From an uncultured Clostridia bacterium (GTDB lineage: Bacteria; Bacillota; Clostridia; Oscillospirales; Ruminococcaceae), in NCBI GenBank assembly GCA_947589035.1, contig CANPYZ010000027.1, forward strand, positions 1-35,088: a DNA stretch of 35,088 nucleotides. Direction: 5' to 3'. Numbering within the stretch: the stretch's first letter is position 1; each line of letters starts with the position of its first letter. The position numbers and the translations under genes were made by a program. Under the pieces are notes generated by a model. That model worked only from the letters and a program-made list of their open reading frames with translations, ran no database searches and had not been told where the DNA came from. This document shows, piece after piece, positions 1 to 35,088 of this stretch.

Positions 1-73
1 TGTTCAAAGCTTCTCTTAATCCTGAAGTTTTGCTTTCTGTTCTTTTATCTCTGAAAAAGTAAATGCTGTTGCC
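1..73 (+). mobile_element. Insertion sequence, right end only (transposase C-terminus and terminal repeat)
   Basis: Positions 52-73 are the exact reverse complement of 35016-35037, a 22-bp match that reads inward as GGCAACAGCA...TTTTTCA. Reading inward from each copy leads out of the window, so each window edge lies inside an insertion sequence. A reading frame open from position 3 ends in SLKK and a TAA stop at 60-62, inside the repeat, which fits the last residues of a transposase. The IS family is not recognised. Flanking bases of the two copies do not match, so they look like two separate insertions of one element. Confidence 0.7.
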
Positions 74-152
74 CTGACAAGTCTATTAGAAAAGTAAAAC
101 GAAAAGTCTTTATATTGTTTAAGGGCAATTTTTAAGTTATTCTGCACTAACC

Positions 153-181
153 ATTATATCATAAACGTTTGTATTTGTCAA
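153..181 (-). promoter_or_regulatory. Consensus promoter reading left toward the IS
   Basis: On the minus strand TTGACA (176-181) and TATAAT (153-158) are separated by 17 bp, a perfect sigma-A type promoter. Transcription would run toward position 1 through about 75 bp of host DNA and into the IS. A weak frame starting with GTG at 147 continues into the IS and may be the start of a disrupted gene. Positions 182-211 hold nothing else recognisable. Confidence 0.7.
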
Positions 182-211
182 GAGAAATTTTTATATTCAT
201 CATTCAATAAA

Positions 212-252
212 GCATAAAACCCCATGAAATTGGGGATTTCATGAGTTTATGC
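212..252 (-). terminator. Hairpin downstream of the histidine kinase relic
   Basis: GCATAAA (212-218) pairs with TTTATGC (246-252) and the inner arms CATGAAAT and ATTTCATG also pair, giving a long stem just past the kinase stop codon. The minus strand continues with only a short T-rich tail, so termination may be moderate. Confidence 0.55.
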
Positions 253-273
253 CTAATGGCTGAGAGATAATGA

Positions 274-1685
274 TTACTCTGTATTTTGTAAAAATATCAG
301 TTCAAATAGGCTTCCTTCTCCAATTTTGCTTTCCACTTTGTAAAAGCCGCCGTGTAAATCGACAATCTGTTTCACAATGGCAAGCCCTAAACCTGAAACG
401 CCCTGTTTATTACGCTGACGATAAGTGTAATATCTTTTCCAGATGTGCGGAATTTCTTTTTGCGGAATGCCGTTCCCGTAATCTCGAACAGACAGCGAAA
501 TATGTTTGTTTTCCTTTTTCAAAATAACAGTAATTTTCTTACTTTCGCTTGTATGCCGGATAGCATTATCAATTAAATTATAAACAGCACTTTCTAATTG
601 CTGTTCATTTCCGTAAAAATCAATATTTTCCGTGATATGCTGTTCAATGACACCACCTGTATGTTGAAATAAAGGCGTAAACTGCCGAATCACATTCTGC
701 ACAAGCCGGCTGAAATTCAAAAAAACAGCATTCACTTTTTCACTGTTTTCCTGCAATTCAGAATAAGTTAAAATTTCATTGACTAATGCAGTCAAGCGGT
801 CAGTTTCTTTTAAAATAATTTCACAATCTGCTTGCCGTTGCTGTGCGTTTTCGCCGAAGTCCTGAATACTTTCCGTATATCCTTTAATCATCGTCAAAGG
901 CGTTCGCAAATCGTGAGAAACATTCGCTAATAATTCTTTCTGGTAAATTTTAGATTCTTTCAGTTTTTGATTCGTGAGAATAAACGTTTCGCCTAATTCG
1001 TCTGTTTCCATGCAGAAACCTTTTTGAAAATCATTACTGAATTGTTCATTCCCTAAATTTTCCGCCTGTTTGGATAATTTTCTAATTGGACAGGAAAATT
1101 TTTCCGCAAGCAGGTAAGCCAGGAAAAAAGCAATACTGGCTGATATAAGCATTACGCAAAATAATTGTTTCCGGATAATGTCCACCGCTGATTCAACAGA
1201 ATCAAATGCTACTGACATATAAAATCATATCTTCTTTCACATACTGCCCGTATACATAAATATTTTCTGTCTGATATTCTATCATGTGACCGGAATTTTT
1301 CAGTTTGGCAAGAAAATAATCATAATCGTCCGGCAAATGTCGGTAAGCAGCTTTTTGCCAGTTCATTTCTTCATTTTGAAAATAAGGGTTTGCGCCGTCG
1401 TTTTGATAAGAATAATTATTTTCCTGAGCATAATTCGTTTTATAGGCATCTGTGCTATAAATTATTTTACCGCTCGTATCTGTTAAATAGACAAGCAAGG
1501 AATTTTCCGTTGCAAGAGTGTCTATCATGGCAGTATCTTGAATGTTTTCTGCAAGGGTTTCCTGCTGAATGAGTGCGTTTCACAAGCATGTGCTGATAAA
1601 AATTCTGAAAAAAAACAGTCTGCAAAATCCATAACAAGGAAAAAACAGCAATCGTAAACAGCACAAAATATAAGTATAATTTCAT
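274..1685 (-). pseudogene. Sensor histidine kinase broken by two frameshifts
   Basis: Three minus-strand pieces in three different frames together read as one membrane histidine kinase. The first (from ATG at 1685) gives a transmembrane segment. The second (about 1560-1202) gives an extracytoplasmic sensor region. The third (about 1215-274) gives a second transmembrane segment, a HAMP-like linker, the H-box SHDLRTPLTM, an N-box (YNLIDNAIRHT) and G boxes (DYGNGIP, GLGLAIV). The frame changes fall near 1560-1570 and near 1205-1215. Its start overlaps the stop of the upstream response-regulator relic by ATGA, the usual coupling of such pairs. The phosphorelay is almost certainly dead, although the soluble kinase core alone is intact. 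Assembly error is the main alternative for the frameshifts. Confidence 0.85.
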
Positions 1686-1882
1686 ACGATATGAATAAAA
1701 TCCCTGTAAATACCCAGTTTGCCTCTCAGAAGTTTAATCTGCCAGTCGACAGTTCTGTCCTCACCGAAATAATCATACCCCCAAACACTGTTCAAAATTT
1801 TGTCACGACTTAGAACAATTCCTTTGTTTTTCGCAAGAAATACAAGCAAATCAAATTCTTTTTAAGTCAAAATTTTTCTTGA
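1682..1882 (-). pseudogene. OmpR-type response regulator, degraded C-terminal DNA-binding domain
   Basis: The minus strand reads as a winged-helix output domain: [34 protein letters not shown] and [17 protein letters not shown]. An in-frame TAA at 1862-1864 replaces the residue before KEFDLL. The receiver domain is missing upstream and the usual VWGVGY end is also missing. The stop overlaps the kinase start. This is a relic of the partner of the adjacent histidine kinase. The plus-strand promoter at 1879-1907 now overlaps its broken end. Confidence 0.75.
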
Positions 1883-1907
1883 CAAATGCGGAAAAATATG
1901 CTAAACT
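1879..1907 (+). promoter_or_regulatory. Promoter for the tRNA-like element and polysaccharide deacetylase
   Basis: TTGACA (1879-1884), 17 bp and TAAACT (1902-1907) form a good promoter. The predicted transcript starts near 1914 and contains the tRNA-like sequence at 1976-2047 before the deacetylase start at 2081. Confidence 0.6.
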
Positions 1908-1975
1908 GAAATTGTCGGTAGTTTAAGCAGAAAACACTTGTCCACAGCAAGAAATACGGTTTGACCGTCCGACTG

Positions 1976-2047
1976 TCCCCTATCGTCTAACGCTGAAGAC
2001 ACCAGCCTGCTAAGTTGGAGACGGCGGTTCAACTCCGCCAAGGGGAT
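1976..2047 (+). tRNA. Unusual tRNA-like gene, anticodon GCU (Ser-type loop, no long variable arm)
   Basis: The sequence folds as a full cloverleaf. Acceptor strands are TCCCCTA (1976-1982) and AAGGGGA (2040-2046), with six pairs and one A-A mismatch. The D stem is GTCT/AGAC, the anticodon stem CCAGC/GTTGG with loop CTGCTAA (anticodon GCT at 2009-2011), the variable loop is AGAC, and the T arm is GGCGG-TTCAACT-CCGCC. The anticodon loop is that of serine tRNA(GCU), but a serine tRNA should have a long variable arm and this one has four bases. The D loop AACGCTGA lacks the normal GG pair, and no CCA is encoded. It may be a degenerate tRNA, a variant tRNA, or a regulatory mimic in the deacetylase leader. 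Confidence 0.6.
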
Positions 2048-2080
2048 TCATGATTTTTTTGCACTTTAAGGAGAAACGTA

Positions 2081-3310
2081 ATGAAAAAATTTCTATTCGC
2101 CATATCCGGAATTGTTCTGCTTGCGATGACTTCTATCATTCCAGTAACCGCAGCAGAACCAGAAACAAAACTCATTGCTTTAACTTTTGATGACGGACCC
2201 AATACGACAACCACTAATGAAATTCTTGACCTTTTAGAAGAGTATCAGGCGAAAGCTTCTTTCTTTCTGATTGGTGAACAAATCAACGAAAACAGTGCGG
2301 AAGTGGTCAAACGTGCCTATGCTATGGGCTGTGAAATTGACAACCATTCTAAAACGCATTCGTATATGTCCAAAATGACCGCTGAAGAAATGACTGCTGA
2401 AATTAATTATGTGAATGATTATGTTTATGCCATTACGGGAGATTCTGTTCAATTTTTCCGCCCGCCGTACATTGACGTGAGCGAAACCATGTATGAAACG
2501 ATTGATTTACCCTTCATTTGTGGCGTTGGCTGTGGGGATTCTGATTCTGCAACCACTGCTGAACAGCGTGCGCAGGAAATGCTCACACAAGCCAAAGACG
2601 GGCAAATTTTCCTCCTGCATGATTTCACCGGAAATGAAAAAACCGTAGAAGCCTTGAACATTGCCCTTCCGAAATTGAAAGCAGAAGGCTATGAATTCGT
2701 GACGTTATCCGAATTATTTTCCCGCCAGGGCGAAACGCCCCAACACGGAAGATTATACAGCAATGTGACAAAATACCCCTGTACGGAATATTCCCTGTAT
2801 CAGGAAATTTCTTCAGAAGATACAGAGCGAATCATTCTTGACAGTGCAGTATTAGCAACACTCGGGGATAATTATGCTATTGAAGTGGATTACAGCGGAA
2901 ATGAACACCCACCTGTGATTGCTTTGCAGAAATGGACGGATAATGCAGGCATTTGGAAACCGGTTCAGCCTTGTTACGATAACGGCAGTAAGGCTTGTTT
3001 TTTGGCGGAAGATGTGCTTTCCGCATTACAGGAATTGCACATGTCCTATAACGAATTAGACAGAGTTTGCATTTCTCCGCCGTGGGATAGCATTACACTT
3101 TCCAATGCGAAACTTTTAACTAAGCCTTTAGCCGGAGATGTGAACGCAGATGATGCTTTTACTTTGTCAGATTTAATTCTTCTCCAGAAATGGCTGCTTT
3201 CCGGTTCAACTCCGCTCCCCCGCTGGCAGTCCGCTGACATGGACAATAACCAAATCTTGAATATTTTTGATTTCGTCATATTAAAACAAAAATTATTTTC
3301 TCCACTTTAA
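2081..3310 (+). CDS. Secreted polysaccharide deacetylase (CE4/NodB) with dockerin
   Basis: The 409-residue protein begins with a signal peptide (about 1-25). A NodB/CE4 deacetylase domain follows with the metal and catalytic motifs TFDDGP (35-40), a His pair in DNHSKTH (H89, H93), RPPY (127-130) and LLHD (178-181). Family members remove acetyl groups from xylan, chitin or peptidoglycan. Residues about 215-345 form an accessory region that is not recognised. The last 59 residues are a type I dockerin with two duplicated calcium-loop segments (GDVNADD...LSDLILLQKW and ADMDNNQ...FDFVILKQKL), which anchors enzymes to a cellulosome scaffoldin. Acetylxylan esterase in a cellulosome is therefore the likely role; this is an inference. 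The ribosome site AAGGAG precedes the ATG. Confidence 0.9.
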   Translation: MKKFLFAISGIVLLAMTSIIPVTAAEPETKLIALTFDDGPNTTTTNEILDLLEEYQAKASFFLIGEQINENSAEVVKRAYAMGCEIDNHSKTHSYMSKMTAEEMTAEINYVNDYVYAITGDSVQFFRPPYIDVSETMYETIDLPFICGVGCGDSDSATTAEQRAQEMLTQAKDGQIFLLHDFTGNEKTVEALNIALPKLKAEGYEFVTLSELFSRQGETPQHGRLYSNVTKYPCTEYSLYQEISSEDTERIILDSAVLATLGDNYAIEVDYSGNEHPPVIALQKWTDNAGIWKPVQPCYDNGSKACFLAEDVLSALQELHMSYNELDRVCISPPWDSITLSNAKLLTKPLAGDVNADDAFTLSDLILLQKWLLSGSTPLPRWQSADMDNNQILNIFDFVILKQKLFSPL

Positions 3311-3336
3311 TTTCAAGTTAAAGTGGAGTTTTTTTC
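3300..3336 (+). terminator. Terminator of the deacetylase gene
   Basis: CTCCACTTTAA (3300-3310) pairs perfectly with TTAAAGTGGAG (3318-3328) and is followed by a run of seven or more T. The left arm overlaps the gene's last codons and its TAA stop. Confidence 0.9.
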
Positions 3337-3368
3337 TGAAAAATTTTTATGAAAAATAATCATGAATA

Positions 3369-3397
3369 TTGACATTTAATTATATTTGGTGTATAAT
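3369..3397 (+). promoter_or_regulatory. Consensus promoter for the binding protein-cyclase operon
   Basis: TTGACA (3369-3374), 17 bp and TATAAT (3392-3397) match the consensus exactly. The binding-protein gene starts 55 bp downstream behind an AAGGGGG ribosome site. Confidence 0.85.
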
Positions 3398-3451
3398 AGA
3401 AATAACAAAAAATTCAAACTGATGTGAAAATTTTAAGGGGGAAATTTTTTC

Positions 3452-4483
3452 ATGAAACGCATGTTAGCGGGAGTGTTAAGCGTGCTGATTGGCTGTGTGT
3501 GCCTGACAGGCTGCCATGAACCTGTTCAGGAAGTTAAGCCTGCGCCGGAATTTATGCCGTTGAATGAAATCATTGACGGGCGGAAAAATATTTACTTAAT
3601 TGTCAAAGTGCTGGAAAATAGCAGTTACTGGCAAGTCATTATGGACGGCGCAAAAGATGCCGGAAATGCACTTGATTGTAATATCTATTACAGCGGTTCT
3701 TATGTCGAAACAGATTGGGCTTCTCATGAACGGCTTTTAGATGAGGCAATGACAAAAGGCGCAGATGCTATTTTATTAGCTCCGGACGATTCTGTCAATT
3801 TATCGGAAAAAATTGATGAAATTTATCAAGCAGGCGTTCCTCTCGTGTTAATTGATACGATTGCAAATACTGACCATTACGCCGTGTGTTACATGACGGA
3901 TAATTTAATGGCTGGGCAGAACGCTGCGGAAGAAATGCTTTCTTTATTGGAAAAGCAGGGCAACTCTTCTGAAGATTCCGTGCAAGTGGGCATTCAGGTC
4001 GGGGCAACTTCTTCTCTGACCATTATTGAACGGTTAGCGGGATTTTTCCAGTACTGGAGCAAACATGCTCCGCCCAATTGGGAAGTCATTCCAGAAATTC
4101 AATGCAATGAAGGCGATGCGGAAAAGGCTTTAGCTTGTGCGGAAACTTTACTTGCCTATCCGAATGTAAAAGGCGTATTCGGAGCGAATAACGGGTCAAC
4201 TGTTGGGTTCGCTCAGGTCATCAAAGAACACAGAAGAAATGATGTCGCCATTGTCGGGTTTGACTATTCCGAAGAAATCGCTGAATTGATTACCAATGAA
4301 GAATATACAGCGTCTACGATTTTGCAAAAGCAATATGACATGGGCTATGTTGGCACGGAAACGGCATTGTCGTTGATTCAGGGCGAGGAAATGCCCGTCA
4401 AATTCGTGGATACTGGCGTTGTCATCGTGAATCGGGAAACGATTCAGCAGGAAGACGTACAAGAAGCATTATCGCATAATTGA
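3452..4483 (+). CDS. Sugar-binding lipoprotein (periplasmic-binding protein, RbsB type)
   Basis: The 343-residue protein has a lipoprotein signal with lipobox LTGC. A Peripla_BP_4 type fold follows, seen in segments such as YLIVKVLENSSYWQVIMDGAKDA, GADAILLAPDD, GVPLVLIDT, VKGVFGANNGSTVGF and VAIVGFDYS. Such proteins bind monosaccharides or similar ligands outside the membrane. No permease or ATPase gene is adjacent; instead a membrane diguanylate cyclase follows after 10 bp. This suggests that the protein presents ligand to the cyclase sensor domain rather than to an ABC transporter, as in LuxP/LuxQ-like or ChvE/VirA-like pairs. The pairing is inferred from gene order; the ligand is unknown. 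Confidence 0.85.
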   Translation: MKRMLAGVLSVLIGCVCLTGCHEPVQEVKPAPEFMPLNEIIDGRKNIYLIVKVLENSSYWQVIMDGAKDAGNALDCNIYYSGSYVETDWASHERLLDEAMTKGADAILLAPDDSVNLSEKIDEIYQAGVPLVLIDTIANTDHYAVCYMTDNLMAGQNAAEEMLSLLEKQGNSSEDSVQVGIQVGATSSLTIIERLAGFFQYWSKHAPPNWEVIPEIQCNEGDAEKALACAETLLAYPNVKGVFGANNGSTVGFAQVIKEHRRNDVAIVGFDYSEEIAELITNEEYTASTILQKQYDMGYVGTETALSLIQGEEMPVKFVDTGVVIVNRETIQQEDVQEALSHN

Positions 4484-4493
4484 GGGAAAAACA

Positions 4494-6011
4494 ATGAACC
4501 AGAAAAAAACATTCACAGAAGAAAACGAAATCAGCGGGAATTTTTCTTTTTTCCGCATGTTAGTCATGTATTTGTTAATTTGTGGCATTGGCGTGACGTT
4601 GCTGTTAATTAGTTTCAATACGTTAATTCGCAATCATGACAAAAAATTAACTGGGGAAATTTGCAGCTTAGTCACGGAAAAAATGAATAATTCTATTCGT
4701 TATATGACCAGTGCTGCGGAAAATATGTCCGCTGTTCTTTCAGCGCAAGATTGCCATGATTTGCAAAATTTATATCTTACACTTTCACAAGAGAATCACG
4801 CTAAAAATTATCTTAGTATCGGCTTTATTGACAATGAACAGAACATTTACGCCTCTCCCGTAGAATTAGACGAGTTCCAAAAATGGGGACTTTTAGAAAC
4901 AGCAATGTTAGCTGACCCTGTTTCCATTTCTGCGCCGTATCGTTCCAGTACCACAGGGCAGTCTGTTTATACGATATTTGTGGATTTTACTTACAATCAC
5001 GGCAAAAAGGGCTATTTGTTTTTAACTTACCCGCTGAAAGAAATTCAGACTATGGCGTACACGGAATCTTTAACAGAAGATACGGAAATTTGGCTTATGG
5101 AAGCCGCATCGGATAATATTATTCAGTGCGCCGGTTCGAATGCCTATGCCATTGGCAGCTGGAATAATGCTTTACTTTCCATGCGAATGCAAATTAACAC
5201 TTCTGACCAGAACGACTATATTCAATGGAAAAATCAAATGAACGCCGGAGAAAAAACTGCCGGAATGACTTACCATATCGGGAAAACAACCTATACGCAA
5301 GTTTATTCTAAAATTGATTTCATGTACGGCTGGTATGTTGTTGTTCGCATTCCGAGTAGTTCGCTTTCTTCAGCGATTCAGCAATTCCGGCAAAGTGTGA
5401 TGTTATTTTTGTCGGTGTTACTCGTGGCGACGTTAATTTTATTTATCGTTTCGCATAAGCGGGAAATGGAAGAAAAACGAGTGCTGGAAAATCTTTCCAT
5501 TCGTGACCCATTAACAGCCGTCATGAACAGAAGGGCTTTTGACACAATGGCAGGAAAATATTTAGCCAAAACGCCTAAGCCGAAAGCCGTTTTATTATTC
5601 ATGGACGTGGACTATTTTAAACAAGTCAATGACCGTTTCGGGCATGATGCCGGAGATAGAATTTTAAAAGAATTTTCGGCGTTACTGCGGGAATTATTCG
5701 GGGAAATCAGCTATATTTCCCGATATGGCGGTGATGAATTTGTTTTACTCGTGCGCAGTGCCGACACAGAAGACATTAACGCAAGGCTTACACAACTGCA
5801 AAATCAGGCGAAACAAATTAAACCTTGCGACAATCCGGAAGAATACGGCGATTTTCAATTAACGTTCAGCTGTGGAGCGGCGGAATATTCCGAAAAAACC
5901 GGAAACTTACAGCAATTAGAGGCTAACGCCGACCATGCGCTATACATCGTCAAAGAAAACGGAAGAAAACATTTCCGTTGGTATGAAAACCCTGAATTAG
6001 AAACTCATTAA
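4494..6011 (+). CDS. Membrane diguanylate cyclase with extracytoplasmic sensor domain
   Basis: The 505-residue protein has a transmembrane helix near 18-42, an extracytoplasmic region of about 255 residues resembling a Cache-type sensor, a second helix near 302-321 and a C-terminal GGDEF domain. The domain carries DPLTAVMNRRAFD, the metal-binding DVDYFKQVNDRFGHDAGD and an intact active-site loop GGDEF (412-416). This should make cyclic di-GMP from GTP. The inhibitory RxxD site expected nine to six residues before GGDEF reads GEIS, so product feedback is probably absent. The gene lies 10 bp after the binding-protein gene in one operon, so ligand capture may control second-messenger synthesis (inference). 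Confidence 0.9.
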   Translation: MNQKKTFTEENEISGNFSFFRMLVMYLLICGIGVTLLLISFNTLIRNHDKKLTGEICSLVTEKMNNSIRYMTSAAENMSAVLSAQDCHDLQNLYLTLSQENHAKNYLSIGFIDNEQNIYASPVELDEFQKWGLLETAMLADPVSISAPYRSSTTGQSVYTIFVDFTYNHGKKGYLFLTYPLKEIQTMAYTESLTEDTEIWLMEAASDNIIQCAGSNAYAIGSWNNALLSMRMQINTSDQNDYIQWKNQMNAGEKTAGMTYHIGKTTYTQVYSKIDFMYGWYVVVRIPSSSLSSAIQQFRQSVMLFLSVLLVATLILFIVSHKREMEEKRVLENLSIRDPLTAVMNRRAFDTMAGKYLAKTPKPKAVLLFMDVDYFKQVNDRFGHDAGDRILKEFSALLRELFGEISYISRYGGDEFVLLVRSADTEDINARLTQLQNQAKQIKPCDNPEEYGDFQLTFSCGAAEYSEKTGNLQQLEANADHALYIVKENGRKHFRWYENPELETH

Positions 6012-6043
6012 AAAAAGCCCCTGAAACTTCATCAGGGGCTTTT
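6009..6043. terminator. Bidirectional terminator between convergent genes
   Basis: AGCCCCTGA (6016-6024) pairs with TCAGGGGCT (6032-6040). An A run precedes it and TTTT follows, so it can end transcription on both strands, for the cyclase gene (plus) and for the zinc-ribbon gene that ends at 6046 (minus). Confidence 0.9.
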
Positions 6044-6045
6044 GC

Positions 6046-6879
6046 TTAATACACTGCATTAAGCAGTTTCTGTTCAATTCTAAGCGTGACCAGTAAATAA
6101 TAGGCATCGTCTGCCGGAGTAAGGGCATTTTCATCAATGGCATCTATTGTTTCTGACCATTCATTCATTTTTTGCATCATTTCTGTGTATTCTCCTAACA
6201 TGGACATGACATCGCCCTCGCCGGAAGTGTATGTATTCATGAACGCAAGATATTCATCATAGAACGCTTCATATGCATCCATTGTTTCTTTAAATTCCGG
6301 CGTAACTAAAGAATAATCCCCATTTTCAACGGCTTGTTTCACTTCCTCGAAAGAAACATCACTTTCAGAAGATTCCGCCTGTTCTGGGGGCGTTTCGGGA
6401 AGTGGTTCAGTTTCCGGAATGGTTTCAGGAAGTGTTTCTGGCTCTGTTTCGGGTTCCGTTTCGGGTTCTGTTTCCGGAAGTGTTGTTGTTATGCTGGAAT
6501 CACTGGATGCAGAACGGCTTTCCGGTTTGCTCGGTCTGTGAATGGAAACGAAAATCGGCAAAGACAACGCCCACACAATAACAACTGTCATTGTGGTTAA
6601 ACTTTTCCGAATGTCCAGCCCACACACAAAAACCGTTAAAGCAGCCGGAATAAAATACCAGAACCCCATAGCCGAAAAGAAAAGCCTAAACCCAATGATT
6701 AGTAAAATAACACCAACACAGCCAATACTTTTCTTGTTGGGTTGCGGGGCTTGCGAAACGGTTTGCGCAATGGCAAATACATTATCACAATTAGGACATG
6801 TCACGGAATCTTGACCGCCAGAAACGGAAACTTTCTTGCCACAGTGCGGACACTTGACGGAAATTTTGTTTTTACTCAT
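6046..6879 (-). CDS. Zinc-ribbon membrane protein with ETEP repeats and DUF6591-like tail
   Basis: The 277-residue protein opens with a zinc ribbon, CPHC (10-13) and CPNC (28-31). Two or three hydrophobic helices follow (about 52-115), then a Pro/Glu-rich spacer of repeated PETE units (about 132-168). The last 100 residues contain a helical segment, ETMDAYEAFYDEYLAFMNTY, resembling the DUF6591 family found in Firmicutes membrane proteins. The function is unknown. The architecture (cytosolic ribbon, membrane anchor, spacer, extracytoplasmic helical domain) suggests an envelope or stress-sensing role, but nothing in the neighbourhood confirms that. Confidence 0.75.
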   Translation of the reverse strand: MSKNKISVKCPHCGKKVSVSGGQDSVTCPNCDNVFAIAQTVSQAPQPNKKSIGCVGVILLIIGFRLFFSAMGFWYFIPAALTVFVCGLDIRKSLTTMTVVIVWALSLPIFVSIHRPSKPESRSASSDSSITTTLPETEPETEPETEPETLPETIPETEPLPETPPEQAESSESDVSFEEVKQAVENGDYSLVTPEFKETMDAYEAFYDEYLAFMNTYTSGEGDVMSMLGEYTEMMQKMNEWSETIDAIDENALTPADDAYYLLVTLRIEQKLLNAVY

Positions 6880-7005
6880 GAGTTCTCCCTCCGTAAAATG
6901 AAATTAAATTTTTTCAGGCGGAATGTTCTGCCTAATTCCAGTATAGCACAAAAATTTTCCGGATATAAAAACAGATTCCAAAAAATTTGTCACTTAAATT
7001 TTAAA

Positions 7006-9726
7006 TTATTGAAATTGTTTTCGAACTTCTGGCGGAATTTCTCGGAAAATGCCCTGTTTCCGGTAGGTTTCGTTCAGGCGGTCAATTTCGGCAATCAATT
7101 TACGGCATGTTGGTTTATCTTGTAATGCAGAATAAATGTCCAGTAAAATTAACTGTAATTCAATGTATTTGTCGATATATGGCAAAGATTCCGGATACTT
7201 CCGGCATAACTGCATTGCCTCTTGAATTTTTTCTGCCGCTTGTTCAAATGCTTCATGATAATAAAAACAATTCGCTGCCGGAATGTAAATAATATCAATC
7301 CATTCTAATTCGGTCGGGAAAACTTGTTTTGCAATTGTTTCCGCTTGCTGAATGAGGGCAACTGTTTCCGCAAAATCCGGTTCGACAAGCGTAGCGTACC
7401 ATGCCGACACCATGAAATAATAACAATGATTGTCGCTGATTTCTAATTCAGCGTTCTGCATTAGCGCATAAGCCTCTGCTAAAAATTCAGCGGCTTCTTC
7501 CTGATATTCCGGAACACTCCGAATGCAAATACTCGCCATAGAAAGATTATACTGAATGAAATAGTTTATTTTCCTCGGGTCGGAAGATTGCTGCATTTCG
7601 GCAATTGCCTGCACCTGCGCATGAAACATGTTTTCTAAAATTTCCGCCTCTTTTTCCGTGTAGGGAATATATTTCCCTTCAGATAATACATCATAATAAC
7701 AGCCCAGCATATTTTGATACATGCCTGTAACAATATGACGGGGGTTTTCTTCCTGAAGACGTTTCGCACAGCGTAAAATTTCTTGAATTTGTCCGGCGTT
7801 CGCCATTCCGGCGTAAATATCAATCATTTTCTGATGATTGTCCATGACGGAAACAATTTCCTTTTCCCATGCCCAGTTGCGCACCGCCTCAGTAATGACC
7901 GGATGAAGCCAAATTCGGCGGTTATCTGTATAAATCCAACCCTTTCTGGAAAGTTCTGTAATGACATTCTCTTGAATTTCTGGGAAAAATTTCTGCACAA
8001 GCGTTGTTTCTAAACCCCTCACGTTCAGCAAGGAAAGAATTTTCAGTGTGAGTTGTTCCGAACGATTCACCGCACTGGCATTGAATAAGCCGGAAATGAT
8101 TGCGGAAAGCGTGTCATAAAGTTCTTCACCGTCTTTGTAATTGCTGATTTTTTCAGAGGAAAAATGCGAAAAGCCGTTTTCCTGAATTAACGCAAACGCT
8201 TTCTGCAGAGAAACGCCCGCCACGGCGATTTGCTTTGCAATCAGTTCTAACATTAACGTATGCCCTTGAACAAGCGTAATCATTTTTTCGAAATACATTT
8301 TTTCTTCTTTCGTCATCGGGCGTTCTAAATTTAAGGAAATTAAATTCAATAATTCGTCAGAATGTTCCATTGCGCCCAGTTCCAAAACAGAAAAATGCTG
8401 TTTCGGCGGGGCATTTCTGGAGGCAATCAACACGAAATACCCATAATCAAACATTCGGCTAACGGTTTTCGTTAATCTGTCGTTAAAGTTATCTAACACG
8501 AAAAGCACTCGCTTAGACCGGCAAATGCGCCGAAATGCGGAAAATTTACGGGAAAAGTATTCATGAAGTGTTTCCTCAGGCTGTCGGGAAATGGTGCTAA
8601 TTGCCAATTGATGATCATCGCAGAATGTTCTTTCGAAATCGCCGTCGTATTCTAAATAAACAATCATTTCATAAGAAGAATAATACTGATGAATATAATT
8701 TTTCAATAGCGTGGTCTTCCCAATCCCGCCGACACCCGTCACGAACAGCACGGACGGCTTGTTCAACTTCTGGGCGATTTGTTTCAGTTCCGATTCCCTG
8801 CCAATAAAATTCGGCGAAACGGCTGGCATTAAGGGAAGAATGTATTCTTTCCGGTTTAACTCTTCCACTAACTGAGAAAGAAGTTTAATGACTTCCTGCA
8901 TATTCCGGAAACGATTCACCGGAGAAGAACGAATTGTTCCGTGAAAAAGTTTTGTGAAAATGGCTTGAATATCCGGTCGGGAAAGATAATTCGAATTTTT
9001 TTCTGCGCATTCGTCAAACGCATATGTCGAAAATCCTCTGTGTTCTGATTCTTTGGAATGCCTGCCGAAAATGAAATAAAAAATCATTTCGCCCAACGTG
9101 TAAATGTCCGTTGCGAAACTGATTTTCTTCACGGCGTAAGGGTTCCGCTGTTCAGGGGCTGACCATTCCGGCGTGTAGGAAAAATTTTCTTCCTGAGAAT
9201 GTTCCAGCCCGTGAACGCTGTCAAAATCAATAAATTCCACAAGCTGTGTAATCGTTTCTTCCGGCGTATTTTGCAGAATGAAAATATTTTCCGGCTTTAC
9301 ATCTAAACAAAGAAAACCGGCTTCATGATAATGGTTCACTGTTCGGGCGATTGTTTCGCAAATTGCCATATATTGCGGTAACGTCAATGAATTTAACTGG
9401 TTCAGCGTTTTCCCCTGATAACATGCCACGTCAATATACGCTGTTCCGTTCGCTTGAAAAATATGACTGACGGGGGGCGTTTGATTTTTCAGGAATGCTT
9501 TCTGGCGAATGGCGTTTTGTTTCTTTCCGGAATCCATAAAGGCGAATTTTCCCGTTTCGGAAAATTTCTGATTATGCGGGGCGTATTCTTTCAAAATGCA
9601 AGTGAAATTGAGTTCGCCGTCACGGCATTCCGCAAGATAAGCAATCGTATTCGCTCCCCTGCCGATGAGGTCAAGAATGGTGTATTGTCTGCCGTCGGCA
9701 GAAAAATTTTCTCCTATGTTTAACAT
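7006..9726 (-). CDS. Ser/Thr-kinase-like domain fused to a STAND (NB-ARC-type) NTPase and helical repeats
   Basis: This protein of about 906 residues has three parts. Residues 14-290 are a protein kinase fold with a glycine loop IGRGANTIAY, lysine in CILKEY (K46), a catalytic loop CLDVKPEN (D142, N147), DFD in place of DFG (167-169) and an APE motif (SAPEQ). Residues about 300-600 are a STAND NTPase with P-loop GVGGIGKTT (331-339), Walker B VLFVLDN (about 407-413), LIASRN, and an LHPVITEAV segment. The rest is a TPR-like helical superhelix. STAND proteins are signal-triggered switches, and many act in regulation or phage defence. I place the start at ATG 9726 because the earlier GTG at 9735 lies inside the ribosome site AGGTG. 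The gene is 59 bp after its partner, with a possible extra TATAAT at 9762-9767. Confidence 0.85.
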   Translation of the reverse strand: MLNIGENFSADGRQYTILDLIGRGANTIAYLAECRDGELNFTCILKEYAPHNQKFSETGKFAFMDSGKKQNAIRQKAFLKNQTPPVSHIFQANGTAYIDVACYQGKTLNQLNSLTLPQYMAICETIARTVNHYHEAGFLCLDVKPENIFILQNTPEETITQLVEFIDFDSVHGLEHSQEENFSYTPEWSAPEQRNPYAVKKISFATDIYTLGEMIFYFIFGRHSKESEHRGFSTYAFDECAEKNSNYLSRPDIQAIFTKLFHGTIRSSPVNRFRNMQEVIKLLSQLVEELNRKEYILPLMPAVSPNFIGRESELKQIAQKLNKPSVLFVTGVGGIGKTTLLKNYIHQYYSSYEMIVYLEYDGDFERTFCDDHQLAISTISRQPEETLHEYFSRKFSAFRRICRSKRVLFVLDNFNDRLTKTVSRMFDYGYFVLIASRNAPPKQHFSVLELGAMEHSDELLNLISLNLERPMTKEEKMYFEKMITLVQGHTLMLELIAKQIAVAGVSLQKAFALIQENGFSHFSSEKISNYKDGEELYDTLSAIISGLFNASAVNRSEQLTLKILSLLNVRGLETTLVQKFFPEIQENVITELSRKGWIYTDNRRIWLHPVITEAVRNWAWEKEIVSVMDNHQKMIDIYAGMANAGQIQEILRCAKRLQEENPRHIVTGMYQNMLGCYYDVLSEGKYIPYTEKEAEILENMFHAQVQAIAEMQQSSDPRKINYFIQYNLSMASICIRSVPEYQEEAAEFLAEAYALMQNAELEISDNHCYYFMVSAWYATLVEPDFAETVALIQQAETIAKQVFPTELEWIDIIYIPAANCFYYHEAFEQAAEKIQEAMQLCRKYPESLPYIDKYIELQLILLDIYSALQDKPTCRKLIAEIDRLNETYRKQGIFREIPPEVRKQFQ

Positions 9727-9794
9727 GTCAAGCACCTGCTTTCTGTTTGATGTCTAATTTGATTATACATCATTCCGAAAAAAGTTTATAAAAA

Positions 9795-10928
9795 CTAATT
9801 CCATTCGTTCTGCATAACGCAATATAACGTGTCAATCGGGTCATAAGAATTTGCGCAGTACAGCAATAAACAGTCAAACGGGTGACAGACGTAAAGCTGT
9901 GCAAAACCGCAAGAAATTAGCACGCTGTCTAATTCTTCATAGAAATCCATTAAATTCCCGCCAATGGCATTCGGGTCAGTGTTTTCCGCCTCGTCATAAA
10001 AATGATAAAATTTTAATAACATCAGCGTTTTTCTTAATAAATCATAAGAAGCCGTGTCTCCGTGAATGATTTTCCCGAGCGTAACATCATTCGGAAGAGA
10101 TTCTGTAAAGCGTTTCGGCAGGCGGTTAGTTTTCTTTTTTTTCAAATTTTCCTGATAGCGGTAGCCTAACAGTTCACGAATGGTTAAACTATTCAGTCTG
10201 GCGGGAGAAATCATGTCTTCATGGGCGTATTTTACCATTTTCTGCTTAAGCAAATCAATTTCCTGAAGAATGAACTTTCTTGCGAATTGGAATTGCTGTT
10301 GGTTGCTGTAGCAATGTTCCGAAAGATATTGCAGAAAGTGTTCATCATCTTCCGCCTTCAGCAGGTAAGTTTTGATTTGTGCAGTAGACGTGTGCGCCGT
10401 TTCCTGGAAGGAAAATTCTTTCGCTTGTGCTAATAAGTTTTCCGTTTCGGCGTAAGATTTTTGATGAGAAAGCGCATACAGAAATATAGCGTCTATGGCA
10501 CTTTTGACGTTAAACGGAATCGTTAAATAATATTTCTGGAAAAAAATGGCTGTCTGCTGGACATTCATTTCTAACGCATAGCATAATTCATAATGATTTT
10601 GGCGGTTCGTGATTCCCGGGGGCGTTCCTCTGCACCACTCTTGAACAGTGCGGGGGCAGGGTTTTCGGAGAATGGCTTTATATCGGCGTTTGATTTCTTC
10701 TAAAATTTTTTCCGCAGGCAGGTCAGCAGGCATTCCTAATTCAGCAAGCCTTGCGGAAACGCCTTCTAAAAAAACAGGCCGTGCATCAAGTTCTATCGCT
10801 CTTTTGATTCCAGCAGCGACATCTTCCGGAGTTTGGGCGTTGATTGGTTCGCCGAAACAAGTTGCATCGTAGATATATTCTGTATGTTCATTACGGAATA
10901 ATTCGGATATATTCATGAATTTATTCAT
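9795..10928 (-). CDS. Unrecognised protein, partner of the kinase-STAND protein
   Basis: The 377-residue protein is not recognised. It has no signal peptide or membrane segment. It looks soluble and largely helical, with an Arg/Lys-rich stretch (ENLKKKKTNRLPKR) near 265-278 and a motif-like segment KPCPRTVQEWCRGTPPGITNRQ near 94-115. It is the first gene of a minus-strand pair with the kinase-STAND gene and is driven by a perfect consensus promoter. Co-transcription suggests that it is a substrate, sensor or adaptor of that kinase; this is an inference. No nuclease, protease or membrane effector motif is visible. Confidence 0.7.
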   Translation of the reverse strand: MNKFMNISELFRNEHTEYIYDATCFGEPINAQTPEDVAAGIKRAIELDARPVFLEGVSARLAELGMPADLPAEKILEEIKRRYKAILRKPCPRTVQEWCRGTPPGITNRQNHYELCYALEMNVQQTAIFFQKYYLTIPFNVKSAIDAIFLYALSHQKSYAETENLLAQAKEFSFQETAHTSTAQIKTYLLKAEDDEHFLQYLSEHCYSNQQQFQFARKFILQEIDLLKQKMVKYAHEDMISPARLNSLTIRELLGYRYQENLKKKKTNRLPKRFTESLPNDVTLGKIIHGDTASYDLLRKTLMLLKFYHFYDEAENTDPNAIGGNLMDFYEELDSVLISCGFAQLYVCHPFDCLLLYCANSYDPIDTLYCVMQNEWN

Positions 10929-10960
10929 ACCTCACTTTTTTATTTTTTATTTTTTTTATC

Positions 10961-10989
10961 ATTATACCATATTTTTCGACATCTGTCAA
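10961..10989 (-). promoter_or_regulatory. Consensus promoter for the kinase-STAND pair
   Basis: On the minus strand TTGACA (10984-10989), 17 bp and TATAAT (10961-10966) match the consensus exactly. It is divergent from the promoter at 11003-11031, and only 13 bp separate the two -35 boxes. Confidence 0.85.
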
Positions 10990-11002
10990 TCTTCAAAAAG
11001 GC

Positions 11003-11031
11003 TTGACAAATCCGGAAAAAAATAGTATAAT
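11003..11031 (+). promoter_or_regulatory. Consensus promoter for the small cysteine-rich gene
   Basis: TTGACA (11003-11008), 17 bp and TATAAT (11026-11031) match the consensus exactly. The close back-to-back placement with the minus-strand promoter would allow shared control, although no clear dyad lies in the 13 bp between them. Confidence 0.85.
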
Positions 11032-11055
11032 TACAGCAGTAAAGGGAGTGAAACT

Positions 11056-11349
11056 ATGATTGGGAGATTTAAATGTGAAATGTGCTTAAATTTTTTTAGC
11101 GGAGATCCCGCTCACACTAAAACATGGAAATGCAAGGCTTTTCCGGAAGGGATTCCAAAGGAAAAAATTTTCTACATCACTCGTGACCCTTGTTTAAATT
11201 GCAATAACGGATTTGGTTATGAACCAGAAGATTCAGAATACGCTAAGCAATGGGAAGCGGAAAAAATGAAATATGCAGAAGAATTTGCAAGACTTGAAAA
11301 AATATACCATGAATTACATGAACGTTATTATGATGATGAAGATGAATAA
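11056..11349 (+). CDS. Small cysteine-rich, probably zinc-binding protein
   Basis: The 97-residue protein contains CEMC near its N-terminus, a WKCKAFPEGIPKE segment, a CLNC pair near the middle and GYEPE, then an acidic, helical C-terminus ending DDEDE. The Cys pairs suggest one zinc site. The KCKAFPEGIP-type motif recalls small Firmicutes and phage hypothetical proteins with a similar Cys layout, but the function is unknown. AAGGGAG precedes the ATG. The gene has its own consensus promoter and terminator, and is divergent from the kinase-STAND pair. Confidence 0.75.
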   Translation: MIGRFKCEMCLNFFSGDPAHTKTWKCKAFPEGIPKEKIFYITRDPCLNCNNGFGYEPEDSEYAKQWEAEKMKYAEEFARLEKIYHELHERYYDDEDE

Positions 11350-11359
11350 GAATAAGAAA

Positions 11360-11391
11360 AACCACTCGTCAAGAGTGGTTTAACATTTTTC
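11360..11391 (+). terminator. Terminator of the small cysteine-rich gene
   Basis: AACCACTC (11360-11367) pairs with GAGTGGTT (11373-11380) around GTCAA, followed by TAACATTTTT. Positions 11392-11487 hold no gene that I can support. Confidence 0.8.
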
Positions 11392-11487
11392 TTACAAAAT
11401 GAAATGTTAGTTCATAATGGGAAACATAAAAATAACAATTTCTGCTACGTTATTCATCATTCGTTACTTTTTTTCTGAATAATCCGT

Positions 11488-11862
11488 TCAAATTTCGTCA
11501 ATGTTCCATAACGTTTCTAAAGTCTGTTCGACTTCTTCCAAACCCATTCCAGCAATTCTTGCTGAATAAATCGCATCAGACAAATTTTTTTCCAGTTGGC
11601 GCATATGCTGTTCTTTCAGCATTTGTTCATTTTGGGCATTGACATAATAGCCTTTTCCTTTTGAAGCCGTGACAAGCCCCTCTGAGGAAAGTTCTTCATA
11701 GGCTTTCATTGTCGTGATTACACTAATTTTCAAATCCTGTGCAAGTCCACGAATAGAAGGCAATGCATCACCGGCTTTTAATTTTCCGGTCAAAATCTGT
11801 TCCCGAAACTGGGCGGCGATTTGTTGGTAAATTGGTTCGTTGGAATTTTGGTAAATTTTCAA
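11488..11862 (-). CDS. GntR-family transcriptional regulator, YtrA type
   Basis: The 124-residue protein has the winged-helix domain typical of YtrA-type GntR regulators: EPIYQQIAAQFREQILTGKL, AGDALPSIRGLAQDL, VITTMKAYEELSSEGLV and GKGYYV. A short helical dimerisation tail follows instead of a ligand-binding domain. Family members are usually the first gene of an ABC-transporter operon that they repress. Here nothing follows on the same strand, so the transporter appears to have been lost. A dyad at 11891-11912 overlaps its promoter and may mediate autorepression. Confidence 0.88.
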   Translation of the reverse strand: MKIYQNSNEPIYQQIAAQFREQILTGKLKAGDALPSIRGLAQDLKISVITTMKAYEELSSEGLVTASKGKGYYVNAQNEQMLKEQHMRQLEKNLSDAIYSARIAGMGLEEVEQTLETLWNIDEI

Positions 11863-11890
11863 AATTCGCTCTCCTTTCTGCTTTCCTGTT

Positions 11891-11935
11891 TATGTGTTAT
11901 ATATACAGCATACAACAGTAGAACAATTTTGTCAA
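11891..11935 (-). promoter_or_regulatory. Promoter and probable operator of the GntR regulator
   Basis: On the minus strand TTGACA (11930-11935), 17 bp and TATGCT (11907-11912) form the promoter. An imperfect dyad with TATG and CATA ends around an alternating TA core (11891-11912) covers the -10 region and start point, as expected for an autoregulatory GntR operator. Confidence 0.55.
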
Positions 11936-12000
11936 TAGTCTGACAGCACAAAATAATCTTAAGTTAATGTTTTTATTTTAGCTATTCTGCATAGAAAATT

Positions 12001-12162
12001 CATCAAAATGATGCTGTTTTGCGACAGGAACTTTCTTGGCTTTTGGAAAACACCGGATATGAAACATTGTGTTTGGCAGATTTTCACGATGTTTCCAGAC
12101 AAATGAAACGTTCACGGGCGGAATTGGTTTTATTGGATATTAACCTTCCGGAAATTTTCTGA
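12001..12162 (+). pseudogene. Relic of a response-regulator receiver domain
   Basis: The plus strand reads NDAVLRQELSWLLENTGYE, then LVLLDINLPE (the phospho-acceptor strand with its Asp) and a stop at 12160-12162. This is the first half of a CheY-like receiver domain. It has no start codon upstream, where the frame is closed by TAG at 11992-11994, and no second half. It is a fragment of a two-component regulator left between the GntR gene and the Rpn relic. Confidence 0.7.
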
Positions 12163-12195
12163 AAAAAAAGCGTAGCTGTGAGTGTATTAGTTTAT

Positions 12196-12235
12196 CATAA
12201 AAATCAGGGACAAGCCTTTGCTCATCCCTGTGATT
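12196..12235 (-). terminator. Terminator of the Rpn relic
   Basis: On the minus strand AATCACAGGGA (12235-12225) pairs with TCCCTGATT (12210-12202) with a small bulge, followed by TTTTTATG. It lies a few bases past the stop of the minus-strand gene at 12240. Confidence 0.65.
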
Positions 12236-12239
12236 AGTT

Positions 12240-12605
12240 TTAGTCATCTGCTAAAAGTTCTGCAATTTCTTCATCCGTTTTGCCTTGGACTTTCCATCTG
12301 GCAATCATTTTTTCACGTTCTTTAGCTGCACCCTTTGCTTCTGCATGTACTATATCAGCACGATAATCTTGTTCAGCCTTTTCACGCTGTCTGACATACT
12401 CACGGATTTTTTCATCTTCACTCAAACTACCACCATAATATATGGGAGGCAGCTCCGGATTTCGAATAGTAATCCGTTTGATTCTGTTTTCCTCAATGCC
12501 GAGTGCGGCAGACAGAAAACTTTTTAGCAAATCTGGATTGTTGACGAATAATGCCTTGAACATGACATCATTGGTAATCGGGATAATTCCTTCTTCATAA
12601 AACAT
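12240..12605 (-). pseudogene. Rpn/PD-(D/E)XK transposase-like gene with internal deletion
   Basis: The 121-residue frame starts like an Rpn-family recombination-promoting nuclease (IIPITNDVMFKALFVNNPDLLKSFLSAAL, then RNPELPP) and ends with the usual charged C-terminal helix (AKEREKMIARWKVQGKTDEEIAELLADD). Family members are normally about 300 residues. The middle, which carries the PD-(D/E)XK catalytic core, is missing, so head and tail are fused in frame near residue 57. The frame is open but a nuclease function is very unlikely. Confidence 0.75.
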
Positions 12606-12676
12606 TGGTATCGCTCTCCTTATATTTTAGTTAAATTCTCTTTAAGAAAAGAATTTTTACTTTTCTGAAAAGAAAA

Positions 12677-13012
12677 TCATGCATTCTTTGTCAGTTCGCT
12701 CAACATCTCTACAAAATACTTTCTTTTTTCAGGATTCAGTTTAGCATAATTCCGGATAAATATTTTTTCTGTTTCTGTAAGATTTAAAGAACTAAGCGTT
12801 TCCTGTTCTGAAGCAGTTTCTCTGCCTAACAGGTAATCGGTTGTTACTCCATAGAAATCAGCAATCTTACAAAGCGTTTCATAAGTTGGTTTTACATTTT
12901 GTGTTTCATATTTAATATATGTGTGAACGCTTATTCCTAATTCATCTGCAAAAGCCTGCCGGCTTAATCTTCTTTTTTTTCTTAATGTTGTCAATGTTTC
13001 TCCAATATTCAT
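12677..13012 (-). CDS. XRE-family helix-turn-helix repressor
   Basis: The 111-residue protein has an N-terminal HTH_XRE domain (IGETLTTLRKKRRLSRQAFADELGISVHTYIKYETQNVKPTYETLCKIADFYGVTTDYLLGR) and a short C-terminal helical tail, the size of an immunity-type repressor of a mobile element. It is transcribed away from the two small peptide genes at 13250 and 13460. A 13-bp dyad in its own promoter and a matching one in the facing promoter suggest that it controls both (see 13036-13064 and 13167-13195). Confidence 0.9.
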   Translation of the reverse strand: MNIGETLTTLRKKRRLSRQAFADELGISVHTYIKYETQNVKPTYETLCKIADFYGVTTDYLLGRETASEQETLSSLNLTETEKIFIRNYAKLNPEKRKYFVEMLSELTKNA

Positions 13013-13035
13013 AGGTGTTTCATCTCCTTGAGTTA

Positions 13036-13064
13036 ATTATACCATGTTATGGTTACTTTGTCAA
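13036..13064 (-). promoter_or_regulatory. XRE gene promoter with operator ACCATGTTATGGT
   Basis: On the minus strand TTGACA (13059-13064), 17 bp and TATAAT (13036-13041) match the consensus exactly. The dyad ACCAT-GTT-ATGGT (13041-13053) fills the spacer and shares its last base with the first T of the -10 box. This is a typical site for autorepression. Confidence 0.8.
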
Positions 13065-13166
13065 TCATTTTCTAAAAAAACTCCTAATTTAGTTATTTTT
13101 CATAAAAAATAATTGAAAATTCTGTGATTTTCTACTTCAAAATGTTAAAAATATGGTCAAAAATTA

Positions 13167-13195
13167 TTGACAAAATAACCGTAAAGTGGTATAAT
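13167..13195 (+). promoter_or_regulatory. Small-peptide promoter with matching operator half-sites
   Basis: TTGACA (13167-13172), 17 bp and TATAAT (13190-13195) match the consensus. The spacer holds ACCGTAAAGTGGT (13178-13190), which keeps the ACC-N7-GGT spacing of the XRE operator and the same register against the -10 box. The transcript would carry the two small membrane-peptide genes. Confidence 0.75.
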
Positions 13196-13249
13196 ATTAT
13201 TACAGGAACACGGAAGTATCCTGAATTAAACAGTAAGGAGATGATGAAA

Positions 13250-13387
13250 ATGTTAAAAAAAATTGAAAAAGTATTAGACCAGCTTGACCCAATTTTAAAG
13301 AAAATTGACAAGCTGGTCTACAGACTGATTCAGATTGCTGGAACAATCGGAATCCTGATTTTAGCCATCAAAACATGGTTTAACTAA
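13250..13387 (+). CDS. Small membrane peptide (45 aa)
   Basis: The best start is ATG 13250, nine bases after AAGGAG (13235-13240); the open frame extends further upstream but crosses the promoter. The peptide has a charged amphipathic N-terminal half (MLKKIEKVLDQLDPILKK) and a hydrophobic C-terminal helix (YRLIQIAGTIGILILAI). It is not recognised. Size, membrane helix and XRE-type control are compatible with a toxin, a holin-like peptide or an accessory membrane protein of the mobile element, and none can be chosen from sequence alone. Confidence 0.65.
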   Translation: MLKKIEKVLDQLDPILKKIDKLVYRLIQIAGTIGILILAIKTWFN

Positions 13388-13398
13388 ACAAACTGACG

Positions 13399-13421
13399 GC
13401 AGGGGGCGAAAGCCCTCCTGC
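13399..13421 (+). other. GC-rich hairpin between the two small peptide genes
   Basis: GCAGG and GGGC pair with GCCC and CCTGC around a GAAA tetraloop, with one bulged T. No T run follows, so this looks like an mRNA stability or processing element rather than a terminator. Confidence 0.6.
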
Positions 13422-13459
13422 TAACAGTATACCATATTTCAGAAAGGAAGTCAAGAGCT

Positions 13460-13564
13460 ATGAAAATTATTTTTAAATTTTTAAAAGTACTTGTTCTTAT
13501 TGCTATTGGTTTGTTTGAATTAACAGTACTGATTTCTGCTGTTGATTATGTGTTATTCAAATAA
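13460..13564 (+). CDS. Second small membrane peptide (34 aa)
   Basis: A 34-codon frame starts at ATG 13460, with AGAAAGGAAG about ten bases upstream. The peptide (MKIIFKFLKVLVLIAIGLFE..., ending DYVLFK) is almost entirely one hydrophobic helix with a short basic N-terminus. It lies 72 bp after the 45-residue peptide gene, beyond the hairpin at 13399-13421, and is probably on the same transcript. The function is unknown. Confidence 0.5.
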   Translation: MKIIFKFLKVLVLIAIGLFELTVLISAVDYVLFK

Positions 13565-13595
13565 GCCAAATCAAAAATAATGCAAATATTAAAAA

Positions 13596-14360
13596 TCAAT
13601 TTTTTAAAGTACGTTTGATTTCGTTAATCGTCAGTCCACTTTGATATTGTTCTTTTAGTTCTGCCTTGTAGCGGTAATAGGAATTTGGACTGCATCCGGC
13701 AAGCTTTATGCAGTCTTTATCGGAAAGTCCGTGTGCATTGAACGGGAATGCATTTTCCAGAATTTTTAATTTTGCCTGAATTGATTTTTTTGTGACAAAT
13801 TTTCTTCCCGTTCTGGATTTCCGAATTTTTTCCGCTGCTCCGCTTGACCGCATTCCCTCACTGGTACGCTGATGTAAATCATGCACTTCTTTATCTGCCT
13901 GTTGGAAAGCTATTCGGATTTGTTCTGCGGCAATTTCTTTCAGATAGGCATTGATGCCTTGCAGAATCAGGTCTACTGAACTGTTTGTCATGTCAACCTG
14001 ATTTCGCAGGGCATTCCGGTAAACGGAAGTGTTTACATAAGATTCTGTCAGAAATATTAATTCTGCACCGGATTCATATAATTCCATGTAATCAGCGATA
14101 CCTTCTTCTGCATTTCTGGACATTCGGGAAACGCTGTCAAAAATCAGGAGAATTTCTTCTCCGGAAGATAACTCCTGTCTGATTTTTTCTTTCAGTTTGT
14201 TCCATACGGGACGGATTTCAGCAGTATTTTTTGTTCCCGTTCCGATTTCTTTTACAATTTCCGCTTCAGGAAATTGTGCCTTTATGTTGGCAATCTGTCT
14301 TTCTATGGATTGCTTGCGGGTAGAAACTCTGCAATAGCCGTAAATTTTTTTCTTGTTCAT
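13596..14360 (-). CDS. Small serine recombinase (resolvase/invertase type)
   Basis: The 254-residue protein begins KIYGYCRVSTRKQSIERQ, the resolvase signature with the nucleophile at Ser13. It also has DSVSRMSRN, the conserved arginine-bearing motif of the catalytic domain. The C-terminus (about 190-254) contains a helix-turn-helix like segment (LSDKDCIKLAGCSPNSYYRYKAELKE). It is too short for a large serine integrase, so its role is more likely resolution of multimers or cointegrates than integration, though integration cannot be excluded. It follows the relaxase gene on the same strand. A GGTTTAAACC palindrome about 30 bp upstream of the start is a possible recombination site. Confidence 0.9.
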   Translation of the reverse strand: MNKKKIYGYCRVSTRKQSIERQIANIKAQFPEAEIVKEIGTGTKNTAEIRPVWNKLKEKIRQELSSGEEILLIFDSVSRMSRNAEEGIADYMELYESGAELIFLTESYVNTSVYRNALRNQVDMTNSSVDLILQGINAYLKEIAAEQIRIAFQQADKEVHDLHQRTSEGMRSSGAAEKIRKSRTGRKFVTKKSIQAKLKILENAFPFNAHGLSDKDCIKLAGCSPNSYYRYKAELKEQYQSGLTINEIKRTLKN

Positions 14361-14494
14361 TGTGTAAGCCTTTCTTGCCTGATGATGTGCGGTTTAAACC
14401 ATCGTTTAATCTGGTAATCAGAAAACAGTCATTTTGCCCCTGATTTTTGCTGATTTTTGCGATAGTTTTCATTAACCTTTAAATAGGTAATCAT

Positions 14495-16369
14495 TTATGC
14501 TGGTTTTAATCCATTCGGAACATATTTCGCTTCCCGTCTGTTCCGCTCTTCTCCAACCAGTGACTGAATGTAAGTGCCGCCCATAACTTTTTCTGCCATG
14601 GACAACAGTGCATCTGCTTTTTCCAGTTTTTCTTTTTCTGTCTGGTAATCCGTTTCCTGTTTCTGAAGTATTTCTGTTTCATTGGAAATCAGAACATCAA
14701 TATTGTGATAATTTTCTTTCGTAATATCCGGATAGGCTTGTAATGTTCGTCTTGCCTGTTCCGGAGAAAAGAGTTCTGATTTCTTTCCCTCAAAAATAAT
14801 CTGAAGCTGCTCTTTCAAGTCATAAAAAGATTTCAGAGCCGATTTTGATTTTTCCAGCTGCTCTTCTTTTTCGGAAACGCTTTTTTCTGTATCTGCAAAT
14901 TCTTTCCGGAGTGTTTCGAGTGTTGCACCGGAATTGATTTTCAGGTTCAGTTCCATGAGTTTATCCAATTCACCGTCATTTGTCCATGCAAATGGTTTCT
15001 GTGCATTCCGTTTCCGCATTGGCAGAACGCCGTTAGAAAAAGTGATTGTATAGAATTGCATTGTCCGCAGGACAAGCACTTTCGGAGAATCTGCCGGATA
15101 TTTTTCTTTTTCTGTGCGGAGTTTCTGTGCAAGGTCATGTTCATATTTTTGCTTTGCTCTGATTCTGTTCCGGAGTGTGTATTCACTGTAAAATTCTCCT
15201 AAAGATTTCAGACGGATAAATTGATTTCCGTTTTCCGGACGAATGGAAATATATTTTCCGGTTTTGATAATGTAATTTTCTTTTTTAAGTTTTTCCAGAA
15301 ATGTTTCAAACGAATTTGACTGCATGAGTAATCTGTCAATATCCTGCCGGAGTTTTTCTCTTGCAGAACTTCGGGGAGTCTGATATTCTTTTTCTATTTT
15401 TCGAATTTGCTCAGCATAACATTCCTGTGCTTCAAATCCGTTTTCTGTTTCACGGTACGGAATTTTCAGTTCATCAAGTTTTGCCTGAACGAATGACTGC
15501 TTATCCGGAGAGGAATAATAAAAAGATTTATAAGGGGACTGTTTCTGTTCTTCAAGTTGTTCTGTTTTTCTTTCCAGAGAAAGTAATTTTGTTTTCAATT
15601 GCCGGACATGTTCGGCAGACAATTCTGTATCAGAAATATTTTTTACTTTCCGGATAGCAGAAATCATTTTTTTCTCATCTTGTGTTTTCTTAAACTCCTC
15701 AACAGTCTGATGAGCGTACTTGGCATTTTTATCTTCTCTTACAAATCCATATTTGTTCAGAAGTTCTTCCATGTAAGCACGTTCGCTTTCTTCCCATGTG
15801 GTAAGCTGATTTTCCTTTATATTTTTCGGATTGAATCCCTGTTCTATCAATGCAGCTTTCATAGACACACCTTTACTCAAACCATTTTTTCTTCCTTGTG
15901 TATAAACCGGAATGAAATCAATATGCAGATGTGGAGTAGCTTCATCCATATGCAGAACTGCATTGAAAATATGCAGATTAGGATTTCGTTTCTGAAAGTT
16001 TCGAATATATTCATCAAGCATTTGCTGTGTGATTTTTCCATTTTCACTTTTACAGGCAGCAGTATTAACATCACCGAACTGAACAACGATTTCATAGAAT
16101 GCTTCTTCACGTTTGCTATCAACAATATGCTGATAGTAATCAGAAATTTTTCTGTCGTTTCTTTTTTGTTTGGCGTTGTATTCTTCTACAGATTTTTCGA
16201 AAAGTTCATCATAGGCTTTTCGCACATCTTGATGAACATAAGTAACATTTTCCTTTGTTCTGCTCTGGTCAATATTTTTTGCTAAAAATTCTCGGTTGTT
16301 GTGGTCGATATTTGCACCATGCTGAACGCTTGCCTTTCCTAATGTAAAACTGATGCTTAATTGTTTCAT
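14495..16369 (-). CDS. MobV-family relaxase (Mob/Pre plasmid mobilization protein)
   Basis: The 624-residue protein starts with a MobV-like N-terminus (SISFTLGKASVQHGANIDHNNREFLAKN) and carries the three-histidine-type metal motif HMDEATPHLHIDF near residues 138-150. This is the HxDExxPHxH signature of plasmid recombination/mobilization enzymes. The C-terminal two-thirds is charged and predicted coiled coil, as is common in this family. The enzyme nicks DNA at oriT and pilots the strand during mobilization. The dyad-rich segment at 16475-16699, immediately upstream, is the likely oriT. Longer than plasmid pMV158 MobM, but within the range for ICE and IME relaxases. Confidence 0.9.
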   Translation of the reverse strand: MKQLSISFTLGKASVQHGANIDHNNREFLAKNIDQSRTKENVTYVHQDVRKAYDELFEKSVEEYNAKQKRNDRKISDYYQHIVDSKREEAFYEIVVQFGDVNTAACKSENGKITQQMLDEYIRNFQKRNPNLHIFNAVLHMDEATPHLHIDFIPVYTQGRKNGLSKGVSMKAALIEQGFNPKNIKENQLTTWEESERAYMEELLNKYGFVREDKNAKYAHQTVEEFKKTQDEKKMISAIRKVKNISDTELSAEHVRQLKTKLLSLERKTEQLEEQKQSPYKSFYYSSPDKQSFVQAKLDELKIPYRETENGFEAQECYAEQIRKIEKEYQTPRSSAREKLRQDIDRLLMQSNSFETFLEKLKKENYIIKTGKYISIRPENGNQFIRLKSLGEFYSEYTLRNRIRAKQKYEHDLAQKLRTEKEKYPADSPKVLVLRTMQFYTITFSNGVLPMRKRNAQKPFAWTNDGELDKLMELNLKINSGATLETLRKEFADTEKSVSEKEEQLEKSKSALKSFYDLKEQLQIIFEGKKSELFSPEQARRTLQAYPDITKENYHNIDVLISNETEILQKQETDYQTEKEKLEKADALLSMAEKVMGGTYIQSLVGEERNRREAKYVPNGLKPA

Positions 16370-16474
16370 TGCTTTCCCTCTTTATTTTTCTGATGAGTAA
16401 AATTTTTCCTTTTTCAGTTCAAAAAATTGAAAATTTGTGTTTGTATGTCAAAATAGATAGTGTTTACCCAATAT

Positions 16475-16510
16475 CTGTTTTGACATCCCTTAAAAGGGAT
16501 ATCAAAACAG
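16475..16510. repeat. 36-bp inverted repeat upstream of the relaxase gene
   Basis: CTGTTTTGA (16475-16483) pairs with TCAAAACAG (16502-16510), and inner ATCCCTT (16485-16491) pairs with AAGGGAT (16494-16500); one mismatch separates the two stems. It is the most regular dyad of the region. Confidence 0.8.
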
Positions 16511-16564
16511 ACCATTCCGCTCCGCTGCATTTATTGGGCAAAGTCTGCGACCTTGACGGCAGGT

Positions 16565-16626
16565 AACTTCTCACAGATTTTTTTCAGAAAATTATTTTTC
16601 TCCGAAAAAAATTACTGTGAGAAGTT
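16565..16626. repeat. 62-bp inverted repeat upstream of the relaxase gene
   Basis: AACTTCTCACAG (16565-16576) and CTGTGAGAAGTT (16615-16626) are perfect 12-bp arms. Inside them ATTTTTTTC and GAAAAAAAT pair as well, giving more than 20 paired bases. It could extrude as a cruciform or fold as RNA on either strand. Confidence 0.8.
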
Positions 16627-16672
16627 TTCTGCTGCTCCGCAGTTGGGAAATTCCCAAACCCTTTTTCTGTTT

Positions 16673-16707
16673 AGCTTGTCTGACAAATTCTAACAAGCTG
16701 TTTTTTT
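16673..16707 (+). terminator. Terminator-like hairpin on the plus strand
   Basis: AGCTTGT (16673-16679) pairs with ACAAGCT (16693-16699), followed by GTTTTTTT on the plus strand. It would stop plus-strand transcription coming out of the dyad region. The minus-strand gene ending at 16706 gets the hairpin but no T run. Confidence 0.55.
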
Positions 16708-17032
16708 AATTGTTATTTTTTGCTTTTCCGATTTCCTCAAAATAATTTTCTGGAGTTTCTTCAATTGCATTAACGTAAATTGAAAACAATTTGATGAGTA
16801 TTGCTGCTTCATTTTCGTAAAAATAAATCACGACTTGTTCTTCATCATTGTGTAGGAATTTTCTTCCATGATTCAGAATTTTGTTTTTGATTCTCTGTGC
16901 ATATACGCTGTATTTATTTTCTGCATCTGCGGCAATGTAACTATCAAGAACAGAAACCATAGAATTAAGAAATTCTCTTGTCAGAAAAACTTCAATTGCC
17001 CCTCGTCTGTTTTTTCTGTCTTTGTTATTCAT
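16706..17032 (-). CDS. Hypothetical protein of the mobilizable element
   Basis: The 108-residue protein is not recognised. It has a basic start (MNNKDRKNRRGAIEV) and is otherwise helical, with no membrane segment or known motif. Its start overlaps the stop of the TOPRIM gene by four bases, so the two are translationally coupled. It is the last gene before the candidate oriT, a position often held by relaxosome accessory or DNA-binding proteins; that role is only inferred. Confidence 0.65.
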   Translation of the reverse strand: MNNKDRKNRRGAIEVFLTREFLNSMVSVLDSYIAADAENKYSVYAQRIKNKILNHGRKFLHNDEEQVVIYFYENEAAILIKLFSIYVNAIEETPENYFEEIGKAKNNN

Positions 17033-18066
17033 GAATTACCTCTCCTGAAAAAATCTGATAATTTTCTTTGCGGCTGATTCTCCATCAGGTTCATATTGGC
17101 ATCTTCACTCTTGAATACAAGAAGTTCATTCCAGTCTTTGAATCCCTGATTATCAAGATGTTGTTTTACACTTTCGGAACGTGGAAATTGATACTTTTCT
17201 TCAAATTCTCTGCCCTTGTCGTCATTGTCTACGCAGGAAATAATTTGTACACCTTCGGCTTGCAATCTTTTCGGAATTTCCGATTTCAGGCCTGACATGG
17301 AAATGAATGCTGCACCTTCCATTAACTTGTTTCTTTTGTTGCAAAGAGCATAAAAACTCATTAAATCAATTGCACTTTCAAAAAGATAAGCTCTTTTTAA
17401 TTTTCCATCTTTTGCCGGATGAGGAATGAACGTGAAAAGATGTTCGTCCTGATTTGTTCCGGCAACTACTCCTTTGAAACGTTTGTAAGAATTGATTCCC
17501 TGAAGTTCGCCGCCGACAACTGCATTGTTTTTGTCTCTGTAGATGAAAAGTGCATTTTCGCTTTTGTATCTTTCTGTTTTCTGTGACTGATACAGTAATC
17601 CGGCATGTGCAAATTCTTCTACAATTGCAGAAGGAATTTTTCTGGTTTTGCAGAGATACGCAAACACTCTCCGCATATTGTCACAGGGTGGCGGAATGTC
17701 CAGTTCTTTTTTCTTCTTTTCATTTTCAAAATGAACTGGTGGTGATGTATGCTGTGGCTGATAATATTTAGGATAATCATAAGAACGTGTTGTAGAAATA
17801 TCTGTTCCGGTCAGTTCAAACACAGCTTGATTAAAACTCTTTCCGAGCATGAGTGTAAGACAATCAATGGAATTATTGGTTCTGCCGATTTTGTCGTAAT
17901 GACTGTACCATGTTTTTTTCTCTGGATTGATACAAAGTCCCTTGATTTCTTTCACATAATATTCTTTACCTTGTTTTTTCAGTGTGTAACCGCTTGACTG
18001 AAAATAGGAAACCAAGTCTGCTTCTCTTGCAGTCTGTCTTAATTTTTCAAAATCTTCTTTGTTCAT
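17029..18066 (-). CDS. DUF3991/TOPRIM domain protein (primase-like)
   Basis: The protein of about 345 residues has an N-terminal DUF3991-type region (LVSYFQSSGYTLKKQGKEYYVKEIKGLCINPEKKTWYSHYDKIGRTNNSIDCLTLM) like the CHC2 region of DnaG. A TOPRIM domain follows with the conserved Glu in YLFESAIDLMSFY and the acidic pair in CVDNDDKGREF. Such proteins are common in plasmids and conjugative elements and are thought to prime DNA synthesis after transfer. I choose ATG 18066, which has AAAGGA nine bases upstream. An in-frame ATG at 18084 overlaps the previous stop but lacks a ribosome site. Confidence 0.85.
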   Translation of the reverse strand: MNKEDFEKLRQTAREADLVSYFQSSGYTLKKQGKEYYVKEIKGLCINPEKKTWYSHYDKIGRTNNSIDCLTLMLGKSFNQAVFELTGTDISTTRSYDYPKYYQPQHTSPPVHFENEKKKKELDIPPPCDNMRRVFAYLCKTRKIPSAIVEEFAHAGLLYQSQKTERYKSENALFIYRDKNNAVVGGELQGINSYKRFKGVVAGTNQDEHLFTFIPHPAKDGKLKRAYLFESAIDLMSFYALCNKRNKLMEGAAFISMSGLKSEIPKRLQAEGVQIISCVDNDDKGREFEEKYQFPRSESVKQHLDNQGFKDWNELLVFKSEDANMNLMENQPQRKLSDFFRRGNS

Positions 18067-18080
18067 CGTGAGATTTCCTT

Positions 18081-18677
18081 TCATTTTTTATTCGGCAGAA
18101 ACTGTTCCGGATGGTCTTCTTCCGTTGGCTGATAATCGTTAGGGTCTGCACTGTAGAGTGCTTCACGTTTTGCTTTTTCTTCTGCTGTTTCTTTTACTGG
18201 TTCAGTTTCTTCTTCTGGGTCATATAGGGAATCTGTCTGCAAAGAAAGAACGGAAAGTTTTTCTTCCAGTACACGCAATTCAGATAAATCATTCTGTAAT
18301 TCCTGTTCACGGGAAAATGGTGCATCTGCACGCTTTTCCGCCTGTTGCAGATTAAGTTGTAAATTTTCAATTTCATGAAAGGTTTCTTCTTCCCGTTTGG
18401 GAAAAGTTTTCAGTAAATTCTGGATTCTGAGCATGTTATCCTGTTTTTCACCAATTCCTGCATCACAATGATACCCATGTTTCCCTTTCAGCAAAAACTG
18501 CACTTTGTCACGCAATGCACTGACAAACACAGATAACTTGAAATTTTTGCCAATGCTGGCTTCTTCTGAATGCTGACTGGGCTGATTCAGCATTTTCTGC
18601 ACCATATGCAAAAGATGAGCGTTAATGTCTTTCTTTTCTTTCAATAGCCTTTTTAGTGACATATTTCCTGTCTTCAT
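18081..18677 (-). CDS. C-terminal relic of a large SNF2 helicase/methylase of conjugative elements
   Basis: The frame of up to 198 residues resembles only the tail of the very large helicase/DNA-methylase proteins of Firmicutes conjugative elements: FKLSVFVSALRDKVQFLLKGKHGYHCDAGIGEKQDNMLRIQNLL, then a coiled-coil segment (IENLQLNLQQAEKRADAPFSREQELQNDL). Helicase and methylase domains are absent. The start is unclear: the first ATG lies 56 bp inside the preceding gene, without a clear ribosome site. It is probably a truncated leftover that may still be translated. Its end overlaps an unlikely upstream ATG of the TOPRIM gene. Confidence 0.6.
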   Translation of the reverse strand: MKTGNMSLKRLLKEKKDINAHLLHMVQKMLNQPSQHSEEASIGKNFKLSVFVSALRDKVQFLLKGKHGYHCDAGIGEKQDNMLRIQNLLKTFPKREEETFHEIENLQLNLQQAEKRADAPFSREQELQNDLSELRVLEEKLSVLSLQTDSLYDPEEETEPVKETAEEKAKREALYSADPNDYQPTEEDHPEQFLPNKK

Positions 18678-18972
18678 CAGTCAATCCCTGTTCTGATATA
18701 GAAATAGTGTCCTTATTTTTCTTTGCATCAGCAATCAAATCACGGATTTTCACTGCACCGGACTTTAATTCTGTTAAATCTGTAGATTGTATGGAATGCT
18801 CCTTTCCGGAACTTCTGCCAGCGTCCATTTGCCTGTTTTTTTCTCGTTCAGCGAGTATTTGCAGAAGTTTAGCTATCAGGTCAATTGTCCGGTCAATCAT
18901 GTGCATACCAGATTCTACGGCTCTGGTGGCTACTTGTAGTGTAGCCCCAGTTACTTCATCACTCATGTTCAT
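18622..18972 (-). CDS. PcfB/DUF3801-like protein, probably truncated
   Basis: The 116-residue protein starts MNMSDEVTGATLQVATRAVESGMHMIDRTIDLIAKLLQ and later has GLTDEDRKYVTKKAIERKE. These resemble the N-terminal helix and the middle motif of PcfB/DUF3801 proteins, accessory factors of conjugative elements. The normal C-terminal continuation is missing. The reading frame ends inside the next gene's 5' part, as if a frameshift or deletion had joined the two genes. GGAG lies about 12 bases upstream of the first ATG. Confidence 0.6.
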   Translation of the reverse strand: MNMSDEVTGATLQVATRAVESGMHMIDRTIDLIAKLLQILAEREKNRQMDAGRSSGKEHSIQSTDLTELKSGAVKIRDLIADAKKNKDTISISEQGLTDEDRKYVTKKAIERKERH

Positions 18973-18990
18973 CGGCTGGAATCACTCCTT

Positions 18991-19095
18991 TTACTCACAT
19001 TCGTAATTTTTGTCTTTGCTGCTGCATTTATTGAGCTTATACGCAAAATAGACAATACTGAAAACAACTGCCAACTTTGCCATTCTCTTAATCAT
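18991..19095 (-). CDS. Tiny membrane protein (34 aa)
   Basis: ATG 19095 follows a strong GGAGGTTGTTTAA ribosome site. The product (MIKRMAKLAVVFSIVYFAYKLNK..., ending KNYECE) is a basic start, one transmembrane helix and a short Cys-containing tail. The gene lies between the secreted cargo gene and the PcfB-like gene. It is not recognised. Gene support is the very good ribosome site and the operon position. Confidence 0.6.
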   Translation of the reverse strand: MIKRMAKLAVVFSIVYFAYKLNKCSSKDKNYECE

Positions 19096-19110
19096 TTAAA
19101 CAACCTCCGT

Positions 19111-20013
19111 TTAATAGTTTATGGGTTCGCCGTAATTGATTTTTTTAATTGACCAAATATTCGCCCCCAAATCAAGACCGTTCCAGTTGAAACAACCGTA
19201 ATTTCCAGTATATCTCACACAAGACGGCGGATTATACCCGTCATGAATAAATTCCAGCACACTTTTTCCTTCACTGCCAAACCAATGAAAACGTCCGTCC
19301 GGAATACCATCTCCATCGGCATCATCTGCCCAGCCTTTACTGTCACAGATTTTTACAGTGAATTGTGTTCCGTTTTCCAGTTCTATCAGGAATCTGTCTC
19401 CACAAGTCCCGTAAAACAATCCCATTGCACAGCAATAATCTCCGTATTCGTCACGCCGGATTCCTGTTCCGGTAATCGGGTCAGGAACAGAACCATAAAT
19501 TGCTCCTGCACCCGGCTGACCAGTTAAACCGCTTGCACGTTCATAACTCATTGCATTTGTCCAGCCTTCTTCATGAGGAAATTCTTCAATTACTTCAACA
19601 GTTTCTGTTTTTCCTGTTTTAGTGATTGGCTTAACTGGCTGCTTTTCATTGACTTTCAGCTCAGGTTCAACAGTAATTTTGTATTCATTATTCTCTCTTA
19701 ATCCAGTAATGTAACAGGTGTCATTACCTTGAAAAACAAAATAAGCATTGTCTATGTAGACATAATCCGGAGCGAGTGCTTCAAGCGTAACAGTGTAGTT
19801 TCTGTTCTTTTCCGCAGTCCATGTTACTTTCAGGCATGATACTGAAATTGTGGATATGTTCAGATTTTCTACTTTTAGTATCTTCTGTTGGACAACAGCA
19901 GTTTGATTTTCTGGCTTATCAATAGAAGCCGCCTGTGCCGGAAGTGCAGAAATTTGCATCATCAGAGCGAGCATAATAACAGCAGTCTTTTTGTGGCTAA
20001 ATAGTTTAAACAT
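19111..20013 (-). CDS. Secreted protein with FN3-like and double-psi-barrel-like domains
   Basis: The 300-residue protein has a signal peptide ending PAQAAS. A fibronectin-III-like domain follows (about 45-130; LKVTWTAEKNRNYTVTLEAL, YITGLRENNEYKITV). The C-terminal domain (about 150-300) has six or more cysteines and the pattern GDYCCAMGLFYGTCGDRFLIELENGTQFTVKICDSKGWADD, resembling extracellular double-psi beta-barrel or RlpA-like folds. Such domains bind or act on cell-wall polymers. It is a cargo gene inside an otherwise replication/mobilization operon, perhaps acting on the envelope during transfer or in surface adhesion. A GGAG ribosome site precedes ATG 20013. Confidence 0.75.
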   Translation of the reverse strand: MFKLFSHKKTAVIMLALMMQISALPAQAASIDKPENQTAVVQQKILKVENLNISTISVSCLKVTWTAEKNRNYTVTLEALAPDYVYIDNAYFVFQGNDTCYITGLRENNEYKITVEPELKVNEKQPVKPITKTGKTETVEVIEEFPHEEGWTNAMSYERASGLTGQPGAGAIYGSVPDPITGTGIRRDEYGDYCCAMGLFYGTCGDRFLIELENGTQFTVKICDSKGWADDADGDGIPDGRFHWFGSEGKSVLEFIHDGYNPPSCVRYTGNYGCFNWNGLDLGANIWSIKKINYGEPINY

Positions 20014-20030
20014 TGTTTTTCTCCATTTCT

Positions 20031-20059
20031 ATGGAATTGCTGCATGACAGCAATTCCAT
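20031..20059. other. Perfect 12-bp hairpin between parB and the secreted-protein gene
   Basis: ATGGAATTGCTG (20031-20042) pairs with CAGCAATTCCAT (20048-20059) around a five-base loop. Neither strand has a real T run after it, so it may be a processing or partial termination site separating partition genes from cargo. Confidence 0.65.
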
Positions 20060-20101
20060 ATTATTTAATTGAAAATTTACTTTTCTGAAAAGAAATTAGA
20101 A

Positions 20102-21571
20102 TCACATTCCAAACCGAATTTTATTTCTTTCGGATTCTTTCACTTTACGAAGAAGTTCCTGAAATTCCTCAACTATCTGAATTTCATCATCAGAATCAGT
20201 TGTACTCATGTAGGAAGTGAAAATTGTTTCCAGTTCAAAATAGTGTTCATAAATGAATCCGGAAAGCGTATCAACAATGGGTTTTTCCTGCTTAGAATCA
20301 TTCTCTGAAAAGTTGCTACTTGTGTCAACTTTTTCAGCGGGCTTTTCTTTCCGTGCAGAATCATTCTCTGAAAAGTTGCTACTTGTGTCAACTTTTTCAG
20401 TAGGCTTTTCTTTCCGTGCAGAATCATTTTCCAAAAAGTTGCTACTTGTGTCAACTTTTTCAGTAGGCTTTTCTTTCCGTGCAGAATCATTTTCCAAAAA
20501 GTTGCTACTTGTGTCAACTTTTTCAGTGAGATTTTCTTTCTGTACAGAATCATTCTTTGAAAAGTTGCTGCTTGTGTCAACTTTTTCAGTGAGATTTTCT
20601 TTCTGTACAGAATCATTCTTTGAAAAGTTGCTGCTTGTGTCAACTTTTTCAGTAGGATTTTCTTTCCGTGCAGAATCATTCTTTGAAAAGTTGCTACTTG
20701 TGTTAACTTTTTCAGTGAGATTTTCTTTCTGTACAGAATCATTCTTTGAAAAGTTGCTACTTGTGTCAACTTTTTCAGTAGGATTTTCTTTCCGTGCAGA
20801 ATCATTTTCCGAAAAGTTGCTACTTGTGTCAACTTTTTCAGTGGGCTTTTCTTTCTGTGCAGAATCATTCTCTGAAAAGTTGCTACTTGTGTCAACTTTT
20901 TTCTGTTTGATTCCTTTTGGTGTTACATTACCTAAATCACCTTGCTGCACGAGCTTTTCCTGTTCTTCTTCATCTAACTTTGCAATTTCATTTGCCGTAG
21001 AAATAGAAATTTCGCCGCTTTCTACTGCTTCTTTTACAGAAGGAATGGCATTATGTTTAACATTTTGCATTTTTCCGACCTGTGATGCGGAAACACCAAG
21101 ACATTCCGCTAAAGTATCTCTGGTACGTCCGAATTTTTCTCCGGCACTCTTTTTGTTCCTCAAAATTCTTTCGAGGATTTCATAGCTTTTCCAGAGTTCC
21201 GCATCAGAAATCTGCCTTGCTGAAACGTTCATCAGAACAATGTCAAGTATTTTACTGTCATCATCCGTGTAGTCCTGCACCAGACAGGGGAGATAACGGG
21301 AAATATTTTCCCCGTTATCCAGAAGATACTGCACAGCTGCTTTTCTTCTGTGACCGCTGATGATTTCATATTTGCCCGTTCCTAATGGGCAGACAATCAA
21401 ATTATCCTTAACACCACCCTGACCGAGAATTGTTTCAGCAAATTCTTCAATCCGGTTCAGGGCAAAGAAATTATTCGTGGATTCCTGTAATTCATCAATG
21501 TCAATCATCTGGATACTATCAGTTAATGTATTTCCGACAATGGCATTGAGATTGGCAAACATCGTTTTCAT
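20102..21571 (-). CDS. parB: ParB-family partition protein with a long tandem-repeat region
   Basis: The protein of about 489 residues has the ParB/Srx nuclease-like N-terminal domain, including KYEIISGHRRKAAVQYLL, then the helix-turn-helix region (ERILRNKKSAGEKFGRTRDTLAECLGVSASQVGKMQNV). Nine 21-residue repeats beginning KVDTSSNF follow, plus a partial tenth, and a short C-terminal helical domain. ParB binds centromere-like sites and works with ParA. I place the start at ATG 21571, which overlaps the parA stop as ATGA and has GGGGG seven bases upstream; the frame also extends to a TTG at 21577. The repeat region is low-complexity, charged and probably disordered. Confidence 0.9.
   Translation of the reverse strand: MKTMFANLNAIVGNTLTDSIQMIDIDELQESTNNFFALNRIEEFAETILGQGGVKDNLIVCPLGTGKYEIISGHRRKAAVQYLLDNGENISRYLPCLVQDYTDDDSKILDIVLMNVSARQISDAELWKSYEILERILRNKKSAGEKFGRTRDTLAECLGVSASQVGKMQNVKHNAIPSVKEAVESGEISISTANEIAKLDEEEQEKLVQQGDLGNVTPKGIKQKKVDTSSNFSENDSAQKEKPTEKVDTSSNFSENDSARKENPTEKVDTSSNFSKNDSVQKENLTEKVNTSSNFSKNDSARKENPTEKVDTSSNFSKNDSVQKENLTEKVDTSSNFSKNDSVQKENLTEKVDTSSNFLENDSARKEKPTEKVDTSSNFLENDSARKEKPTEKVDTSSNFSENDSARKEKPAEKVDTSSNFSENDSKQEKPIVDTLSGFIYEHYFELETIFTSYMSTTDSDDEIQIVEEFQELLRKVKESERNKIRFGM
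20294..20899 (-). repeat. 63-bp tandem repeats inside parB, each with a DNA dyad
   Basis: Nine full 63-bp units (20333-20899) and a partial tenth (20294-20332) encode KVDTSSNF plus 13 more residues each. Every unit starts AAAGTTGACACAAGTAGCAA, and AAAGTTG pairs with a downstream CAACTTT across 11 bases. The dyad is present in all but one unit, where G is changed to A, while the centre varies (AGT or AGC). This may be simple repeat expansion or a cluster of protein-binding sites. Confidence 0.9.
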
Positions 21572-22239
21572 GAACAAACCCCCATGATTTCATTAGTCAG
21601 ACTTTCATAGGCATTGACAATTTTCCATGAAGTCTGTGTCTGCGGAACACCTCTTTCACGGAAATAGGCTTCAATCGGCAATCCCGCTTTCTGACTTTCA
21701 CGGACAGTTTTAGAATAGGGAATGACTGACTTCATCAGACGGTTCTGCAAAATTCTGCGGAATTCTTCAATGATTTCTGCATCATTTTCCGCATGATACA
21801 TAGTGACAAACACACCGCCGAGTTTCACACCCTGTTTGTTGATTTCATCTGTAACTTTTCTCAGACCGGAAATTTCAAATTCTCCCAGAATTGTAGGGAC
21901 ATAGACCACATCACAATGGCGAATGATGATTCGGACTTCTTCACTCATTGTCGGCGGTAAATCAAACAGAATGTAATCAAACGTTTCCCATTCCTGTTCA
22001 GTTACATGAAGATAACGTTCCCATGTAGTATGGAAAATGTGCGGATAGTCCGTTGGCAGAACAGGGGAAGCACTTTTTCCAGCCATAAAGAAAGTGAAAC
22101 AGTTTTCCTGTGTATCACAGTCCACAACAAGTACCTTGTATTCACGTTTCTGTAACCCATATGCCAAGTTAATGACAGAAGTTGTTTTTGCTACTCCTCC
22201 CTTGTTGTTAAAAATACCGATTTTTCTGATTTTTTCCAT
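21568..22239 (-). CDS. parA: ParA-family partition ATPase
   Basis: The protein of about 223 residues begins MEKIRKIGIFNNKGGVAKTTSVINLAYGL, with the deviant Walker A box KGGVAKTT. It continues with VLVVDCDTQ (Walker A'), YILFDLPP (Walker B) and GGVFVTMY. It should drive segregation of the element together with the adjacent ParB. The start at ATG 22239 puts the Walker box near the N-terminus, as usual, behind AAAGGTAAGAG. A longer frame from 22284 overlaps the rep gene and is less likely. The end overlaps the parB start. Confidence 0.93.
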   Translation of the reverse strand: MEKIRKIGIFNNKGGVAKTTSVINLAYGLQKREYKVLVVDCDTQENCFTFFMAGKSASPVLPTDYPHIFHTTWERYLHVTEQEWETFDYILFDLPPTMSEEVRIIIRHCDVVYVPTILGEFEISGLRKVTDEINKQGVKLGGVFVTMYHAENDAEIIEEFRRILQNRLMKSVIPYSKTVRESQKAGLPIEAYFRERGVPQTQTSWKIVNAYESLTNEIMGVCS

Positions 22240-22267
22240 TGTTCTCTTACCTTTCTGCAAAAATTGA

Positions 22268-23833
22268 TTAAAGTACATAATCATGCTCTAAGTGATATTC
22301 TTTCCCAATGCAGACAATTTCTTCCGCATCATAATCATGCAGAATGTAATTAGTCAGCATTTTAGCAATGTATTTTTCTTCATTGCACCGAATGGGGTAC
22401 TGTGCCACTCTGTCCTGAAAATGCATGAAAAACGAATACATGAACTGGTGCAGGGAATCATCACGGTGATCCTTGTCTGTATGAATCGCATTCAGTTTGG
22501 TGAGAAGATTTCTTGCTTTAGTGTGGGAAATCGTTTTGGCGAGAATGTGAATTGTTTTTCCGACAAATGCCTGATAATCCAATTGTTCGGAAAGTTTTTC
22601 AGCATTCGGACTGCTGCAGCCTGTAAGAAATTTCAATGCTTGTTCCAGTGTTTCAGGCATGTCCATAAAATTATCCGGAATATGGCATTGCTGTATACAC
22701 CACGAATCTTCCGCAAGGTTAAATTCGCCATAAAATTCTTTGAAGTTTTCCTCATTATCGAAAATTGTCTGCCAATTGGAATATTCTCTTAATCCAGGAT
22801 GTCCCATATACAGCAGCATATCATGAAAATTCAACGAACGGCAGGAAGAATTTTCTTCTTTCTGTTTCGCAGATACAACACCCACAGAAGATTCCGGTGA
22901 TTCTGGTACATATTCTTCCAATTGATTGCAAATCACTTTCATGAGAAATTTTTCTTTTGCCGCAAGGCATTTCAGTTTCTTCAGAGCTTGTTCACAGGCA
23001 CGGTTGATTTTTTTGATGAAATTCAGCAAAGTGCCTTCCTGATTGAAAATGTCTATCAGTTTACTGGTCATTTTTGCAGAACTGACTGCTCCGGAAAGAA
23101 CGCTTTTTTTCAGGTAGCCAATAACATCTGTTGTAAATTTCTGTAATTTCTGCCCCATTGTGTCCCAGCCGGAATGTTCTTTCATCAGCATTTCCAAAGC
23201 CATGAATTGTTTTGCATCATTTCTGTTTTCTTTTCTATTTTCTTTCTGTAAAGAATCTGTTTCTTTACTTTCTTTGTGATGATGTCTGTCCGTCGGCTCT
23301 GCCAGACAGACAGACTTTTTGTTCGAATTAGTCTTTAATTGTGCCTGATTTTCTCCATCTGGATTTTCCACATGTGGAAAATCACAATGTGGAAGAACCG
23401 ACGAATCTAAGCCATTTTCTTCAACAGGATTCTGATCCGCTTTTTTTGTGGTCAGCCATGCTTCCTGCACGATTTCTGAAAACCGGTAAACTGCTTTCTG
23501 AAATCTGCCGGATTCGTCCCGTGGTTTTTCCATAACAAAATATCCGAGCCGTTCAAGTTCTTTCAACCCTGAACGAATCCGTGTTTCTCCGTCATTCATG
23601 ATTTTGCAGAAACCAGAGACGGTAAAATGCCATCCGCTGATTCCTTTTCCTTCCTCGGTTTCATTTCTTCCGATTAACGAAAGAGCTTTACAAAGAATGC
23701 CATAAGCACGGCTGGATAACCGGCTATCCTGTGCAAAACTCATTCTGTCATTAGAAATCATGGTGAATGGGTGTGCTTTGTCTTTCGGCAGTCTGAAAAT
23801 TTCTGTATTTGCTTCATGCATTGTCATTGTCAT
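22268..23833 (-). CDS. Replication initiator-like protein with N-terminal winged helix
   Basis: The 521-residue protein has an N-terminal winged-helix region (FTMISNDRMSFAQDSRLSSRAYGILCKALSLIGR, GWHFTVSGFCKIMNDGETRIRSGLKELERLGYFVMEK) of the kind found in plasmid and ICE replication initiators. A polar linker (about 140-205) and a helical C-terminal region without a recognised domain follow. The first-gene position before parA and parB supports a replication role. The start at ATG 23833 follows AAGGG; two further in-frame ATGs lie at 23827 and 23821. The linker contains a perfect 22-bp palindrome (23362-23383). An attenuator-like hairpin lies in the leader. Confidence 0.75.
   Translation of the reverse strand: MTMTMHEANTEIFRLPKDKAHPFTMISNDRMSFAQDSRLSSRAYGILCKALSLIGRNETEEGKGISGWHFTVSGFCKIMNDGETRIRSGLKELERLGYFVMEKPRDESGRFQKAVYRFSEIVQEAWLTTKKADQNPVEENGLDSSVLPHCDFPHVENPDGENQAQLKTNSNKKSVCLAEPTDRHHHKESKETDSLQKENRKENRNDAKQFMALEMLMKEHSGWDTMGQKLQKFTTDVIGYLKKSVLSGAVSSAKMTSKLIDIFNQEGTLLNFIKKINRACEQALKKLKCLAAKEKFLMKVICNQLEEYVPESPESSVGVVSAKQKEENSSCRSLNFHDMLLYMGHPGLREYSNWQTIFDNEENFKEFYGEFNLAEDSWCIQQCHIPDNFMDMPETLEQALKFLTGCSSPNAEKLSEQLDYQAFVGKTIHILAKTISHTKARNLLTKLNAIHTDKDHRDDSLHQFMYSFFMHFQDRVAQYPIRCNEEKYIAKMLTNYILHDYDAEEIVCIGKEYHLEHDYVL
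23362..23383. repeat. 22-bp perfect palindrome inside the rep gene
   Basis: The core TTTTCCACATGTGGAAAA is flanked by GA and TC that complete a 22-bp palindrome. A second half-site, ATGTGGAA, lies six bases to the right. It falls in the low-complexity linker, where protein constraint is weak, so it may be a protein-binding site such as an iteron-like or operator element. Confidence 0.65.
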
Positions 23834-23868
23834 GATTTTCCCTTCTTTCTTTCAGAACAGGAGAACAA

Positions 23869-23902
23869 AAAAACTTCGCCTTTTTTCAAAGACGAAGTTT
23901 TT
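23869..23902 (-). terminator. Attenuator-like terminator in the rep leader
   Basis: On the minus strand AAACTTCG pairs with CGAAGTTT around an internal CTTT/AAAG pairing and is followed by TTTTTTTG. It lies 36 bases before the rep start and after the likely promoter, so it may attenuate rep transcription, as in plasmid copy-number control. Confidence 0.65.
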
Positions 23903-23974
23903 CTTCAGGATAGATTCTCTTGTTTTTACTACTCATCATTCCTGCTCTCCGTACTTTGGTGGATTACAGGAAAT

Positions 23975-23983
23975 ATTATATCA
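23975..23983 (-). promoter_or_regulatory. Probable rep promoter, extended -10 type
   Basis: The minus strand reads TGATATAAT, an extended -10 (TG-N-TATAAT), with no good -35 box at 16-18 bp. It sits only a few bases inside the junction with the phage helicase gene (about 23988). A transcript from here would have a leader of about 135 bases before rep. Confidence 0.45.
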
Positions 23984-23987
23984 TAAT

Positions 23988-24985
23988 CTGAACTTTCCAG
24001 TTTCAAGAATCATCAGGCGAAACGCTTTAAGGCTCTCATGAAAGTTAGACCAAAAGTGGAAAGAATCATTGGTCTGACCGGAACGCCGTCAAGCAATGGT
24101 TTAATGGATTTGTATGCGGAATTTCGTCTGTTGGATATGGGAAAGCGGTTAGGAAAATTTATCGGGAAATTTCGGACGGAATATTTTACACCGGACAAAC
24201 GGAATGGAATGGTGATTTATTCCTACAAGCCTCTTCCGAATGCAGAACAGCAGATTTACAGCAGAATTTCCGACATCATGATTTCGATGAAGTCAACGGA
24301 TTTTCTGAAAATGCCTGAATTGATTTTATCAGAATATTCCGTGAATTTATCGCAGAAAGAAACTGAACATTACCGAAAATTCAAGAAAGAACTGGTTTTA
24401 GACTTGCCTAATGGTGAAATTACTGCCGCCAATGCCGCAAGTTTAAGCAATAAACTTTCCCAAATGGCAAACGGGGCAATTTACGATGATACACATGAAA
24501 TCGTAAAAATTCATGACAGAAAACTCGATGCTTTAGAAGATTTGATTGAAGCCCAGAACGGAAAACCACTGCTTGTAGCGTACTGGTTCAGGCACGATTT
24601 GAAACGCATTGCAGAACGGCTTGAAAAATTAAAAATTCCCTTTTCTGAAATCAATACTTCCGAAAGCCTGAAACGCTGGAACAATGGGAAAATTCCGGTC
24701 GGTTTAATTCACCCGATGTCAGCAGGACACGGCTTGAATCTGCAATCCGGAGGAAATACCCTTGTCTGGTTCGGATTAACATGGTCGCTTGAACTTTATC
24801 AGCAAACAAATGCACGACTTTGGCGGCAAGGGCAGAAATCTGAAACGGTCATTATTCAGCACATCATCACCAAGAACACAGTCGATGAACGAATTTTGGC
24901 AGCATTACAGGCAAAAAATGAAACACAATCCGCACTTCTTGCTGCGGTAAAAGCGGAACTGGAGGAAGAAAATGGAACAATATGA
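23988..24985 (+). pseudogene. Phage SNF2-type helicase, N-terminal part lost at the element junction
   Basis: Homology starts abruptly at 23988-23990 with ELSSFKNHQAKRFKALMKVRPK, which is mid-protein in this family, just after the DEAD-like motif. It then runs to the normal C-terminus with GLTGTPSSNGL (motif III), SAGHGLNLQSGG (motif V) and QTNARLWRQGQ (motif VI). The P-loop half is not elsewhere in the window. The first usable ATG is 24038. Phage genomes of gut Clostridia carry such a helicase in the replication module, and SNF2 genes are known insertion targets for IMEs. The product cannot be an active ATPase. Confidence 0.88.
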
Positions 24986-25184
24986 ATCACTCGCAGCGGC
25001 AATTATTGAACAGGCACTGTTGGATTATCGCCGTGCGAAAAAGAACATTCAAAAGAAATTTGATGTGGAATTTTCACGGCAGACCATAAAAGAAATTGAA
25101 CATTTCCTGAAATCATCGTGGTTTAATATGCTTTGCGATTTGGACGGAGAAAAACTGCTTGAAAAAATGAAAGGAGAAAACTGA
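24972..25184 (+). CDS. Small conserved phage protein
   Basis: The 70-residue protein starts inside the end of the helicase gene. It is helical, with AIIEQALLDYRRAKK and IEHFLKSSWFNMLCDLDGEKLLEKM; this pattern (residues preceding a WFxxL segment) is familiar from small genes after phage SNF2 helicases. No function is known. It is tightly packed: it overlaps the helicase by 14 bp and its stop shares a base with the next start. Confidence 0.7.
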   Translation: MEQYESLAAAIIEQALLDYRRAKKNIQKKFDVEFSRQTIKEIEHFLKSSWFNMLCDLDGEKLLEKMKGEN

Positions 25185-25939
25185 TGACAAAACAAGAAAT
25201 TTATGCGGAAATTCTGACCGCCATTTCCACACTGAAAGGCACGAAAGCAGCGGAATATTGGCAAAATTACCTCAGCAAAGAAAACTGCACCGGAAAATCT
25301 GTCCGGAAATCCGTTATTTTTCCGGAGGACACGGCAACAATTCTGTATGCCCTGAAACTTGACCTTGAAAGCGATATGCACGCAGAACAGGCAAAACTTC
25401 ACGGCAGAAAAAATTATTCCGCCGTAAAACGCTTTATGACGATGTGCGAAAAAGAATCGCAATTCTTCAAACCGTTCTTTTCCGTGGCACATGAACGAAA
25501 TGGGCAGTTTTTCGCCAGTACAGCGTACATTTTTTACTTATCGAATTATCCTGACGGCTTGACTTTCGCACCGGAAAATTGCCCGGAAGAGTCCGCACAA
25601 GAAATTGATCGCCTTTATGACAACATTGCAAATCATTTTGACACCAACGGAACGGCTTACAAAATTCCGTACACCATCGCACAACTGAAAGCGTGGAGAA
25701 AAAGCACGAAAAAGCAGAGAATCCCATTTTCTCTCGGTTACGCCTTGCCGCTTACCCGAAATGGTGAACAGCATTATGCCGCCATAAATGTGGATTTTCT
25801 GATTTTGGCAATGGAAATCACCGGTTCTGATGTTTTGCAGACCGATGACAAATATCATCTGGCAATGGAAAATTCCAACGGTGACCGTGTGGGAATGATG
25901 TGCATCCGTGGAACAGAGCCGGAATTTCAAAAAATTTGA
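25184..25939 (+). CDS. Phage protein of unknown function, possibly clamp-like
   Basis: The 251-residue protein has no motif that I can name with confidence. Parts such as FFSVAHERNGQFFASTAYIFYL, YAAINVDFLILAMEITGSD and YHLAMENSNGDRVGMMCIRG resemble the strand pattern of sliding-clamp-like folds of phage replication modules. That reading is weak. Its place between a helicase and the sigma-like regulators fits a replication or recombination role. AAAGGAG precedes the start; it overlaps the previous stop as TGATG. Confidence 0.6.
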   Translation: MTKQEIYAEILTAISTLKGTKAAEYWQNYLSKENCTGKSVRKSVIFPEDTATILYALKLDLESDMHAEQAKLHGRKNYSAVKRFMTMCEKESQFFKPFFSVAHERNGQFFASTAYIFYLSNYPDGLTFAPENCPEESAQEIDRLYDNIANHFDTNGTAYKIPYTIAQLKAWRKSTKKQRIPFSLGYALPLTRNGEQHYAAINVDFLILAMEITGSDVLQTDDKYHLAMENSNGDRVGMMCIRGTEPEFQKI

Positions 25940-25953
25940 TAGGAGTAACGCAT

Positions 25954-26394
25954 ATGACTGCAAGAGAATTTTTAAATCCGTTGAAAACTGTCCAGACAGA
26001 CATTGAAACATTGCGTGACCAACTTCGGATTATTCATGAATCTTTGACATCTGTTACTGCAATATACGGAGAAAAAATTGGTTCTGCTGGTTCTCGTAAT
26101 GTCCATTCTATGTCTGATAAAATTTGTACAGCATTGGATATTGAACGTGAATTAACCGAGGCAGTAGAAAAGCAGATTGCTATTCAAAGTTACATTATTT
26201 CAGCAATTAATGAAATTCCGGACATTGAATGCCGTGCTGTATTGCATTGGCGTTATGTAAAACAACTTCCTTGGAACGAAGTTGCAAAAAAATTACACAT
26301 GACAGAAGATGGCATTTACAAAAAACATCGTAAAGCGATAGCTGAACTTGAAAAAACAAAAAAATTTAAAAACTGGGCAGTTCAGGGCAGTTGA
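25954..26394 (+). CDS. Phage sigma-70-region-4-like regulator (DUF1492/ArpU type)
   Basis: The protein of about 146 residues starts at ATG 25954, eight bases after AGGAG. It has an N-terminal coiled-coil-like region and a C-terminal sigma-70 region-4 type helix-turn-helix (IECRAVLHWRYVKQLPWNEVAKKLHMTEDGIYKKHRKAIAELEK). Such proteins activate late phage genes (ArpU, RinA and DUF1492 families). A paralogous gene follows at 26532, separated by a promoter and a terminator-like hairpin. Confidence 0.8.
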   Translation: MTAREFLNPLKTVQTDIETLRDQLRIIHESLTSVTAIYGEKIGSAGSRNVHSMSDKICTALDIERELTEAVEKQIAIQSYIISAINEIPDIECRAVLHWRYVKQLPWNEVAKKLHMTEDGIYKKHRKAIAELEKTKKFKNWAVQGS

Positions 26395-26421
26395 GAACAG
26401 TTAAAAGCAGTTTTAGCACCC

Positions 26422-26450
26422 TTGACATTATTGACAAAGCGTGCTATAAT
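26422..26450 (+). promoter_or_regulatory. Consensus promoter upstream of the second sigma-like gene
   Basis: TTGACA (26422-26427), 17 bp and TATAAT (26445-26450) match the consensus exactly. A second TTGACA at 26431-26436 is too close to the -10 box to work with it. Confidence 0.85.
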
Positions 26451-26474
26451 GGATAATGGAAGAATTGAACATAA

Positions 26475-26510
26475 AAAGCCTTTGCGGATTTCCGTGAAGG
26501 CTTTCTTTAT
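26475..26510 (+). terminator. Terminator-like hairpin right after the promoter
   Basis: AAAGCCTT (26475-26482) through CGGA pairs continuously with TCCG through AAGGCTTT (26497-26504), a 14-bp stem with two G-U pairs and a two-base loop, followed by CTTTCTTTAT. It begins about 20 bases after the predicted transcript start, so it would yield a very short RNA or act as an attenuator before the gene at 26532. Confidence 0.75.
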
Positions 26511-26531
26511 GCCCGAAACAGGAGGAAGATT

Positions 26532-26936
26532 ATGCTTGCGAAAAAAATACTGAAAACCGGAATTGACATTGACAGCCGTATTTCTGAACAAATCGCCCAG
26601 CACCGAAATTGGAAGAAACTGTATGATGAAGCGGGCTATTCCCTGACACTTGAGAATATTTTGGAAGATATTCTGGAAAATAAGGAATCCGAAATCAGAG
26701 AACTGATCCGCACGAAAAAGAATCTGGAAGACATCATCATGGAAAATAACGACAGCGATCAGAGAGAAATTCTCCGGCAGCGATACTTTGACGGTCTGTC
26801 GTGGGATTGCATTGCTGACCATTTCGGCTTTGATACCACTGAATGGGTAAAAGAGCAGCAACGAAAAGCTCTGAAAAAGATTCATCTTGAATGTTCTTGT
26901 GATGATGAGGACGATTTTTATGCCGAGGAAGAGTAA
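26532..26936 (+). CDS. Second phage sigma-like regulator (DUF1492 type)
   Basis: The 134-residue protein has a helical N-terminal half and a C-terminal region-4-like helix-turn-helix (QREILRQRYFDGLSWDCIADHFGFDTTEWVKEQQRKALKKIH), then an acidic tail. It is a distant paralogue of the protein at 25954-26394. AGGAGG lies seven bases before ATG 26532. Its own promoter and leader hairpin suggest separate timing from its upstream neighbour. Confidence 0.8.
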   Translation: MLAKKILKTGIDIDSRISEQIAQHRNWKKLYDEAGYSLTLENILEDILENKESEIRELIRTKKNLEDIIMENNDSDQREILRQRYFDGLSWDCIADHFGFDTTEWVKEQQRKALKKIHLECSCDDEDDFYAEEE

Positions 26937-27282
26937 ATGTCCGTGCCGTCATCCGAATTGTCCCGCATTGATAGAAGTCGGGCAGTTGTATTGTCCTGAA
27001 CATCTGCCACTGCATCCGGAAGTACAGCGACCGTCAGCGGAAAGCCGTGGTTATGGCTACAAATGGCGGAAAGTCAGTAAAGCCTATCTTCGTAAGCATC
27101 CTCTTTGCGTGAAATGTTTAGCAAAGGGAAAATTCGTGACCGCAACTGTTGTCGACCACATCATTCCGCATCGGAGCAATCCTGATTTGATGTGGAATGA
27201 AGCCAATTATCAGGCTCTCTGCAAATCCTGCCATGACCGCAAGACATGGACGGAGGACAGGAATCCGGAGTACATCTACTGA
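26920..27282 (+). CDS. HNH endonuclease of the phage packaging module
   Basis: The protein of about 120 residues starts at ATG 26920, nine bases after GAGG, overlapping the previous gene by 17 bp. It has an N-terminal Cys-rich region (CPCRHPNCPALIEVGQLYCPEH) and an HNH domain with LCVKCLAKG, VVDHIIPHRSNPDLMWNEANYQALCKSCHDRKT. Such nucleases sit beside cos and the terminase genes in HK97-type phages and are required for cleavage of cos by the terminase. This gene order is conserved here. Confidence 0.93.
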   Translation: MPRKSKCPCRHPNCPALIEVGQLYCPEHLPLHPEVQRPSAESRGYGYKWRKVSKAYLRKHPLCVKCLAKGKFVTATVVDHIIPHRSNPDLMWNEANYQALCKSCHDRKTWTEDRNPEYIY

Positions 27283-27338
27283 CCGGTGGGGGCTTGAAAA
27301 TCTCTGTATATGGGCAAAAAATCTACCGGCGGGGGCTT
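27283..27338. other. Candidate cos region (paired GGGGG repeats)
   Basis: CCGGTGGGGGCTT (27283-27295) and CCGGCGGGGGCTT (27326-27338) are direct repeats with one mismatch, spaced 43 bp, immediately after the HNH gene and before the small terminase gene. That is the usual place of cos in HNH-containing siphophages. The exact cut is not visible. Confidence 0.5.
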
Positions 27339-27400
27339 TCACGCAAAAAAACGGCTTTTCAAATGGGGTATTGCCCTCTAATAATTAGTATTTTTAATTG

Positions 27401-27435
27401 ACCTGAATTTTGCCGATATTCTGCGAAAATCAGGT
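27401..27435. other. Hairpin between candidate cos and the small terminase gene
   Basis: ACCTGA (27401-27406) pairs with TCAGGT (27430-27435), extended by TTTT/AAAA pairing inside. No T run follows. Confidence 0.55.
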
Positions 27436-27447
27436 TAATTTTGATTT

Positions 27448-27471
27448 ATCCCGATTTTACGGGATTTTTTT
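27448..27471 (+). terminator. Terminator before the small terminase gene
   Basis: ATCCCG (27448-27453) pairs with CGGGAT (27460-27465) around ATTTTA and is followed by T7. It lies 30 bp upstream of the terminase start, so it may separate early and packaging transcripts. Confidence 0.7.
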
Positions 27472-27500
27472 GATTTCTTTGAAAAAAGGCGGTGAATTCA

Positions 27501-28025
27501 ATGGCGAAAGACGGTTCACGCCGTGGCGGTGCAAGACCCGGTGCAGGGCGAAAACCAAAGGCACTTTCGGAAAAAATCAGCGAGGGAAAACGTGCAGAAG
27601 TGCTGCTCCGCCCCGCTGAACTGGAGGCGGAAGAAATACCGCCTGTCCGTGAATTTATGATGGAAATGCAGCGTGACGGCACGAAACTTTGTGCGGAAGA
27701 AGTGTACAACGAAACTTACAAATGGCTGAAAAATTACAATTGCGATAAGCTGGTCAATCCGGAATTGGTGCAGCAATACGCAATGAGCGTTTCCCGTTGG
27801 ATACACTGCGAGGAAATCATCAACAGAACCGGATATATCGCAAAATATCCAACCACCAATGCACCGATAGCATCGCCTTATGTTTCGCTTAGTCAATCTT
27901 ATGTGAAACAGGCGAATGTGTGCTGGAATCAGATTTACCAGATTGTTCGTGCGAATTGCTCCACTGAATTTCAGGGAAATCCGCAGGATGATTTAATGGA
28001 GAAACTTCTCCGCAGTCGAAAGTGA
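27501..28025 (+). CDS. Phage terminase small subunit (P27 type)
   Basis: The protein of about 174 residues begins MAKDGSRRGGARPGAGRKPK, the basic start common in small terminase subunits. A helical body of the P27/Terminase_4 type follows (CAEEVYNETYKWLKNYNCDKLVNPELVQQYAMSVSRWIHCEEIINRTGYI). It recognises the packaging site and recruits the large subunit. I choose ATG 27501, with AAAGGCGGTG seven bases upstream; the in-frame GTG at 27492 is within that site. Confidence 0.88.
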   Translation: MAKDGSRRGGARPGAGRKPKALSEKISEGKRAEVLLRPAELEAEEIPPVREFMMEMQRDGTKLCAEEVYNETYKWLKNYNCDKLVNPELVQQYAMSVSRWIHCEEIINRTGYIAKYPTTNAPIASPYVSLSQSYVKQANVCWNQIYQIVRANCSTEFQGNPQDDLMEKLLRSRK

Positions 28026-28036
28026 GGCAAATAAGT

Positions 28037-28198
28037 ATGAAAGATGCAGAATTTAATTTTTGGCGTGAATTAAAGCAAAACTGCCAATTAATGACAAAAC
28101 AGCAATATAACACGCTTAAGGGGCAGGCGAAAAAAGGACAGATTTTTGATGCCCGAAAAGGCATGAAAAAAATTCTGATGCGGAGGAATATGAAATGA
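28037..28198 (+). CDS. Small phage protein (53 aa) between terminase and methylase genes
   Basis: A 53-codon frame from ATG 28037, eight bases after GAGGCAA, encodes KDAEFNFWRELKQNCQLMTKQQYNTLKGQAKKGQ and a basic end. This FW-xx-LK ... MTKQQY-TLKGQA pattern is familiar from small genes in this position of Clostridia phages. Its stop TGA overlaps the next ATG (28195) as ATGA. The function is unknown. Confidence 0.65.
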   Translation: MKDAEFNFWRELKQNCQLMTKQQYNTLKGQAKKGQIFDARKGMKKILMRRNMK

Positions 28199-28524
28199 AA
28201 ACAACAACGGATTTTCAGCTTGTTGAGGTCGAGAAACTCATTCCCTACGTCAACAATGCCCGTACTCACAGCAAGGAACAAATCGCTAAATTGCGTTCTT
28301 CTCTTCGGGAATTTGGTTTTGTTAATCCAATTATCATTGATAAAAATTATAACGTCATTGCAGGGCATGGCAGACTTTTAGCGGCTAAAGAAGAAGGAAT
28401 AAAAGAAATTCCGTGCGTGTATGTAGATTATCTTACAGAGGCACAGAAAAAAGCCTACATTCTTGCCGATAACCGTATGGCTTTGGATGCGGGCTGGGAC
28501 GATGAACTTCGACTTGTTTTGACA
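28195..28524 (+). pseudogene. ParB-domain DNA modification methylase, N-terminal fragment
   Basis: The fragment encodes a ParB-like nuclease domain (VEKLIPYVNNARTHSKEQIAKLRSSLREFGFVNPIIIDKNYNVIAGHGRLLAAKEEGIKEIPCVYVDYLTEAQKKAYILADNRMALDAGWDDEL), the normal N-terminus of phage DNA modification methylases. The methyltransferase domain should follow, but homology stops near 28520 and unrelated AT-rich DNA begins. The frame happens to stay open into the next gene, so the two would be joined by a careless gene call. The product cannot methylate DNA. Confidence 0.85.
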
Positions 28525-28594
28525 AAAAAAATTGTTAATTTGTGCAACATTAACAGTTTTTTTTGGTTATTTATACAAAATAACTACAAAACTA

Positions 28595-28623
28595 TTGACA
28601 AGAAAGAAATTTTGTGCTATCCT
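28595..28623 (+). promoter_or_regulatory. Promoter of the dockerin cargo gene
   Basis: TTGACA (28595-28600), 17 bp and TATCCT (28618-28623) lie 70 bp before the cargo start. The promoter is inside the inserted block, so the cargo is expressed independently of phage genes. Confidence 0.65.
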
Positions 28624-28692
28624 ATACTTAGAAAAACTAAATTTTCCCTATATATTATACATTTAGGGTTGATTCTATGTGAGGTGGGCTTT

Positions 28693-31600
28693 ATGAAATA
28701 CAAAAGGTTAATCAGTATTTTTTCTGCAATAGCAATAATGTGTTCTGGCTTGTCTTTTCCAAGTACGTTTAATGACTACAGTATTAATGCCGAGGCTGAT
28801 TTTTCGTTGAAAGATAGCTATCCAAACTCAGCTAATTACATTGCAGACTGTATCATATTTGGTTTTATCAATCCAAATTCCGGCAATTATTCCACAAGTT
28901 TTATTAAATATTCCGATGTTATGGATAAGGCATTTTCCTATGAACAACTTGCAAATAATGTTATGCAAGATGAAGGTATTGTTATTTCAAGTGCATTGTG
29001 GGATACTTTCAGCAAAATTCTCAGTGGTAAAATTTCTTCTGGTGAAGTTCGTCAAGAACAAATTTATGAAGCTTTTTTAATGGATTATCTTACTTTTTCG
29101 GAAGGTTCAACTGAAAATAGTACAACCCTTGATAAAATGGGAGCATTTGCTGATAAAACAATGAAATATGAAGATAAAATCCTCCAGCAGCTTCTTGAAA
29201 AGGGAATTGCTTCTGACGAAAAAGATCTCGCTAATTTAATTGAACAAAGTGATTCATTAAATGATAAAAAAATAGTCGAAGCAATGAAAGAACTTGACTG
29301 GGAAAAAGAACTTGCAGGATATGTGGAAATTGCAGATGGTATTACTGAAGTAGCAACAAACGCAGCAGATTACTTTGAAGCTCTTACAAAAGCTTTGGCT
29401 TTGAAAGAAGTAAATGATGAAAGAATCGTTTTCTTGAAGTCAATGGCAGAAGTTGCTTCTGATAATAAAGCATTTCAAACTGCTGTGGAAAATATCATTG
29501 AAACAATTGAAAGTTCCTATGCCGAATTATCTCTTCAGGAAGCCACAGATACTATGGGAGCTTTTGCATGGGACAAATGTTGGGATAGTATAAAAAAACA
29601 GATACCCTGCTTTTCGGTATATGATAATGCTCACGATGCACTGAATTATATTTTTAATTCAGATAGTCTTTCTGAAAATAATATTCGTATTATAATGCAA
29701 TATACAGTTGGGCAATATGCAAGACAAGTTCTTATGGCAGCACATACTACTTATCAAGCAGAGATAACGGATGAACATGCTGCTGCTTTTGTTGAAGCAT
29801 ATAAAAACTATCTTGCCTATCAGGGATACTCTTCCGAATGGGCTAAAGAATTTGTAGAAGATGTTCCATTTTCAAGTGATGCGGTAGTTGATGAATGGCT
29901 TACAAAATTGAACTCAGATATAAATTATTGCAGCAATTGTATTGTTATTGTAAATAATACAGTGAAGCTGTACGATAAAAAAATTTATGATTATGATGAA
30001 AATGATTCATCTGATGATAACAATATTGAAAGTACATTCAATGGGCATTCTTATCAAATTTTTGATAGTTCAATGACATGGAATGAGGCAAAAGCATATT
30101 GCGAAAATCTTGGTGGACATCTGGTTTCTATTACGTCACAAGAGGAACAAGCCTATATCACTGAATTGCTTAATAGTCATGATAATACAAAAAATTGCTA
30201 TTGGATTGGATTATCTGGTTCAAAAGATAATTGGCAGTGGGTGGATAACGAAACAGATGAATACTATAATTGGGCACCAAATGAACCAAACAATCAGGAT
30301 AGCAGAGAAAGCTACGTACATTTATTTGGTAATGTATGGACTGGTGGCAAGGGAATAAAGGAAATCGGTCAATGGAACGATGCTTCAAATGATGGAGCGG
30401 GATATTCGCATGATTTTTATGCTTTAGACAATTTTGGATTTATTTGTGAATGGGACAATACTACTAATTTAACTGAACCACCAATGATATTCAACGAACA
30501 TTCTTATCAAATTTTTGACGTTTCAATGACATGGAGTGAAGCGGAAGCATATTGTGAAGATCTTGGTGGACATCTGGTTTCCATTACAACACAAGAAGAG
30601 CAAAAAGCAATCGAAGAATTATTAGAAAGTGGTACAAGAAATAATTACTGGATTGGGGCTATGAAGGATAGTAATAACGGTTGGAACTGGGTAACTGGGG
30701 AAGATTTTAAGTATCAAAACTGGGGAAATAACCAGCCTGATAATTTTCATGATATTGAAAATGCTCTTATGATATATCGAAACACCAATCCAAAAGATAT
30801 TAAAGCTTCAAAATTTGGAGCATGGAATGATTTACGAGATGATGGAACTTGTAATGGAGAAAGTTTTTTTGGAGTTGAAAACTTTGGTTTCATTTGTGAA
30901 TGGGACAACACTACTAATTCAGGTGAAATTGAATCATCAGAAATTTCTGGTGATTGCAACAATGATGGTACTTTTTCTGTAACTGATGTTGTTCTTCTCA
31001 AAAAATGGATTTTATCTGTTCCCAATACAACACTTGCTAATTGGAAAGCTGCTGATTTTTATGAAGATAACCAGCTTAATGTATTTGACCTTTGCTTAAT
31101 GAAGCAAAAACTAATTGAAACTACTAAAATTGAAAAAAGTGGTGCGATTATCATAAGAACAGCTGAAGACCTGTACAATGTTCGAAATAATCTGTCTGCT
31201 GATTATATTATCGCAAATGATATTGACCTTACTGGATATGACTGGATACCGATTGGCACATTAGATCATCCGTTTACTGGTTCAATAGATGGAAAAGGTT
31301 ATACAATAACTGGTCTTTCTATTGATATTCAGAAATCAGATAGTAATTATGAAGCAGCAGGATTATTCGGCGTTATTAATGGTGGTAATATATCACAAAT
31401 TAAACTTGAAAATGTTAGCATATATATGGATGTAAATTGGGATAGCAAATCGTTTTGCTACGTTGGTGGAATTGCAGGTGAAATATATAGCACAAAGATT
31501 AACAAATCTTCTGTAACAGGAAATTTGGAAGCAAAAGGAACAAATAAAACTTTTGCTCGTGTTGGTGGTATCTGTGCAAGTTCAGTATCAAATTCGGAAG

Positions 31601-32043
31601 TATTTGACTGTTTCGTTAATGCACAATTAAAAGCAGATGCTGATTCTGCTAATACAATGGCTGGTGGAATTGTTACATGGCTCGATAAATCAACTATCAA
31701 CAATTGTATTGCATTTGGTAATATATTAGCTTCAAACAAACATTCATATGTCTATTCAGGCGGAATTAATGCTTCTGGTACTGGCAGCTCCGTGAATAAT
31801 TGTATTTCTATGGTCAATAGCATCATAACATCTGGTTCCTCAAGATATGTTCATCCTGTCAGCAATTTTGCAAGCATTAATAATTGCTTATCTGCAAATG
31901 ATATAGAAGCGAATTTTACATCAAATAACAATGTAATATTAATTGAAAGAAATGATGCAGTTAAACAAGAAATTTACGAAAATCTTGGATGGGATTTAAT
32001 TACAACATGGATTTTAACAAAAAATGGTATATATCTTAGATAA
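28693..32043 (+). CDS. Secreted dockerin protein with two C-type lectin domains and a GLUG-like region
   Basis: The 1116-residue protein starts at ATG 28693 after GAGGTGG, with a signal peptide (MKYKRLISIFSAIAIMCSG...). Residues about 40-440 are a helical region not recognised. Two C-type lectin-like domains follow (about 449-590 and 599-739), each with HSYQIFD, WSEAEAYCEDLGGHLVSIT and an FGFICEWDN end. A type I dockerin (about 752-808) has GDCNNDGTFSVTDVVLLKKW and ADFYEDNQLNVFDLCLMKQKL. The tail (about 816-1100) has GLUG-like repeats (LTGYDWIPIG, FTGSIDGKGYTITGL, AGLFG, VGGIAG, AGGIV). The protein would be carried on the cell surface or cellulosome and bind glycans or proteins. It is a cargo gene within the prophage and its base composition is more AT-rich than its neighbours. 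Confidence 0.85.
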   Translation: MKYKRLISIFSAIAIMCSGLSFPSTFNDYSINAEADFSLKDSYPNSANYIADCIIFGFINPNSGNYSTSFIKYSDVMDKAFSYEQLANNVMQDEGIVISSALWDTFSKILSGKISSGEVRQEQIYEAFLMDYLTFSEGSTENSTTLDKMGAFADKTMKYEDKILQQLLEKGIASDEKDLANLIEQSDSLNDKKIVEAMKELDWEKELAGYVEIADGITEVATNAADYFEALTKALALKEVNDERIVFLKSMAEVASDNKAFQTAVENIIETIESSYAELSLQEATDTMGAFAWDKCWDSIKKQIPCFSVYDNAHDALNYIFNSDSLSENNIRIIMQYTVGQYARQVLMAAHTTYQAEITDEHAAAFVEAYKNYLAYQGYSSEWAKEFVEDVPFSSDAVVDEWLTKLNSDINYCSNCIVIVNNTVKLYDKKIYDYDENDSSDDNNIESTFNGHSYQIFDSSMTWNEAKAYCENLGGHLVSITSQEEQAYITELLNSHDNTKNCYWIGLSGSKDNWQWVDNETDEYYNWAPNEPNNQDSRESYVHLFGNVWTGGKGIKEIGQWNDASNDGAGYSHDFYALDNFGFICEWDNTTNLTEPPMIFNEHSYQIFDVSMTWSEAEAYCEDLGGHLVSITTQEEQKAIEELLESGTRNNYWIGAMKDSNNGWNWVTGEDFKYQNWGNNQPDNFHDIENALMIYRNTNPKDIKASKFGAWNDLRDDGTCNGESFFGVENFGFICEWDNTTNSGEIESSEISGDCNNDGTFSVTDVVLLKKWILSVPNTTLANWKAADFYEDNQLNVFDLCLMKQKLIETTKIEKSGAIIIRTAEDLYNVRNNLSADYIIANDIDLTGYDWIPIGTLDHPFTGSIDGKGYTITGLSIDIQKSDSNYEAAGLFGVINGGNISQIKLENVSIYMDVNWDSKSFCYVGGIAGEIYSTKINKSSVTGNLEAKGTNKTFARVGGICASSVSNSEVFDCFVNAQLKADADSANTMAGGIVTWLDKSTINNCIAFGNILASNKHSYVYSGGINASGTGSSVNNCISMVNSIITSGSSRYVHPVSNFASINNCLSANDIEANFTSNNNVILIERNDAVKQEIYENLGWDLITTWILTKNGIYLR

Positions 32044-32141
32044 TTATATTTAGAAGGCATAAAATTTTAACCAATCTTTGTAGAAATTGTTGATGTAAGA
32101 TTTCTTCTTCACACTTGGAATCTGATTTTTCTTGCTCCTAA

Positions 32142-32175
32142 AAGCACCAGACTTTTCTGGTGCTTGATTTTATTT
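32142..32175 (+). terminator. Terminator of the dockerin cargo gene
   Basis: AAGCACCAGA (32142-32151) pairs with TCTGGTGCTT (32156-32165) around CTTT, followed by GATTTTATTT. It is the last element of the inserted block; the phage sequence resumes near 32223. Confidence 0.85.
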
Positions 32176-32225
32176 ATATTTGTACAATTTTAATAAATTT
32201 TAACAGTGTTGTATAAAATTTGAAC

Positions 32226-32410
32226 GAACTGGACGCATTTGACCAATTTATAGAAAACTTTACACGGGCATTCCGGCAACTTCACGAACCGACAATATTA
32301 CGCCAATTTGCCCCAATTGCGGAACACGTCAGGCATTGGAAACTCTCGGAATTTCTCAGGAAGAACAGGAAAAAATTCTGAGCATTATGCATTCTCATCA
32401 GCCGAAATAA
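32226..32410 (+). pseudogene. Small phage protein relic, truncated and frameshifted
   Basis: The frame ELDAFDQFIENFT (from 32226) continues after a two-base shift near 32262 as GIPATSRTDNITPICPNCGTRQALETLGISQEEQEKIL and ends in TAA at 32408-32410. The SRTDN-T-ICP-CGTRQAL pattern is common in small phage zinc-ribbon proteins. No start codon or ribosome site remains because the gene's 5' end is missing at the insertion junction. Confidence 0.65.
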
Positions 32411-32449
32411 AGCCGATTCCGCAAAATTCAATTTCTGAAAAGAAGCAAG

Positions 32450-32496
32450 CCGCATTCTGCTTTCGGAATGCGGTCTGCCTGTTTTCAGAAACAGGC
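32450..32496 (+). other. Tandem perfect hairpins in an intergenic region
   Basis: CCGCATTC (32450-32457) pairs with GAATGCGG (32466-32473), and GCCTGTTT (32477-32484) pairs with AAACAGGC (32489-32496) around TCAG. Two perfect 8-bp stems are separated by three bases, with no T run. Positions 32411-32620 contain only this and the promoter at 32552-32580. Confidence 0.65.
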
Positions 32497-32551
32497 ATAA
32501 TTCACACAATTTATCGAAAAATCGCCTTGAAATGATTGTCATTACTCACAC

Positions 32552-32580
32552 TTGCTATTCCGGAAAAGTTATGGTAATAT
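32552..32580 (+). promoter_or_regulatory. Promoter of the first small DUF gene
   Basis: TTGCTA (32552-32557), 17 bp and TAATAT (32575-32580) in the context GGTAATATT. The same GGTAATATT -10 context recurs at the promoter 33595-33623. Confidence 0.6.
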
Positions 32581-32637
32581 TGGTATAACGGAACGGGAAA
32601 CCGAGCCGAAAAATACCGAAATATGGAGGAAAACACC

Positions 32638-33000
32638 ATGAACGAGAAAATCAGAAACTACTTTTCCGGGCTTGCAGAGCAGGTAAAAACAAGCGGAAAA
32701 AAGCTGACCTACGGCGAACAGGAAGCCTACTGGAATTACCGCCGCAGCCTTGAGAACGACAACGGCGAATTTGAATGCAGCGAGCTGCCTTGGGCAACGG
32801 ACATGAGCGACTTTGTGGACACGCTGCGCAAAGCCGGAGTGAAGACCATTGTGGTCACGGAACACTCTTCTGCCCTGATGGAAAACCTGCACAAACTTGC
32901 GGTGCAGGGCTGCACGCTTGACGGGCTTTGCACGGTGATTCACCAGAACATCTGGGGAGAGCCGGAAAACGTCTACGGAATCCGCTTCACACTGAACTGA
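32638..33000 (+). CDS. Small phage-type protein, DUF7698-like
   Basis: The protein of about 120 residues starts at ATG 32638, seven bases after GGAGG. It reads MNEKIRNYFSGLAEQVKTSGKKLTYGEQEAYWNYRRSLE, then WATDMSDFVDTLRKAGVKTIVVTEHSSALMENLH and a short C-terminal strand part. This matches my recollection of a small Firmicutes phage or mobile-element family (DUF7698), without known function. It is more GC-rich than its neighbours. A strong hairpin follows in the gap to the next gene. Confidence 0.65.
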   Translation: MNEKIRNYFSGLAEQVKTSGKKLTYGEQEAYWNYRRSLENDNGEFECSELPWATDMSDFVDTLRKAGVKTIVVTEHSSALMENLHKLAVQGCTLDGLCTVIHQNIWGEPENVYGIRFTLN

Positions 33001-33006
33001 ACACTG

Positions 33007-33043
33007 AGCCGAGGGCGGCAAATCCGCCGCCCTGAAAACGGCT
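33007..33043 (+). other. Strong GC-rich hairpin before the DUF3846 gene
   Basis: AGGGCGGC (33012-33019) pairs with GCCGCCCT (33026-33033), and outer AGCCG (33007-33011) pairs with CGGCT (33039-33043). It lies directly upstream of AAAAGGAG, the ribosome site of the next gene, without a T run, so it may govern translation or mRNA stability. Confidence 0.65.
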
Positions 33044-33060
33044 TGAAAAGGAGAATTATT

Positions 33061-33417
33061 ATGCATATATTGATTGTTGAACCCGGAAAACACCCAAGGG
33101 AAGCCGAAATTGAACATACGCTTGAGAATTTGCAAAACATTGTCGGCGGATACATTCAGGCGTTGTACCCCTACGATGACCCTGTTGCCATTGTGTGTGA
33201 TGACGAGGCAAAGCTGAAAAACGACACCCATTGGAACAGACTTCTTCCGGAATGCCATGACATCATCAAGGGAACATTTTTCATCTGCGGTCTTGGTGAA
33301 GAAGATTTCACCGATTTACCGCCGGAATTGATGGAAAAATACAAAAATCGTTTCTGGAATATTGAATATTTTTTTCCAACACCACAAGGTTTACTGCCGA
33401 TTATTTTTGAACATTAA
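33061..33417 (+). CDS. DUF3846 family protein
   Basis: The 118-residue protein starts at ATG 33061, with AGGAG about eight bases upstream. It reads MHILIVEPGKHPREAEIEHTLENLQNIVGGYIQALYPYDDPVAIVCDDEAKL, the DUF3846 signature (VEPGK.P....I...L..LQ..VGG.I). The function is unknown; the family is common in mobile elements and phages of gut Firmicutes, often in small-gene clusters like this one. Confidence 0.85.
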   Translation: MHILIVEPGKHPREAEIEHTLENLQNIVGGYIQALYPYDDPVAIVCDDEAKLKNDTHWNRLLPECHDIIKGTFFICGLGEEDFTDLPPELMEKYKNRFWNIEYFFPTPQGLLPIIFEH

Positions 33418-33428
33418 GCCATAATTTC

Positions 33429-33517
33429 CGCCACGTTCGCCTGTGTGGGCTTGCAGGAATTTTCCTGCAAAGTTACCCCATTTCGGAGTAACCCCCGACA
33501 CAAGCGGACGTGCGGCG
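33429..33517 (+). ncRNA. Candidate structured RNA: long stem with a three-way junction
   Basis: The outer stem is 33429-33449 with 33494-33517: ACGTTCGC pairs with GCGGACGT, TGTGT with ACACA, and the GGG at 33447-33449 with CCC, broken only by one mismatch and small bulges. Inside sit two hairpins: TTGCAGGA (33451-33458) with TCCTGCAA (33463-33470), and GTTACCCC (33472-33479) with GGAGTAAC (33485-33492). Junction bases are single nucleotides on each side. About 35 base pairs in 89 bases is far beyond chance. No known family comes to mind, and it could also act as a DNA structure. Confidence 0.6.
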
Positions 33518-33594
33518 TTTTGAAACATCGCAAATTACACAACAATTCCGGAAAATTTTTCTTTATGTTTGTTACAGTTATTTTTCAAAAAAGC

Positions 33595-33623
33595 TTGATT
33601 TATAGCGAAAAATACGGTAATAT
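33595..33623 (+). promoter_or_regulatory. Promoter of the second small DUF gene
   Basis: TTGATT (33595-33600), 17 bp and TAATAT (33618-33623) in the context GGTAATATT, the same -10 context as at 32552-32580. Confidence 0.6.
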
Positions 33624-33676
33624 TACAGTACCGGAAGGCAAACAGCCTGCGGAAAAATTTTCAGGAGATTACAACA

Positions 33677-33916
33677 ATGTGGACTGAAGGAGAAATTTTA
33701 ATTCCGAGCGAAAACGGAGAAAATACCCCGATACGGTATTGGGCAAAGGTTTACGCCAAAAACAGTCAATTCGGAATTGAGGGCGGAAAAATCAGCAAAC
33801 TGATGCTGAAACAAAATAGTGAAATTGTGTACAATTACGACAGAGGGCTTGATGTTCCGCCGCAGACACCGGAAGCGGATACAACATTGGCAATTCTGCT
33901 GTACCATTTCAAATAA
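33677..33916 (+). CDS. Small phage-type protein, DUF7678-like
   Basis: The 79-residue protein follows AGGAG and starts MWTEGEILIPSENGENTPIRYWAKVYAKNSQFGIEGGKISKLMLKQNSEIVYNYDRGLDVPP. The W-EGEI-IPS and ISKLML-YDRG motifs match my recollection of a small family of gut-Firmicutes phages (DUF7678). The function is unknown. A strong terminator follows. Confidence 0.65.
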   Translation: MWTEGEILIPSENGENTPIRYWAKVYAKNSQFGIEGGKISKLMLKQNSEIVYNYDRGLDVPPQTPEADTTLAILLYHFK

Positions 33917-33923
33917 GATTCTG

Positions 33924-33957
33924 CGGAGAATGGCGATATTCAGCCATTCTCCGTTTT
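33924..33957 (+). terminator. Terminator of the DUF7678-like gene
   Basis: CGGAGAATGGC (33924-33934) pairs perfectly with GCCATTCTCCG (33943-33953) and is followed by TTTT. Confidence 0.85.
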
Positions 33958-33991
33958 ACATATACATATTTTTTCGTTGGGAGGTGAGATT

Positions 33992-35014
33992 TTGCGGAAA
34001 TTGAAAAATTACAAGCCGACAACATTTATGGCAGAAGATTCACACTATGATAAAAAATCTGCGGACTATGCGGTAAATTTTATCGAGTGTCTTTGCCACA
34101 CAAAAGGTACATGGGCGGGAAAACCGTTTGAACTTATCGACTGGCAGGAACAAATTATCCGTGACCTGTTTGGTGTCCTGAAACCGAACGGCTACAGGCA
34201 GTTCAATACGGCTTACATCGAAATTCCGAAAAAAATGGGCAAATCAGAGCTCGCTGCCGCCGTCGCCTTGCTCCTGACTTGCGGTGACGGTGAGGAGCGT
34301 GCAGAAGTTTATGGTTGTGCCGCTGACCGTCAGCAGGCAAGTATCGTTTTTGAGGTCGCTGCCGACATGGTGAGAATGTGTCCAGCCTTGAGCAAGCGGG
34401 TGAAAATTCTGACCGCTCAGAAAAGAATTGTCTATTTACCGACAAATAGCTTTTATCAGGTGCTTTCGGCGGAGGCGTACAGCAAACACGGTTTCAATAT
34501 TCACGGGGTGATTTTCGACGAGCTACACACGCAGCCTAACAGAAAGCTGTTTGACGTTATGACAAAAGGTTCAGGCGATGCCAGAATGCAACCGCTGTAC
34601 TTCCTGATAACGACTGCCGGAACAGACACGCACAGCATTTGTTACGAAACCCACCAAAAGGCAAAAGATGTTCTTGAGGGGCGAAAAATCGACAAAACTT
34701 TCTATCCGGTGATTTACGGTGCGGACGAATCCGAAGATTGGACTTCTCCGGAAGTTTGGAAAAAAGCAAATCCGTCACTCGGAATTACTGTAGGAATTGA
34801 TAAAGTACAGGCGGCTTGTGATTCCGCAAGGCAGAACCCCGGCGAAGAAAACGCTTTTCGGCAACTACGATTGAATCAATGGGTGAAACAATCCGTTCGC
34901 TGGATGCCAATGGAGAAATGGGATTTGTGTAAAGCTGATTTTGATGAAACTTTTCTTGAAGGGCGTGTCTGTTACGGCGGTCTGGATTTGTCCAGCACCA
35001 CGGATATTACGGCA
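33992..35014 (+). pseudogene. Phage terminase large subunit, interrupted by an IS at the right edge
   Basis: The gene starts at TTG 33992 after GGGAGGTGAG. It encodes a large terminase subunit with Walker A PKKMGKS (79-85), Walker B VIFDE (173-177) and the start of the nuclease domain (YGGLDLSSTTDIT, around 328-340). It powers DNA packaging and cuts concatemers. The expected continuation after DIT-A is lost at 35014, where the IS terminal repeat begins at 35016. Only about 340 of the usual 550 or so residues remain, so the prophage is probably defective. The frame happens to stay open through the IS start. Confidence 0.88.
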
Positions 35015-35015
35015 C

Positions 35016-35088
35016 GGCAACAGCATTTACTTTTTCACAAAAATATGATAAAATATAGGTATGAAGATACAAAAACTAACAGAGAAGC
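35016..35088 (+). mobile_element. Insertion sequence, left end with transposase start (same family as at 1-73)
   Basis: Positions 35016-35037 repeat, in inverted orientation, the terminal repeat at 52-73. Two possible transposase starts are seen: ATG 35045 (MIKYRYEDTKTNREA) and ATG 35061 (MKIQKLTEK). The window ends before the choice can be made. The insertion interrupts the large terminase gene after its nuclease-domain start. Confidence 0.65.

Follow-up and report, generated by a model that had tools for sequence, protein, structure and literature searches.

Cluster K mycobacteriophages carry 11-19 SAS repeats, about half of which have an added imperfect inverted repeat (ESAS) containing a putative SigA-like promoter, according to the available parts of two reports (PMC3203893, PMC11373665). 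Their role is given as unproved in the available part of a further paper (PMC12699233). As far as these texts go, the SAS and ESAS repeats resemble the element analyzed here in that each phage has many intergenic copies, almost all of them pointing the same way, and in that one gene in one phage is found without the repeat. However, an ESAS is 46-47 bp long, and its 15-17-bp repeats flank the SigA-like promoter upstream of the 13-bp SAS, whereas the present element is about 100 nt long and lies entirely before the promoter. Unlike the ESAS as described there, it also follows the stop codon of the previous gene and borders exchangeable cassettes. The SAS and ESAS repeats are the nearest described system in layout, and no sequence kinship is claimed.

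The attC sites of integrons, including phage-borne ones, likewise stand after genes in one orientation, are folded, have a variable centre and border exchangeable cassettes, as judged from the available text of one report (PMC9892861); the present element differs from attC as described there in having no R boxes and in that its cassettes have their own predicted promoters. An identity with attC was rejected, because the R boxes RYYYAAC and GTTRRRY were found in none of 51 copies on either strand. An integron integrase above the TIGR02249 cut-off was found in none of 15 records, some of which, being viral, may be fragments, and four had matches below the cut-off. The Correia elements of Neisseria were also compared. 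They are intergenic inverted repeats, about 104-157 bp long, whose conserved core is directional; they are present or absent between relatives and are in these respects similar to the present element, but they occupy varied chromosomal places, even inside genes, whereas this element is phage-borne and occurs on one strand per record in one kind of place (PMC2649163, available part). With regard to a Correia-like insertion, one presence/absence site was found here, while strand and place were constant. The morons of lambdoid phages are autonomous small genes, each with its own promoter and terminator. Unlike morons, the units described here stand many in a row and share a promoter module and a conserved boundary element.

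The window analyzed was a contig of 35,088 nucleotides (CANPYZ010000027.1) from an uncultured Clostridia bacterium of the Ruminococcaceae. The original prediction had placed in it a long-stemmed three-way junction between two small phage genes. The refolding of 33419-33527 yielded -48.7 kcal/mol (z -6.98), and none of 200 dinucleotide shuffles was equally stable, which bore out the folded structure. By fold and covariance model, the element occupied 33428-33517 of the plus strand and comprised an outer stem, the motif CCACGTT and two inner hairpins. The predicted outer stem of 20 pairs (4+8+8 with small bulges, 33428-33515), one 8-pair hairpin and the single-base junctions were recovered, while the second hairpin had 7 pairs (5+2) rather than 8. 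The CCACGTT motif (33431-33437) fell in unpaired columns of the family model and was mostly base-paired with the far arm in the fold of this copy. The covariance model, whose 30 source sequences included the window copy, matched 33417-33525 with 57 bits (E 4.4e-11). The claim that there was no T run did not hold, as TTTT occurs at 33518-33521, two bases 3' of the stem. A mechanical ORF of 80 amino acids (33445-33687) overlaps the element and is the only ORF of at least 60 amino acids on the same strand to do so; it had no match in Pfam, and a protein-coding reading of the element was therefore dropped. The element is apparently non-coding, as predicted. The closest relative found (L026) was 96% identical to the window copy and kept the outer stem; in the 8-pair inner hairpin it has lost one pair to a substitution, and hence the inner hairpins were not regarded as the conserved part.

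The neighbouring features all lie on the plus strand. The upstream unit starts with a predicted promoter (32552-32580; TTGCTA, 17 nt, TAATAT), read from the sequence and resembling the aligned promoter module. Its first gene encodes a DUF7698 protein of 120 amino acids (32638-33000; PF24753, E 2.5e-12), before which a leader hairpin GGAACGGGAAACCGAGCC was seen. The start of this unit (32430-32640) is similar to the others and has no element, showing two plain hairpins followed by the tail GGCATAATTCACACAA. The element was predicted to follow a DUF3846 gene, and this was confirmed: the gene encodes 118 amino acids (33061-33417; PF12957, E 2.3e-32), and its stop codon lies 10 nt before the element. 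Downstream of the element, the alignment shows a tail motif TTACACAAC at 33535-33543, whose counterpart in relatives reads about ATGTACACAAC. Further, a predicted promoter of the DUF7678 unit (33595-33623; TTGATT, 17 nt, TAATAT) was read from the sequence, the alignment and a promoter-module test, in which it was represented by L026; its -35 box begins 77 nt after the end of the element. A stricter promoter scan listed neither 32552-32580 nor 33595-33623. Near the start of the predicted transcript lies a leader hairpin CCGgaAGGCaaacaGCCTgCGG (33631-33652), read from the sequence, with similar leaders in the promoter-module test. The DUF7678 protein has 79 amino acids (33677-33916; PF24726, E 1.4e-27), and its search against viral contigs gave 23 relatives or loci. 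An ordinary hairpin followed by TTTT (33924-33957), read from the sequence and absent from the output of a simple scan, occupies the place 3' of the DUF7678 gene where other units have the element. Should the promoter at 33595-33623 be used, the DUF3846 unit would finish with the element on its 3' side, and the element would not be a leader of the next gene.

Similar structures were found in viral records. A sliding fold of the locus L003 revealed one at nearly the same distance from the DUF7678 gene as in the window. Its 5' arm shares 18 identical nt with the window copy, and its inner part differs; four copies occurred in this locus. A profile was built from 28 copies and the covariance model from 30, including that of the window. 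Over 46 partly overlapping loci, selected as known or expected carriers, the covariance model gave 95 matches in 77 distinct rows, two antisense matches coming from L027. Of 15 whole records, all except L022 matched at E<=0.01 (14 records); most of the 15 had also supplied sequences to the model. Each matching record had 1-6 strong copies (E<1e-8), all on one strand. One carrier is the named Ruminococcus phage NatCom_23091. The folded segment was concluded to be a single copy of a repeat that stands after many small genes in phages of Ruminococcus-type bacteria.

The element was rare in host genomes. The model matched 6 of 297 genomes of the window's family at E<=1e-3, and at the order level the window's own genome, with one copy, was the only one of 394 to match at E<=1e-4, a result obtained with stricter filters that miss weak matches. 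In a BLAST search of 396 family genomes, G387 had the sole near full-length copy besides the genome of origin, the matches of the other listed genomes being short. Against GenBank phages the window element had two weak matches (E 3). A 16-base pattern, which was too loose, was searched in genome contigs, and among the matches listed (119 stretches) profile copies were present only in L158 and L216. The DUF3846 protein gave 10 pattern matches and no relative in viral contigs. In Rfam 15 at the gathering threshold, the window yielded only a tRNA elsewhere and eight copy-bearing loci yielded nothing, in agreement with the prediction that no named family applies; a relaxed search of 33000-33700 gave sub-threshold matches only. 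A description of the element was not found in the literature covered, which consisted of titles and abstract openings and excluded bioRxiv and most subscription papers.

Further counts were made on a set of 51 copies. Only profile hits that scored at least 35 bits and reached profile position 105 were used; the 162 that qualified were reduced to 51 by dropping copies with short flanks and near-duplicates, which differed from another copy by fewer than 8 mismatches. The window copy was merged into L026 as a near-duplicate and was restored only for the census of single folds (52 copies). Across the family, the conserved parts were CCACGTT and GTGTGGGG in the 5' arm, the matching CCCCACAC in the 3' arm, and loop positions around CCTGCGgatAACTTGCCC; CACGTT reached 1.2-1.9 bits per position despite being outside the columns that the model pairs. 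The outer stem was formed in 44 of the 52 single folds, 32 of these having one inner hairpin and 12 having two. The three-way junction, which is present in the window copy as predicted, is therefore one variant, and it was rejected as the shape of the family.

Homologues with covarying stems were found, so that the condition named as refuting the original prediction did not occur; the covariation was present but modest. In one alignment the covariation score was 0.139 against 0.105 for shuffled alignments, of which 3 of 500 scored as high, and in the model-fitted alignment it was 0.153 against 0.113 (0 of 500); both tests favour themselves, because the structure tested was drawn from an RNAalifold consensus of a related alignment. 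In neither test did the number of pairs changed on both sides, or that of further pair types, exceed the shuffles, and RNAalifold gave no useful consensus for an initial alignment. Sliding the partner columns lowered the pairing, yet one slid control (-2) of the model-fitted alignment reached 69 double-change cells against 70. The median folding z of the 51 copies was -2.52 for the sense and -2.48 for the antisense strand, so that the strands were equal; z was below -3 in only 20 of 51 copies, and folding strength was moderate in the GC-rich ones. G.U exceeded A.C in the stems by 38 to 23 (p 0.07, rows not independent), which leans weakly towards an action as RNA.

The position of the copies was regular. 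The nearest upstream stop codon, taken from mechanical ORFs of at least 50 amino acids, lay within 20 nt of the element core in 27 of 51 copies, at 21-70 nt in 23 and farther away in one. A same-strand sigma70-like promoter (similar to TTGATA-N16-18-TAATAT) was predicted downstream in 38 of 51 copies, while shuffles gave a mean of 1.25 and a maximum of 3, and a mirrored control on the opposite strand gave 3 of 51; the other 13 copies had no promoter by the module test. The start of 34 of the 38 promoters fell 69-73 nt past profile position 100. The promoter was followed by a small leader hairpin and then by the gene. Each such unit is thus predicted to have a promoter of its own, and transcription would reach the element either within the preceding unit, at whose end it lies, or through read-through. 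By eye, the tail motif (about ATGTACACAAC) was also recognized in several units without the element, and hence it seems to be a part of the promoter module. The copies have the GC-rich hairpin after a gene that is expected of an intrinsic terminator, but a U tract directly after the stem is usually missing: at least four consecutive T just past the stem occurred in only 12 of 51 copies, and a plain intrinsic terminator was not demonstrated for this reason.

The element does not follow every unit. In L095, where two of 13 promoter matches (254, 6784) were set aside as spurious, 6 of 11 promoter units follow an element and the other five have other hairpins, two of them with a T run and one of them weak. 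In L005 the element occurs in 2 of 7 units and a third copy is partial. A different hairpin precedes the element in some units (L095 10176-10378, L005 2394-2620). Closely related phages differed from one another by entire units. At one orthologous junction the element is present in L095 and L003, whereas in L092 and L245 a short hairpin alone stands between similar flanks. Since units without the element end in other hairpins, the element is suggested to be one among several unit-end structures.

The slot before the DUF7678 gene was compared in nine aligned records, picked because their flanks matched and having the left flank in common. The DUF7678 family was confirmed in L003, L095, L104 and L086; L003 and L004 also came from the DUF7678 protein search. 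The slot was empty, with a single element, in four records (L104, L089, L158, L004). The left flank of this element was as that of the first element (E1) of a filled slot, and its right flank was of the type of the second element (E2) in L003, L095, L111 and L269; in L086 the right flank of E2 was of another type. Cargo of four kinds was present between E1 and E2 in five records: L095 has a single gene there, L003 has this gene together with an additional one, L269 and L111 have it with another gene in front, and L086 has a gene without BLAST similarity to the cargo of the other records. Three of the four kinds have one gene in common. Judged from the sequences, this pattern is the expected trace of direct-repeat recombination or of exchange at a dedicated site. 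A single switch point was not seen by eye in the aligned slot elements, and RecT was found in none of 15 records. Additionally, for 30 of 69 synteny junctions an end fell no more than 20 nt from the border of an element, compared with 2.4-4.7% of positions lying that close; these junctions came from 15 non-independent pairs of six records with four ends per junction, and alignments tend to end at repeats.

Based on these data, the original interpretation was partly supported: the element is conserved, structured and apparently non-coding, but the prediction had not recognized it as a multi-copy cassette-boundary repeat. Sequence comparison shows the family itself, its place after a stop codon and usually ahead of a predicted promoter, its single strand in each record, and the gain, loss and replacement of cassettes between two elements. 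We proposed, at about an even chance, that it is a structured boundary of transcription units which also serves as a recombination border of cassettes. Each cassette would open with a promoter and a short leader hairpin, continue with one or a few small genes and close with an end structure. Acting as folded RNA at the transcript's 3' end, the element would end or insulate the upstream transcript, and termination would perhaps be factor-assisted, because the U tract is usually absent. The repeated copies would let cassettes swap by homologous recombination; the element, being repeated among units, would therefore have become a border for their exchange. What began as a lone odd hairpin is now a recurring feature, open to testing, in a group of gut and rumen phages, in which a shared promoter module and boundary element would make accessory genes interchangeable units. 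The borders of the element offer a concrete handle for finding phage accessory cassettes, and they pose the question of whether structured intergenic repeats serve for ending transcripts, for exchanging genes, or for both.

The same 3' position could also be explained by RNA processing, where RNase III would cut or bind the long irregular duplex, or the duplex would block exonucleases, and transcripts would be separated or protected. Such a putative processing site is unlikely, though the outer stem in 44 of 52 single folds and the missing conserved U tract agree with it, and RNase III binds and cleaves the Correia elements of Neisseria (PMC2649163, available part); a generic duplex substrate would not need the conserved CACGTT and loop bases that lie outside the paired columns. 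The spread of a non-autonomous mobile repeat of the MITE or Correia type through these phages would account for the many copies, their imperfect terminal symmetry and the presence in L095 and L003 but absence in L092 and L245 at one junction. It is rather unlikely, given the single strand per record, the near-fixed promoter distance and the same place of the element in different phages. The predicted promoter, in turn, bears on two regulatory explanations. The start of 34 of 38 promoters at 69-73 nt past profile position 100 would suit a DNA control region of the downstream promoter, where a putative phage regulator would bind the element plus TGTACA-like motifs. This was held to be quite improbable, since promoter modules, several with the tail motif, exist without the element, and the fixed spacing may for this reason belong to the promoter module alone. 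A riboswitch or another leader regulator of the DUF7678 gene would be structured, conserved and placed about 250 nt upstream of that gene, as the element is in several phages, but a predicted promoter lies between them. The riboregulator of the original prediction is unlikely for this reason, and leader regulation of the DUF7678 gene is very hard to credit.

The exchange of cassettes could also proceed at the element as a site-specific recombination site, folded as a single strand and similar to attC, under an unknown recombinase. The position after stop codons in one orientation, the conserved arms with a variable centre and the gain and loss of cassettes from element to element are in line with such a site. 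It is nevertheless improbable, as the RYYYAAC and GTTRRRY boxes and an integrase above the cut-off are missing in all 51 copies and all 15 records, respectively, and homologous recombination between the repeats accounts for the same junctions; the slot element rows have no single switch point by eye. A broader form of this explanation was judged to be similarly improbable, namely an integron-like array without an integron, in which the cassettes bear promoters, the element is the dedicated recombination site of an unrecognised phage or host enzyme, and accessory genes are inserted, deleted and swapped at fixed slots.

Several other features were observed in the window and in related records. 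TGTACA- or TGTNACA-like motifs were seen by eye in L003 (4000-4110), L095 (9770-9900) and the window (33535-33640), where they recur in the tail, ahead of the -35 box and at the unit's start site; they could be operators of one phage regulator. In L005 (4236-4310) the tail motif TAATATACACAAC lies within a perfect hairpin (GCGGCGGGTGT/ACACCCGCCGC) and not after an element. In the window, a ParB N-terminal domain (PF02195) continues in one long frame (28195-32043) into repeats that looked lectin-like and dockerin-like by eye, as if another element had been inserted into a phage ParB gene, and phage-like sequence seems to restart at about 32230. A terminase large subunit gene (TerL_ATPase and TerL_nuclease) occupies 33992-35088 and is open at the contig end; it may be interrupted near 35020, as its final residues did not look like terminase by eye. 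Another frame, ParB-like by eye, contains ten imperfect repeats of the type VDTSSNFSENDSxxKE at 20102-21577, and overlapping reading frames are likewise open across this region.
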